A stretch of DNA of 47,974 nt. It comes from Clostridia bacterium (GTDB taxonomy: Bacteria; Bacillota; Clostridia; Christensenellales; Aristaeellaceae). The notes under the pieces are model-generated. The model had not been told where the DNA came from. It did not search any database and worked only from the letters and a program-made list of their open reading frames with translations. Position 1 is the first letter of the stretch. Each line of letters begins with the position of its first letter. The stretch lies in contig JAFTPN010000051.1 of assembly GCA_017463245.1 (NCBI GenBank), positions 1 through 47,974 on the forward strand, written 5' to 3'. Position numbers and translations under genes: made by a program. Positions 1 through 47,974 of this stretch are shown one piece after another.

Positions 1-287
1 CCCGCTTAAGGGTCTTCGACCCTTAAGAATCCCATTCGGGTAGGGTGGGGGACGCGCATATAAGGAGGGGTCACGGCGCATTACGGATGCGCCGCGACGC
101 GGAGACTGCGGCTTTCCACCTCATCAGTCGCTGCGGCGACAGCTTCCCCTCAAGGGGAAGCCAAGGTGTGGGCATGCAAAAGCCTTCCCCTTGAGGGGAA
201 GGTGGCCGTAAGGCCGGATGAGGTGGACGCGGCACATACGCATAGTCGCTTGGCTGTGCATACTGTAGGGGCGAACTGTGTTCGCCC
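1..287 (-). repeat. Composite hairpin repeat, copy 1 (inverted, cut by window edge)
   Basis: Intergenic mosaic repeat read on the minus strand. From right to left it holds a GGGCGAAC/GTTCGCCC hairpin (269-287), a long near-palindrome (114-227) whose arms contain TTCCCCTCAAGGGGAAG and its partner and whose ends are TCCACCTCATC/GATGAGGTGGA, a GC-rich CGTCGCGGCGC module (about 80-105), and a CTTAAGGGT/ACCCTTAAG hairpin (5-27). The same modules recur in the same order near 4.6-4.9 kb and 10.3-10.65 kb, which is why I call it one element. Small ORFs across it are not genes. Similar hairpin repeats are common in gut Clostridia; the function is unknown to me. Confidence 0.8.
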
Positions 288-340
288 GCCCGCTCCTTGC
301 GCAACCAAGTCAAAGGAAACCAAACCGTCAATCGCAAAAC

Positions 341-524
341 GGGATTCTTAAGGGTGAGCGATGCGAGCGCCGCCAGTGGCGGAAGCAGCGAGCTGAGCGA
401 ATCAACCGAAACGAGCATTCGAGCGATAGCGAGAAGGCGACGATTGAGGTTGCGGAACGAAGACCCTTAAGCGGGATCCAAGGGCAGCGCCCTTGGTGGG
501 GTGTCGGGGCGAAGCCCTGACCGT
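341..524 (+). repeat. Hairpin module, copy 2, with a 107-bp insert in the loop
   Basis: Plus-orientation copy of the CTTAAGGGT-CGAAG-ACCCTTAAG hairpin module. Here the two arms (347-355 and 463-471) are separated by 107 bp instead of 5. The normal CGAAG loop is still present at the right edge of the insert (458-462). Two more hairpins follow: CCAAGGGC/GCCCTTGG (478-496) and a GGGGC-GAA-GCCCT stem (about 506-519). The insert is rich in GAGCGA-type words and has its own CCGCC/GGCGG stem. The module ends just before the ribosome binding site of the next gene. Confidence 0.7.
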
Positions 525-537
525 AGGAGGTGATACT

Positions 538-1245
538 GTGGCTTTGAATATTCCACTTCGGCACGAATTGAAATTCTTCATCAATGAGATGCAGTATCAT
601 TTGCTGCGCAATGCGCTGGACAAGGTGCTGCAGCGCGATCCCAATGGCGATGAGAACAACGAGTATCACATTCGCAGCCTGTATTTTGACACGGTGTTTG
701 ACACGGCGCTGTATGACAAGCTGGATGGCGATCCGGCGCGCGACAAGTACCGCATCCGCATCTACAACCTGTCCGACAAGGTGATCAAGCTGGAGTGCAA
801 GACCAAGGTGGGCAACCTGATCTCCAAGCGCTCGCTGACGATCCCGCCTGACCTGTGCGAGCAGCTGATGGCGGCTGACCCCACAGGGCTGGAAAGCACA
901 CGCTCCGGCCTCCTGGGCGATGTGTATCGTGAAATGACCACCAACCTGCTGCATCCCGTGGTGCTGGTGGACTATGTGCGCGAGGCGTATCTGCATCCCG
1001 CCGAGGAGGTGCGCATCACCTTCGACAAGCAGCTGCGCACCGGGCTGCGCTCCACCGACCTGTTCAACCCCTATGTGCCTACTGTGCCGCCCTTTGACAA
1101 CAATGAGATCATTCTGGAGGTCAAGTACAACCGGGTCATGCCGCCCTATATCCGCGACCTGCTCACCACCTACTGCGGCGGCGCGGTGCAGAGCGCCATC
1201 AGCAAATACACCTGGTGCCGCCGGTTTGAAAACCTGGAGGCATAG
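538..1245 (+). CDS. VTC domain-containing polyphosphate polymerase family protein
   Basis: A protein of 235 residues made almost entirely of a VTC (vacuolar transporter chaperone-type) domain, a tunnel-shaped triphosphate-tunnel fold that in yeast Vtc4 makes polyphosphate from ATP. Typical motifs are RHELKF near the N-terminus, a YHIRSLYFDT strand, basic KYRIRIY and LECKTK segments that would line the tunnel, an ILEVKYN acidic/basic strand and a C-terminal SKYTWCR. The GTG at 538 is chosen because TAGGAGG (525-530) lies 7 bases upstream; an ATG at 493 lies inside the repeat. There is no membrane segment, so it is probably cytoplasmic. A hairpin terminator follows. Many bacterial VTC proteins sit near CotH or DUF4956 genes; neither is in view. 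The catalytic role is inferred from the family. Confidence 0.88.
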   Translation: MALNIPLRHELKFFINEMQYHLLRNALDKVLQRDPNGDENNEYHIRSLYFDTVFDTALYDKLDGDPARDKYRIRIYNLSDKVIKLECKTKVGNLISKRSLTIPPDLCEQLMAADPTGLESTRSGLLGDVYREMTTNLLHPVVLVDYVREAYLHPAEEVRITFDKQLRTGLRSTDLFNPYVPTVPPFDNNEIILEVKYNRVMPPYIRDLLTTYCGGAVQSAISKYTWCRRFENLEA

Positions 1246-1290
1246 CAACAAAAAAGTCGTGTCCATTTTGGCATGACTTTTTGTTGTTTT
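1246..1290 (+). terminator. Rho-independent terminator after VTC gene
   Basis: CAACAAAAAAGTC pairs with GACTTTTTGTTG across a short loop and is followed by TTTT. It begins at the VTC stop codon and ends just before the murB promoter. Confidence 0.65.
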
Positions 1291-1305
1291 CGACAGGTTT
1301 TCTGC

Positions 1306-1334
1306 TTGATGGCGGGGCAAAAATGCGGTAGAAT
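1306..1334 (+). promoter_or_regulatory. Sigma-A promoter for murB operon
   Basis: TTGATG (1306-1311), 17-bp spacer, TAGAAT (1329-1334). The ATG at 1357 follows at a normal leader distance. An in-frame ATG at 1273 lies upstream of this promoter and inside the terminator, so it is not the start. Confidence 0.7.
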
Positions 1335-1356
1335 AGGATGTACAGGAGGTACGATA

Positions 1357-2289
1357 ATGACCGACTTGACTGCTTTGAATACGCTGGAAAGCCGCCTGAA
1401 CGGCAGCATGAAGTTTATACGCATGGCGCCCATGGCGCAATATACCACCCTGCGGCTGGGCGGCCCGGCCGATCTGCTGGCCGAACCGGCCACCCCCGAA
1501 CAGCTCCAACAGCTGCTGACAGCGGCTCACGAACTGAACATCCCTGTGACGCTGATGGGTCACGGCAGCAACCTGCTGGTGAAGGACGGCGGCATCCGCG
1601 GGCTGGTGATCCGCATTTGCCGGGAAATGCGACGCATGGAGGTGCAGGGCGACACCATCCGCGCCGAGGCGGGGGCGATGCTCTCCAGCCTGGCCATGAC
1701 GGCGGCAGAGCACAGCCTGGGCGGGCTGACCTTCGCCAGCGGCATTCCTGGCACGGTGGGCGGCGGCGTATACATGAACGCCGGTGCCTACGGCGGTGAG
1801 ATGTCCCAGGTGGTGACGCTGGTGGAGGGTATGAGCCTCACCGGCGAGGCTTTCGCCTACACGGGCGAGGAAATGCAGTTCGCCTACCGCCATTCCCGAC
1901 TGATGGACGAAAACAAGATCGTGACCCATGTGACCTGCCGCCTGCCCCATGCAGACCGGGAAACCTTGGTCAAGGAAATGGTGGAGCTGAACCGCCGCCG
2001 CGCGGAAAAACAGCCCCTGACCCTGCCCAGCGCGGGCAGCACCTTCAAGCGGCCTGTGGGCGGCTATGCCTCGGCGCTGGTGGACGAATGCGGCTTGAAG
2101 GGCGCTGCCATCGGCGGGGCGCAGGTCAGCGAAAAGCACGCGGGCTTCCTGGTGAACAAGGGCGGCACGGCAGCGGACTTCCTGGCGCTGATCGCCCATG
2201 TGCAGCGGGTGGTTCTTGAGCAAAAGGGCATTCTGCTGGAGCCGGAGGTGCGCATCCTGGGCGAGGACGCCCCGGTGACTCCTGCTTGA
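1357..2289 (+). CDS. murB: UDP-N-acetylenolpyruvoylglucosamine reductase
   Basis: MurB, 310 residues, the FAD- and NADPH-dependent enzyme that reduces UDP-GlcNAc-enolpyruvate to UDP-MurNAc, the second committed step of peptidoglycan precursor synthesis in the cytosol. Visible family motifs are TLRLGGPADLL, the FAD-binding GHGSNLLVKDGG, GIPGTVGGGVYMNAGAYGGE, the active-site SAGSTFKRP and the C-terminal GILLEPEVRILG. The shape matches type II (shorter) MurB of Gram-positives. The start is ATG 1357, with AGGAGG at 1344-1349. It is first in an operon with rapZ, whiA and a Crh-like gene; murB upstream of this cluster is a common Clostridia arrangement. Confidence 0.96.
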   Translation: MTDLTALNTLESRLNGSMKFIRMAPMAQYTTLRLGGPADLLAEPATPEQLQQLLTAAHELNIPVTLMGHGSNLLVKDGGIRGLVIRICREMRRMEVQGDTIRAEAGAMLSSLAMTAAEHSLGGLTFASGIPGTVGGGVYMNAGAYGGEMSQVVTLVEGMSLTGEAFAYTGEEMQFAYRHSRLMDENKIVTHVTCRLPHADRETLVKEMVELNRRRAEKQPLTLPSAGSTFKRPVGGYASALVDECGLKGAAIGGAQVSEKHAGFLVNKGGTAADFLALIAHVQRVVLEQKGILLEPEVRILGEDAPVTPA

Positions 2290-2317
2290 CCAGGCTATAC
2301 GAAAGAGAGGGAATCGC

Positions 2318-3220
2318 TTGCGGTTTCTGTTATTGACGGGACTCAGCGGCGCCGGCAAAACGCTGGCCACCCGCTACATGGAGGACATGGGCGCTTTCTG
2401 CGTGGATAACCTGCCGCCCATGATGATGGTGAAATTCATGGAGGTGTGCGAAACCACCGCCATGCACTCCAGCGTGGTTGCGCTGGCTGTTGACGTGCGC
2501 AGCGGCGAGTTCTTCGACGCGGAAGCGGTGAGCAGGCTCATCAGCGAGGCACGGACGCTGGGTCATCACATCGAGACCATTTTTATCGAGGCCAGCGACG
2601 ATGTTCTTATGAGCCGCTACAAGGAGACCCGGCGCGAGCATCCTCTGTCCAGCGCCCGGGTGAGCCTCACCGAGGCCATTGCCCAGGAGCGGGAACGCCT
2701 GCAGCCCCTGCGGGAGATCGCCAATTATGTGATCGACACCTCCGGCCTGAAGCCGAAGCAGCTGCAAAAGAAGCTTTTGTCCATTGTGAAAACGGACGGG
2801 GAGAGCATTCCCCTGCGGGTGGAGGTCATGTCCTTTGGCTTCAAGCGCGGCCTGCCCCGCCAGGCCGACCTGGTGTACGATGTGCGCTTCCTGCCCAATC
2901 CCTTCTACATCGAAGGGCTGGGGCATCAGACCGGGCTGGATGAGGACGTGCGCCATTTCGTGATGGATCATCCGGTGACGGAGGAGTTCATGCAGAAGAT
3001 CACCGACCTGCTGGGCTTCCTTTTGCCCCACTATCAGGAAGAGGGCAAGCACCGGCTGATGATCGGCATTGGCTGCACCGGCGGCCAGCACCGCAGCGTG
3101 GCCATTGCAGAGGCCATTGCGCATCGACTGCGTGAATTGAAATACGAGGTGACCGCCACCCACCGCGACCTGGAGATAGAGCAGGCACGGTGGAAGAACG
3201 GCATCAGAGATGACGATTGA
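2318..3220 (+). CDS. rapZ: RNase adapter / nucleotide-binding protein RapZ
   Basis: RapZ (YvcJ) family, 300 residues. The N-terminal P-loop is GLSGAGKT (residues 8-15). The middle has the family-typical RREHPLS, and the C-terminal RNA/metabolite-binding part carries DVRFLPNPFY, GCTGGQHRSV and HRDLE. In Enterobacteria it senses GlcN6P and guides RNase E to sRNAs; in Bacillota the role is less clear and includes nucleotide hydrolysis and competence effects. The start is a TTG at 2318 behind GAGAGGG, giving MRFLLLTG as expected for the family. It lies 28 bp after murB and 12 bp before whiA. In B. subtilis yvcK lies between rapZ and whiA; it is missing here. Confidence 0.94.
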   Translation: MRFLLLTGLSGAGKTLATRYMEDMGAFCVDNLPPMMMVKFMEVCETTAMHSSVVALAVDVRSGEFFDAEAVSRLISEARTLGHHIETIFIEASDDVLMSRYKETRREHPLSSARVSLTEAIAQERERLQPLREIANYVIDTSGLKPKQLQKKLLSIVKTDGESIPLRVEVMSFGFKRGLPRQADLVYDVRFLPNPFYIEGLGHQTGLDEDVRHFVMDHPVTEEFMQKITDLLGFLLPHYQEEGKHRLMIGIGCTGGQHRSVAIAEAIAHRLRELKYEVTATHRDLEIEQARWKNGIRDDD

Positions 3221-3232
3221 TAAGGAGTACCT

Positions 3233-4219
3233 ATGTCCTTTTCCTCCACGGCCAAGGATGAACTGATCCGCCTGCCCCTGGGCAAAAGCTGCTGCATTCT
3301 GAGCGAGCTTTCCGCCCTGACGCAGACCTCCGGCAGCCTGGCGCTGCGCGGCCTGGGGCGTGTGCAGGTGACCTATCGTGTGGAAAATGCTGCCCTGGCC
3401 CGCCGTATTTTTCTTCTGTTGCGCACCCAGCTGAACATTACCGCCCGGCTGCATTTTGTTCAGCACGCCCGGTTGGGCGGCCGCCGCAGCTGCGTGCTGA
3501 CCCTGGGGGATCAGGACTCGCAGACGCTGCTCATCGCCCTGCACATGATGGAGCGGGACGAGGAGGGGAACATCAGCCTGAAGCGCACCGCCCCCCGCCA
3601 CCCCATGACCCGCCAATGCTGCCGCAGGGCGTTCCTGCGGGGCGCATTCCTGGGCTGCGGCTCCATGACCAATCCGGAAAAGAGCTATCACTTCGAGTGG
3701 GTGGCCGAGGATCAGAGCCTGCGGCAGACGCTGGCGAAGCTATTGGATAAATCCGGCCTGCCGGTGCATGAGCATGTGCGCAAGGGGCAAAACGTGATGT
3801 ATTTGAAGGGCGCGCAGCAGATCGCCGATATGCTGGCGCTGATGGGTGCCAGCCAGGCGGTGCTGGAGATGGAGAACATCCGCATCACCAAGCAGATGCG
3901 GGCGGGCGCCAACCGCGCCTCCAACTGCGACGAGCATAACTCCGAGCGGATGCTCAACGCCGCCGACGAGCAGATCGAGGCCATCAAGCTGATCTCCATT
4001 CAGCGGGGACTGTTCACCCTGCCGCCGGGCTTGCAGGAGATCGCCCGGCTGCGGCTGGAGCATACCTCCCTGAGCCTGAACGAGCTGGGGCAGCTGATGG
4101 ATCCGCCGGTGGGCAAGAGCGGTGTGAACCACCGGATGCGCCGCCTGATGGACATTGCAAAGGAAATTAGGGCCACGTTGCCCATTCAAACAAACGAAAG
4201 GGGGAGCACGAATGATTAA
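3233..4219 (+). CDS. whiA: DNA-binding protein WhiA
   Basis: WhiA, 328 residues, a sporulation/cell-division regulator. The N-terminal part is a degenerate LAGLIDADG homing-endonuclease fold (RRAFLRGAFLGCGSM, YHFEW), and the C-terminal part is the WhiA helix-turn-helix (LPPGLQEIARLRLEH, SLNELGQLMDPPVGKSGVNHRMRRL). It begins MSFSSTAKDEL, the usual start, with AAGGAG just upstream. Its last 8 bases overlap the start of the Crh-like gene, suggesting coupled translation. In Streptomyces WhiA acts with WhiB; in Bacillus it affects division and chromosome segregation. Confidence 0.96.
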   Translation: MSFSSTAKDELIRLPLGKSCCILSELSALTQTSGSLALRGLGRVQVTYRVENAALARRIFLLLRTQLNITARLHFVQHARLGGRRSCVLTLGDQDSQTLLIALHMMERDEEGNISLKRTAPRHPMTRQCCRRAFLRGAFLGCGSMTNPEKSYHFEWVAEDQSLRQTLAKLLDKSGLPVHEHVRKGQNVMYLKGAQQIADMLALMGASQAVLEMENIRITKQMRAGANRASNCDEHNSERMLNAADEQIEAIKLISIQRGLFTLPPGLQEIARLRLEHTSLSLNELGQLMDPPVGKSGVNHRMRRLMDIAKEIRATLPIQTNERGSTND

Positions 4220-4463
4220 ACAGCCCATTGCCTTTCCGGCAGGGCAGCCGCTGAACCGTACCAGCGCCGCACAGCTGGTGCAGATCGCCAACCGGTATGA
4301 CTGCCGGGTGATGATCGAACACAATCAGAAGCTGGTGAACGCCAAATCCATGCTGGGGCTTTTATCCTTGAGCGTGGAGGAACAGGCTGACATGATGCTT
4401 GTGGCCGACGGCGCAGAGGAAGACGTTGCGGTGGCCGCCATTGTGGAATGGCTGAATAAGTGA
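4212..4463 (+). CDS. crh: HPr-family protein, Crh-like (Asn15, Ser46)
   Basis: HPr-fold protein, 83 residues. The position of the phosphocarrier His15 is Asn (PLNRTSA in place of GLHARPA), while the regulatory serine region NAKSMLGLLSL puts Ser exactly at 46. This is the pattern of Crh, which cannot pass phosphate to PTS permeases but can be phosphorylated by HPr kinase and act with CcpA in carbon catabolite control. Bacillus Crh has Gln at 15. The position directly after whiA is the same as B. subtilis crh. The ATG at 4212 overlaps the whiA stop. The Crh role is inferred from these residues and synteny. Confidence 0.85.
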   Translation: MIKQPIAFPAGQPLNRTSAAQLVQIANRYDCRVMIEHNQKLVNAKSMLGLLSLSVEEQADMMLVADGAEEDVAVAAIVEWLNK

Positions 4464-4466
4464 TGC

Positions 4467-4506
4467 AAAAAGATGCCGATGCAGAAAGATGCGGAGGCAT
4501 CTTTTT
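4467..4506 (+). terminator. Terminator of murB-rapZ-whiA-crh operon
   Basis: Perfect 11-bp stem AAAAAGATGCC/GGCATCTTTTT starting 3 bases after the crh-like stop codon, with the T-run forming the 3' arm. Confidence 0.85.
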
Positions 4507-4509
4507 GAA

Positions 4510-4537
4510 TTCGGAATTCGGAATGCGGAATTCGGAA
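4510..4537. repeat. Four tandem 7-mers (TTCGGAA)
   Basis: Four head-to-tail heptamers TTCGGAA, the third reading TGCGGAA. They are noncoding and placed between the terminator and the composite repeat. Confidence 0.8.
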
Positions 4538-4584
4538 TTGAGAGTGTGGGCGGGGACGGGTGAGGCTGGGCAGAGGCTGCGACG

Positions 4585-4890
4585 TTCCACCTCATCAGTC
4601 CCTTCGGGACAGCTTCCCCTCAAGGGGAAGCCTATGCGGTGGGCATACGCCTTGCCTTCCCCTTGAGGGGAAGGTGGCCGTGAGGCCGGATGAGGTGGAA
4701 CGCAGCTTTCCTGCGTCGCGGCGCGACCGTATTCGCGCCGTGACCCCTGCTTATATGCGCGTCCAACGCCCTCCCCGCACGGGTTTCGAAAGGGTCGAAG
4801 ACCCTTCGTGGAGGAGTCCAGAGGAGGCAAAGCCTCCTCTGGTGGGGTTTCCAAAGGGGCAACGCCCCTTTGGCTTGCCCGGAGGGCGAG
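4585..4890 (+). repeat. Composite hairpin repeat, copy 3
   Basis: Plus-orientation copy: long near-palindrome (4585-4699), CGTCGCGGCGC and TGACCCCTGCTTATATGCGCG spacer module (about 4712-4762), then three hairpins: CGAAAGGGT/ACCCTTCG (about 4787-4808), CCAGAGGAGGC/GCCTCCTCTGG (4818-4842) and CCAAAGGGGC/GCCCCTTTGG (4851-4873). It ends with GCCCGGAGGGC. The arms differ from the other copies while staying self-complementary, so the structure rather than the sequence appears conserved. Confidence 0.8.
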
Positions 4891-4903
4891 TATGTGATAT
4901 AAT
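4875..4903 (+). promoter_or_regulatory. Promoter of the M42 peptidase operon
   Basis: TTGCCC (4875-4880), 17-bp spacer, TATAAT (4898-4903), 28 bases before the start codon. The -35 hexamer is the tail of the composite repeat. Confidence 0.7.
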
Positions 4904-4931
4904 AAAAAGAAATTTGACAAGGAGGAAAAGC

Positions 4932-5969
4932 ATGGACATACAGAAGGTACTGTCGGAGGCTGCGGGCAAGCTGGGCCCCAGCGGACAGGAAATGGAGATC
5001 GCGGCGTATTTTGCCGAGCAGTTCCGTCCTTTTGTGGATGAGGTGACCATCGACAAGATGAACAATGTCATCGCCCACAAGAAGGGCAATGGCCCCAAGG
5101 TGATGCTCTGCGCCCACATGGACGAGATCGGTCTGATGGTGGTGGGCATTGAGGACGACGGCAGCATCCGCCTGGGCAATGTGGGCGGTGTGGATCCCCG
5201 CATTCTGCCTGCCTGCCGGGTATGGGTGCATGGCAAGGAGAAGCTGTTTGGCACCATCGGTGCGCTGCCGCCCCACCTGCTGACGGCGGAGGATCGCCAG
5301 AAGAATTATAATGCCAAGGATCTTTATGTGGATGTGGGTCTGCCCGGCGACAAGGTGAAGGAGCTGGTGCGCATTGGCGACCTGGTGACCTTCAATGTGC
5401 CGCTGACGGAGCTTTTGAACGGTCAGGTGGCGGCCAAGACCATGGACGACCGCGCCTGCGTGGGCATCCTGCTGGTGGCAGCGGAGCGCCTCAGCAAGCT
5501 GCATTGCGATGCGGATGTGTACTTCGTTGGCTCCACCCAGGAGGAGGTTGGCTCCATGGGCGCCATGACGGCGGCCTTTGCCATCGATCCTGACCTGGCG
5601 GTGGCGCTGGACGTGGATCATGCCACCATCCCCGGCAGCCGCCCGGATACCACCGTGGAGGGCGACAGCCTGTGCGCTACCATTGGCCCCTACATTCAGC
5701 CCAAGCTGCTGGATCGGCTGATGAACTGCGCCAAGGAGCATCACGTGAAGCTGCAAACGGCGGTCAGCTCCCGCAGCACTTATACCGATGCGGACGAGGT
5801 GGGCATTGCCCGCGCTGGCGTTCCCACGGTGCTGCTTTCCCTGCCGCTGAAGTATATGCACACCACCGTGGAGACCATCGACCTGCAGGCGCTGAAGGAG
5901 GGCGGACGGCTGATCGCTCACTTCCTCAGCGAGCTGGACGCGGGATGGGAGGATGACCTATGGATCTGA
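4932..5969 (+). CDS. M42 family metallopeptidase (first of three)
   Basis: A 345-residue M42 (glutamyl/leucyl aminopeptidase, TET-type) enzyme. Metal and catalytic motifs are all present: CAHMDEIGL, TMDDRACVG, TQEEVGSMGA with the Glu-Glu pair, ALDVDHAT and LPLKYMHTTVETI. M42 enzymes are dinuclear-metal cytosolic aminopeptidases that form dodecameric tetrahedra and trim oligopeptides. The usual GGTDAG segment is changed to STYTDADE, so substrate choice may differ. The start is ATG 4932, with AAGGAGG 6 bases upstream; the reading frame extends upstream through the repeat but has no signal there. It overlaps the next gene by 10 bases. Confidence 0.93.
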   Translation: MDIQKVLSEAAGKLGPSGQEMEIAAYFAEQFRPFVDEVTIDKMNNVIAHKKGNGPKVMLCAHMDEIGLMVVGIEDDGSIRLGNVGGVDPRILPACRVWVHGKEKLFGTIGALPPHLLTAEDRQKNYNAKDLYVDVGLPGDKVKELVRIGDLVTFNVPLTELLNGQVAAKTMDDRACVGILLVAAERLSKLHCDADVYFVGSTQEEVGSMGAMTAAFAIDPDLAVALDVDHATIPGSRPDTTVEGDSLCATIGPYIQPKLLDRLMNCAKEHHVKLQTAVSSRSTYTDADEVGIARAGVPTVLLSLPLKYMHTTVETIDLQALKEGGRLIAHFLSELDAGWEDDLWI

Positions 5970-6973
5970 AATGGCTGACTGAATTCAACGCTCCCGCAGG
6001 CCACGAGCAGGCCATGCGCCGGGCGCTCTTGGACGAACTGAAGAACTACGCCGGTGTGACCACCTCCATCGACCGCATGGGCAATGTGGTGGCGGTAAAG
6101 ACTGGCAAGGGCGCAGAACCCCGCAAGCGGGTGATGCTCTCCGCCCACATGGACGAGGTGGGTCTCATCGTGACCTCCTGCACGGAGGACGGCTTCCTGC
6201 GGGTGGCTCCCGTGGGCGGCGTGGATCCCCGGGTGATCATCTCCAAGCGGGTCACCGTGGGCGACGACAAGGTGCCGGGCATCATCGGAGCTATGGCCAT
6301 CCACCTCCAGTCCGCTGCCGACCGCCAGCGTGTGCTGGGGTACAGCGACATCTATGTGGACATCGGCGCCAAGAAGCGCGAGGAAGCGGAGGCCAAGGCA
6401 CCCAAGGGTACCTACATCTGCTTCGATACGGATTATGTGGAGTTTGGCGATGGCTATGTTTCCGCCAAGGCGCTGGACGACCGCGTGGGCATCTTCAACC
6501 TGCTGCGGGTGCTGGAGGATGACTACGACTGCGACGTGATCTGCGTGTTCGCCTCTCAGGAGGAAACCGGCTGCCGCGGCTCCAAGGGTGCGGCCTTTGC
6601 GCTGGATCCGGACATGGGCATCGTGCTGGAAGGCACCACCTGCAATGACCTGGGCGATGTGCCGGAGACCCTGCAGGTCTGCAATACCGGCGCGGGCGTG
6701 TGCGTGTCCTTCATGGATGGCAGCTCCATTGCCAACCGCAGCCTGTTCCGCCAAACCATCGAGGTGGCTGAAAAGAACGGCCTGACCTGCCAGGTGAAGC
6801 GCTCTGTTTCCGGCGGCAACGATGGCGGCAGCATGCAGCGCGCCCGGGGCGGTATGCCCGTGGTGGTGCTCAGCGTGCCCTGCCGGTACATCCACAGCCC
6901 GTCCTCCGTGGTGAAATACAGCGACGTGGAAAGCCAGCTGGCACTGACCAAGGCTCTCTTGAAGAGCATCTGA
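5960..6973 (+). CDS. M42 family metallopeptidase (second of three)
   Basis: A 337-residue M42 paralogue with SAHMDEVGL, ALDDRVGIF, SQEETGCRGSKGA, GGNDGGSMQRARGG and CRYIHSP. At the metal-ligand position where the neighbours have Asp (ALDV) it reads VLEGTT, that is, Glu, a variant known in part of the family. It starts inside the end of the first M42 gene (10-base overlap) behind GGGAGGA and is followed 16 bases later by the third copy, so all three are one transcription unit and probably produced at comparable levels. Confidence 0.93.
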   Translation: MDLKWLTEFNAPAGHEQAMRRALLDELKNYAGVTTSIDRMGNVVAVKTGKGAEPRKRVMLSAHMDEVGLIVTSCTEDGFLRVAPVGGVDPRVIISKRVTVGDDKVPGIIGAMAIHLQSAADRQRVLGYSDIYVDIGAKKREEAEAKAPKGTYICFDTDYVEFGDGYVSAKALDDRVGIFNLLRVLEDDYDCDVICVFASQEETGCRGSKGAAFALDPDMGIVLEGTTCNDLGDVPETLQVCNTGAGVCVSFMDGSSIANRSLFRQTIEVAEKNGLTCQVKRSVSGGNDGGSMQRARGGMPVVVLSVPCRYIHSPSSVVKYSDVESQLALTKALLKSI

Positions 6974-6989
6974 AGAGGAGAGATACACG

Positions 6990-7973
6990 ATGTTTGATAT
7001 TTTGAAGAAGGTTCTCAAGCCTGTTGGCCCCTCCGGCCTGGAAGAGCCTGTGGCCGCCGCCATCCGGGTCGAAGTGAAGGACTATGTGGATACCATGGAG
7101 ACCGACGCCATGGGCAACCTGATCTGCGTGAAGAAGGGTACCGACCCCAACGGCAAGAAGATCATGTTCAGCGCCCATATGGATCACATCGGCTTCATCG
7201 TGACCGGCTACGAGAAGGAAGGCTTCCTGCGGGTGACCAACGTGGGCGGCATCGGCATCGACGTGAGCCTGACCCGCCATGTGGTGTTTGCAAACGGCGT
7301 GGAGGGCGTGGTGGTCTGCGAGCCCGTGCAGGGCGCCAAGGCCATGAAAAACCTGTTCGTCGATATCGGCGCAGAGAGCAAGGAAGAGGCCGAGAAGAAG
7401 GTTCAGCTGGGCGATGTGGCTGTGTACGCGCCGGATTGCTTCCGCCTGGGCGAAAACCGCGTGGCTTCCCCCGCCATGGACGACCGCTGTGCCTGTGCCC
7501 TGCTGGTGAAGCTGCTCCAGACTGTGGGCGAGACCAAGGACACCGTGATCGCCGTGTTCTCCGTGCAGGAGGAAGTGGGCTGCCGCGGTGCCAAGGTGGC
7601 CTCCTTTGCCATGGAGCCTGACGTGGGCATTGCCCTGGATGTGACCGCCTGGGGCGATACCCCCGAGGTGAAGCTGCCCGCCATCAAGCTGGGCGAGGGC
7701 TGTGCCGTGAAGGTGATGGACCGCGCCAGCATTTCCAATCCTGCCCTGCGTGACGAGCTGCTGGCCTGCGGCGAGGCCGCCGGTGTGAAGACCCAGCGCG
7801 AGGTGCTGCCCTTCGGCGGCACGGACGCCGGCGCTATGCAGACCTCCCGCGGCGGCATCCCGGTTTGCACCATTTCCATTCCCTGCCGGTATGTGCATTC
7901 CGCCTGCGAGACCATTGATATGCGCGACATGGACGCCGCGCTGAAGCTGCTGACGGCCTATCTGAAAAAGTAA
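6990..7973 (+). CDS. M42 family metallopeptidase (third of three)
   Basis: A 327-residue M42 paralogue with SAHMDHIGF, AMDDRCACALL, VQEEVGCRGAKVA, ALDVTAWGD, GGTDAGAMQTSRGG and CRYVHSACETID. All ligand positions are kept, with the ordinary Asp ligand. The ATG is preceded by GAGGAGA. It is the last gene of the operon; a strong hairpin follows. The three copies differ enough for distinct specificities, or they could be subunits of a mixed dodecamer as described for archaeal TET enzymes; the latter is inference. Confidence 0.94.
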   Translation: MFDILKKVLKPVGPSGLEEPVAAAIRVEVKDYVDTMETDAMGNLICVKKGTDPNGKKIMFSAHMDHIGFIVTGYEKEGFLRVTNVGGIGIDVSLTRHVVFANGVEGVVVCEPVQGAKAMKNLFVDIGAESKEEAEKKVQLGDVAVYAPDCFRLGENRVASPAMDDRCACALLVKLLQTVGETKDTVIAVFSVQEEVGCRGAKVASFAMEPDVGIALDVTAWGDTPEVKLPAIKLGEGCAVKVMDRASISNPALRDELLACGEAAGVKTQREVLPFGGTDAGAMQTSRGGIPVCTISIPCRYVHSACETIDMRDMDAALKLLTAYLKK

Positions 7974-7981
7974 CCAATTTT

Positions 7982-8024
7982 GCGCGGGGAAGGGAGCGTT
8001 TTCTTCCCCGCGCGCGTTATTTTT
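7982..8024 (+). terminator. Terminator of M42 operon
   Basis: 11-bp stem GCGCGGGGAAG/CTTCCCCGCGC followed by a T-rich tail (GTTATTTTT). Confidence 0.75.
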
Positions 8025-8054
8025 GTTGAACATTCCATTTTAGGGGGACAAGCT

Positions 8055-10019
8055 GTGTTGGCAGGTGTGTATCTGGCGGTTTATCTGGCGTGCGGTGTGC
8101 TGATGGTGCGGTGGCTGCTGCCACGGCATTCGCCCATGGCGCGGGTCTGGCTGGGCGCGAGCCTGGGACTGCTGCTGATGATGTGGCTCCCGGCGCTGTG
8201 TGCCTTTGCCTTAGACTTTACCCTGGCAGCACATTGGGTGGCGCTGATCCCCCTGGCGCTTGCGACGGGCGGGTGCTTTCTCCTGCGGGACAGGCGTTCT
8301 GTTTCCCGGTGGGACGAGCGGGAAACCCAGCTGCTGAAACAATGCCTGTGGGTGGTGCTGCCGCTGACCATCCTCTCCGGTTACCTGCAATATACCCACA
8401 TGGTACGGGTGGATGCGGCGGGCAACTGGAACGTGGGACAAAGCACCTATGGCGACCTGCCCATGCACATGAGCTTCATCACCGGGCTGAAAAATGCGGC
8501 CTTCCCGCCGGATTACCCCTTCTATCCCGGTCAGCAGCTCTCGTACCCCTTCCTGATGGACAGCCTCTCCACCTCCTTTTACCTGATGGGCTGCAGCCTG
8601 CAGCTGGCGCTGATCCTCCCCGGCACGCTGATGATGGCGCTGTGCTACCTGGGCGTGATGATCCTGGCCAGGGAAATGACCCTGGGCAAAAAGACCGTGG
8701 TGCTGGCTGCGCTGCTGTTCTTCCTCAACGGCGGCCTGGGCTTCCTGTACGATTTCGACCAGGCGGCCGGGCGCGAGGCGGACGGCACGCTGACGCTGGT
8801 GGATCGGGTGGAGAACATCTTGACGGGGTATTACAAAACGCCCACCAACCAGCCCGACCCCAACAACCTGCGCTGGAGCAATGTGATCGCCGACCTGATG
8901 ATCCCCCAGCGGACGCTGCTGGGCGGCTGGTGCATGGTGATCCCCTGCTTCTACCTGCTGTACACCTGCTTTGATCCCGGCAAGCGGGAAACGCTGGGCA
9001 GCGTTCGCGGCGAGGTGCTGCTGGGTGTGTGGGGCGGCGCGCTGCCGCTGATCCACACCCACTCCTTTGTGGCGCTGGCGCTTTGCTCGGTGGGTATGCT
9101 GGTGTATGATATGCTCCACGATGAGGAGCGGGGCGCACAATTCCGGCGATACCTGCGCTATGGCGCTATTGCGGCGGTGCTTTCCGTGCCGCAGCTGGTG
9201 CTGTTCACCTTTGCCCAGGTGTTTCAGGGCGGGGAGAGCAACAGCTTCATCAAGCTGTGGTTCAACTGGGTGAACAACCCTTATGGCAACGGCGAGCTGC
9301 GGGACTTCTACCTGTGGTTCTATGTGAAAAACATCGGCCTGCCGGTGATCGCACTGATCCTGGCGGTGATCGAAAGGGACAGGCACACCCGGCGCATCTT
9401 CTCCGGCGCGGCGGTGATCATCATTGTGGCGGAACTGATCCGCTTCCAGCCCAACCCCTATGACAACAATAAGCTCCTGTACCTGGCATGGCTGCTTTGC
9501 TGCATGATCGTGGCCAACTGGTGCCGGAGCGTGTGGCATCGCATGAAGGGGATGCGCGCCCGCCCGGTGATGGCCGCAGCGGCGGCGGTGGTGGTGTTCC
9601 TCTCCGCCGGGCTGACGCTGTGGCGCGAGTGCGTGAGCAGCTATCAGGCCTTCAACCACTATGCGGTGGAGGCCGGGGAATACGCCCGGGACAACACGGA
9701 GGAGGGGAGCGTGTTCCTCTCCGGCACGCAGCACCTGAACCCGGTGAGCAGCATTGGCGGGCGCACCACGGTGTGCGGCCCCGACCTGTGGCTGTATTAC
9801 CACGGCTTTGACACCGATGAGCGCAAGGAGGACATCGAGGCCTTCCTGACTGATCCTGCGGGCAATGCAAGCGTGCTGGCGAAGTATGACGTGGACTACA
9901 TCTACGTCAGCAGCTACGAGCGCAGCGACTACGCCGTGGACGAGGCGGCGCTGGATGAATTGTTCGACGTGGTGTTCGAGAACTACGAGGCCACCATTTA
10001 CAAGGTGCCGGAGGGCTGA
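8055..10019 (+). CDS. Large polytopic membrane protein, GT-C glycosyltransferase-like
   Basis: A 654-residue protein with roughly 11 hydrophobic segments from the N-terminus to about residue 530, then a soluble domain of about 120 residues. The first long outside loop has D-x-P-M-H followed by PPDYPFYPGQQLSYPF, the acidic/His plus Pro-rich pattern of GT-C enzymes that use polyprenyl-phosphate sugars. The tail (EYARDNTEEGSVFL... YDVDYIYVSSYE) resembles the C-terminal domain of such bacterial membrane glycosyltransferases. The GTG at 8055 is chosen because AGGGGG lies 7 bases upstream; the longer frame starts inside the terminator. No donor or acceptor can be read from the sequence. Confidence 0.72.
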   Translation: MLAGVYLAVYLACGVLMVRWLLPRHSPMARVWLGASLGLLLMMWLPALCAFALDFTLAAHWVALIPLALATGGCFLLRDRRSVSRWDERETQLLKQCLWVVLPLTILSGYLQYTHMVRVDAAGNWNVGQSTYGDLPMHMSFITGLKNAAFPPDYPFYPGQQLSYPFLMDSLSTSFYLMGCSLQLALILPGTLMMALCYLGVMILAREMTLGKKTVVLAALLFFLNGGLGFLYDFDQAAGREADGTLTLVDRVENILTGYYKTPTNQPDPNNLRWSNVIADLMIPQRTLLGGWCMVIPCFYLLYTCFDPGKRETLGSVRGEVLLGVWGGALPLIHTHSFVALALCSVGMLVYDMLHDEERGAQFRRYLRYGAIAAVLSVPQLVLFTFAQVFQGGESNSFIKLWFNWVNNPYGNGELRDFYLWFYVKNIGLPVIALILAVIERDRHTRRIFSGAAVIIIVAELIRFQPNPYDNNKLLYLAWLLCCMIVANWCRSVWHRMKGMRARPVMAAAAAVVVFLSAGLTLWRECVSSYQAFNHYAVEAGEYARDNTEEGSVFLSGTQHLNPVSSIGGRTTVCGPDLWLYYHGFDTDERKEDIEAFLTDPAGNASVLAKYDVDYIYVSSYERSDYAVDEAALDELFDVVFENYEATIYKVPEG

Positions 10020-10020
10020 C

Positions 10021-10239
10021 ATGGAACGATTTTTGCGGTACTCGCTGGAAAAGCAGCGGCCCATCCGGCTGATCTTCTTCGCGGATGACGGCAGCATGAA
10101 GCAGGTGAATGCGCAGATCACGGGGGTGACGGAAACCACCGTGGCGTTTACGTGTCTGCGGCCCAAGGGTGCGTTTGAGGTGGAGAAGGAGAGGATTCTT
10201 TCGGCGGATTATAAGAGGGGCGATGAGGGGCAGGAGTGA
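10021..10239 (+). CDS. Small conserved-looking protein, 72 aa
   Basis: Starts one base after the stop of the GT-C-like gene, so it is translated from the same message. It is a 72-residue soluble protein (MERFLRYSLEKQRPIRL... KERILSADYKRGDE) predicted to be a small beta-rich domain. The pattern 'RPIRLIF...G..K' followed by short strands loosely recalls the strand order of WYL/SH3-like barrels, but I do not recognise a named family. Its function is unknown. Confidence 0.6.
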   Translation: MERFLRYSLEKQRPIRLIFFADDGSMKQVNAQITGVTETTVAFTCLRPKGAFEVEKERILSADYKRGDEGQE

Positions 10240-10258
10240 ACCCTCTCAGTCAGTGCTT

Positions 10259-10650
10259 GCGTGTGCAAAAGGAGCCAACAGCGTGCGGCTGCAACAAGCG
10301 GGCGAACACAGTTCGCCCCTACAAGTGCGCAGGGAAGCAGCTGGGTGGATGTGCGGCTTTCCACCTCATCAGTCGCTGCGGCGACAGCTTCCCCTCAAGG
10401 GGAAGCCAAGGCGTGACCATGCAAAAGCCTTCCCCTTGAGGGGAAGGTGGCCGAAGGCCGGATGAGGTGGAACCTTACTTTCCCTGCGTCGCGGCGCGCC
10501 CAGAGCGCGGCGTGACCCCTGCTTATGTGCGCATCCACGGCCATCCCCGAAAGGGATTCTTAAGGGTCGAAGACCCTTAAGCGGAGTCCAGAGGCAGAGC
10601 CTCTGGTAGGGTTTCCAAAGGGGCAAAGCCCCTTTGGTCGCCGAAGGCGA
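10259..10650 (+). repeat. Composite hairpin repeat, copy 4 (most complete)
   Basis: Fills the 460-bp gap before the lipase-like gene. Modules in order: GGGCGAAC/GTTCGCCC hairpin (10300-10318), long near-palindrome (10359-10471), CGTCGCGGCGC module with TGACCCCTGCTTATGTGCGC (about 10486-10533), hairpin CTTAAGGGT-CGAAG-ACCCTTAAG (10559-10581), hairpin CCAGAGGC/GCCTCTGG (10588-10606), hairpin CCAAAGGGGC/GCCCCTTTGG (10615-10637), and a CGCC/GGCG tail. No gene is seen here. Confidence 0.82.
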
Positions 10651-10699
10651 AACAACCTACAGGAAGGGAAGTTTGAAACCGCAGGTTTCAGGAAAAAGA

Positions 10700-12298
10700 A
10701 TGGTAGATTTAAGCAATGTGACGCCTCTTATGGGGGCGTGGGAGAGCGATCCGTGGGGGAAGCTGCGGCCGCCGCTTTCGGTGGAGGCGGTGGAGATGTC
10801 GGCCAGGCTGGCGCAGGCGACCTATCGCATGGATGTGGAGGAATGGCTGCAGGCGGGCTGGCGGGATGTGACCATTCAGGTGGATGGTGATCTGACCGAC
10901 GGCGTGGAGATAGGTGAAAAGACAGGGATGCAGCGGCTGGCCAGCGCCTGGCGGATGTTCCGTGTGCGCCGGCGCATCAGGGGCGGGAATCCCCTGGGCG
11001 AGGTGATGGGCGCGCTGCGGCAGCGGGAGAAGAGCGACACCGGCAAGGCGCTGGTGATGCTCCACCCTGCGCCCCTTGGGCGGTATGTGGTGGCCATCAG
11101 CTTTATGGGCACCGGCGAAAGACTGTACGACTGGATGCCCAACTTCCGCATGGCGGCCGAGGAAGGCGTGCATCAGGGCTTTTTGCAGCTGACAAGGCAG
11201 TTTGAAGAAAACGAAGGGGAGATCGACTTTCCGGAAACGGCGCAGGAGCTGGGCTTAGAGAAGCTGACGCTGCGGCACATCCTGGAGGAAATGCGCAGCC
11301 CCAACAGCCGCTTCAGCCTGTGGCTCACAGGCCACAGCCAGGGCGCGGCGCTGGTGCAGGTGTATGCTCACCACAAGATCACGCAGGATGGCGTGCTGCC
11401 GCGGAATATGGTGGGCTACGGCTTTGCGGCTCCCTCGGTGATGAGCGGGCTGGCGGTGGATGACCCATCGGCGTATCCCCTGTATCATGTGCAGAATGGC
11501 GAGGATCTGGTGACCCGCATGGGTGCGCAGGTGCACCTGGGCGTGTGCCTGATTTATCCAACGAATGAGACGCTGCGCCGGGCGTGCTATACCTGGCGCA
11601 CGGACGAGGACGCCTGCCGCAGCAGGCAACTGGTGGCGCGGGTGCTGCGGCACATGACGGACGCGCCATCGGGCATTGAGGTGACCACCGCTTATATCAA
11701 GGTGCTGGCCAGCTATACGCCGGAGGATATGATCGCCGCGCTGGGCGCCATGGGCGTGCGGCTGCCGGTGAAACGGCTGCTGACAGCGGCGGATTCCAAG
11801 GCAGAGGTGCTGGCGCGCTATGTGTGCAGAAATATGGCGGCGGCCTATGCCTCCATGGCGGGAAAACCCATGGATATGCAGCGGGTGGCGGCGCATCAGA
11901 GCGAGATCGCGGAGATCATCGGGCAGATCGGGTTGATGGCCTTCACCAACGCGCTGGTGGAATGGATGAACCAGCCCCACCGCATTACTCAGGCGCCGGA
12001 AAGGCCGGAAAGCCCCTATCTGTACATTGCCCAGCATGGGCTGGAACAACTGGTGCCTGCCATTTGGCTCAGCGGCAGGCCGCCGCAGCTGGTGCGTGCC
12101 TCCAACGAGGTGGGCGCACCCACAGTGGAGCAGGCGCAGAGCGAATTGTTCAACCGCCGGATGATCACGCCCCAGCGGCGCGTTCACCGGCATCCGCGGT
12201 ATGCTGACCCGCGCGGGCGCAGCAGCACGCGGCACATTACCCCAACGCTGAAGCCCGGCACCATGAAGCCGGGGGAGAGGATCATTCATGCTGGATAA
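10700..12298 (+). CDS. Class 3 lipase-like alpha/beta hydrolase
   Basis: A 532-residue soluble protein. The central region has the lipase class 3 pattern: ISFMGTG strand with oxyanion neighbourhood, LTGHSQGAALV with the nucleophile Ser at residue 213, GYGFAAPSV, and YHVQNGEDLV supplying the acid region; the catalytic His is probably in the MGAQVHLG segment. No signal peptide is seen, so it is likely cytoplasmic. The C-terminal 200 residues are not recognised. The ATG at 10700 follows AGGAAAAAG; a TTG at 10673 behind AGGAAGGGA is the alternative and would add nine residues. Its end overlaps the DUF1294 gene by 11 bases. Confidence 0.72.
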   Translation: MVDLSNVTPLMGAWESDPWGKLRPPLSVEAVEMSARLAQATYRMDVEEWLQAGWRDVTIQVDGDLTDGVEIGEKTGMQRLASAWRMFRVRRRIRGGNPLGEVMGALRQREKSDTGKALVMLHPAPLGRYVVAISFMGTGERLYDWMPNFRMAAEEGVHQGFLQLTRQFEENEGEIDFPETAQELGLEKLTLRHILEEMRSPNSRFSLWLTGHSQGAALVQVYAHHKITQDGVLPRNMVGYGFAAPSVMSGLAVDDPSAYPLYHVQNGEDLVTRMGAQVHLGVCLIYPTNETLRRACYTWRTDEDACRSRQLVARVLRHMTDAPSGIEVTTAYIKVLASYTPEDMIAALGAMGVRLPVKRLLTAADSKAEVLARYVCRNMAAAYASMAGKPMDMQRVAAHQSEIAEIIGQIGLMAFTNALVEWMNQPHRITQAPERPESPYLYIAQHGLEQLVPAIWLSGRPPQLVRASNEVGAPTVEQAQSELFNRRMITPQRRVHRHPRYADPRGRSSTRHITPTLKPGTMKPGERIIHAG

Positions 12299-12560
12299 GA
12301 TCGTTTGGCTGGCCATTATTGTGATGAACGTGCTGGCCTTCGCGCTGATGGGTATTGACAAGCACCGCGCCAAGGCGGGCAAGTGGCGCATCAAGGAGGC
12401 CACACTGTTCCTGGTCACCGGCCTGTTCGGCGGCCTGGGCGGCACGCTGGGGATGTTTGCCTTCCGGCATAAGACAAAGCATTGGTATTTCAAACTTGGC
12501 TTCCCCGCTTTACTGGTGCTGCAAATCATCATTATCGCAATTGTAATCAAGTTTATTTGA
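12288..12560 (+). CDS. DUF1294 family membrane protein
   Basis: A 90-residue inner-membrane protein with the DUF1294 signature: MGIDKHRAKAGKWRIKEATL, then GGLGGTLGMFAFRHKTKHWYF and a final membrane helix. There are about three hydrophobic stretches. The molecular role of the family is unknown; it is often found fused to cold-shock domains in other bacteria. It overlaps the lipase-like gene, so the two are cotranscribed. Confidence 0.88.
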   Translation: MLDKIVWLAIIVMNVLAFALMGIDKHRAKAGKWRIKEATLFLVTGLFGGLGGTLGMFAFRHKTKHWYFKLGFPALLVLQIIIIAIVIKFI

Positions 12561-12601
12561 TGTGCATTGTAGGCGAAAGTCGCTGCTTTTTCGGGGAGAG
12601 C

Positions 12602-12640
12602 GCGAGAGGGGGCTTTTTCTCAGAAAAAGCCGCCCTCTCG
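12602..12640. terminator. Long hairpin between DUF1294 gene and rarA
   Basis: Near-perfect 19-20 bp palindrome with GCGAGAGGG and CCCTCTCGC as outer arms and GGCTTTTTCT/AGAAAAAGCC as inner arms. There is no T-run after it, so it may be a terminator of either strand or a processing hairpin. Confidence 0.5.
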
Positions 12641-12662
12641 CACGCTGCATGAGGGAGGTACC

Positions 12663-13961
12663 ATGGATCTATTCACACAGGATGACGCGCCGCTGGCGGA
12701 TCGGATGAGGCCGAGGACGCTGGAGGAGTTTATTGGACAGGAGCATTTGGTGGGGAAGGGGAGGCTGCTGCGCCGGGCGATCGAGGCGGACAGGCTGACT
12801 TCCTCCATCTTCTTTGGGCCGCCCGGGTGCGGCAAAACCACGCTGGCGTCCATCATTGCCAGGGCGACAAAGGCCAACTTTGTGCAGCTGAACGCGGTGA
12901 CCAGCGGCGTGGCGGACGTGCGTGAGGTGCTGAAGCAGGCGCAGGAGCGCCGCAGCCTGTATGGCCAGCCCACTTACCTGCTGCTGGACGAGTGCCACCG
13001 CTGGTCGAAGGCGCAGAGCGACAGCATTCTGCCCGCCATTGAGAAGGGTATCATCCGCTTCATCGGCTCCACCACGGAGAACCCCATGGTGGCCATGACC
13101 CCGGCTATTGTCAGCCGGTGCAGGGTGTTTCAGTTCTATCCCTTGCAGGAGAAGGACGTGCTGACGGCCATGCGCCGCGCCCTGACGGATGCGGAGCGGG
13201 GCTACGGCAGCCTGCGCATTCAGGCGGAGGAGGACGCCCTGCGGCACATTGCCCGCATTGCCAATGGCGATACCCGCGCCGCGCTGGGCGCCATTGAGCT
13301 GGCGGTGCTGACCACCGCTGCGGACGAGGACGGCGTGATCCATGTTGACCTGGCCGTGGCGGAGGAGAGCATCCAGAAGCCCATGCTGCGGTGCGACGAG
13401 AGCTTGTATTACGATATGCTCAGCGCGTTCTGCAAGTCCCTGCGGGGGTCGGACAGCAATGCGGCGCTGGCCTGGTTCGCCCGGCTGAACTACGCGGGGG
13501 TGGATCCGCGGCTGATCGTGCGGCGCATATTGGCGCATGCCAGCGAGGACGTGGGCGTGGCCAACCCCATTGCGCTTTTGCAGGCGGCCGCTGCGGCCAC
13601 CGCCCTGGAAACCATGGGTATGCCGGAGGCACGGCTGCCCATCGCCCAGGCCATTATCGCCGTGTGCGAAAGCCCCAAGTCCAACAGCGTAAGCAGCGCC
13701 GTGGACGCCGCCATGGCCGATGCGGAGAAGGGCGGCTTCGGCCCGGTGCCGGTGCACCTGCGGGACACCCACTACGCGGGCCATGTGCGCATCGGCAGCG
13801 GCGAGGGGTATCTGTATCCCCACGATTTCCCCGGGCATTGGGTGCAGCAGGATTACATGCCCCCGGAGGTCAAGGGCAAAAAGTATTATCAGCCCACGGA
13901 AATGGGACACGAGGCGACCATCCTCAAAAACCAGCAGGCGAGAGGAGGGATGAAGAAGTGA
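12663..13961 (+). CDS. rarA: Replication-associated recombination protein A (AAA+ ATPase)
   Basis: RarA/MgsA, 432 residues, a clamp-loader-like AAA+ ATPase acting at stalled replication forks. Walker A is GPPGCGKTT (residues 52-60), Walker B LLLDECHRW (DE at 109-110; most relatives read DEIHRF), sensor 1 IGSTTENP and arginine finger VSRCRVF. The C-terminal half carries the RarA tetramerisation and end region (HYAGHVRIGSGEGYLYPHDFPGHWVQQDYMP). The start has GGGAGG upstream. Its stop codon overlaps the start of the following kinase gene (GTGA). Confidence 0.96.
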   Translation: MDLFTQDDAPLADRMRPRTLEEFIGQEHLVGKGRLLRRAIEADRLTSSIFFGPPGCGKTTLASIIARATKANFVQLNAVTSGVADVREVLKQAQERRSLYGQPTYLLLDECHRWSKAQSDSILPAIEKGIIRFIGSTTENPMVAMTPAIVSRCRVFQFYPLQEKDVLTAMRRALTDAERGYGSLRIQAEEDALRHIARIANGDTRAALGAIELAVLTTAADEDGVIHVDLAVAEESIQKPMLRCDESLYYDMLSAFCKSLRGSDSNAALAWFARLNYAGVDPRLIVRRILAHASEDVGVANPIALLQAAAAATALETMGMPEARLPIAQAIIAVCESPKSNSVSSAVDAAMADAEKGGFGPVPVHLRDTHYAGHVRIGSGEGYLYPHDFPGHWVQQDYMPPEVKGKKYYQPTEMGHEATILKNQQARGGMKK

Positions 13962-14830
13962 AGCCCATCAAACGTGACGTGAACACCAACAAAGCCTTCA
14001 AAATGGCGGTGGTGACCAACGGCTTGCAGGTAGGGCTGATCGTGGTGATCGTGATCTACATGCTGGTGATGCCGGAAACGGTGATGCACCTGCCCATGGC
14101 GCGCTACATTCTGGCCATAGCGGCCTGCGTGGTGATCTGGGGTGGGGTGGTGGACATCCGCGAGGCCTTCTCCACCCGTAAGCTGATGCACCAGCTGGAC
14201 GACATGGACGACACCATCCAGGCCATGACCACCCTGAACAACACCCTGCGCTCCCAGCGGCACGACTTTCTGAACCACCTGCAGGTGGTGTACAGCCTGA
14301 TGGAGATGGAGGAGTACCAGGAGGCTAATGCCTACATCGAGAAGGTGTACGGCGCCATCACCTCCGTGAGCCGGGTGATGAAGACCGCCAACCCGGCCAT
14401 CAACGCGCTGCTCCAGGTGAAGCTGGCCGCCTGCGAAAAGGAAGGCGTGAAGGTCAGGCTGAACATCCAGTCCGCGTGGAAGGATCTGCCCATCCCCGGC
14501 TGGGAAATGTGCAAGGTGCTGTCCAACCTGATCGACAACGCCATCGACGCCCTGGAGGAAGTGACCGACAGGCAGCTGACGGTGACGCTGACCGAAGACC
14601 TGAAGTCCTTCCGCTTCAGCGTGAGCAACAACGGCCCCATGATCCCCCTGAAGAGCCAGAAGACCATCTTCAATGCGGGCATCACCACCAAGGCGGCGGG
14701 GCACGGCATGGGATTGTTCATTGTGAAGAAGGTGCTGAACGACCGGGGCGGCGATATCACCCTGACCAGCGATGCGGAATGCACCACCTTCTCCGGCTTT
14801 GTACCCAAGGAGATCACCTCCATTAAGTAA
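13958..14830 (+). CDS. Sensor histidine kinase, SpoOB-type dimerisation domain
   Basis: A 290-residue kinase. Two membrane helices (about residues 16-37 and 49-66) are followed by a SpoOB-like helical hairpin with the phospho-accepting His at 102 (LRSQRHDFLNHLQV), then an HATPase domain with N-box NLIDNAIDA and G-box GHGMGLFIVKK. There is almost no extracellular loop, which fits AgrC/CitA-like or membrane-stress sensing kinases. The start is GTG 13958, overlapping the rarA stop, with AGGAGGG 7 bases upstream. No response regulator lies nearby, so it is an orphan in this window. Confidence 0.88.
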   Translation: MKPIKRDVNTNKAFKMAVVTNGLQVGLIVVIVIYMLVMPETVMHLPMARYILAIAACVVIWGGVVDIREAFSTRKLMHQLDDMDDTIQAMTTLNNTLRSQRHDFLNHLQVVYSLMEMEEYQEANAYIEKVYGAITSVSRVMKTANPAINALLQVKLAACEKEGVKVRLNIQSAWKDLPIPGWEMCKVLSNLIDNAIDALEEVTDRQLTVTLTEDLKSFRFSVSNNGPMIPLKSQKTIFNAGITTKAAGHGMGLFIVKKVLNDRGGDITLTSDAECTTFSGFVPKEITSIK

Positions 14831-14845
14831 AACTGAAACATCCGG

Positions 14846-14877
14846 CGGCGCAGCTTTGTTGCAAAAAAGCTGCGCCG
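14846..14877 (+). terminator. Hairpin terminator after sensor kinase
   Basis: 12-bp stem CGGCGCAGCTTT/AAAGCTGCGCCG, 8-base loop, followed by the T-rich tail CTATTGTGTTTT. Confidence 0.7.
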
Positions 14878-14907
14878 CTATTGTGTTTTGGGCATGAAAT
14901 TCCGTAA

Positions 14908-15170
14908 TAAGTTGTCCACATTGTGGATAAGCAAACCGACCGCCGTCTGTGGATTGTGCTGGGGAAAAGCGAATTGTGACGAATGGAGCTCGGGTCGGTT
15001 TTGCAAAAAGGTTGAAATAGCAGGGTTTGCGGGAAGATGTTGCATTTTGTCGGGTCGGTTCTTCACAAATTATCCACATGGGAAGCTGATGGATTCAATC
15101 ATAGTTTTCCACATTATCCACAGAGTTTTCCACAGAATTGTACAAAACAATTGTGAAGAACCGACCGCGA
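14908..15170. promoter_or_regulatory. DnaA-box cluster with flanking inverted repeats
   Basis: Noncoding region. Perfect TTATCCACA boxes lie at 14922-14930 (minus strand), 15070-15078 and 15114-15122; one-mismatch boxes are TTGTCCACA 14912-14920, TTTTCCACA 15105-15113 and TTTTCCACA 15126-15134; a weaker one is at 14948-14956 (minus). The rightmost four lie between a perfect 16-bp inverted repeat, GGTCGGTTCTTCACAA at 15053-15068 and its complement at 15151-15166. The AACCGACC word also recurs at 14934-14941 and, inverted, at 14993-15000. It could be a replication origin or a DnaA-titration/regulatory cluster; dnaA and dnaN are not adjacent, and genes on both sides point towards it. Confidence 0.7.
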
Positions 15171-15279
15171 GTCGGGTGAAATCAGGGTGAATCGGCGGGA
15201 AAATATGAAGTAGAAGCATAGAAAAGACCAAAAGTGCAGAACAACCAAAATCAGCCGTCCGCCAGGACTGTAATCGTAT

Positions 15280-15410
15280 CCGGCGGCTTTGCCGCCGGGG
15301 CGGGGCGTTTTCCGCTTGCGGAAAACATTCCTTACACTCTTTCGCGACCGGGAGCGTAAGCGACCAGCGAAAGAGTGCAAACTCCTCGAAATGGCTCTGC
15401 CATTTCGAGG
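15280..15410. repeat. Train of four hairpins
   Basis: Four adjacent perfect stems in noncoding DNA: CCGGCGGC/GCCGCCGG (15280-15298), GTTTTCCGC/GCGGAAAAC (15307-15326), CACTCTTTCGC/GCGAAAGAGTG (15335-15377) and CCTCGAAATGGC/GCCATTTCGAGG (15384-15410). It resembles the hairpin modules of the composite repeats in style but shares no arm sequences with them. Apart from these, I see nothing in 15167-15279. Confidence 0.75.
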
Positions 15411-15414
15411 ACAC

Positions 15415-15442
15415 AAAAAAGCGGATGGCCGCTGCCATCCGC
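15415..15442 (-). terminator. Terminator of DUF1292 gene
   Basis: Read on the minus strand: GCGGATGGC, 4-base loop, GCCATCCGC, then TTTTTT. Confidence 0.85.
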
Positions 15443-15478
15443 GCAGGTACCGTATTCAGTTGAAAGAAAGGGCAGGGG

Positions 15479-15874
15479 TTACTCTTCGTCGTCCTCAGCG
15501 TTGAGCTTGGTGGAGGCGATTTCGATCAGCTTGGCCTCGAGTGCCTGGTCTTCCACGGGAACGAACTCTTCGACCTCTTCACCGTCCACGGTGGACTGGA
15601 TCACCTTCATAATGTAGCAGGTGATTTCTTCGGTCTCATCGATGTCTTCGCAGCCGCAGGCGCACTGTTCATCATGCTCATGCTCGTGGTGACATTCTTC
15701 GCAGTCACAATCATCATCGTCGATGCTGTCGGTCAGGATCACGTATTCCTCGCCATTGTAGAAGAAATAGTCAACAACCTGCATCAAAATGGTATTACCT
15801 TCGTCGTCAGTCATCTCGATGATGTCCAGGGATTCGTTTTCATCTTCGTACAACGGGATCACCTCTTTCTTCAA
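15479..15874 (-). CDS. DUF1292 protein with a Cys/His-rich insertion
   Basis: A 131-residue acidic protein. The ends match DUF1292 (EGNTILMQVVDYFFYNGEEYVIL at the start; DGEEVEEFVPVEDQALEAKLIEIA near the end), a short Bacillota domain of unknown function. Between residues about 52 and 80 is an insertion with Cys at 56, 58, 61, 71, 73 and 75 and His at 62, 63, 65 and 67, which would suit metal binding. It has its own promoter and terminator. Relatives normally lie in the yrrL-yrzL-yrzB neighbourhood; only DUF896 is close here. Confidence 0.88.
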   Translation of the reverse strand: MKKEVIPLYEDENESLDIIEMTDDEGNTILMQVVDYFFYNGEEYVILTDSIDDDDCDCEECHHEHEHDEQCACGCEDIDETEEITCYIMKVIQSTVDGEEVEEFVPVEDQALEAKLIEIASTKLNAEDDEE

Positions 15875-16027
15875 TCGCTTTCAGCCGGCAGCCAGGGGCT
15901 TGTATGATAACAGGCTTGCCTGGGATCAAGGGTTTACCATCGGTCGTGCGGTTATTCCGTCGGGGGATCGATGGCTGCCGGGGAAGCGGCTCTTTGTTCT
16001 TTATTCTTCTTCCCTTGGTGCACCTTT

Positions 16028-16056
16028 ATTATACACACAGATGGCCATTTTGGCAA
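16028..16056 (-). promoter_or_regulatory. Promoter of DUF1292 gene, overlapped by a dyad
   Basis: Minus-strand TTGCCA (16056-16051), 17-bp spacer, TATAAT (16033-16028). The -35 is part of an inverted repeat TTTGGCA/TGCCAAA spanning about 16050-16071, which could be an operator or a weak terminator of the DUF896 gene. The 155-bp leader before the start codon shows nothing I can name. Confidence 0.7.
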
Positions 16057-16109
16057 TAGTTTTTGCCAAAGTTTTTTATTTGACTTTCACAGGCCGCTCT
16101 TGTATACTA

Positions 16110-16319
16110 TTAGTTAGGGCGTTTCTTTTGCAGGGGCGCCTTGGTGCCATCGGGGCGCTGGATCACCGTGTTCTTCAGGATGTCCTCCATATTGGCGCGG
16201 AAGCCATCAAGGTATTCACGGCGGAGGATGGCCTGTTCCTCGGCCTCGGCCTGGGTGAGACCCACGGTCTTTTTTTTGCGGGCCAGTTCGTTGATGCGGT
16301 CGATCTTCTCTCGCTCCAT
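16110..16319 (-). CDS. DUF896 domain-containing protein (YnzC-like)
   Basis: A 69-residue DUF896 protein. The family core MEREKIDRINELARKKK-GLTQAEAEEQAILRREYL forms a helical hairpin; the end TVIQRPDGTKAPLQKK is also typical. Relatives in Bacillus (YnzC, YneA operon) are small cytosolic proteins of unclear function, linked to the SOS region. The ATG at 16319 follows GAGGAGG; the longer frame upstream is antisense to the GNAT gene. It is divergent from the GNAT gene, with start codons 33 bases apart. Confidence 0.92.
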   Translation of the reverse strand: MEREKIDRINELARKKKTVGLTQAEAEEQAILRREYLDGFRANMEDILKNTVIQRPDGTKAPLQKKRPN

Positions 16320-16352
16320 GGGATATTTCCTCCTCTGAAAGGGATGGGTGCA

Positions 16353-16802
16353 ATGGTTGAAGGCAAGTGGTTCCAGCCCGGCGCGGATGCGGCCGAGGCG
16401 TTTGCGATTCGTGAAAAGGTGTTTGGCCGCGGCCGGGATGACATGGACAAGGAGTCCTGGAACGTGCTGGTGTGGTTTGCCGGGGAGCCGGCTGCCACGG
16501 GCCGCCTGTGGTGGCGGGAGGGCGCCTTCTGGCTGGGGGACATTGCCGTGCTGCCGGAGCTGCGCGGCCGCCGCCTGGGCGATCTGACGCTGCGCCTTTT
16601 GCTCTTCAAGGCCGAGACCCATGCGGCGCGGCTTTTGCGGCTGGTTTCGCCCAATGATGTGACGGGCTTCTTTGCCAAGCTGGGCTTCCAGCCCGAAGGC
16701 GATGCCACCGACGGTCAGCAGCCCATGCTGCTGCGGGGCGAGGATCTGTGCCTGGATACCTGCAAGGGCTGCAAGAAGGACTGCCCCAACCGGAAGGATT
16801 AA
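16353..16802 (+). CDS. GNAT family N-acetyltransferase with C-terminal Cys cluster
   Basis: A 149-residue GNAT-fold protein. The acetyl-CoA-binding segment is IAVLPELRGRRLGDLTLRLLL; later SPNDVTGFFAKLGFQPEG completes the fold. After the domain comes LCLDTCKGCKKDCPNRKD, four cysteines spaced C-x3-C-x2-C-x3-C, which suggests a metal or Fe-S site. The ATG at 16353 fits AAAGGGA upstream; an ATG at 16344 is too close to that site. The substrate is unknown. Its stop overlaps the stop of the convergent Lgt-like gene. Confidence 0.85.
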   Translation: MVEGKWFQPGADAAEAFAIREKVFGRGRDDMDKESWNVLVWFAGEPAATGRLWWREGAFWLGDIAVLPELRGRRLGDLTLRLLLFKAETHAARLLRLVSPNDVTGFFAKLGFQPEGDATDGQQPMLLRGEDLCLDTCKGCKKDCPNRKD

Positions 16803-17752
16803 CTCAGCCGTTCAGCCTTGCGGCGGCTCACCAGCGCCATGGTGGCGATGAGCGCCATGCACAGGATCATCACAGCATAGTACACAAGCTTCAGCGAGCC
16901 GCGATCCACGCGGAACTCCATGAAGATGCCCAAGCCGATACATACGATCGTCACGAGCCACAGCGCAAGCAGGTGGCTCTTTTTCATGCCGCCAAGGCGG
17001 TAGAGCCGGGTGGTGAACACTGCAAAGGCCACTACCAGCGCCACCAGCGCCAGCACCTGCTGGATGCGGACAAAATGCACCACCATGTGGCCATCGTTGC
17101 GCAGGCTCTCTAAAACGACCTGGAAGGCACCCAGGAGCGTCAGGGACACAAGACAGGTGTCACCCTTGCGAACACGCCAGCGGCGCTTACAGAGCCAAAT
17201 AGACAGGATTGCGAGGATGATCAGCGCGGTGGCTGCCTCGTAGCGGTAAACCGGGTGGACAAGATCGCCATAGCCGTCCTCCACGCCCAGGAAATACAGC
17301 CACTCGTAGGTAACGGTGCGGCCAAGACCCAGGTTGGTGCCGCCCTCCAGGGTGCGGATCACCACCAGGCCAAGGGGCAGGCCATAGGCCATGGCGTCCA
17401 TCAGGGAGCCATGGGGTAGGCGGCTCCACTTTTCAGCCAGGAAGCCCGCCAGGATCAAGCCCATCACCGCACCGGCAGCGGAGTAGCCGCCATCCCAGAA
17501 ATGCAGCGCCAGCACGGGGTTGGACAGGGTGATGAGGTAATAGGTGCAGTTGGCCAGCACATACACCAGGCGGGACATGAGCCAGCACAGCGGAATGGCC
17601 ACGACCGCCAGCCGGATAAAGGCGCCATAGGCCAGGCCGGTTTTGCGGGCATAGAAGAGGCAGGCTATAAGGCTTAGCAGCAGCGCGGCGGCTGCGCCCA
17701 GGCCATAGCCGGTCACAGGCACACCGAAAAGGGTGAACAGGGTGGCACTCAT
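16799..17752 (-). CDS. Prolipoprotein diacylglyceryl transferase-like membrane protein
   Basis: A 317-residue polytopic protein of the Lgt family. Recognisable positions are FWDGGYSAAGAVMG (compare W-x-GG-S-x-GG in Lgt), HPVYRYEA (HPtqlYE) and LESLRNDGHMVVHFVRIQQV (E-x2-R...G...GQ). Lgt attaches diacylglycerol from phosphatidylglycerol to the lipobox Cys. Several classical positions are altered and the C-terminus has extra helices, so it may not be the housekeeping enzyme. It is the last gene of the M1-GT2-sORF-NAGPA operon, only 3 bases after the previous stop. Confidence 0.75.
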   Translation of the reverse strand: MSATLFTLFGVPVTGYGLGAAAALLLSLIACLFYARKTGLAYGAFIRLAVVAIPLCWLMSRLVYVLANCTYYLITLSNPVLALHFWDGGYSAAGAVMGLILAGFLAEKWSRLPHGSLMDAMAYGLPLGLVVIRTLEGGTNLGLGRTVTYEWLYFLGVEDGYGDLVHPVYRYEAATALIILAILSIWLCKRRWRVRKGDTCLVSLTLLGAFQVVLESLRNDGHMVVHFVRIQQVLALVALVVAFAVFTTRLYRLGGMKKSHLLALWLVTIVCIGLGIFMEFRVDRGSLKLVYYAVMILCMALIATMALVSRRKAERLS

Positions 17753-17755
17753 GGC

Positions 17756-18670
17756 TTACTCCTTCGTATCATCCAGGCCAAAGTCGATGGCGGTGGCAAA
17801 GTAGATGATGTCGCTGACGGAACGCTCGGATTTCACCGTCTTGGTGGAGAAGTTCTCCTGACCGAAAACCATCAGGGCGCTGTTGCCGCCATCCAGGTTA
17901 TAGGCCTGCTGACAGCCCTGGTCATACAGGAACTGGGCGAGGGTGGCAGTTTTGCAGCCGTAGGACTTCTGCTTGGTGCCATCGGCATTGGTGACGGTCA
18001 CAGGGCGATCCTTGCCGCCGTCCACCACCACCAGCACGTATTCCAGCGGGCCCACCTGGCCGATGCCGCAGCGGGGCTCCAGGCCATTGGGGTTGTAGCG
18101 GTAGTCCTTGCTGATCTCCTGCAGCTGGCCGTCGATGACCAGGGCGGGGCCAAAGTTGAACACGTTGATCAGGGTGTGCTCCTGCATCAGCGCCTGGAGC
18201 AGGGTGGCATCGGAATTCTTGAGGATGTGGAAATCGCCGTTCTCATCGGTGATGAGCATATCGCGGGTCTTGATGGGCTTTTTGCGGTAGGTCTCGCCCA
18301 TGCGGACCACGAAGCCGCCTTCCTCATTGGTGCAGTAGTCGCCGCCGATGGCCACCACCGCGTTGTTGTTCTTGGCAATGGTGGAAATGCGATTGGTCTT
18401 TTTGCCGAAGGGGCCAGCCAGGGCGGTGCGCAGCTGGGAGGCATCGGCGATCTTCACGCGAGCCACGTTGAAGTGGGCTTCACCCACCCACACGCGCTCC
18501 ATCTGCACGGAGATGCTGGGATCCTCGTAGGTGGACTCGGTAAAGTTGGCGGGATCGGCTACATGGCCGGGGGTGTTGATATCGATGGGCAGGGAAGAGA
18601 AGGCGATCTCCGCCGTGGCAAAGCAGGGCAGGAGCATCGCGCAGAGAAGCATCGCGGCAAGCTTGCGCAT
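17756..18670 (-). CDS. Secreted phosphodiester glycosidase (NAGPA) domain protein
   Basis: A 304-residue exported protein. Residues 1-20 form a signal peptide (MRKLAAMLLCAMLLPCFATA). The rest matches the NAGPA / exopolysaccharide phosphodiester glycosidase domain: VVAIGGDYC, NFGPALVIDG, PRCGIGQ, VVVDGG and the characteristic YNLDGGNSALMVF. In human 'uncovering enzyme' the domain removes GlcNAc from a phosphodiester; in bacteria it is linked to wall or teichoic-type glycans. The ATG at 18670 follows GGAGGT; an in-frame ATG 36 bases upstream lacks a site. Confidence 0.88.
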   Translation of the reverse strand: MRKLAAMLLCAMLLPCFATAEIAFSSLPIDINTPGHVADPANFTESTYEDPSISVQMERVWVGEAHFNVARVKIADASQLRTALAGPFGKKTNRISTIAKNNNAVVAIGGDYCTNEEGGFVVRMGETYRKKPIKTRDMLITDENGDFHILKNSDATLLQALMQEHTLINVFNFGPALVIDGQLQEISKDYRYNPNGLEPRCGIGQVGPLEYVLVVVDGGKDRPVTVTNADGTKQKSYGCKTATLAQFLYDQGCQQAYNLDGGNSALMVFGQENFSTKTVKSERSVSDIIYFATAIDFGLDDTKE

Positions 18671-18686
18671 ATCAGTACCTCCAGTA

Positions 18687-18851
18687 TTACTCGAAAAGGA
18701 AAGCATATTCGTCGTCCAAGTCAGCGGGGCCGGCGTTCATGTAGGATTCCTGGGCTTCCGGCTTCAGGTCGGGGGAGGGGATCGCCACGGCGAAGCCCAC
18801 CAGAAGCACCGCGGCCAGCAGCGTCAGGAGCAGGTTCTTCAGCTTATTCAT
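18687..18851 (-). CDS. Small secreted or anchored protein, 54 aa
   Basis: A 54-residue ORF. Its start overlaps the stop of the GT2 gene by 8 bases (ATGAATAA), with GAGGAGG upstream, so translation is probably coupled. An N-terminal hydrophobic helix (MNKLKNLLLTLLAAVLLVGFA) is followed by a short acidic tail ending DLDDEYAFLFE. I do not recognise a family. Placement in the envelope operon suggests an exported accessory peptide or membrane anchor. Confidence 0.65.
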   Translation of the reverse strand: MNKLKNLLLTLLAAVLLVGFAVAIPSPDLKPEAQESYMNAGPADLDDEYAFLFE

Positions 18852-19935
18852 GGCTGTCCTCCTCGCGGAACACCCAGCGGTTCTGCACCCGGTAGCTCAC
18901 CAGATACAGCAGCGCATCCACCACCAGCTTCACAATGGAGGCCAGCGCGGGGGCGAAGTGGAGCAGCTTCACGATCAGCTCAACGCCCACGGCGGAAACC
19001 AGCAGCAGGCACACCGCCAGGATGACGTAGCGGATGAAGGTCTGCTTGTCGCCCTTGGCCTTGAACACGAAGTTCTTGTTCAAAAGGAAATTGCAGGGGG
19101 CGGAAATGGCGCGGGCGATCACCGTGCTGAGGATCTCGCGGCCGGTACCCATGCCTGCCAGGATGAAATTCTCCAGGATGGCGAACACGCCGTTGTCGAT
19201 CAGGAAGGAGATGATGGATGCCCCCATGAACAGGATGAAGCTGCCCAGGATCACCTTGTAGATGCGGTAGCTGTCCCGGATGGGATGGAAGTGGGTGCCC
19301 GCGTTCTCATTCTCGTAAATGGTCTCGATGGTGATGGGCACCATGGGGATATTGGCGCGGGCGCAGGCGATGAGCACGTTCATTTCGTATTCAAAGCGGT
19401 CGCCCTTCACCTGCTGCATGAAGCCCAGCCGACGGAAGGGGAAGGCGCGCAGGCCGGTCTGGGTGTCCGGCAGCCATTGCCCGTAGAGCAGCTTGAACAC
19501 CGCTGAGGTGATCTTGTTGCCGAAGCGGGACTTGGGCGGCACGTTGTCCAGGTTGAAGTCGCGGCTGCCCAGGTACAGTTCGTCCTTGCCCTCGGCCAGG
19601 GCTTCGGCCAGCTGCCAGCAGTCGTCCACGGTGTGCTGGCCATCGGCATCGGCGGTGATCACGCCGCTGGCGTCCGGCATGGCCTGCTGGATGTGGGCAT
19701 AGCCGGTCTTCAGCGCCACGCCCTTGCCCTTGTTCACCTCGTGGTGCAGCACGGTAACGCCCTCCATGGCGGCCAGGCGGCTGAAGATGTCCTGATACTT
19801 TTCGCTGGAGCCGTCGTCCACGATCACGAAGCGGGAGAAGCCCTTGTCCATCAGGGCGCGGACGTATACGGGCAGGCGCTCGTCCGGCTCCAGGGAGGGG
19901 ATGAGGATCACGGCGTTGGTGGGTTCAAGCTTCAT
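18844..19935 (-). CDS. GT2 glycosyltransferase fused to GtrA domain
   Basis: 363 residues. The first 225 are a GT-A family 2 domain of the dolichol-phosphate-mannose-synthase type: VILIPSLEPDE, IVDDGSSEKY, NKGKGVALKTGY, ITADADGQHT (the DxD-type metal site) and DTQTGLRAFP. The rest is a GtrA domain of four membrane helices (SFILFMGASIISFLIDNG... NKNFVFKAKGDK). Such fusions transfer a sugar from a nucleotide to a polyprenyl phosphate and deliver it across the membrane. It follows the M1 peptidase gene by 19 bases. Confidence 0.93.
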   Translation of the reverse strand: MKLEPTNAVILIPSLEPDERLPVYVRALMDKGFSRFVIVDDGSSEKYQDIFSRLAAMEGVTVLHHEVNKGKGVALKTGYAHIQQAMPDASGVITADADGQHTVDDCWQLAEALAEGKDELYLGSRDFNLDNVPPKSRFGNKITSAVFKLLYGQWLPDTQTGLRAFPFRRLGFMQQVKGDRFEYEMNVLIACARANIPMVPITIETIYENENAGTHFHPIRDSYRIYKVILGSFILFMGASIISFLIDNGVFAILENFILAGMGTGREILSTVIARAISAPCNFLLNKNFVFKAKGDKQTFIRYVILAVCLLLVSAVGVELIVKLLHFAPALASIVKLVVDALLYLVSYRVQNRWVFREEDSHE

Positions 19936-19954
19936 GGGTACAGTTCCTTTCGTG

Positions 19955-21478
19955 TCAATTGCTGATATAGGTATCCAGATAGTCCTCCATCAGGGCGGTG
20001 AGATCCTGACCTGCCGCCTGGGAAAGCAGCTGCGTCAGCTGCTGGCGGGTGGCAAGGCCGAAGCGGAAGTCCTGCACGTATTGCTGCAGGACGGCGTCCA
20101 GCTGTTCCTTGCCCATCAGGTTCTCCAGCGCCATCCACAGCGCTGCGCCCCGGCGGTACACCACCTGGGAATACTCGGTCAAGTCCTGAAAATAGTCGAT
20201 GGGGCTGCCCGGCGTAACGCCCCGGGGAATGGTGATGCGCATGGCGGTCTCAATGCGGTCAAAGGCGGTGCTTTCCCGGGTGGAGGCGCCGTAGTACCGG
20301 CCGATGTAGTCCATCAGCCCGTACTCGCACAGGGATTCATCCTGCCAGGCCTGGTAGTAGCTGTCGCTGCCCACCATGGCGTACCACCATTGGTGCGCCA
20401 CCTCGTGCGCCACGGTGATCTCCAATGCATCGCCCTGGGCAGCGATCACCTCCCCGCCGATCATCACCATGCGGGGATACTCCATGCCGCCGTAGGGGAA
20501 GGAGACCTCCGTCAGGGTCAGGGTGGGGTAGACGTATTCGCCGTAGTGGGCTTCATAGCAGGCGATGGCCTGCCGGGCAAACTTCACCATGCGCTGGGCA
20601 GCGGCCTTGTTCCGGGCGTGGGCGATGAGAAGCACATCGTCCGCCATGCCCGTGGCGGTGGCGAATTGGTCGCTGATCACCAGGGCAAAGTCCCGCACGG
20701 CCTGGGCCTGCAGGGTGTAGACGTTGGCATCCGCCAGGCGGACAGGCTCGGCATACCCGGTGGAGGCCACGGTGTAGCCCTGGGGCAGGGTGAGGCGAAC
20801 CGTCCAGTTGGCGCACTCACTCATAAAGGGATCGCCGATGGACACATAGTCTTCCGTGCGCCAGTCGCCGTTTTCCCACACCGCCAGGGTGGGGAACACG
20901 TTCCCCAGGGCGAAGATGTCCTCCTGCACGCCGAAGCGGCTGCCGCAGTCGGGGATGTTCACGTGGTAGTCCAGCGTGACGGTGATGTCCGCGTCCTTCG
21001 GCCAGTCAGCAGGCAGGGTGAGGACGGTTTTCGCGCTGTCCTCCCAGGTGTGCTGCACCCTTTCGCCATTGACGGCGGCGCTGTCCAGGATCAAGCCGCC
21101 GGTGGAAAAGCGGGTGCCGTAGCTGGCAGCGAAAAGCTCGTCGTTGGCCACGGGGGAGGTATCCTCGCTGAGGTAAGCGCCGGAGTAGCTGCGCAGGGTC
21201 ACGCTGTCCTGCGCCTGGCCGGAGGGATTGCGCAGCGTCATCACCTGGGTGGCGGTGAGCTGCTTGCTCTCCGGGTCGAACACGGCGTCGATGGTGATGC
21301 TGTCCAGGCCTTGGGCGGCCTCAAGCACGGCTTCATTGGTGGGCGGGAGGAAAACAGCCTGGGTCGGATGCGCCGTGAAGTGCCAGGCCAGCGCCACGCA
21401 GGCCACCAGACACACGACGATCAGCGCGGCATAGCGCCACGCCCTGCGGTTTTCCTGCGGGGAAAGTCGTTCTCTCAT
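19955..21478 (-). CDS. Membrane-anchored M1 family metallopeptidase
   Basis: A 507-residue gluzincin. A membrane anchor spans about residues 15-33. The N-terminal beta domain leads to SFPYGGMEYP (exopeptidase GxMEN-type loop), then HEVAHQWW with His358, Glu359 and His362, and the third zinc ligand Glu381 (WQDESLCEYG), giving HExxH-x18-E. The catalytic domain faces outward. It is first in the envelope operon, with GAAAGGAG upstream. Here GGMEY replaces GAMEN, so aminopeptidase versus other specificity is open. Confidence 0.92.
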   Translation of the reverse strand: MRERLSPQENRRAWRYAALIVVCLVACVALAWHFTAHPTQAVFLPPTNEAVLEAAQGLDSITIDAVFDPESKQLTATQVMTLRNPSGQAQDSVTLRSYSGAYLSEDTSPVANDELFAASYGTRFSTGGLILDSAAVNGERVQHTWEDSAKTVLTLPADWPKDADITVTLDYHVNIPDCGSRFGVQEDIFALGNVFPTLAVWENGDWRTEDYVSIGDPFMSECANWTVRLTLPQGYTVASTGYAEPVRLADANVYTLQAQAVRDFALVISDQFATATGMADDVLLIAHARNKAAAQRMVKFARQAIACYEAHYGEYVYPTLTLTEVSFPYGGMEYPRMVMIGGEVIAAQGDALEITVAHEVAHQWWYAMVGSDSYYQAWQDESLCEYGLMDYIGRYYGASTRESTAFDRIETAMRITIPRGVTPGSPIDYFQDLTEYSQVVYRRGAALWMALENLMGKEQLDAVLQQYVQDFRFGLATRQQLTQLLSQAAGQDLTALMEDYLDTYISN

Positions 21479-21518
21479 GGATCGCTCCTTTCACGCCACC
21501 AATAATAAACCACCATAC

Positions 21519-21547
21519 ATTATACTACATTTAACGGAGAAACACAA
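21519..21547 (-). promoter_or_regulatory. Candidate promoter of the M1/GT2/NAGPA/Lgt-like operon
   Basis: Minus-strand TATAAT (21524-21519) with TTGTGT 17 bp upstream (21547-21542). It lies in the 83-bp gap after ybaK. Confidence 0.5.
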
Positions 21548-21561
21548 TGCTTCCTTCCCGC

Positions 21562-22044
21562 TTATTCCCGGCAAAGCTCTGCCAGCCTGGCGCGGGTTTC
21601 GCTGATGAGCGCCTCCGTGGCCAGGATCACCTGGCAGCCCCTTACGCCTGCGCTGACGCTGATGCGCTCCAGCTTTTCGGCTGCGCTGTCCAGATAGGTG
21701 GGGAAGAGCTTCTTCATGCCGATGGGGCTGCAGCCGCCGCGAAGGTAGCCCGTCAGGGGCAAGAGATCCTTCTGGGGCAGCATGGCCACGCTCTTGTTGC
21801 CGCTGGCTCGGGCAACGGCCTTCAGGTCAAGCTCCTTTTCCACGGGGATCACGCACACCAGGTGGCTCTGCCTGTCGCCGGTGAGCACCAGGGTCTTGTA
21901 GATCATGCTGGCGTCCAGCCCGGTCTTGCCCGCCACCAGCTTGCCGTCGAAGTTATCGTCCTCCACGGCGTATTCGCGGGTCTCATAGGGGATCTTGCGG
22001 GCGTCCAGGTGGCGCAGCACATTGGTTTTCACGGCCTTGGCCAT
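21562..22044 (-). CDS. ybaK: Cys-tRNA(Pro)/aminoacyl-tRNA deacylase, YbaK/EbsC family
   Basis: 160 residues, YbaK type. It hydrolyses mischarged Cys-tRNA(Pro) and related tRNAs after ProRS errors. Diagnostic parts are AGKTGLDASMIYKTLVL with the conserved Lys, VIPVEKELDLKAVARASGNKSVAML, and GYLRGGCSPIGMKK. The size is normal. It has its own promoter in the divergent region shared with the CofE-like gene. Confidence 0.94.
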   Translation of the reverse strand: MAKAVKTNVLRHLDARKIPYETREYAVEDDNFDGKLVAGKTGLDASMIYKTLVLTGDRQSHLVCVIPVEKELDLKAVARASGNKSVAMLPQKDLLPLTGYLRGGCSPIGMKKLFPTYLDSAAEKLERISVSAGVRGCQVILATEALISETRARLAELCRE

Positions 22045-22078
22045 GGGTGGTCACATCCTTGCAATATGGAATGAAATC

Positions 22079-22107
22079 ATTATACAGGAGCAGCAGGGCA
22101 GGCGCAA
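22079..22107 (-). promoter_or_regulatory. Promoter of ybaK
   Basis: Minus-strand TTGCGC (22107-22102), 17-bp spacer, TATAAT (22084-22079), 34 bases before the ybaK start. Confidence 0.6.
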
Positions 22108-22143
22108 GGAATAAAAAACACGGCGATTGATGAAGATAGAAAA

Positions 22144-22172
22144 TTGACAGGGATTGCAAAGCGTTGTACAAT
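22144..22172 (+). promoter_or_regulatory. Promoter of CofE-like/MBL operon
   Basis: Consensus TTGACA (22144-22149), 17-bp spacer, TACAAT (22167-22172). It excludes the in-frame ATG at 22164 as the start of the next gene. Confidence 0.85.
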
Positions 22173-22211
22173 ATTCAGGTATGGTATGACGCAAATAAGG
22201 AGGCACTTGAG

Positions 22212-22952
22212 ATGGGCGATACCCGCAATCTGGAAGAGCAGCGCCGGGAAAAAGACGGCATTGTATATTTTGACCGCGGTCGGCTGACCGGCAAGGACGG
22301 CAGGCAGTATGACCGCTTTGCCATTCAGACCCACTTTGTGGAGGTGGGCGAGGACGCCTCTGCCCTGGTGGAGAAGTATGTCCGCCCCCTGTATCAGGAA
22401 GGTGACTGTGTGGCCATCACCGCCAAGGTCATGGCCATGTGCACCGGCAATGTGAAGAAGATGGAGGACATGAAGCTGGGCTTCTTTGCCAAGCTGATGG
22501 CGCGCTTTGCGGGCATCAACTCCACGGGCGTTGGCATGCACGAGCCCTACAAGCTCCAGCTGGTCATCGACATGGTGGGTCTGCCCCGTGTGCTGCTGGC
22601 GGCCTTTGTGTCCGCGGTGACCCGCCCCTTCGGCATCAAGGGCCTGTTCTACAAGATCTGCGGCCACGGCGTGGCGGGCATCGACGGCTTCTATTTCCGT
22701 TCCAGCTTCGAGCGGTATAAGACCCTGGCGCTGATCAACCCGGAGAACCCCGTTGAGCTGTCCAACGAGATGGCCAAGAACACCGGGATGCCTGTGGTGA
22801 TCATGGACGCCAACGACATCGATCAGAACCAGCTGGGCAAGTGCGATGCCTTCCCCCTTACTGATGATCAGATTCAGGACGCATTGAAGGACAACCCCTG
22901 CGGCCAGGGCGACGAGCTGACGCCCCTGATCCTTATTCGCCCCGTGCAGTGA
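22212..22952 (+). CDS. Coenzyme F420-0:L-glutamate ligase family protein (CofE-like)
   Basis: 246 residues. The order of motifs fits the F420 gamma-glutamyl ligase family: FAIQTHFVEVGED near the start, GDCVAITAKVMAM (compare GDxxviakKvvs), a GLFYKICGHGVAGIDG loop, and NTGMPVVIMDANDIDQNQLG. In methanogens and actinobacteria CofE adds glutamates to F420; Clostridia without F420 carry paralogues whose substrate is unknown. The ATG at 22212 has AAGGAGG at 22197-22203. It lies 8 bases before the metallo-beta-lactamase gene. Confidence 0.8.
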   Translation: MGDTRNLEEQRREKDGIVYFDRGRLTGKDGRQYDRFAIQTHFVEVGEDASALVEKYVRPLYQEGDCVAITAKVMAMCTGNVKKMEDMKLGFFAKLMARFAGINSTGVGMHEPYKLQLVIDMVGLPRVLLAAFVSAVTRPFGIKGLFYKICGHGVAGIDGFYFRSSFERYKTLALINPENPVELSNEMAKNTGMPVVIMDANDIDQNQLGKCDAFPLTDDQIQDALKDNPCGQGDELTPLILIRPVQ

Positions 22953-22960
22953 GGTAAGCC

Positions 22961-23803
22961 ATGCAAAAGATGATGAGAGCAGCGGTGACGCTGCTGGTGG
23001 CCTTGTCCCTTTTGTTTGGAATCTCTCTGGCGGAGGAAAAGCCCCTGCTGGAGGTGCATCAGCTGAATGTAGGCTGCGCCAACTGTTACCTGATCAAGTG
23101 CGGCGAGACCTCCTTTGTGATCGACTGCGGCATCGACCAGGAAAGTACCGCCCCCAAGGTGGACGAATACCTGGCGGCGGCGGACATCGGCAAGCTGGAC
23201 GCCTGCATCATCACCCATTATCACCGGGATCACATCCGCAACATGAACCGGGTGCTGGCGGGCTTCGGCGACGAGAACACCGTGGTCTACGGCCCCTCCA
23301 AGGGCTTTTACAACAAGGAATACCTGCCCTTTGCCGCAGGCTATTATCGCCAGATGGTGAACAACGACCAGATCCAGCTGGGCGATGTGCTCATCACCTG
23401 CGTCGGCCCCACGGACACCAAGGGCGGCGGCAATATCAACAAGGATTCCCTGAACATCCTGCTGACCTACGGCAGCCACCGGTTCCTGATCACCGGCGAC
23501 TATGTGCGCAGCGTGGATGTGATGGAACAGCATGAAGAGCTGCTGCGGGATGTGGACGTGATGCAGTTCCCCCACCACGGTCTGGAGCCCTTCTGTGTGG
23601 ATGGCTGGGCGCTGGAACGCATCAATCCCAAGACCATCATCGTCCCCGGCGGCTTTGGCGGCAATGTGGAAAAGCTGCTCCGTCAGCGCAAGATGGACGG
23701 CACCCAGGTGCTGGACACCACCAAGGGAAACCTGGTGTTCCTTTCCGATGGCGCACAGCTGGAGATTTACACCTTTGTGCAGCCGGGACAATTTGCACAG
23801 TAA
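22961..23803 (+). CDS. Secreted metallo-beta-lactamase fold hydrolase (ComEC C-terminal type)
   Basis: 280 residues with a signal peptide (about 1-24, ending SLA). The metal motif is THYHRDHIRN; later ligands are in LITGDYV and FPHHGLEPF. The shape corresponds to the beta-lactamase domain that ends ComEC proteins, here as a stand-alone exported enzyme. ComEC-type domains are thought to degrade one DNA strand, but free-standing versions may act on other phosphoesters. It shares a promoter with the CofE-like gene. Confidence 0.86.
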   Translation: MQKMMRAAVTLLVALSLLFGISLAEEKPLLEVHQLNVGCANCYLIKCGETSFVIDCGIDQESTAPKVDEYLAAADIGKLDACIITHYHRDHIRNMNRVLAGFGDENTVVYGPSKGFYNKEYLPFAAGYYRQMVNNDQIQLGDVLITCVGPTDTKGGGNINKDSLNILLTYGSHRFLITGDYVRSVDVMEQHEELLRDVDVMQFPHHGLEPFCVDGWALERINPKTIIVPGGFGGNVEKLLRQRKMDGTQVLDTTKGNLVFLSDGAQLEIYTFVQPGQFAQ

Positions 23804-23805
23804 CG

Positions 23806-23836
23806 AAAAAAAGAGAGGCATATGCCTCTCTTTTTT
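23806..23836. terminator. Bidirectional terminator
   Basis: Perfect palindrome AAAAAAGAGAGGCAT/ATGCCTCTCTTTTTT between the convergent MBL and HAD genes; it has a T-run on both strands. Confidence 0.9.
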
Positions 23837-24464
23837 ATGCCAGCAGCTTCTTCAGCAGCGCCGTCATTTCCTCTGCGGAGTCAGCCCGGTAGTCCGCCTG
23901 GGCGTATTCCGCCTCGTTGCCGAAGCCATAGCAGGCGGCCACGGTGGGAATGCCGTTGGCCTTGCCTGCGGTGATGTCCCCCAGGCGGTCGCCTACCATG
24001 ACGCACTTCTCCGGCTGAAGCTCAGCGATGAGCATCCCCAGGGCCTCGGCCTTGTTTTTGCCGGGGATGTGCGCCTGCACGCGGGTGAACACGTCCTCCA
24101 CCTGCATCACGCGGGTGGACAGCTCCAGGTATTCCTGCAGGCCGTTGCTCACAATGGCCAGATCGGCAAAGCTGCGCAGCTCCTCCAGCATTTCGCGGAT
24201 GCCGGGGAAGAACTGCTGCACCGTGGGCACCAGCTCCATTTCGGCCTCCTTGCGCAGGCGGAGGAATTCCTCGCCCCGCTCCGGGGGCAAGCCCAGCACG
24301 GCAACGGATTCTTCGTAAGTAGGGCCGTTGCACTCCATCAGCTTGCTGTCGGGCATGGGGGGCAGCCCCATGCGCTCCAGCGCCAGGCTGATCTCCCCGA
24401 TGCACAGGGGCATGCTGTCGGCAATGGTACCGTCCCAGTCAAAGAAAATTACAGGTCGTTTCAT
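23835..24464 (-). CDS. HAD family hydrolase (phosphoglycolate phosphatase-like)
   Basis: 209 residues. HAD motif I is FFDWDGTIADS, motif II VSNG, motif III Lys in PGKNKAEALG, and motif IV MVGDRLGDITAGKANG. The helical cap between motifs I and II puts it in subclass IA with Gph, PpaX and beta-phosphoglucomutases. It is last in the dnaE-gtrA-HAD operon, 3 bases after gtrA. The substrate is unknown. Confidence 0.9.
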   Translation of the reverse strand: MKRPVIFFDWDGTIADSMPLCIGEISLALERMGLPPMPDSKLMECNGPTYEESVAVLGLPPERGEEFLRLRKEAEMELVPTVQQFFPGIREMLEELRSFADLAIVSNGLQEYLELSTRVMQVEDVFTRVQAHIPGKNKAEALGMLIAELQPEKCVMVGDRLGDITAGKANGIPTVAACYGFGNEAEYAQADYRADSAEEMTALLKKLLA

Positions 24465-24467
24465 GCG

Positions 24468-24890
24468 TTAACCTCTTTTCAGCACCATTCGCTTGGTGAA
24501 ATAGTTCCAGATCATCACCAGCAGGGTGGAGATGACCTTGGCAATCATGTAGTGGATGCCCAGCACGATGTTCATCAGCCACATGAAGACCTCGTTGAGC
24601 ACAAAGCCCATGCCGCTGGTGATGAGGAACGTGGCCTTCACGCCGGTACCGCCGTCCTTCGCGCCGGTGAACACCCACTTCACGCACAGCACATAGTTCA
24701 CCGCCACAGAGATCAGAAAGGCGATGGCCGTGGCGAGAAGCACGGGCAGATGGAACAGCTCCACCAGCAGGGTGAGGCACAGGAATTCCACCACAAAGCA
24801 CACGCCGCCGGTGAAGGCGAAGCGGATGATCTCCGCCAGCTGGGGGTGGGAGGCCAGCAGGGATTTGAGTTTGGTGATCAGTTGATTCAT
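24468..24890 (-). CDS. GtrA family membrane protein
   Basis: 140 residues with four membrane helices: FAFTGGVCFVVEFLCLTLLV, AIAFLISVAVNYVLCVKWVF, GMGFVLNEVFMWLMNIVLG and AKVISTLLVMIWNYFTKR. The NYxLxxxWVF and WNYF..R patterns are typical. GtrA proteins help polyprenyl-linked sugars cross the membrane. It lies 10 bases downstream of dnaE, an odd partner, and upstream of the HAD gene. Confidence 0.9.
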   Translation of the reverse strand: MNQLITKLKSLLASHPQLAEIIRFAFTGGVCFVVEFLCLTLLVELFHLPVLLATAIAFLISVAVNYVLCVKWVFTGAKDGGTGVKATFLITSGMGFVLNEVFMWLMNIVLGIHYMIAKVISTLLVMIWNYFTKRMVLKRG

Positions 24891-24900
24891 GGATGCTCCT

Positions 24901-27900
24901 TTATTTGGCTTCCGTCAGCTTCACATTTTCCTCCCCCAGGAAGGTGCGCAGCCGCTTGAGGCAGTCCTCGGTGGCGTCGCACCAGTTCAGCCGGGGCGCC
25001 AGCAGGGTGATCTTCTCCTCCGGGATGTGCAGATACACCGGCACGCTGCCCGGGTGGAGGGAAAGCAGGGTGGTGACCCGATCCATCATGGGGCGATCCA
25101 GCTTGATGAACAGCTTGCGCTTTGCCTGCTGGGCGGCCTGTGCGTCGGTGAGCTGGGGCGCGGGCTGGCGGTGGGGTTGAGGCGCGGCCTTGGGGGCGGG
25201 GCGCTCGGCGGGCTGGTTCTTCCACTCTTCCAGGGGAACCACGCGATCCACCAGCAGCTTGGGGGATTCTTCCTCACGGATGGACAGCTTGCCGGACAGC
25301 ACCACCAGGTCGTCGGCGGCCATCATGCCCTGATAGCGCTCGTACACCTTGGGGAACACCAGGCCTTCGATCTGCCCGGTCAGGTCTTCCAGGGTCACAA
25401 AGCCCATGTAAGCGCCCTTCTTGGTGGCCTTGCCCTTCACTTCTGTCAGAATGCCGCCCATGTCCACGGGACGGCCGTCCAGCAGCATGCCGCCGTCCTC
25501 CCGCTCCTCCAGGCCTTCCAGGTCGGCGGTGGAGAAGGGCAGCTCCGCCAGGATGTCCCGGTAATCGTCCAGGGGATGGCCGGTGATGTACACGCCGGCG
25601 ACTTCTTTTTCCATGGCCAGGCGGGTGCGCAGGGGGAAGTCCGGCAAATTGGGCATGGCGCGGTGTTCCTCGAAGATGGGCTCTTCGGTGCCAAAGGCCA
25701 TGTCGAACAGGCTCAGCTGGCCATCCACATTCTGCTTGCGCTGGCTGATGTTGGCGTCCATGGCGGACTCGAACACCGCCAGCATCTGGGGGCGCAGGGC
25801 GCCGGTGGAGTCGAATGCGCCTGCGCGGATCAGGTTTTCCACGGCGCGCTTGTTGCATACGCTGGGGTCGATGCGGCGGCAGAAATCGAAGATGTCCTTA
25901 TATGCGCCCTTGGCATCCCGTTCGGCCATAATGGCCTGCACAGCGCCCTGACCCACGGTTTTCACAGCGCCCAGGCCAAAGCGGATGCGCTGCTGGCCGT
26001 CTGCATCCTTCTGCACGGTGAACTTCCAGCCGGAGCGGTTCACGTCCGGGGGAAGGATATCGATGCCCTTGGCGCGGCAATGCTGGATGTACCCGGCGAT
26101 CTTGCCGGGGTTGCCATACACGCTGTTGAGCATGGCTGCCATGAAGGGAGCGGGGTGGTAGCGCTTCAGCCAGCCGGTCTGGGCAGCGACCACGGCATAG
26201 GCTGCGGCGTGGGATTTGTTGAAGGCGTAGGAGGCGAAGGAGATCATCTCGTCGTAGATCTGGTTAGCCACATCCTCCGGTACGCCGTTGCGGATGCATC
26301 CGGCGATTTCCACGCTGCCGTCCTCGGCGGTCTTGCCATAAACGAAGTACTCCCGCTCCTGCTCCATCACCTTGTGCTTTTTCTTGGCCATGGCGCGGCG
26401 CACCAGGTCGCTGCGGCCATAGGAGTAACCCGCCAGGTCACGCACGATCTGCATCACCTGCTCCTGATATACCATGCAGCCATAGGTCACGTCCAGGATG
26501 GGGCGGAGCTTCTCGGTCTCATAATGCACGGAGGCGGGGTTCTGCTTGCCCTCGATGTAGCGGGGGATGGAGTCCATGGGGCCGGGGCGATACAGGGAAA
26601 TGGCGGCGATGATGTCCTCGAAGCAGGCGGGCTTCATGCTGGTGAGGAAACTGGTCATGCCGCTGCCTTCCAGCTGGAATACGCCGTTGGTATCCCCGGC
26701 GGAGATCATCTCATACACGGCGGGATCATCCACAGGGATGTCCTCGGGCTTCATGTCGATGCCCTGAACACGGAGCATATCCAGCGTGTCCCGGATCACA
26801 GTCAGCGTGCGCAGGCCAAGGAAGTCCATTTTGAGCAGTCCCAGTCGCTCGATGGTACCCATGGGGTACTGGGTGGTGACCACCTCATCGTTGCGCTGCA
26901 GGGGGACGTATTCCATCACGGGCTTGCCGGTGATCAGCACGCCTGCGGCATGGGTGGAGGCGTGGCGGGGCATGCCCTCCAGGGTCATGGCGGTGTCGAT
27001 GAGCCGCTTGACCTGATCTTGCTCCTCGTACATGGTCTTCAACATGGGGGAGAGCTTCAGCGCCTTCTCCAGCGTCATGCCCAGATCGAAGGGGATGGCC
27101 TTGGCCACCGCATCCGTATCCTGATAGCTCATGCCCAGCACGCGGCCCACGTCCCGCACCACGCCCTTGGCGGCCATGGTGCCGAAGGTGATGATCTGGC
27201 TCACGTGATCCGCGCCATACTTGCGCGCCACATAGTCGATGACCTCCTGGCGGCGCTCGTAGCAGAAGTCCACGTCGATATCCGGCATGGTGACGCGCTC
27301 CGGGTTGAGGAATCGCTCGAACAGGAGCTGGTATTTCAGGGGATCCAGCATGGTGATGCCCAGGGAATAGGCCACGATGGAGCCAGCACCGCTACCGCGG
27401 CCGGGGCCCACCATGATACCGTTCTGCTTGGCGTAGTGGATGAAATCCCACACGATGAGGAAGTAGTCCACATAGCCCATGCCGGAGATCACGTTCAATT
27501 CATAATTCAGGCGGGTATAGGGTTCGTCGCCATCCTTGGCATCGGGATAGAGGCGGGCAATACCCTCGTGGCACAGCCTGGTGAGCATGGACAGCGCCGT
27601 TTCGCCCTCCGGCACGGGGTATTGGGGCAGACGGGTGACGCCGAACTCAAACTCCACATTGCAGCGGTCGACGATCTCCTGGGTGCGGTCGATGGCGTCG
27701 GGGCAGGCGCGGAACAGGGCGCGCATTTCCTCCTCGCTCTTCACATAGAGCTGGGTGGTCTCCATGCGCATACGGGATTCATCGTCCAGGGTCTTGCCGG
27801 TCTGGATGCACATCAGCACTTCCTGGGCGTCGGCGTCCTTTTCCTCCAGGTAGTGGCAGTCGTTGGTGGCCACCAGGGGGACGTTCATTTCGCGAGCCAG

Positions 27901-28467
27901 CTGGATCAATTTGGGCAGGACGATCTTTTCCTCGCGGATGCCGTGATCCATGATCTCGATATAGAAATTCTTCTCCCCGAAGATCTCCTGCATTTCCCGC
28001 ACATAGGCGCGGGCGGAGTCCCATTGGTCGCCCAGGAGCAGCTTGGGCAGGTCGCCGGAAAGGCAGGCAGAGAGGCAGATGAGCCCCTCGTGGTGCTGCC
28101 GGATGAGGTCATAGTCGATGCGGGGACGGTAGTAATAGCCGGTGAGGAAGCCCTCGGAGATAAGGTACATCAGGTTTTTGTAGCCGGTGTTGTTTTCGCA
28201 CAGGAGGATCAGGTGGCTGTATTCGCGGTTGATGGTGCTCTTGTCCCGCCTGTCGCGGCTCACATAGGCCTCGCAGCCGATGATGGGCTTCAGCCCGGCA
28301 TCCTTCATGGCGGAATAGAAGTCGATGACGCCATACATCACGCCATGGTCGGTAATGGCGCAGCTGTCCATGCCCAGCGTCTTCAGGCGCTGAACCAGCC
28401 GGGGAATGCGGCACGCGCCGTCCAGCAGGCTGTACTCCGTGTGCAGATGCAGATGCGTAAAGCTCAT
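24901..28467 (-). CDS. dnaE: DNA polymerase III subunit alpha (DnaE)
   Basis: 1188 residues, full length for DnaE1-type enzymes. The N-terminal PHP domain starts MSFTHLHLHTEYSLLDGA; the palm has GRGSGAGSIVAYSLGI and the catalytic Asp triad around PDIDVDF (395-401); fingers and tandem HhH regions follow (YQEQVMQI, SHAAAYAVVA); the C-terminal OB domain includes VTLEDLTGQIEGLVFP. The DnaE-type polymerase works at the fork beside PolC in Bacillota. The start has GGAGG 5 bases upstream and a leader promoter. It heads an operon with gtrA and a HAD gene. Confidence 0.97.
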   Translation of the reverse strand: MSFTHLHLHTEYSLLDGACRIPRLVQRLKTLGMDSCAITDHGVMYGVIDFYSAMKDAGLKPIIGCEAYVSRDRRDKSTINREYSHLILLCENNTGYKNLMYLISEGFLTGYYYRPRIDYDLIRQHHEGLICLSACLSGDLPKLLLGDQWDSARAYVREMQEIFGEKNFYIEIMDHGIREEKIVLPKLIQLAREMNVPLVATNDCHYLEEKDADAQEVLMCIQTGKTLDDESRMRMETTQLYVKSEEEMRALFRACPDAIDRTQEIVDRCNVEFEFGVTRLPQYPVPEGETALSMLTRLCHEGIARLYPDAKDGDEPYTRLNYELNVISGMGYVDYFLIVWDFIHYAKQNGIMVGPGRGSGAGSIVAYSLGITMLDPLKYQLLFERFLNPERVTMPDIDVDFCYERRQEVIDYVARKYGADHVSQIITFGTMAAKGVVRDVGRVLGMSYQDTDAVAKAIPFDLGMTLEKALKLSPMLKTMYEEQDQVKRLIDTAMTLEGMPRHASTHAAGVLITGKPVMEYVPLQRNDEVVTTQYPMGTIERLGLLKMDFLGLRTLTVIRDTLDMLRVQGIDMKPEDIPVDDPAVYEMISAGDTNGVFQLEGSGMTSFLTSMKPACFEDIIAAISLYRPGPMDSIPRYIEGKQNPASVHYETEKLRPILDVTYGCMVYQEQVMQIVRDLAGYSYGRSDLVRRAMAKKKHKVMEQEREYFVYGKTAEDGSVEIAGCIRNGVPEDVANQIYDEMISFASYAFNKSHAAAYAVVAAQTGWLKRYHPAPFMAAMLNSVYGNPGKIAGYIQHCRAKGIDILPPDVNRSGWKFTVQKDADGQQRIRFGLGAVKTVGQGAVQAIMAERDAKGAYKDIFDFCRRIDPSVCNKRAVENLIRAGAFDSTGALRPQMLAVFESAMDANISQRKQNVDGQLSLFDMAFGTEEPIFEEHRAMPNLPDFPLRTRLAMEKEVAGVYITGHPLDDYRDILAELPFSTADLEGLEEREDGGMLLDGRPVDMGGILTEVKGKATKKGAYMGFVTLEDLTGQIEGLVFPKVYERYQGMMAADDLVVLSGKLSIREEESPKLLVDRVVPLEEWKNQPAERPAPKAAPQPHRQPAPQLTDAQAAQQAKRKLFIKLDRPMMDRVTTLLSLHPGSVPVYLHIPEEKITLLAPRLNWCDATEDCLKRLRTFLGEENVKLTEAK

Positions 28468-28500
28468 GGCGTCCTCCGTAGCGATATTATTTCAAAATAC

Positions 28501-28529
28501 ATTATAGCATAAGCGGGCAGGATGGGAAA
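28501..28529 (-). promoter_or_regulatory. Extended -10 promoter of dnaE
   Basis: Minus-strand TGCTATAAT (28509-28501), an extended -10, with a poor -35 (TTTCCC at 28529-28524), 33 bases before the dnaE start. Confidence 0.6.
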
Positions 28530-28552
28530 GCGTTTTTTCGGCTTTAGCTGGC

Positions 28553-28581
28553 TTGCCAAACCCGCAAATTTATGTTATGAT
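28553..28581 (+). promoter_or_regulatory. tRNA-Ser promoter
   Basis: TTGCCA (28553-28558), 17-bp spacer, TATGAT (28576-28581) preceded by an extended TGT. The tRNA begins 15 bases later. Confidence 0.75.
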
Positions 28582-28596
28582 ACCACCGTTGCCCGT

Positions 28597-28682
28597 GGAG
28601 GTGTATCGAAGTGGTCATAACGGGACTGACTCGAAATCAGTTGAGGGGCAACTCTCCGTGGGTTCGAATCCCACCGCCTCCG
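28597..28682 (+). tRNA. tRNA-Ser (anticodon CGA)
   Basis: Class II tRNA, 86 bases. The acceptor stem GGAGGTG pairs with CGCCTCC (28675-28681), with discriminator G at 28682; the anticodon arm is ACTGA-CTCGAAA-TCAGT with CGA at 28632-28634 (reads UCG). A long variable arm and a GGTTCGAATCC T-loop confirm it. CCA is not encoded. Confidence 0.97.
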
Positions 28683-28689
28683 CATTTGC

Positions 28690-28724
28690 AAAAGCCTTAC
28701 AGCTCTTGTGCTGTAAGGCTTTTT
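28690..28724 (+). terminator. Terminator of tRNA-Ser
   Basis: 14-bp stem AAAAGCCTTACAGC/GCTGTAAGGCTTTT, 6-base loop, T-run. Confidence 0.9.
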
Positions 28725-28762
28725 GTATCCTGCCCCACGCCAAGCGTGGGGGTTCGGGATAC
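28725..28762. repeat. Hairpin between tRNA and ABC operon terminators
   Basis: Inner stem CCCCACGC/GCGTGGGG with outer arms GTATCC/GGATAC separated by small internal loops. It is sandwiched between two terminators and its role is unknown. Confidence 0.6.
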
Positions 28763-28791
28763 AAAAAAGCGGAGCAACGAAAGCTCCGCTT
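28763..28791 (-). terminator. Terminator of the ABC transporter operon
   Basis: Minus strand: AAGCGGAGC, 7-base loop, GCTCCGCTT, followed by TTTT. Confidence 0.85.
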
Positions 28792-28798
28792 GCTGCGT

Positions 28799-29632
28799 TT
28801 ATACCAGACTTGTCTTTTTCAGAATCTGGTTGCTGACCGCGCCAAGGCCGACGCTGATCAAACCGCTGCCAATCAGGCACAAAAGCACATTCATAATGGT
28901 CGCGTCCAGGGGCGTGAGCATGGGGATCATCATGAACAGCAGCATGCCGGTCATGAAGGACAGCACCATGGAGAGCCACAGCTTCTGCTTGCCGATGACG
29001 CTCATGGTCAGGTAGATCGGAACGAACACCAGCACAACCAGCAGCTTGGACAGCATACACATGACCAGATTTCCAACGTCAAAGCCTTCCATGGCAAAGG
29101 GCAGTCCGGCGATGGCGCCGCCCAGCATCGTGCCGCCGAAGAAGGCCAGAATCATCAAAGCGCCGCCCACAAAGCACACCAGCGTCTTGGAGATCACATA
29201 GTCCGTCTTTGCGGCCCGAACGGTAAACAGATTCTTCGCGTATCCGCTTCTGAAATCATCGGCAACAAAGACGCATACAAGCACTGCAACAGCGAAGTAC
29301 AGCATATTGAGATTGCACATGGAGAGCATATCCACGCTGGCCTCCGCCGTGGCGCTTGCAGGATCAGCAGGTTCACTGGCTCCGGAGCTGACCGTACCGA
29401 TGAGCTGCCATGCGTTGTCAAAGCTCTCCGCGACCGTCTCAACGCCGGTCTGAGGATTCACAGACACAGTGCCTTCCATCATGGTCGTCATGACGAGGAT
29501 CAGGATCGGAATCACCAGGCACACAGCCACCATGATGTAAAGAAAGCGCATGGTGAACATTCTGCGGAAATCGACCTTCAGCATGGTGGTAAGCCGCTTG
29601 CCGAAGGTATTGCGTTCAAATTTCTTCTCCAT
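28799..29632 (-). CDS. ABC-2 type transporter permease (pair 2)
   Basis: 277 residues with about six membrane helices and a large outside loop (about residues 55-95) after helix 1, the layout of bacitracin/lantibiotic-type ABC-2 permeases. VADDFRSGYAKNLFTVRAAKTDYVISK is the typical coupling region after helix 2. It starts one base after the ATPase stop (29634). It is paralogous to the 30550-31383 permease. Confidence 0.85.
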   Translation of the reverse strand: MEKKFERNTFGKRLTTMLKVDFRRMFTMRFLYIMVAVCLVIPILILVMTTMMEGTVSVNPQTGVETVAESFDNAWQLIGTVSSGASEPADPASATAEASVDMLSMCNLNMLYFAVAVLVCVFVADDFRSGYAKNLFTVRAAKTDYVISKTLVCFVGGALMILAFFGGTMLGGAIAGLPFAMEGFDVGNLVMCMLSKLLVVLVFVPIYLTMSVIGKQKLWLSMVLSFMTGMLLFMMIPMLTPLDATIMNVLLCLIGSGLISVGLGAVSNQILKKTSLV

Positions 29633-29633
29633 G

Positions 29634-30533
29634 TTATCTGCCCTCCTTCATCAAATCGATGTAGTATTCTTCCAGGCCGATCTTGTCGGTTTTGATCTCG
29701 CTGACCAGAATCCCATGCTCATACAGATAGGTGACGATCTCTTCGGCAGGCACCATATCGTACACGCGGATATACCCTGCCTCGTCTTCCTCGACGCGGG
29801 AATACTTGCAGCCCAGCAGCATCTTGGTGCGGCTCATTTCTCTGGTTTGCAGCGCTGTGTAGGTACGGCAGCTTGCTTCCAGTTCCTCCGCGGTCATTTC
29901 ACAGAGCATCTTGCCGCCGCGAACGATGCCATAGTGGGTGGCGACCTTCTCCAGCTCGCTGAGAACATGGGAGGACACCACAACGGTCACGCCGTGGTTC
30001 TGCGCAAGATCCACCAGCACCTCGCGCATGATGCGCATGCCGTCCGCATCCAGGCCGTTGATGGGCTCGTCCAGCACCAGCAATGTGGGGTTGCCCAGCA
30101 GAGCCATGGCAATGCCGACGCGCTGCTTCATGCCCAGAGAGCAGTTTTTGTATTTGTTGCCTGCCGCGCCCTCCATGCGGACCATTTTGAGCGTCTTCAC
30201 GATCTCCGCATCTGCGTTTTTGATGCCGAGGTTGGCGGCCTGCAGCTTCATGTTGTTCCACACGCTGTAATTAGGATAGCAGCCGGGAGATTCGATCAGC
30301 ACGCCCACCTTTGCCCGCAAGTCCCCATCGGTGTGGGGTCTGCCGAACAGCTTCACGGAGCCGCCGCTTTCATGGATCAGACCGCAGATGATCTTTTCCG
30401 TGGTGGACTTGCCGGAGCCGTTCTCGCCGATAAAGCCGTAGATCGCACCCTGGGGAACGGTCATGTTCAGACCCTTGAGGGCTTGCTTTGCGCCGAAATT
30501 CTTCGACAGGTTTCTGATTTCCACTGCATTCAT
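29634..30533 (-). CDS. ABC transporter ATP-binding protein (pair 2)
   Basis: 299 residues. Walker A GENGSGKST (36-44), signature CSLGMKQRVGIAMAL in place of LSGGQ, Walker B LLVLDEP, H-loop VVVSSHV. A C-terminal accessory domain of about 90 residues (ELEASCRTYTALQTREM...) is typical of antibiotic-peptide exporters of the BcrA type. The ATG at 30533 follows AAGGAGGG; the longer frame overlaps the upstream permease gene. Confidence 0.92.
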   Translation of the reverse strand: MNAVEIRNLSKNFGAKQALKGLNMTVPQGAIYGFIGENGSGKSTTEKIICGLIHESGGSVKLFGRPHTDGDLRAKVGVLIESPGCYPNYSVWNNMKLQAANLGIKNADAEIVKTLKMVRMEGAAGNKYKNCSLGMKQRVGIAMALLGNPTLLVLDEPINGLDADGMRIMREVLVDLAQNHGVTVVVSSHVLSELEKVATHYGIVRGGKMLCEMTAEELEASCRTYTALQTREMSRTKMLLGCKYSRVEEDEAGYIRVYDMVPAEEIVTYLYEHGILVSEIKTDKIGLEEYYIDLMKEGR

Positions 30534-30549
30534 GTTGTTGCCCTCCTTT

Positions 30550-31383
30550 TTAGTATACGTCGCACCGGGACAGGACGAAGGTGCCCAGCACATTGTAAAC
30601 GACTGCCCACACCACAGAGCAGACCAGGCAGGTCAGCACGGTCAGAAGATTGGCAGACAGGCAGGCATACACCGAGGAGCCGTACAGGAAGATGTTCAGG
30701 ATGCTGCTGTTGCCCAGAATTGCAGCCGCGCCGATGATCAGGATGCCGGTGCCGAAGAAGAAGGAAGACGCAATGGAGATGCCAAAATATCTTCTGAAAA
30801 TCACATTGAGGAAGGTATACAGGCTTGCCCAGCCCAGGCTCATGATCATTTTGCCGAGGATGGCGCAAAGGAGCGAGCCAATGCTGACATCAAAGGAAGC
30901 GCCGGTCAGCAGGCCCGCAACGATGGAACCGATCAGGTACGTGACGCACATACCGACCATCGCAAACGCGCTGACGAGGGTCTTGGAGATCATGTAGTCC
31001 TGCTTCTTGGCATGGGTGGTAAAGAGCTGCTTGACATAGCCGCTCTTGTAATCGTGACCGATGAAAATGGACACCATGATGCCGCCGAAGATGAACACCA
31101 TATTCATGTTGGCGTATTCGCCGATCTCGCTGACGACATACAGCGGGGTATCAGCCGCAATGATGTTCCAGGTGTTCGTATACAGCGCAGGGGTCGCCAT
31201 GCCGGTCTGGGGATCCTCCATGCCGGAGGTGCCCAGGATCATGGCGGGAATCAGCGCGGCGATGAGCAGAAAAATGTAAAACATGGGCGTATGGAACAGG
31301 CGGTAGAAGTCCACGCCCAGCATGCCCTTGATCCGCTTTGCAAAGCTGGGAGATTCAAATCTCAGCTGACGGGTGCTTGCCAT
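30550..31383 (-). CDS. ABC-2 type transporter permease (pair 1)
   Basis: 277 residues, the same length and topology as the second permease, with IFIGHDYKSGYVKQLFTTHAKKQDYMISKTLV matching its coupling region. The ATG at 31383 is chosen because AAGGAGG ends 9 bases upstream; the ATG at 31392 touches that site. It overlaps nothing and follows the ATPase stop by one base. Confidence 0.87.
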   Translation of the reverse strand: MASTRQLRFESPSFAKRIKGMLGVDFYRLFHTPMFYIFLLIAALIPAMILGTSGMEDPQTGMATPALYTNTWNIIAADTPLYVVSEIGEYANMNMVFIFGGIMVSIFIGHDYKSGYVKQLFTTHAKKQDYMISKTLVSAFAMVGMCVTYLIGSIVAGLLTGASFDVSIGSLLCAILGKMIMSLGWASLYTFLNVIFRRYFGISIASSFFFGTGILIIGAAAILGNSSILNIFLYGSSVYACLSANLLTVLTCLVCSVVWAVVYNVLGTFVLSRCDVY

Positions 31384-31384
31384 A

Positions 31385-32287
31385 TTATTCATCCTCCTTC
31401 TGCGACATCAGTTCGACATAGTATTCTTCCAGGCCGATCTTGTTCTTTTTGATTTCACACACAACGTGACCGCTTTGCAGCAGGTATTCCACAATGGCCT
31501 CGGTGTTGGCCACATCATAAATGCGAAGATAGCCCTCTTCCTCACGGACGTCTGCATACTTTGCCTTCAGCACGGCTTTGGCTCCCGGCATATCCTTTGT
31601 TTTCAGGGAAACAAAGACGCGGGCGCGGCCTTCCAGCTCCTCGGCGGACATTTCCATGATCATCCTGCCCTGGCGGATAATGCCGTAGTGGGTGGCGATC
31701 TTCTCCAGCTCGCCGAGGATGTGGGAGGAAATGAGAACGGTGCAGCCGTAGTTCCTGGTAATGTCAACGAGGATCTCGCGCATGATGCGCATACCGTCGG
31801 TATCCAGACCGTTGATCGGCTCGTCCAGGATCAGCAGGGCGGGATCGCCCAGCAGCGCCATGGCAATGCCGATACGCTGCTTCATGCCAAGGGAGCAGCT
31901 TTTGAATTTGATTTGTGCGGAATCCTCCATGCGGACGATCCGCAGCACACGGTTGATTTCCTCATCAGGATGTTCAAGCCCCAGATTGATGGTCTGCATA
32001 CGAAGGTTCTGGTACACGCTGGAGTTCGGGAAGCAGCCGGCGTTTTCGATCAAAGCGCCGACTCTGACACGGACGCCCGGATCGGTATAATCTTTGCCGA
32101 ATAACCTGATCCTGCCTCCGTTGGGCACAAGATGCCCGCAGATGAGCTTTTCGGTGGTGGACTTGCCGGAGCCGTTTTCACCGATGAAGCCGTAGATCGC
32201 GCCGACGGGAACCGTCATATTCAGATGGTCAACCGCATACATTCCACGAAAGCTCTTTGAAAGATCTCTGATTTCAATCGCGTTCAT
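31385..32287 (-). CDS. ABC transporter ATP-binding protein (pair 1)
   Basis: 300 residues, Walker A GENGSGKST, signature CSLGMKQRIGIAMAL, Walker B LLILDEP, H-loop LISSHI. It is a close paralogue of the second ATPase (MNAIEIRDLSKSF against MNAVEIRNLSKNF), so the two pairs arose by tandem duplication. It is first in the four-gene operon. The upstream 110 bp holds a dyad and a likely promoter. The substrate is unknown; the class usually exports antimicrobial peptides or senses envelope stress. Confidence 0.92.
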   Translation of the reverse strand: MNAIEIRDLSKSFRGMYAVDHLNMTVPVGAIYGFIGENGSGKSTTEKLICGHLVPNGGRIRLFGKDYTDPGVRVRVGALIENAGCFPNSSVYQNLRMQTINLGLEHPDEEINRVLRIVRMEDSAQIKFKSCSLGMKQRIGIAMALLGDPALLILDEPINGLDTDGMRIMREILVDITRNYGCTVLISSHILGELEKIATHYGIIRQGRMIMEMSAEELEGRARVFVSLKTKDMPGAKAVLKAKYADVREEEGYLRIYDVANTEAIVEYLLQSGHVVCEIKKNKIGLEEYYVELMSQKEDE

Positions 32288-32362
32288 TGCTGTTCTCCTT
32301 TGCCTGGGTAATCGGAAAGTCTAAAGATCATCGTTGCGACGGTCTTTTTCTAATGCAGGAAA

Positions 32363-32391
32363 ATGATACACCAACACTGTGTGGACGGTGT
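32363..32391 (-). promoter_or_regulatory. Dyad operator and possible promoter of ABC operon
   Basis: A 24-bp imperfect dyad with ACACC and GGTGT ends and CCAACACTG/TGTGTGG inner arms (32368-32391) abuts a minus-strand TATCAT (32368-32363). This could be a repressor site on the operon promoter, 75 bases before the start codon. No regulator gene is adjacent. Confidence 0.35.
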
Positions 32392-32435
32392 TTGAAAAAT
32401 GTTTGCGAAATGTTAATGATGAAAAGAATTGGGCT

Positions 32436-32635
32436 TCACGCAGGCGGGACAAGCCACTTTTTTTGATTGTGATGACCTGAAATATCTTGTGGGAAGCGCA
32501 TGTTGGGATGGATCTTTTTCATGGTTTCATCATCAAAGAATTGATCCGGCGATTCTTCCGCCTTGTTGGAGGGCGGCATAAGGCAGATGATGCGGAAGAC
32601 GCACCCGAGAGCGGCATTCCGGATCGCATGGTTCA
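32436..32635. other. Gene-free stretch, possible decayed sequence
   Basis: This 200-bp part of the 450-bp gap between the ABC operon and rubrerythrin has a minus-strand open frame (MNHAIRNAALG... NQKKWLVPPA) without a ribosome binding site or recognisable family. I cannot call it a gene. Confidence 0.3.
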
Positions 32636-32665
32636 TTGACAGAATCTTTTCCCCTATGATATAAT
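32636..32665 (+). promoter_or_regulatory. Strong promoter of the oxidative-stress operon
   Basis: TTGACA (32636-32641), 18-bp spacer, TGATATAAT extended -10 ending 32665. It lies 72 bases before the rubrerythrin start. No clear PerR box was found. Confidence 0.85.
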
Positions 32666-32737
32666 AAATAAAAGCACATTCAAGGATTATGTGCAGAATG
32701 ATTCGAAAAAAAGTCAACAGAGATGGAGGCAGTTTAC

Positions 32738-33406
32738 ATGGAAAAGTGGAAGTGTACCGTTTGTGGTTATGTTCACGAAGGCCCCCTGCCCGAGGACTTC
32801 AAGTGCCCCAAGTGCAAGAAGGGTGCTGACAAGTTTGTGAAGCTCGAGGAAGAGCCCGCTGTTCAGGCGAAGAATCCCTATGCCGGTACCAAGACGGAGA
32901 AGAATCTGCTGGAAGCTTTTGCTGGCGAATCGATGGCTCGCGGCAAGTATACCTACTTTGCCTCCGTGGCCAAGAAGGCTGGCTTTGAGCAGATCGCTGC
33001 AATCTTCCTGCAGACCGCGAAGAACGAGCAGGAGCATGCCAAGCTCTGGTTCAAGGAACTGGGTGAGCTGGGCGACACCGCTCAGAACCTGCTCCACGCC
33101 GCTGAGGGCGAAAACTATGAGTGGACGGATATGTACGACCGCATGGCCAAGGACGCCGAAGAAGAAGGTTTCCATGCGCTGGCTGCCAAGTTCCGCGGCG
33201 TAGCTGCCATCGAAAAGGCTCATGAAGAGCGCTATCGCAAGCTGCTGCACAACGTTGAGGCAAAAGAAGTCTTTGAAAAGAGCGGCGTGACCCTGTGGGA
33301 ATGCCGCAACTGCGGTCATCTGGTAATGGGCACCAAGGCTCCCGATGTTTGCCCGGTGTGCGCGCATCCTCAGAGCTTCTTTGAAGTCCGTGCCAAAAAC
33401 TATTGA
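32738..33406 (+). CDS. Rubrerythrin with rubredoxin domains at both ends
   Basis: 222 residues. The N-terminal rubredoxin-like zinc/iron knuckle is CTVC...CPKC (Cys 6, 9, 23, 26). The middle is the di-iron ferritin-like domain ([32 protein letters not shown]). The C-terminal rubredoxin is CRNCG...CPVCAHPQ. Rubrerythrins reduce hydrogen peroxide with electrons from rubredoxin; most have only one rubredoxin end. The ATG at 32738 follows GGAGG. It is first in the operon, which also encodes desulfoferrodoxin and ferritin. Confidence 0.93.
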
Positions 33407-33423
33407 TTATGGGGTGCGCTGAA

Positions 33424-33801
33424 ATGAAAGCTAAGTTTTATATCTGCCGTCATTGCGGCAATCTGGTGGGCATGATTAACGATGCCGGCGTACCCATGGT
33501 TTGCTGTGGCGAAAAGATGGAAGCGCTGGTGCCCAACACCGTAGAGGCCAGCAACGAGAAGCATCTGCCCGTGGTTCAGGTGGAAGACGGCGCGATCAAT
33601 GTCAATGTGGGTGCTGTCGATCATCCGATGGCTGCGGAACACTACATTGAATGGATCTATGTTCAAACTGAAAATGGCGGCCAGCGCAAAGCGCTCAAGC
33701 CGGGCGATGAACCCAATGTGACCTTCTCTCTGGGAAGCGACAAGGCTGTGGCGGTCTATGCCTACTGCAACCTGCACGGCCTGTGGATGACCGAAGTGTA
33801 A
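33424..33801 (+). CDS. dfx: Desulfoferrodoxin / superoxide reductase
   Basis: 125 residues, 2Fe-type superoxide reductase. The N-terminal desulforedoxin domain has Cys 8, 11, 27 and 28 (ICRHCGN, VCCGE). The catalytic domain shows the iron ligands in KHLPVV, DHPMAAEHYIEW and YCNLHGLW. It reduces superoxide to hydrogen peroxide, which the adjacent rubrerythrin removes. The start ATG 33424 has a weak site (GGGGTG); the first in-frame ATG overlaps the rubrerythrin stop. Confidence 0.95.
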   Translation: MKAKFYICRHCGNLVGMINDAGVPMVCCGEKMEALVPNTVEASNEKHLPVVQVEDGAINVNVGAVDHPMAAEHYIEWIYVQTENGGQRKALKPGDEPNVTFSLGSDKAVAVYAYCNLHGLWMTEV

Positions 33802-33808
33802 ATACTGT

Positions 33809-33830
33809 CGCCTGCCGAAAAAGGTAGGCG
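33809..33830 (+). terminator. Weak hairpin after dfx
   Basis: 8-bp stem CGCCTGCC/GGTAGGCG followed by CTTTCC. It may partly separate dfx from the downstream genes. Confidence 0.45.
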
Positions 33831-33968
33831 CTTTCCATATGCATTTTTTCTCAAGGAATCTGCTGCAATGCTTCACTTTGATCAAAAATGGTTATACTAT
33901 TTCATGAACAAATGCCTGCGCTTGAGTTTGATAAGACGATAAGCAGGTATATGCTAAGGAGTGAAAGC

Positions 33969-34301
33969 ATGTCGAAAGGCGGCAAGGATGTATGTCCCGG
34001 ATGCAGCAGGCATTGCCCCTTGACCCATGTGCGCTGCAAATACGGGCAGAAATACATAGGGAAAATTCGGAAAGCGGATGCTGACAGTCATCAAACGCCG
34101 GAGGGCAAGCACCATTACAAATGGGAAAAGGATGTTGTGCAGGGCGGCCTTGCATGGAAACTGCTGTGGGTCAGCTGCCGGGGCAAGAAGGCTTTGCGCA
34201 GGAAGAAACTGACCGAACAGGAGCTTTTCGCTGCACTCAATGAGGATGAAAAGGCGCAGCTGAACGCACTGCTGGATCAAATCTCGCAAAGGCTCGGATG
34301 A
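33969..34301 (+). CDS. Cys-motif small protein, 110 aa
   Basis: The N-terminus has CPGCSRHCPLTHVRC (Cys 9, 12, 16 and 23), a C-x2-C-x3-C-x6-C knuckle like those seen at the ends of some clostridial MarR-type and redox proteins. The remainder is a basic helical region (KALRRKKLTEQELFAALNEDEKAQLNALLDQI). No domain name is recognised. The ATG at 33969 follows AAGGAG. Its place between superoxide reductase and ferritin suggests an iron or redox role. Confidence 0.75.
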   Translation: MSKGGKDVCPGCSRHCPLTHVRCKYGQKYIGKIRKADADSHQTPEGKHHYKWEKDVVQGGLAWKLLWVSCRGKKALRRKKLTEQELFAALNEDEKAQLNALLDQISQRLG

Positions 34302-34352
34302 TGCTTCTTCATCTGGTGAACCAAACGACAAAGAAAATGGAGGAAAAAAACA

Positions 34353-34865
34353 ATGTTGGACGCAAAGGTTGTACAGCTTCTCAATGAGCAGATCAATAAG
34401 GAACTCTACTCTGCCTACCTCTATCTTGACTTTTCCAACTACTTCTACGACAAAGAACTGAACGGCTTTGGTAACTGGTACAAGATTCAGGCGCAGGAGG
34501 AGCGCGATCATGCGATGCTGTTCCTGCAGTACCTGCAAAACAACGGCGAACAGATTCATCTGGACGCGATCGCCAAGCCCGACGTAGCCCTGACCGACAA
34601 CATGACCGTCCTCAAGGCTGGACTGAAGCATGAGGTCTATGTGACCGGTCTGATTCATACCATCTACGAAGCCGCCTATGCTGTGCGGGATTTCCGCACC
34701 ATGCAGTTCCTGGACTGGTTCGTCAAGGAGCAGTGCGAGGAGGAAAACAACGCGGATGGTCTGATCAAGAAGTTTGAAATGTATGGCGACGATCCCCGCA
34801 GCCTGTACATGCTGGATAGCGAAATGGCTGCCCGCGTCTACACAGCGCCGTCGCTCACGCTGTAA
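34353..34865 (+). CDS. ftnA: Ferritin
   Basis: 170 residues, non-haem bacterial ferritin. The ferroxidase residues are visible: Glu17 (NKELYSAY), EERDHA with Glu and His, KHEVYVTG and VKEQCEEE. It forms 24-subunit shells that store iron and limit Fenton chemistry. Preceded by GGAGG, it is the fourth gene of the oxidative-stress cluster. The reading frame continues after its TAA straight into a rhodanese domain. Confidence 0.96.
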   Translation: MLDAKVVQLLNEQINKELYSAYLYLDFSNYFYDKELNGFGNWYKIQAQEERDHAMLFLQYLQNNGEQIHLDAIAKPDVALTDNMTVLKAGLKHEVYVTGLIHTIYEAAYAVRDFRTMQFLDWFVKEQCEEENNADGLIKKFEMYGDDPRSLYMLDSEMAARVYTAPSLTL

Positions 34866-35231
34866 GGCAAAGAAAGGACAGGCATCGGTTCCCATCGTTC
34901 CGGCGAAACCGAGGATGCGGCAAAGCTGCCCCGCGATGGAAGCATAACGCTGCTTGACACCAGAACCGTAGGCGAATTCGCCCATGGACACATCCAACGC
35001 TTCCAAAACATCCCCGTTGACGAACTGCGTGATCGTCTGGATGAGGTCGAAAAAGGCAAGCCGGTTTATGTGATCTGCCAGAGCGGCCTGCGAAGCTACA
35101 TTGCCAGCCGGATTCTGGCGGGCAGCGGCTATGAAACCTACAATTTCGCCGGAGGATTCCGGTTTTACGATGCAGTCATGAATGACCGGGCGCTGATCGA
35201 AAAGGCTTATGCCTGCGGCATGGATCAGTAA
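34866..35231 (+). pseudogene. Rhodanese domain without a start codon (remnant of CoA-disulfide reductase type)
   Basis: In the same frame as ferritin, immediately after its TAA, 121 codons run open to a TAA at 35229. From about codon 25 they spell a rhodanese domain: LLDTRTVGEFAHGHI, NIPVDELRDRLDEV, the active loop VICQSGLRSYIA and YNFAGGFRFYD. This resembles the C-terminal rhodanese of CoA-disulfide reductases. There is no in-frame ATG, GTG or TTG before the domain. It is either a truncated remnant or is made by readthrough of the ferritin stop. The active-site Cys is intact. Confidence 0.65.
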
Positions 35232-35240
35232 ATTCAGCAC

Positions 35241-35280
35241 AGCAGCCACGTTCCTTCTTAAAAGGGCGTGGCTGCTTTTG
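35241..35280 (+). terminator. Terminator of the oxidative-stress operon
   Basis: 10-bp stem AGCAGCCACG/CGTGGCTGCT followed by TTTTG. Confidence 0.85.
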
Positions 35281-35411
35281 TGTTGAAAGGTGATGCTGCT
35301 GCAGAAACAGCCCTCCGAATTGGATGTCATAAGGACGTGCAGGATGCTTTTTGCTCAAGGAAGGAATGATATGAATCAAGAACGCGGCTGTTCTTTTTGG
35401 ATTATTCGCTT

Positions 35412-36833
35412 TTATGCCTGGACAGTCTTTTTGTTCCTGCGGCGCTGCGCCATAAACGCCGGCAGCGCGGCCTGTCCCTCCGGGGTCACAGGGCGCACCC
35501 AGCGGCCGGAGTACATATGCCGCTGCATCAGGATGAAGCGGATGGGTTCGTCGATGTAGCAGCAGGCGAAGATCACCAGGAAGGGCGCCTTCAGCCACAG
35601 GCCGGTGATGCACACGCAGGGCAGCACCATCAGGTACATGAACAGGATCTCCAGCACGGTGCCGGTGGTGGCGTCGCCGGCGGAGCGGTAGGTGTCGTTC
35701 TGCGCCCAGTTGCACATGCGGATCACCGCAGCCACGCAGTAGATCAGCAGCATGCCGAAGCCGATGCGGAAGGACTCGCCGGAGAGGCTCATCATGGTCA
35801 GCAGAGGCTGATGCACTGCCAGCAGCGTGATGCAAACCGCAAAGATGCAGCCCGCGCACAGGTACACCACGCGCTTGGCTCGCTGGTAAGCGGTGTCCAG
35901 CTCGCCTGCACCCACGCAGGTGCCCACCAGCACCGAGGATGCATTGGAGAACCCGCTGAAGAAGCCGATCACCAGTCCCTCCAGCGTGCGGAACACCGCC
36001 ATGGCGGCAATGGCCTGCTCGCTCTGGCGGCCCAGCACCATGTTGATGATCATGTTGGCCACGCCCAGGAACACTTCGTTGCAGATGATGGGGAAGCAGC
36101 GCTGCAGGTACAGCCGCACAGCCTTCTTCGTCCAACGGAAATGCTGGCGGAAGTGGAACAGGTAGGGGAACTTCTGCGCCCGGGCGAGGATGATGATCAC
36201 CGCCGCATTCACAAAGGCGGCGAACACCGTGGCCAGCGCCGCGCCCTGCACGCCCATGGCGGGAAGGCCAAAGTGGCCATAGATCAGCACCCAGTTCAGC
36301 ACCATGTTGGTGAGAACGGAGGCCACCGCGGCATAGAAGGGGATGCGCACCCGCTCGGTGGAGCGCAGGAGGGAACTCATGGCCATGGAGAGGATCTGCA
36401 ACGGATAGGCAAAGCCCACCACCCGCAGATAGCTGACGCCAATGGCCTGGATGGCGGTCTTGTCGGTATACACCCGCATGACCCACTCCGGGCAGATTAG
36501 CGCCAGGCAGGCAAAGAGCAGCGCCACCAGCATCATGCAGGAGAGGGTGATGCCATAGGAGCGGTCGATGCCCTCGTCGTCCTTGGCGCCCCAGTATTGG
36601 GAGAAGAACAGCATACCGCCGCCCACAAAGCCCCAGTAGCCGCTGAACATCAGCGAGGAAAACTGGGCGCACAGGCCAACGGCGCCCACGGCGGTTTCGC
36701 CCAGGGGAGCGATCATCATGGTATCCACCATGCTGCCGGTGGTGGTCAGCAGGTTTTGCAGCGCCACGGGAATGGCGATCACGGCCAGGCGCTTGAGGAA
36801 ATCCCGCCAGGGGAAGCGTGCGGAATGCTGCAT
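35412..36833 (-). CDS. MATE family efflux transporter
   Basis: 473 residues with 12 membrane helices in two pseudo-repeats. Typical regions are IPVALQNLLTTTGSMVDTMMIAPLGETAVGAVGL at the first repeat and PIICNEVFLGVANMIINMVLGRQSEQAIAAMAV at the second. It is probably a Na+- or H+-coupled drug/metabolite exporter of the DinF/NorM class. It is a single gene, divergent from the secreted-protein gene at 36962. The C-terminal tail is basic (AQRRRNKKTVQA). Confidence 0.93.
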   Translation of the reverse strand: MQHSARFPWRDFLKRLAVIAIPVALQNLLTTTGSMVDTMMIAPLGETAVGAVGLCAQFSSLMFSGYWGFVGGGMLFFSQYWGAKDDEGIDRSYGITLSCMMLVALLFACLALICPEWVMRVYTDKTAIQAIGVSYLRVVGFAYPLQILSMAMSSLLRSTERVRIPFYAAVASVLTNMVLNWVLIYGHFGLPAMGVQGAALATVFAAFVNAAVIIILARAQKFPYLFHFRQHFRWTKKAVRLYLQRCFPIICNEVFLGVANMIINMVLGRQSEQAIAAMAVFRTLEGLVIGFFSGFSNASSVLVGTCVGAGELDTAYQRAKRVVYLCAGCIFAVCITLLAVHQPLLTMMSLSGESFRIGFGMLLIYCVAAVIRMCNWAQNDTYRSAGDATTGTVLEILFMYLMVLPCVCITGLWLKAPFLVIFACCYIDEPIRFILMQRHMYSGRWVRPVTPEGQAALPAFMAQRRRNKKTVQA

Positions 36834-36869
36834 GGGGAAAGCATCGTCCTTTCGGTGTCAATGGTGACA

Positions 36870-36878
36870 AGTATAGCA
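36870..36878 (-). promoter_or_regulatory. Extended -10 promoter of MATE gene
   Basis: Minus-strand TGCTATACT, 37 bases before the start codon; no good -35. Confidence 0.5.
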
Positions 36879-36898
36879 CAAACTGCGCCGGGAAGCCA

Positions 36899-36927
36899 TA
36901 GACGGAAAGGAAAAGATGGTGTATAAT
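36899..36927 (+). promoter_or_regulatory. Promoter of the BspA-like gene
   Basis: TAGACG (36899-36904), 17-bp spacer, TATAAT (36922-36927), 34 bases before the start codon. Confidence 0.65.
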
Positions 36928-36961
36928 TTGGGAAAGGGAAAAACAGGAAAGGGGCATTCCC

Positions 36962-39202
36962 ATGCGAAAGTTCCTTGCTCTGCTGCTTGTACTGCTGACC
37001 TGCGCCTTTGGTGCGGCGGCGGAAGGAATACTCACTGATGTCAGCGCCGAGCCGGGCATGACCTTCGCCAGCCGCCCGGGCGGGCGTGCGGAGATCGTGG
37101 ACATCCGCCTGGCGGCGGGGCAGAACTACGTGTTCATTCCCGTTTACTGGAACGACATGGTGGTGTATGTGGAAGGCGAGACCATCCCGGAGCAGGTGGA
37201 GGTCGTCTACACGTCCTGGGGCGGCGACATCATCACCCCGGCGGAGGGGCGCACGCTGACGGAGGCTTTCTATGTGTCTGACGTGGAGGCCAAGCAGTAT
37301 TCCGAAGTGAAGGACGTCCAGCCTGGTGATATTGCGCTGATGGACATTCGCCGCTATACCACGGTGAATGGTGAACGGGTGGAGGATGGCGTTGCGTACC
37401 TGAAAACAGAGGACTTCCCCAAGCAGCTGGACGGCCACCGGGTGAACACCACCGCCCTGGGAGAGGGTGCGTTTGTCCAGCTGACGGGCGACTGCTGGCA
37501 CCATGAGGGCTACGGCTACCCCAGCATTGTAGACGCCCAGCTGCCGGAGGGCGCCAATGAGCTGGTGATCCCCATGGACTTTGCGGAGTGGGGCATGGTG
37601 CAGGTGTGGCTGGACAACCTGGACGAAGGCCTGCGCACCATTTACCAACCCTATGGGCTGTATGTCCCCCTGTCAACGAATGCGGGCTTGCCCAGGGGCG
37701 TGACCTATTGCAAAATGCTTTATGCGGACTACGCCATGGTGCAGGCTGACCCGGCGCTGCGCCAGGCCTTCCCGGACATGGGCGAGGACGACTACGCCCT
37801 GGTGGAGTGCGATGTGGAAATGGCCTATGACCACGAGGGCAACACCTGGTTGGCGCAGATTGGCTTCGACCCGGCAGCGCTGCCCACGGAGCTGCGGGGA
37901 CACAAGCTGCTCCTGCATCCGGCGCTGAACGAAAACGTGGCGATCGCTGACTATCAGCAGATTTACCGCGGCGAGCTGGACGCCGAAGTGGCAGCTTGGC
38001 TTGGCCTGCCTACGGAGGAGGAACTGGCGCTGATGGCCGACAACAGCGCAAGCGAGATCGACGGTGACGTGTACACCCATGGCGAGCTGCTGTATACCAG
38101 GGATGATGCCCAGCAGACGGCCACCATTGTGGGCTATGAGCTGGCGGAGGGGCAGACGGAGCTGTTTATCCCCACGGCCATTGAGGGCTACACGGTGGTG
38201 AGTTTTGAATATGAAAACGTGCCGCTGCAAATTGAAAAGCTGTGGGTCAACCTGAACACCGGGAAAATGATCTGGAACTTTGGCGACAAGCCGACGAACC
38301 ATGAGCGCTTGGCTTACCACTACACCCAGGACACAGAAGGCAGCATTACGCTGGATAGTATTACCCTTGAATCCTGGGATGCGGAGGGCAACATGGACAG
38401 CAAGCGGCGGTTCATTGACGCAGATGCTGTGCCTGCAACAATTGCGGGAAATGCTGTTTCGTTTGATGCGACAGCACAGGGCGCAATTGAAAATGGTACG
38501 TTTGTTACTGCGGATGGCTGGAAATACCGCGCATTTTCCCACGCTGATGGCAGAAAAACGGCTGAATTGCTGGACTATCCGAGGCAGGACTGGGGAGACA
38601 CAATGATCATTCCACCGACCGTGGATGGTTATGTGGTGAACATTGTGGATATTGCGATTATTCCCACGTCTGTTCATACTGTAATTATGCAGGGTGATGG
38701 CAGCACCTATGGGGTTGTCAGCAACGCTCCCAGCAACAGGGTATTGAAGATCGTTACATATACTGATTGGGAAGGCGCAGGCCAAAGTACGATGATTAGC
38801 CGCCCCGCAAAGATGCAGAAGGATGAGCTGGTGTGGACACGCGTTATGGTTCATGATTTTGCTACGGGAAAAGACTTGCAGGAGCCGCACAATATCATCT
38901 GCGATGCAGATTTGCCTGCTGAGATCAACGATCAAAGGGTGATATTCCCGTCTGTTTCCAACCATTTTGCGATTACCAGCGGCGACTGGCGTTACATAAG
39001 GCGGAAAGAATGGAAGGACGACGGGGAGTATTTGTACGCTACCATCTGGGATTATGTGGGCGAGAAAGAAACCGGAAAAGTGGAGCTGCCTACAATGATC
39101 GATGGGTACACGGTGGATACTTTTGTGATTGCCTATTTCCCTGAGAAGCTTCAGGTCGCTTACGACCCTGAACGGCAGTGGATCGTGGAGTATGACGAAT
39201 AA
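36962..39202 (+). CDS. Large secreted protein with BspA-like repeats
   Basis: 746 residues with a signal peptide (MRKFLALLLVLLTCAFGAAA). Repeated units of the form 'IP..I.GY.V..I..' appear at least three times (ELFIPTAIEGYTVVSFEY, IIPPTVDGYVVNIVDIA, VELPTMIDGYTVDTFVIA), as in BspA/LRR_5 surface proteins. The N-terminal half has other partly repeated beta units (CWHHEGYGYP, ANELVIPMDF). No enzyme motif, sortase signal or lipobox was seen. The last third (about 38250-39200) is visibly more AT-rich than the first, suggesting separate origin. Confidence 0.75.
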   Translation: MRKFLALLLVLLTCAFGAAAEGILTDVSAEPGMTFASRPGGRAEIVDIRLAAGQNYVFIPVYWNDMVVYVEGETIPEQVEVVYTSWGGDIITPAEGRTLTEAFYVSDVEAKQYSEVKDVQPGDIALMDIRRYTTVNGERVEDGVAYLKTEDFPKQLDGHRVNTTALGEGAFVQLTGDCWHHEGYGYPSIVDAQLPEGANELVIPMDFAEWGMVQVWLDNLDEGLRTIYQPYGLYVPLSTNAGLPRGVTYCKMLYADYAMVQADPALRQAFPDMGEDDYALVECDVEMAYDHEGNTWLAQIGFDPAALPTELRGHKLLLHPALNENVAIADYQQIYRGELDAEVAAWLGLPTEEELALMADNSASEIDGDVYTHGELLYTRDDAQQTATIVGYELAEGQTELFIPTAIEGYTVVSFEYENVPLQIEKLWVNLNTGKMIWNFGDKPTNHERLAYHYTQDTEGSITLDSITLESWDAEGNMDSKRRFIDADAVPATIAGNAVSFDATAQGAIENGTFVTADGWKYRAFSHADGRKTAELLDYPRQDWGDTMIIPPTVDGYVVNIVDIAIIPTSVHTVIMQGDGSTYGVVSNAPSNRVLKIVTYTDWEGAGQSTMISRPAKMQKDELVWTRVMVHDFATGKDLQEPHNIICDADLPAEINDQRVIFPSVSNHFAITSGDWRYIRRKEWKDDGEYLYATIWDYVGEKETGKVELPTMIDGYTVDTFVIAYFPEKLQVAYDPERQWIVEYDE

Positions 39203-39226
39203 CACATAACGAAAGGAGCTGCCCCC

Positions 39227-40555
39227 ATGATGAAATTGCTTACCCTGCTGCTGATGCTGCTGATCCCCATCACATTTGCCGGAGCGGAGGAGGAAATGAC
39301 CATGATACCACCTGCTGAATTGCAGGAAACCGAAGGCTTCCCGGAGCTGATGCGCTTCCAGAATGGCGAAGCCGTGGTGACCGCCCAGGACTGGGCAGAG
39401 CGCCGCGAAGAGCTGCTGGCGCTGTATTCCCACTATATGTACGGGCATATGCCCGACAAGGCCGGGGAGACCCTGACCTATACCCTGGAGAAGGAGCCGG
39501 TGACTGGCAGCACCCTGCTGAACATCACCGTGGCGGCCAATGGGAAGTCTGCCAGCTTCTCCGTGCTGGTGACCCTGCCGGAAACGGAAGCCCCGGAGGG
39601 CGGCTACCCCTTCTACCTGGAATACACCCCCTGGCATTACCAGAGCTGGTTCACCCAGGAGTGGGTCACGGAGGTCTCGGCCAACTGCGCCTATGCGGCC
39701 AGCCGTGGCTATGCGGGCATCAATTACGATACCACCCAGGTGGCCAAGGACAATTCCACCTACTTCGGCGCGTTCTACACGCTGTATCCCTATGATAAAT
39801 TCAGCAAGACCGGCGAGAACCAGACCGGCACGCTGATGGCCTGGGCCTGGGGCGTGAGCAAGGTGATCGACGCCCTGGAGCAGGGCGCGGGCGCGGAAAT
39901 GAACATCAACCCCGCCAATTCCCTGGTGGGCGGCGTGTCCCGCTATGGCAAGGGCGTGGCGGTGGCCGGCGCCTACGACGAGCGCATCCGCGTGGTGATC
40001 CCCTCCTGCTCTGGCGCGGGCGGCATTGCCACCTACCGCACGAATAACTCCGGCAAGACCTACGATCTCACCAGCCTGGGCGGCTCGGCGGCCTGGGTGA
40101 ATGAATCCCGCAACGAACCCTTTGCCAACCTTACCGGCGGCGAGGGATACTGGTTCTGCGGCAATTTCCAGAAGATCAAGTCCGCCAAGTGCCTGCCGGT
40201 GGATCAGCATATGCTGGCCGCGCTGGTGGCCGACCCTGACCGGCATATGATCATTGTGACGGGCATTGAATCCGAAGGATGGAACAACACCGAGGGTCAG
40301 TGCCTGGCCTATGTGGCCTCCCAGGAGGCGTGGGATCTGCTGGGCTGCGGGGAGCAGAACAATATGCTCATCCACCTCAACGGCCACGCCATTCTCCCCA
40401 GCGATATGCAGTACATCCTGGATTACTGCGACGTGCAGCTTTACGGCAAATCGCCCGATGAAGTGGCCAGCGACCTGACCCAGATGAAAGGCAATCTGTT
40501 CCTGGAGCATAACCGGGACGTGCTGCATGAGTATTTTGCACCGTATCTGCAATAA
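39227..40555 (+). CDS. Secreted glucuronoyl esterase-like hydrolase (CE15)
   Basis: 442 residues with a signal peptide (about 1-20, ending AGA). The alpha/beta hydrolase core has GGVSRYGKGVAVAGAYDERI with Ser238 in the CE15 G-x-S-R-x-GKG signature, and His387 in HLNGHAILPS. The acid residue is probably the Glu in NESRNEP. CE15 enzymes cut ester links between lignin and glucuronoxylan, which fits a plant-fibre degrader. The ATG at 39227 has AAAGGAG 8 bases upstream. It follows the BspA-like gene by 24 bases and is likely cotranscribed. Confidence 0.85.
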   Translation: MMKLLTLLLMLLIPITFAGAEEEMTMIPPAELQETEGFPELMRFQNGEAVVTAQDWAERREELLALYSHYMYGHMPDKAGETLTYTLEKEPVTGSTLLNITVAANGKSASFSVLVTLPETEAPEGGYPFYLEYTPWHYQSWFTQEWVTEVSANCAYAASRGYAGINYDTTQVAKDNSTYFGAFYTLYPYDKFSKTGENQTGTLMAWAWGVSKVIDALEQGAGAEMNINPANSLVGGVSRYGKGVAVAGAYDERIRVVIPSCSGAGGIATYRTNNSGKTYDLTSLGGSAAWVNESRNEPFANLTGGEGYWFCGNFQKIKSAKCLPVDQHMLAALVADPDRHMIIVTGIESEGWNNTEGQCLAYVASQEAWDLLGCGEQNNMLIHLNGHAILPSDMQYILDYCDVQLYGKSPDEVASDLTQMKGNLFLEHNRDVLHEYFAPYLQ

Positions 40556-40575
40556 ATCCACATCTTGTGTAACCC

Positions 40576-40604
40576 AAGGGGCAAGGCTGCGGCTTTGCCC
40601 CTTT
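40576..40604 (+). terminator. Terminator after CE15-like gene
   Basis: Stem AAGGGGCAA/TTGCCCCTT with loop GGCTGCGGC, followed by TATCTTG. Confidence 0.65.
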
Positions 40605-40675
40605 ATCTTGTGGCGCAAGGCTTTGCGGGCGTCACAGCGGGGTGTGTTGGGGCTGCTTTTTTTGTCGGATAGTGG

Positions 40676-40704
40676 TTGCAATCGAGTGAAAAGCATACTA
40701 TAAT
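40676..40704 (+). promoter_or_regulatory. Promoter of the pilus-like operon
   Basis: TTGCAA (40676-40681), 17-bp spacer, TATAAT (40699-40704), 38 bases before the first start codon. Confidence 0.8.
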
Positions 40705-40742
40705 GTAACTGGATAAGTATGCCTATTGGGGAGGTCATTGCC

Positions 40743-41576
40743 ATGAGGAAGGGGAGCCGTCGCACGCGCACTTGCCTGGCGTGTGTTTTGGCTGCCCTTT
40801 TTGTGCTGCAAACCGTGCTGGGCTATGCCTCCCTGCCCAATGCCCATTGGCCTTCCGCCGACGGCAAAACGAAAAAGCAAAATGGCGGCCTGACCATCGA
40901 CGCCAGCCATGCCGACGAGGGGTACATCATGGTCAAGGGCCCCAAGACCGACAAGCGGCTGAAGTTCCGCGTGAAGTTCGGCGACCAGACCCTGGACTAC
41001 GACCTGAACGGCAAGGGCGAATACGAGGTCATCCCCCTGCAGCTGGGCAATGGCAACTACAGCTGTACGCTGTACAAGAATGTTTCCGGCAAGAAATACG
41101 CCCAGGAGGGCAAGACCAGCATCAAGGCCAACATGGCCGACCCCAACACCGCCTTCCTGTTCCCCAACCAGTATGTGAATTACGATCAGGATTGTCCTGC
41201 GGTGCTGAAATCTGCCGAGCTGTGCGCTGGCATGACCAGCCAGCAGGAGATCTTCGACACGATCTTCAACTTTATGAAAACCGGCTTCGTGTACGACTAT
41301 GTGAAAATGGTCACCGTGAAGCCCGGCATGATGCCCGACATCAACGATTGCTTTGAGAAGCGCATGGGCATCTGCCAGGACTTGGCGGCGGTGGGCGCGT
41401 GCATGCTGCGCGTGCAGGGCATCCCCGCTAAGCTGATGATAGGCACTCTGGAAAACGGTATGTATCACGCGTGGATCGTGGCCATTGTGGACGGCAAGGA
41501 GATCTTGTTCGACCCCACGGCCGAATTGAACGCGGTGACCAAGGATCAGGAATACACCATCGAACGCTTTTACTAA
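40743..41576 (+). CDS. Secreted transglutaminase-like domain protein
   Basis: 277 residues with an N-terminal membrane/signal segment (TCLACVLAALFVLQTVLGYA). The C-terminal half is a transglutaminase-like cysteine-protease fold: Cys near 211 (RMGICQDLAAVGACMLRVQGIPAKLM), His near 242 (YHAWIVAIVDG), Asp near 257 (LFDPTAE). The N-terminal half is a beta domain not recognised. The ATG at 40743 has GGGGAGG 8 bases upstream. It is first in the operon with pilus-like genes, so it may process or cross-link the pilus or its substrates; that is inference. Confidence 0.82.
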   Translation: MRKGSRRTRTCLACVLAALFVLQTVLGYASLPNAHWPSADGKTKKQNGGLTIDASHADEGYIMVKGPKTDKRLKFRVKFGDQTLDYDLNGKGEYEVIPLQLGNGNYSCTLYKNVSGKKYAQEGKTSIKANMADPNTAFLFPNQYVNYDQDCPAVLKSAELCAGMTSQQEIFDTIFNFMKTGFVYDYVKMVTVKPGMMPDINDCFEKRMGICQDLAAVGACMLRVQGIPAKLMIGTLENGMYHAWIVAIVDGKEILFDPTAELNAVTKDQEYTIERFY

Positions 41577-41593
41577 GCCAGGAGGTTATGAAC

Positions 41594-42652
41594 ATGGCAA
41601 AGGAAATCAAGGCCAAACAGCGCAAGCTGGCTCCCGAAGAGCTGAGCAGCTTCTGCGAGCAGATCGCCCTGATGCTGGACTCCGGCATGACCCTCTACGA
41701 CGGCATTGAAATGCTGGCGGCGGAAGAGGGCGAGGGGGAGGATCAGCTGTACGCGAGCATCCTGCAGGGGATGCAGGCCACCGGCTCCCTCTATGAGGCG
41801 CTGCGCCAGGACGACCGCTGGCCCCAGTACATGGTGCAGATGGTGGGCATCGGCGAGGAGACCGGCCGCCTGGAGGACATCATGCTGGCGCTGAGCCAGT
41901 ATTACGAGCGGGAAGGCCGCATCCGCAGCGCCGCATCCAGCGCCATCACTTATCCGCTGGTGCTGGGCGCCATGCTGGTGGTGATCATCCTGGTGCTTCT
42001 GTGGCGAGTGCTGCCCGTGTTCAACCGCGTGCTGGACAGCCTGGGTGTGGGCGCTACCGAGGGCGGCAGCGTGCTGATGAACGTGGGCGCCACCGTTGGC
42101 TGGGTGGTGCTGGCGCTGATCGGCACGGTGGGCATTGCGGCGCTGGTGTGCCTGGTGCTGATGAAGACCCGCTACAAGGACAAGGTGACGCACCTGATCC
42201 AGCAGCTGTTCCCGCCGCTGAAGAAAATCAACAAGAAGCTTTCTTCTGCCCGTGTGGCCAGTATGCTGTCGCTGATGCTCTCCAGCGGCTATCCCATGGA
42301 AAGCGCGCTGGAAATGGCTCCCTACGCCCTGACGGATGCGGAAGCTGCCCGCCGGGTGGAGGGTGTGCGCACCGCCATGGCCGAGGGTGCCACCTTCACC
42401 GAGGCGCTGGGACAATCTAAGCTGTTTGAGGATTTCCACAACAGGATGATCCGCGTGGGTGCGGCCTCCGGCCACGAACCCCAGGTGATGGCGAAGATCG
42501 CCGCCATCTACGAAGAGCAGGTGGAGGACGGCTTCTCCCGGCTGGTGGCTATCATCGAGCCCACGCTGGTGGCGCTTTTGTCCGTGGTCATCGGCGCGAT
42601 CCTCTTGTCGGTGATGCTGCCCATGGCGGGCATTCTGTCCAATCTGCCGTAA
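41594..42652 (+). CDS. Type II secretion / type IV pilus inner-membrane platform protein (PilC/GspF family)
   Basis: 352 residues. Two T2SSF domains (about residues 15-135 and 215-335), each helical, with three membrane segments near 120-140, 165-190 and the C-terminus. EELSSFCEQIALMLDSGMTLYDGIEML and ARVASMLSLMLSSGYPMESALEMA are the two pseudo-repeats. The platform protein links the ATPase to the pseudopilus. The ATG at 41594 is preferred over 41588 because AGGAGG ends 8 bases before it. Confidence 0.92.
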   Translation: MAKEIKAKQRKLAPEELSSFCEQIALMLDSGMTLYDGIEMLAAEEGEGEDQLYASILQGMQATGSLYEALRQDDRWPQYMVQMVGIGEETGRLEDIMLALSQYYEREGRIRSAASSAITYPLVLGAMLVVIILVLLWRVLPVFNRVLDSLGVGATEGGSVLMNVGATVGWVVLALIGTVGIAALVCLVLMKTRYKDKVTHLIQQLFPPLKKINKKLSSARVASMLSLMLSSGYPMESALEMAPYALTDAEAARRVEGVRTAMAEGATFTEALGQSKLFEDFHNRMIRVGAASGHEPQVMAKIAAIYEEQVEDGFSRLVAIIEPTLVALLSVVIGAILLSVMLPMAGILSNLP

Positions 42653-42688
42653 GAAACGACTGCACTATTTATGAGAGGGGGCGCTCGG

Positions 42689-42994
42689 GTGAGACGCAGG
42701 GATATTGCCGCATTGGCCGTGTTTGTGGCCATTGTGGTAGCCTTTTGCCTGGTGGTGGAAAAAGTGACCACGGCCAGCGACGGCGCCGAACTGAAGCTGG
42801 TGCGCGATGCCGTGAAGAACGCGGCGCTGACCTGCTATGCCGTGGAGGGCGCCTACCCGGACGACCTGGACTACCTGCGGGAGCACTATGGCCTGGGCTA
42901 CAACGAGGAGCGCTACATGGTCTACTATGACGCCTTTGCCTCCAATGTGATGCCCGATATCCGCGTGGTGGAAAGGGGGCGCAGCACACCATGA
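42689..42994 (+). CDS. Pseudopilin-like protein, 101 aa
   Basis: An N-terminal hydrophobic helix (IAALAVFVAIVVAFCLVV) is followed by KLVRDAVKNAALTCYAVEGAYPDDLDYLREHYGL, the 'A..CY..EG.YP..L..L' pattern of GspG/type IV pilin-like proteins. There is no prepilin-peptidase G/E motif. The GTG at 42689 fits the GAGAGGGGG site; ATG 42671 is the alternative and adds six residues. It overlaps the next gene by 4 bases (ATGA). Confidence 0.72.
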   Translation: MRRRDIAALAVFVAIVVAFCLVVEKVTTASDGAELKLVRDAVKNAALTCYAVEGAYPDDLDYLREHYGLGYNEERYMVYYDAFASNVMPDIRVVERGRSTP

Positions 42995-43488
42995 GCATTC
43001 GTGACAAGCGGCCGCCCCGCATGATTCAAAACGTGTTTGTATTGCTGCTGCTGGCGGTGTTTGCCGCCATGAGCACCCTGCTGGTCACCCTGGGCGCCCA
43101 GGTCTACCGCGGCACAGTGGAGCGCGCCAATACCAACAACCAGGCGCGCATCCTGTCTACGGTGGTGCGCAGCGCCCTGTGGGCCGAGGACGGCGTGAGC
43201 AGCATTACCGTGGAAGAGCATGACGGCGTGAAGGCGCTGGCTATTGAGACTGACTACGACGGCGAAAGCTATGTGAAGCGCCTGTACTGCCATGATGGCA
43301 ACCTGCTGGAGAGCTTTATGTCCAGCGAATACGACTTTGGGCTGGACAGCGGCGAGAGCATCTGTGAGGCTGCAGGCTTTGAGCCGGAGATCGAAAACGG
43401 CTTTCTGACGGTTCGGCTTACGGGCGTGGATGGCGGCCAAAGCACCGTGCAGCTGCAGCTGCGCAGCGACCTTGGCGTGGAGGAATAA
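42991..43488 (+). CDS. DUF4860-like pilin-family protein
   Basis: 165 residues. A single N-terminal helix (NVFVLLLLAVFAAMSTLLVTLGA) with Asn at the -1 position is followed by a beta-rich domain (YRGTVERANTNNQARILSTVVRSALW, FLTVRLTG). It resembles DUF4860 proteins found in clostridial type IV pilus loci. Coupled to the upstream gene by overlap and 2 bases from the next. Confidence 0.68.
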   Translation: MSIRDKRPPRMIQNVFVLLLLAVFAAMSTLLVTLGAQVYRGTVERANTNNQARILSTVVRSALWAEDGVSSITVEEHDGVKALAIETDYDGESYVKRLYCHDGNLLESFMSSEYDFGLDSGESICEAAGFEPEIENGFLTVRLTGVDGGQSTVQLQLRSDLGVEE

Positions 43489-43490
43489 GG

Positions 43491-43892
43491 ATGAAAGAAA
43501 ACGGACGGGTGAATGCGCTCCTGGTGGAGCTGCTGATCGTGCTGCTGTTTTTCATGCTGGCCTCCACCACGCTGATGGAGATCTTCGGCGCAGCAAAATT
43601 GAACAGCAGCCGTGCCGGAGCCAGCAATGCGGCGCTGATGCAGGCGCAGAATGTGGCTGAGCAGCTCTATGCTTCACAGGACGTGGAGCAGGCGCTGGAG
43701 GCGCTGGGCTTTGCCAAAGAGGGCGAGGATTGGCGGCTGAACGGCGGCGAATATGAACTGATCGCTTCCTATTTATATACGCAGGATGGAGCCGGTGCGC
43801 TGCGCCAGGTGGAGCTGACGGCCATGTACCATGGCGAGGAGCTCTTCACCCTGCCGGCCACGCGCTATGTGTCAGGGGAGGTGCAGCCATGA
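43491..43892 (+). CDS. Type IV pilin-like protein, 133 aa
   Basis: The N-terminus RVNALLVELLIVLLFFMLASTTLMEIF is a pilin helix with Glu at +5 counted from the position after Asn, so the usual Gly at -1 of the prepilin peptidase site is replaced by Asn. The remainder is a small beta domain (WRLNGGEYELIASYLY). It overlaps the next gene by 4 bases. Confidence 0.7.
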   Translation: MKENGRVNALLVELLIVLLFFMLASTTLMEIFGAAKLNSSRAGASNAALMQAQNVAEQLYASQDVEQALEALGFAKEGEDWRLNGGEYELIASYLYTQDGAGALRQVELTAMYHGEELFTLPATRYVSGEVQP

Positions 43893-44332
43893 AGCAGCGG
43901 AAGATCGCCCTTGGCCCCGGTGCGGCATCGCTGATCCTGATCATCGTGGTGCTGAGCATGTGCGTTTTGTGCATGCTGACCTACATCAGCGCCCGCAACG
44001 ACCTGTCCCTGAGCGTGCGCAGCGCGGAGATGATCCAGCGGGTGTACGCCCTGAATGATGCCAGCGAGCGCTCGCTGGCTGCGCTGGATGCGGTGCTGAT
44101 GGAATGCGCCGCCCAGTCGACAGAGGATGAAGCCTATCTGGCGCTGGTGGAAGAAAACCTGCCGGAGGGCATGGAGCTTGAAGAACAGCTGGTCTCCTGG
44201 ACGGAATCCGAAGGGGACAGGATGCTGCGGTGCGAGGCGGAGATCGCCCCCCTGGGTGAATCTCCCCGGCTGAAATGGACGCGGCACGCCCTGACGGTGG
44301 AAACGGAGGACGAAGAGATTATATGGAACTGA
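43889..44332 (+). CDS. PilX-like minor pilin-type protein, 147 aa
   Basis: An N-terminal segment ALGPGAASLILIIVVLSMCVLCMLTYIS is followed by an acidic helical domain (SERSLAALDAVLMECAAQSTEDEAYLALVEENLPEG). This order matches minor pilins or T4P-associated proteins. There is a Gly before the helix but no Glu at +5. It overlaps the PilT-like gene by 10 bases. Confidence 0.65.
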   Translation: MKQRKIALGPGAASLILIIVVLSMCVLCMLTYISARNDLSLSVRSAEMIQRVYALNDASERSLAALDAVLMECAAQSTEDEAYLALVEENLPEGMELEEQLVSWTESEGDRMLRCEAEIAPLGESPRLKWTRHALTVETEDEEIIWN

Positions 44333-45423
44333 TCACTTTATTGAAGGAAGCCCTGGCGCGGGATGGCTCGGATATCTTTATCATCCCCGGCTCCCCGGTG
44401 ATGGTGAAATCCCATGGCCGCATGGTGGAGCTGACCCAGGGTCGCCTGATGCCTGCCGATGCGGAGGAGCTGATCCGCACCGCCTACGCCCTGGCCAGCC
44501 GCGATACCAAGGTGCTGGATACCGAGGGTGACGACGACTTTTCCTTTTCCGTGCGCGATGTGAGCCGCTTCCGCTGCAACACCTATCGGCAGCGCGGCAC
44601 CCTGGCGGCCACCTGCCGCGTGGTGGCCTTCGGCCTGCCGGATCCCAAGGAAGTGCATATCCCGGATGTGGTGCTGAGCCTGGCTGAATTGCGCAGCGGC
44701 ATGGTGCTGGTCACCGGCCCTGCTGGCAACGGCAAAAGTACCACCCTGGCCTGTCTGGTGGATCGCATCAATTCCACCCGGGGTGGCCACATTATTACCA
44801 TTGAGGATCCCATTGAATTCCTGCATCCCCACCGCATGTCCCTGGTGAGCCAGCGCGAAGTACCCAACGACGCCTCCACCTTTGCCCGTGCGCTGCGTGC
44901 CTCGCTTCGTCAGGCGCCGGATGTGATCATGCTGGGCGAAATGCGCGACCAGGAGACCATTTCCACCGCCATCACCGCGGCAGAAACCGGCCACCTGCTC
45001 TTGTCCTCGCTGCACACGCTGGGCGCTGCCAAGACCATCGACCGTATTGTGGATGCCTTCCCTGCCGAGCAGCAGAACCAGATCCGCGCTCAGCTGTCCA
45101 TGGTGCTCAAGGGCGTCATTTCCCAGCGGCTGATCCTGACAAAGGACGGCGGCCTGACCCCCGTGTTTGAGGTGATGACGGTGAATTCTGCCATCCAGAA
45201 CCTGATCCGCGAGGGCAAGACGCACCAGATCGACAACGCCATTTTCAGCGGCGGCCCGGGCATGATGTCCATGGATACCCAGCTGATGCGCCTGGTGAAG
45301 GAAGGCCAAATCACCCAGGAAACGGCCATGCTCTACGCCGTGCACCCCGAGACCATGGAGCGCGGCAACCGCATGGCGCCGTCCAGCGGCCCCCTGGGGC
45401 TGGGGCTGAACAAGCGCTTTTAA
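44323..45423 (+). CDS. PilT/PilU-type type IV pilus ATPase
   Basis: 366 residues, hexameric secretion ATPase. Walker A GPAGNGKSTT (from residue 132), Asp box EDPIEF, Walker B IMLGEMRDQET, His box GHLLLSSLHT, and the PilT-like AIRNLIRE-type helix (AIQNLIREGKTHQIDNAI). PilT powers pilus retraction; no extension ATPase (PilB) is in view. The ATG at 44323 overlaps the previous stop. The N-terminal part (LLKEALARDGSDIFIIPGSPVM) is the PilT N-domain. Confidence 0.93.
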   Translation: MELITLLKEALARDGSDIFIIPGSPVMVKSHGRMVELTQGRLMPADAEELIRTAYALASRDTKVLDTEGDDDFSFSVRDVSRFRCNTYRQRGTLAATCRVVAFGLPDPKEVHIPDVVLSLAELRSGMVLVTGPAGNGKSTTLACLVDRINSTRGGHIITIEDPIEFLHPHRMSLVSQREVPNDASTFARALRASLRQAPDVIMLGEMRDQETISTAITAAETGHLLLSSLHTLGAAKTIDRIVDAFPAEQQNQIRAQLSMVLKGVISQRLILTKDGGLTPVFEVMTVNSAIQNLIREGKTHQIDNAIFSGGPGMMSMDTQLMRLVKEGQITQETAMLYAVHPETMERGNRMAPSSGPLGLGLNKRF

Positions 45424-45452
45424 CATAAGATACCCGCAGGAGGAATAACCCC

Positions 45453-46691
45453 ATGGCCGATATCATACGCATCCAGATGATGGATACGTTTGCCATCTAC
45501 ATCAACGAACGGAAGATCGACCTGCTGGTGAACAAGTCCCGCAAGGGCGCCAGCCTGATCCAGCTGCTGCTTTCCCACCGGGGCAAGCCGGTGCCCAACA
45601 ACCGCATCCTTACCACCCTGTGGCAGGAGGACAAGAGCAGCAACCCGGAAAACGCCCTCAAGACCCTGGTCAGCCGCCTGCGCACCCTGCTGAACCAGAT
45701 CTCCCCGGAGCTGGGTTCCTGCCTGGTGGCGGATCGCGGCGCGTACCATTGGGCACTTTTGCCGGGCATGACGGTGGATCTCTACGAAATCGACCGTGTA
45801 CTGGCCGGGCTGAACGAGGAAAACCTGACCCTGGCTGAGCAGGAAAAGCTGTTTTCGGAGCTGCTGGTGCTGTATGCCGGCGATCTGCTGCAAAACAGCG
45901 AGCGCAACGAGTGGGCCGTGGTGGAAGCAGCCACCCTGCACGAGCAGTTCCTGAAGGCTATGTACGCTTACATCGAGCTGCTGAAGGAAAAGGAAGACCA
46001 CAACGAGGTCATCTGCGTGTGCCGCCGGGTGCTGGAGGTAGACAACTTCGACGACCGGCTGCACATCGAGCTGATGAAGGCGCTGATCCGCGTGAACCGC
46101 ACCAGCGAGGCCTTGCAGCAGTACAAGCACGTGGTGGAGCTGGACTACCGCTACCTGGGCGTGCAGCCCAGCAAGGAATTGCAGGAGTTCTACAAGCAGA
46201 TCGTCACCTCCGGCAAAACGCTGGAACTGAACCTGGAGGCCATCCGCACGGAACTCCAGGAGGACGACGGCAAGCGCGACGCCTATGTGTGCGAATATGC
46301 CGTGTTCAAGGAGATCTACAACCTGCAGATGCGCAATGTGGGGCGCATGGGCACCTCCATGTTCCTGGCCATCATGATGGTTCGCCCCTACGATGGCCAG
46401 GTGATGGACAGCATCCGGCAGAACAGCATCATGAACGGCCTGCTTCAGATCCTGGCGCAGAATCTGCGCAAGGGCGACATCATCACCCGGTTCGCGCCCT
46501 CCATGTTCGCCATGATGCTTCCCACCGTGAACTACGCCACCGGCCACATGGTGATGGAGCGGATCAAGAAGCTCTTCTACCGGCAATATCCTAACTCCAA
46601 CATCATGATCGACTACCGCGTCGGCCCCCTGGACAGCAACATGGAAGAAATGTCCGAATTAAAGAAGGAAATGGCCAAGGAGCAGAGTTAA
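45453..46691 (+). CDS. SARP-like regulator: OmpR-type winged helix, BTAD, degenerate GGDEF
   Basis: 412 residues. Residues 1-95 are an OmpR/PhoB-type winged helix (RGKPVPNNRILTTLW, NALKTLVSRLRTLL), about 100-265 are the bacterial transcriptional activation domain with TPR-like helices (EAATLHEQFLKAMYAYIELL, ALIRVNRTSEALQQYKHVVEL), and the rest is a GGDEF-type fold in which RxGGDEF reads RFAPSMF, so no diguanylate cyclase activity is expected. It lacks a receiver domain. Preceded by AGGAGG, 29 bases after the PilT gene. It probably controls the pilus operon or the downstream secreted proteins. Confidence 0.85.
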   Translation: MADIIRIQMMDTFAIYINERKIDLLVNKSRKGASLIQLLLSHRGKPVPNNRILTTLWQEDKSSNPENALKTLVSRLRTLLNQISPELGSCLVADRGAYHWALLPGMTVDLYEIDRVLAGLNEENLTLAEQEKLFSELLVLYAGDLLQNSERNEWAVVEAATLHEQFLKAMYAYIELLKEKEDHNEVICVCRRVLEVDNFDDRLHIELMKALIRVNRTSEALQQYKHVVELDYRYLGVQPSKELQEFYKQIVTSGKTLELNLEAIRTELQEDDGKRDAYVCEYAVFKEIYNLQMRNVGRMGTSMFLAIMMVRPYDGQVMDSIRQNSIMNGLLQILAQNLRKGDIITRFAPSMFAMMLPTVNYATGHMVMERIKKLFYRQYPNSNIMIDYRVGPLDSNMEEMSELKKEMAKEQS

Positions 46692-46738
46692 GAAATTAGT
46701 AACAAAACGAATTTGAAAAAACAGTAAAATCCTGAAAA

Positions 46739-46772
46739 TGTAACTGCGCATGTAACTAATGATTGCTATAAT
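46739..46772 (+). promoter_or_regulatory. Heptamer direct repeats plus extended -10
   Basis: TGTAACT at 46739-46745 and 46751-46757 (12-bp period), then TGCTATAAT with the -10 at 46767-46772. There is no -35 hexamer, and the repeats occupy its place. Further GTAAC words lie at 46699-46703 and 46792-46796. This layout fits an activator-dependent promoter. Confidence 0.6.
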
Positions 46773-46851
46773 AAAGGAGAAAAGTGGAAAAGTAACGGCC
46801 ATTGCCAAATGGCTTGACGAGATTCTGGAAGCTTGAAGGAGGTTCCACCCT

Positions 46852-47685
46852 ATGAAGAAGACGATGAAACGCCTGGCAGCGCTGGTTGTGGTAATGCTGA
46901 TGACGGCATCCAGCTCTACTGCGGCTTTCGCCGACGACCTCTCCGCTGGAACGCCGACTGACCTGGCGGCGGCACCGGTTACTTTGGCAGAGGAAACGGT
47001 AGCGGCACCGGCGGATGAAGTAACCGTCGAACCCGCCGCCGAGCCTGTGGTCGAAGCAACTGCTGAGCCGACTGCGGTGCCCACCGCCGAGCCGACCGTG
47101 GAACCCACTGCTGAGCCGACTGCTGAGCCCACCGTGGAACCTACCGCTGAGCCGACTGCGGAACCCACCGCTGAACCCACCGAAGAGCCCGTTGTGGAAG
47201 CTACTGAGGAACCCGCCGTTGAGGCCACCGAAGAGTCCGTTGCGGAAGCCACCGAAGAGCCGACCGCAGAACCCACCGTGGAGCCGACGGTCGAGCCCGC
47301 CGCTGAACCCGTTGAAGAACCTACGGTTGAGCCTACTGCGGAACCCACCGTGGAACCCACGGTTGAACCCACTCCCGTAGTGGAAACCCCTGCTGAAACC
47401 GACCAGCTCACCGAAGAACCGACCGAGAGTCTGGTTTCTGAAGAGGTTCCCGAGGTCACCGGCCGCGTGGTGGTGGAACTTCGCAACCAAGGTCAGCTGT
47501 ACTTCGGTGATGAGGTCACGCTGGTCGCCCGCGTATACGATGTGGAAGGCAACTACAGCATCGTGTGGCAGGTGAAGGAGGGCGACACCTGGAAGGATGT
47601 CGAGATCGGCCAGACCTACACCTTCATCCTCACCCAGGAAAACGCCTGCAAGGAATATCGCGCAGTACTCACCATGAGCGAATAA
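46852..47685 (+). CDS. Secreted Glu/Pro/Thr-repeat protein with C-terminal Ig-like domain
   Basis: 277 residues. Signal peptide residues 1-27 (ending AAFA). From about 55 to 190 are some 30 four-residue units of the T-A/V-E-P and A-T-E-E type, an extended acidic stalk. The last 75 residues (GRVVVELRNQGQLYFGDEVTLVARVYDVEGNYSIVWQV) form an Ig-like/bacterial surface beta domain. There is no LPXTG or lipobox. AGGAGG lies upstream. The minus-strand frames here are artefacts of the repeat. It could be a surface stalk, adhesin or pilus-associated substrate. Confidence 0.85.
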   Translation: MKKTMKRLAALVVVMLMTASSSTAAFADDLSAGTPTDLAAAPVTLAEETVAAPADEVTVEPAAEPVVEATAEPTAVPTAEPTVEPTAEPTAEPTVEPTAEPTAEPTAEPTEEPVVEATEEPAVEATEESVAEATEEPTAEPTVEPTVEPAAEPVEEPTVEPTAEPTVEPTVEPTPVVETPAETDQLTEEPTESLVSEEVPEVTGRVVVELRNQGQLYFGDEVTLVARVYDVEGNYSIVWQVKEGDTWKDVEIGQTYTFILTQENACKEYRAVLTMSE

Positions 47686-47704
47686 AGTCAAATATCCGCA
47701 CTTG

Positions 47705-47730
47705 AAACCGAAACGATGAGTTTCGGTTTT
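47705..47730 (+). terminator. Hairpin after first repeat protein
   Basis: 10-bp stem AAACCGAAAC/GTTTCGGTTT with loop GATGA and a short T-run. Confidence 0.7.
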
Positions 47731-47810
47731 GGTGCCACTATAGATGGTAAGATTTTACACGAACATCCGCTAACATAAATCGATTAAATCAACGGTAAGG
47801 AGTAATGAAC

Positions 47811-47974
47811 ATGAAGAAGAGCATCCGTCAAGCAATCATCCTGGCGATGGTGATGATCCTGGCAGTGACCAGCACAGCGCTGGCCGACACGATCGTATCG
47901 TCCTCGTTCAAGTTCAACTCTGTGATGGAGCAGCCGGAAGCAACTCCTTCCGTTGAGCCCGAGGCCGAGCCCAC
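47811..47974 (+). CDS. Second secreted Pro/Glu-rich protein (partial, cut by window end)
   Basis: Only 54 codons are visible. A signal peptide (MKKSIRQAIILAMVMILAVT, cleavage after ALA) is followed by DTIVSSSFKFNSVMEQ and the beginning of a P-S-V-E-P repeat like the one upstream. The ATG at 47811 has AAGGAG 8 bases upstream; ATG 47805 is in frame but too close. The tandem of two such genes suggests a family that continues beyond the window. Confidence 0.75.
   Translation, partial: MKKSIRQAIILAMVMILAVTSTALADTIVSSSFKFNSVMEQPEATPSVEPEAEP

Follow-up and report, generated by a model that had tools for sequence, protein, structure and literature searches.

The DNA under study contains a cluster of DnaA boxes that is real, conserved and distinct from oriC. 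It is of a fairly ordinary kind, and is new for this lineage; a literature search found no paper joining Christensenellales, replication origin and DnaA. The best explanation is that this is a conserved extra-oriC element that titrates DnaA, to which we assign a probability of about 65%. The binding of DnaA, its titration and any effect on timing are predictions made from the sequence and by analogy with other bacteria.

The stretch analyzed (the window) is 47,974 bp on contig C21 of the source assembly G000, which comprises 92 contigs. The cluster is linked to neither dnaA nor dnaN, which are on contigs C15 and C12 respectively, and is thus away from dnaA as the initial annotation had it. It was compared with a set of 18 genomes of the same genus, 14 of which have a DUF1292 match.

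Organization of the DnaA-box cluster

The features are collected in Table 1. A motif scan finds seven boxes with a TCCACA core within 14912–15134, and the three that are perfect (14922(−), 15070(+) and 15114(+)) are the only copies of TTATCCACA in the whole 47,974 bp window. The boxes form two groups. The left one consists of a head-to-head pair and one further box, the right one of four boxes, all on the + strand and all within an inverted repeat. The arms of the repeat are 16 bp in length and 100% complementary. The initial annotation had described a cluster of perfect and near-perfect boxes, a repeat enclosing four of them and a gene-free zone on which genes converge, and all of this is borne out by the present analysis. 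The zone is a gap of 648 bp (14831–15478) bounded by the convergent ORF ends 14830(+) and 15479(−), and its GC content is reduced. The element also carries four copies of GGTCGGTT, at 14934(−), 14993(+), 15053(+) and 15159(−); the first two had been overlooked previously.

Table 1. Coordinates of features in and around the DnaA-box cluster. Positions are those of the window unless a contig is named.
Feature	Position	Strand	Remarks
Terminator-like hairpin, 3′ of kinase gene, left side of element	14844..14879	+	Consensus match only
Near-perfect DnaA box TTGTCCACA	14912..14920	+	Motif scan; reads TTATCCACA in G014 and G004
Perfect DnaA box TTATCCACA	14922..14930	−	Head to head with 14912 box, 1 bp spacer
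GGTCGGTT site 1	14934..14941	−	Motif scan
Degenerate DnaA box CAATCCACA	14948..14956	−	CTGTGGA core invariant across six genomes
GGTCGGTT site 2	14993..15000	+	Motif scan
Inverted repeat, left arm GGTCGGTTCTTCACAA	15053..15068	+	Includes GGTCGGTT site 3
Perfect DnaA box TTATCCACA	15070..15078	+	Motif scan
DnaA box TTTTCCACA	15105..15113	+	Motif scan
Perfect DnaA box TTATCCACA	15114..15122	+	Abuts 15105 box
DnaA box TTTTCCACA	15126..15134	+	Motif scan
Inverted repeat, right arm	15151..15166	−	Includes GGTCGGTT site 4
Terminator-like hairpin, 3′ of DUF1292-like gene, right side of element	15421..15442	−	Consensus match only
Left neighbor, SpoOB-type/GHKL sensor histidine kinase	13961..14830	+	Conserved part; start not fixed
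Right neighbor, acidic DUF1292-like protein	15479..15874	−	Pfam match under curated cut-off
addA-internal boxes	G000 C12:17305-17390; G013 C28:32838-32923; G001 C11:112953-113049

The boxes are more frequent than in shuffled sequence. TTWTCCACA occurs seven times in the window compared with 0.42 expected, and none of 100 shuffles had seven or more. Five of these are in the gap, where dinucleotide shuffles gave a mean of 0.022 and a maximum of 2, with no instance of five or more in 5000. A perfect 16 bp repeat was reached in none of 1000 shuffles (maximum 15). A copy of TTATACACA at 16029 is excluded from the cluster count. It overlaps the −10 element of a strong promoter-like site (11/12 match, 16028–16056) before the DUF1292-like gene. 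Of the 14 genomes of the genus that possess DUF1292, 11 (G000 among them) have a TTATACACA box upstream of it. Elsewhere in the window, a tRNA gene at 28597–28682 is the sole Rfam match at the gathering threshold. An ORF at 46852–47685 appears by eye to encode a secreted protein with long Glu-Pro-Thr-type repeats, and another with a signal-like start runs from ∼47812 past the window end.

The bracketing of boxes by an inverted repeat could point to an origin derived from a plasmid or mobile element and left in the chromosome, and a plasmid-derived origin had been suggested in the initial annotation. This is now scarcely credible. There is no match among 72,556 plasmid and 50,697 phage records, and ten nearby ORFs (eight with a Pfam match) include no replication initiator or plasmid family. 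The element is single-copy in G000; the only other matches to a 371 bp stretch containing it are two of 30–35 bp, each with DnaA boxes. It is moreover conserved at the genus level, with the boxes kept more widely than the arms.

Conservation of the element in related genomes

Used as a DNA query, the 371 bp stretch gives matches of at least 120 bp in G013, G004 and G014 among the 18 genomes of the genus. With the footprint features (boxes, arms and GGTCGGTT sites) defined on G000, we counted the columns that are invariant in these three and G000. They make up 51 of 63 in the boxes, 26 of 32 in the repeat arms and 10 of 16 in the GGTCGGTT sites outside the arms, and 46 of 165 elsewhere. Pooling the features gives 87/111 against 46/165 for the rest, with a Fisher p of about 1e-16 that ignores shared ancestry. 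On adding G017 and G008 to make six genomes, the invariant columns fall to 33/63 in the boxes, 5/32 in the arms and 11/165 in the remainder. Since the boxes hold better once these two genomes join, they look older than the arms.

Ten of the 14 genomes of the genus with a DUF1292 match have the cluster. Nine of these carry between two and four perfect boxes on the 3′ side of DUF1292; in G017 two lie beside the kinase gene. G002, G003, G006 and G012 (4/14) have no cluster at DUF1292.

We extended the survey to 80 DUF1292 loci of public genomes, of which 74 were usable after dropping six with fewer than 900 bases downstream. The 1 kb 3′ of the DUF1292 match contains 0.63 boxes/kb (47 in 75 kb), and elsewhere the density is 0.029 boxes/kb (35 in 1,204 kb). 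Two or more boxes lie downstream in 12 of the 74 loci, the remaining 62 having fewer than two, and eight of the 12 positive loci are the same-genus assemblies over again. More distant loci bearing a cluster are L181 (39% identity) and L192 (36% identity), while at L171 and L174 the boxes are at least 880 bases away from DUF1292. A five-box cluster is also seen at L151, 3.7 kb from DUF1292. In three near-closed genomes (G105, G144 and G041) the DUF1292 homologs lack a cluster and lie a long way from oriC. Conservation is therefore that of a cluster within the genus and at a few other loci, and is not family-wide.

The flanking genes change and their convergence is retained

The identity of the genes beside the cluster is variable. 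It is flanked by the kinase and DUF1292 genes in G000, G013, G014 and G008. In G004 the kinase gene is elsewhere, with no perfect box around it, and the cluster lies between DUF1292 and a Bmp-type lipoprotein gene. In G017 it lies between the kinase and a MerR regulator. DUF1292 is paired with an RmlD-type reductase 1.4 kb on in G001, with a LMW phosphatase in G007 and G009, and with a hydrolase at L192. At L181 DUF1292 is accompanied by an ORF without a Pfam match, beyond which lies a kinase of identical Pfam composition. The flanking genes converge in 11 of 12 cluster cases, the exception being G015. The neighbors vary and the cluster persists, which speaks for the element having a function of its own and against control of any one neighbor.

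This bears on the possibility that DnaA regulates transcription of a neighboring gene through the region. At some clusters of B. subtilis, DnaA is described as regulating transcription (PMC4447404), and there is a weak promoter-like match (9/12) at 15098–15069(−) in the window. In G015 the gene adjoining the cluster points away from it. Against this, both neighbors in the window terminate at the gap, each followed by a terminator-like hairpin, the flanks converge in 11 of 12 cases despite their varying identity, and the gap contains no Rfam RNA family. We therefore regard transcriptional control as distinctly unlikely.

Location of the replication origin

The likely origin is directly upstream of dnaN, on a contig other than that of the cluster. 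The 851 bp across the dnaN start on G000 C12 contains DnaA boxes followed by CCCCCTACTACTACTGCTGATTATTATATAATATA, giving a layout of boxes, a CTA-repeat DnaA-trio and an AT-rich stretch. Boxes with a DnaA-trio are the arrangement reported for the basal unwinding system (PMC6669920). Of 18 dnaN loci, 17 have the layout directly upstream of the gene. A pattern search detects it in 11, and it was recognized by eye in the other six (L255, L259, L264, L270, L262 and L272); it is also present in G105. In L255, L262, L264 and L270 the C-run is short or missing. L258 and L265, which duplicate L257 and L264, were left out. At the eighteenth locus (L266, from a chicken-gut assembly) dnaA itself is directly upstream of dnaN, as is reported to be typical of Firmicutes (PMC7561715). 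Five of the 24 genomes searched lack a dnaN match, including those of L181 and L192.

The dnaA gene of G000 is on C15 between DegV and a set of Rrf2 (IscR-like)/class-V aminotransferase (IscS-like)/NifU_N (IscU-like) genes. It is on a separate contig from dnaN in G000, and the two genes are separated by over 1 Mb in G105 and G144 and by 47 kb in G041 (split loci: G000 C12 ∼22.6 kb (L097), L006, G105 C1, G144 C1 and G041 C3). In these split genomes a trio-bearing origin-like site remains at dnaN. In G001 the gene order is dnaN-recF-addA. Three genomes of the family (G069, G082 and G127) have two strong DnaA-family matches each.

GC skew was examined where contigs are long. In G105 (main contig 3.26 Mb, 10 kb bins) it is negative over 1.50–1.64 Mb, of mixed sign as far as roughly 1.72 Mb, and positive from there to 1.887 Mb. 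The dnaN-side origin at 1.671 Mb is inside the mixed zone, and dnaA is at 0.459 Mb. The cumulative minimum is near 1.72 Mb, beside a low-GC stretch and about 49 kb from the dnaN-side origin, so the skew fixes the origin only within the mixed zone. There is a further box pair at 1.749 Mb. In G144, whose dnaN is at 2.592 Mb and dnaA at 1.307 Mb, the skew switches between the samples at 2.55 and 2.59 Mb. Of the 14 samples taken, those at 0.4 and 1.4 Mb show a weakly positive skew although they belong to the side that is otherwise negative. The skew of G001 is near zero along the whole contig, and is uninformative. The initial annotation had named a skew minimum elsewhere as one sign that would refute its proposal; this is partly borne out, the minimum having been located in the relatives and not in the 92-contig G000.

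Could the cluster nevertheless be a chromosomal origin, main or alternative, as the initial annotation had considered? Its boxes are densely packed, and the intergenic region that holds them is reduced in GC. Yet there is no change in the sign of the skew across it, with values of +0.078 (left) and +0.045 (right) in the window, −0.045/−0.052 in G013 and −0.051/−0.030 in G014 (over 18 kb only), the latter two in the opposite orientation. The cluster therefore appears to lie inside one replichore. A scan for the DnaA-trio finds none in the cluster; the same scan detects the dnaN-side origin on C12. The lone match in the window, at 5332, is outside the cluster and chance-like. Taken with the box-trio layout at dnaN and the skew switches around there in G105 and G144, this makes an origin at the cluster very improbable.

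Distance to oriC and a second box array

In G000 the cluster and oriC lie on different contigs. In G001 a single contig contains the cluster (72.1–72.2 kb), a second array of boxes (109.7–109.8 kb) and the origin (118.4–118.7 kb), placing the cluster 46.2 kb and the second array 8.6 kb from the origin. The second array is separated from the dnaN-side origin by 12.2 kb in G000 and 11.5 kb in G013, and match coordinates put it some 8 kb from dnaN in G003 and G007. Such arrays have three to six perfect boxes at each of ten loci (L008:6813-6905, corresponding to G000 C12:34812-34904, L012–L017, L019, L020 and L080). A ferritin-like gene, the homolog of that in G000, starts beside the array in eight of the ten; L013 and L015 are different arrays. 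In G000, G013 and G001 the array nearer oriC has four perfect boxes compared with three in the cluster. It may matter more than the cluster.

Two other sets of boxes lie in coding sequence. Boxes within the addA coding region (Table 1) share spacings of 17 and 60 bp in three genomes. Box-like sequence on G000 C42 was rejected as a further cluster, since it falls inside a long coding frame. This open frame of more than 2,150 codons (L007:3017-9493) has matches to an SNF2-type helicase and weak ones to an Eco57I-type methylase, and probably belongs to an integrative element.

The bracketing motif

In the four closest genomes the GGTCGGTTCTTCA arms and GTCGGTTCTTCA are confined to the element. 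Across the 18 genomes of the genus GTCGGTTCTTCA has nine matches, seven in the element and two in long open frames (G015 and G017), so that GGTCGGTT does not mark a wider regulon. Nor is it a general DnaA-partner motif, not being beside the boxes at dnaA in relatives. In G000 CCGACC adjoins a box upstream of dnaA, but the dnaA-linked boxes of G013, G017, G001, G015 and G010 have none next to them, and G006 has GTCGGT 57 bp from the single box of its dnaA locus. A GGTCGGTT pair at 47.4 kb in the window is part of a coding repeat. The arms were rejected as a paired stem, given that those of relatives keep the motif yet match each other incompletely, and that over six genomes the arms vary more than the boxes. 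TTCTTCACA and TTATNCACA are one base apart. Our guess is that the GGTCGGTT(CTTCA) sites bind a second factor or serve as degenerate DnaA contacts.

Two proposals would give the motif a role. In the first, a dedicated second factor, or a loop formed by DnaA, would clamp the four-box core via the paired GGTCGGTTCTTCA sites, making the element a composite site of DnaA regulation. Acting jointly with the oriC-proximal array upstream of the ferritin-like gene, it would replace control lost on separation of dnaA and oriC in this family. This is conceivable, and we think it unlikely. In the second, the element is a regulator like datA or DARS, where assembled DnaA changes nucleotide state and the GGTCGGTT sites bind a helper protein. 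The E. coli elements datA, DARS1 and DARS2 are described as non-coding groups of boxes off oriC that are conserved among relatives, as is the cluster, with three boxes in the DARS cores and five plus an IHF site in datA (PMC4585315). The head-to-head pair and third box on the left, and the four direct boxes with bracketing non-DnaA motifs on the right, could be viewed in this light. DARS1 reportedly requires no protein factor (PMC4585315). The likeness is one of box counts. The IHF consensus WATCAANNNNTTR is absent from the window, a weak test as 0.58 are expected by chance, and datA and DARS are reported to be absent in B. subtilis (PMC13220808). A regulator of this kind therefore seems rather improbable.

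A probable role in titration of DnaA

Titration of DnaA, as at the sites of B. subtilis with which the initial annotation compared the cluster, is the best supported of the readings. Conservation, the convergent intergenic position and proximity to oriC in one relative favor it; DnaA binding and an effect on initiation are what we infer. DnaA would load cooperatively on about seven boxes in the two groups, namely the head-to-head pair with its weak box and the four direct boxes inside the inverted repeat. DnaA held by the element would shrink the pool free for the start of replication. If the element is in the origin region (46 kb away in G001), it would be copied soon after initiation and take up newly made DnaA, and this uptake by the duplicated element might help to postpone re-initiation.

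The model case is B. subtilis, which also has groups of several boxes away from oriC (Okumura et al. 2012, cited in PMC13220808). A region of 10 DnaA sites there, one of eight of high affinity in vitro, is described as downstream of both gcp and ydiF (PMC4447404), and the cluster in the window is likewise downstream of both its neighbors. Deletion of six clusters is reported to cause early initiation (PMC5295017, PMC13220808), although even there the case is a modest one. The B. subtilis clusters differ in their genes and lineage. The available text of those accounts makes no mention of GGTCGGTT-type motifs or of an inverted repeat. In E. coli a concentration of boxes near the origin has been proposed to titrate DnaA (Olivi et al. 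2025, PMC12371093); that is reported as a trend in density over the origin region, whereas here there are discrete compact clusters. The bipartite oriC1/oriC2 of C. difficile (PMC7561715) has clusters of boxes too. It is the dnaN-side origin of this lineage that resembles oriC2 as described with its CTACTACTA trio (PMC7561715), and unlike the C. difficile oriC the cluster in the window has no trio or skew switch and adjoins neither dnaA nor dnaN.

The cluster is thus a sequence-conserved, non-oriC group of DnaA boxes in a clostridial lineage represented here by metagenome assemblies alone. Its footprint and changed neighbors suggest that the element itself is kept. Given that the origin-like site is at dnaN and dnaA is elsewhere in the relatives examined, predicting the origin from dnaA alone would fail. 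If the titration reading is true, it would extend a little-tested idea from Bacillus to a lineage in which the copy number of dnaA is uncoupled from oriC.
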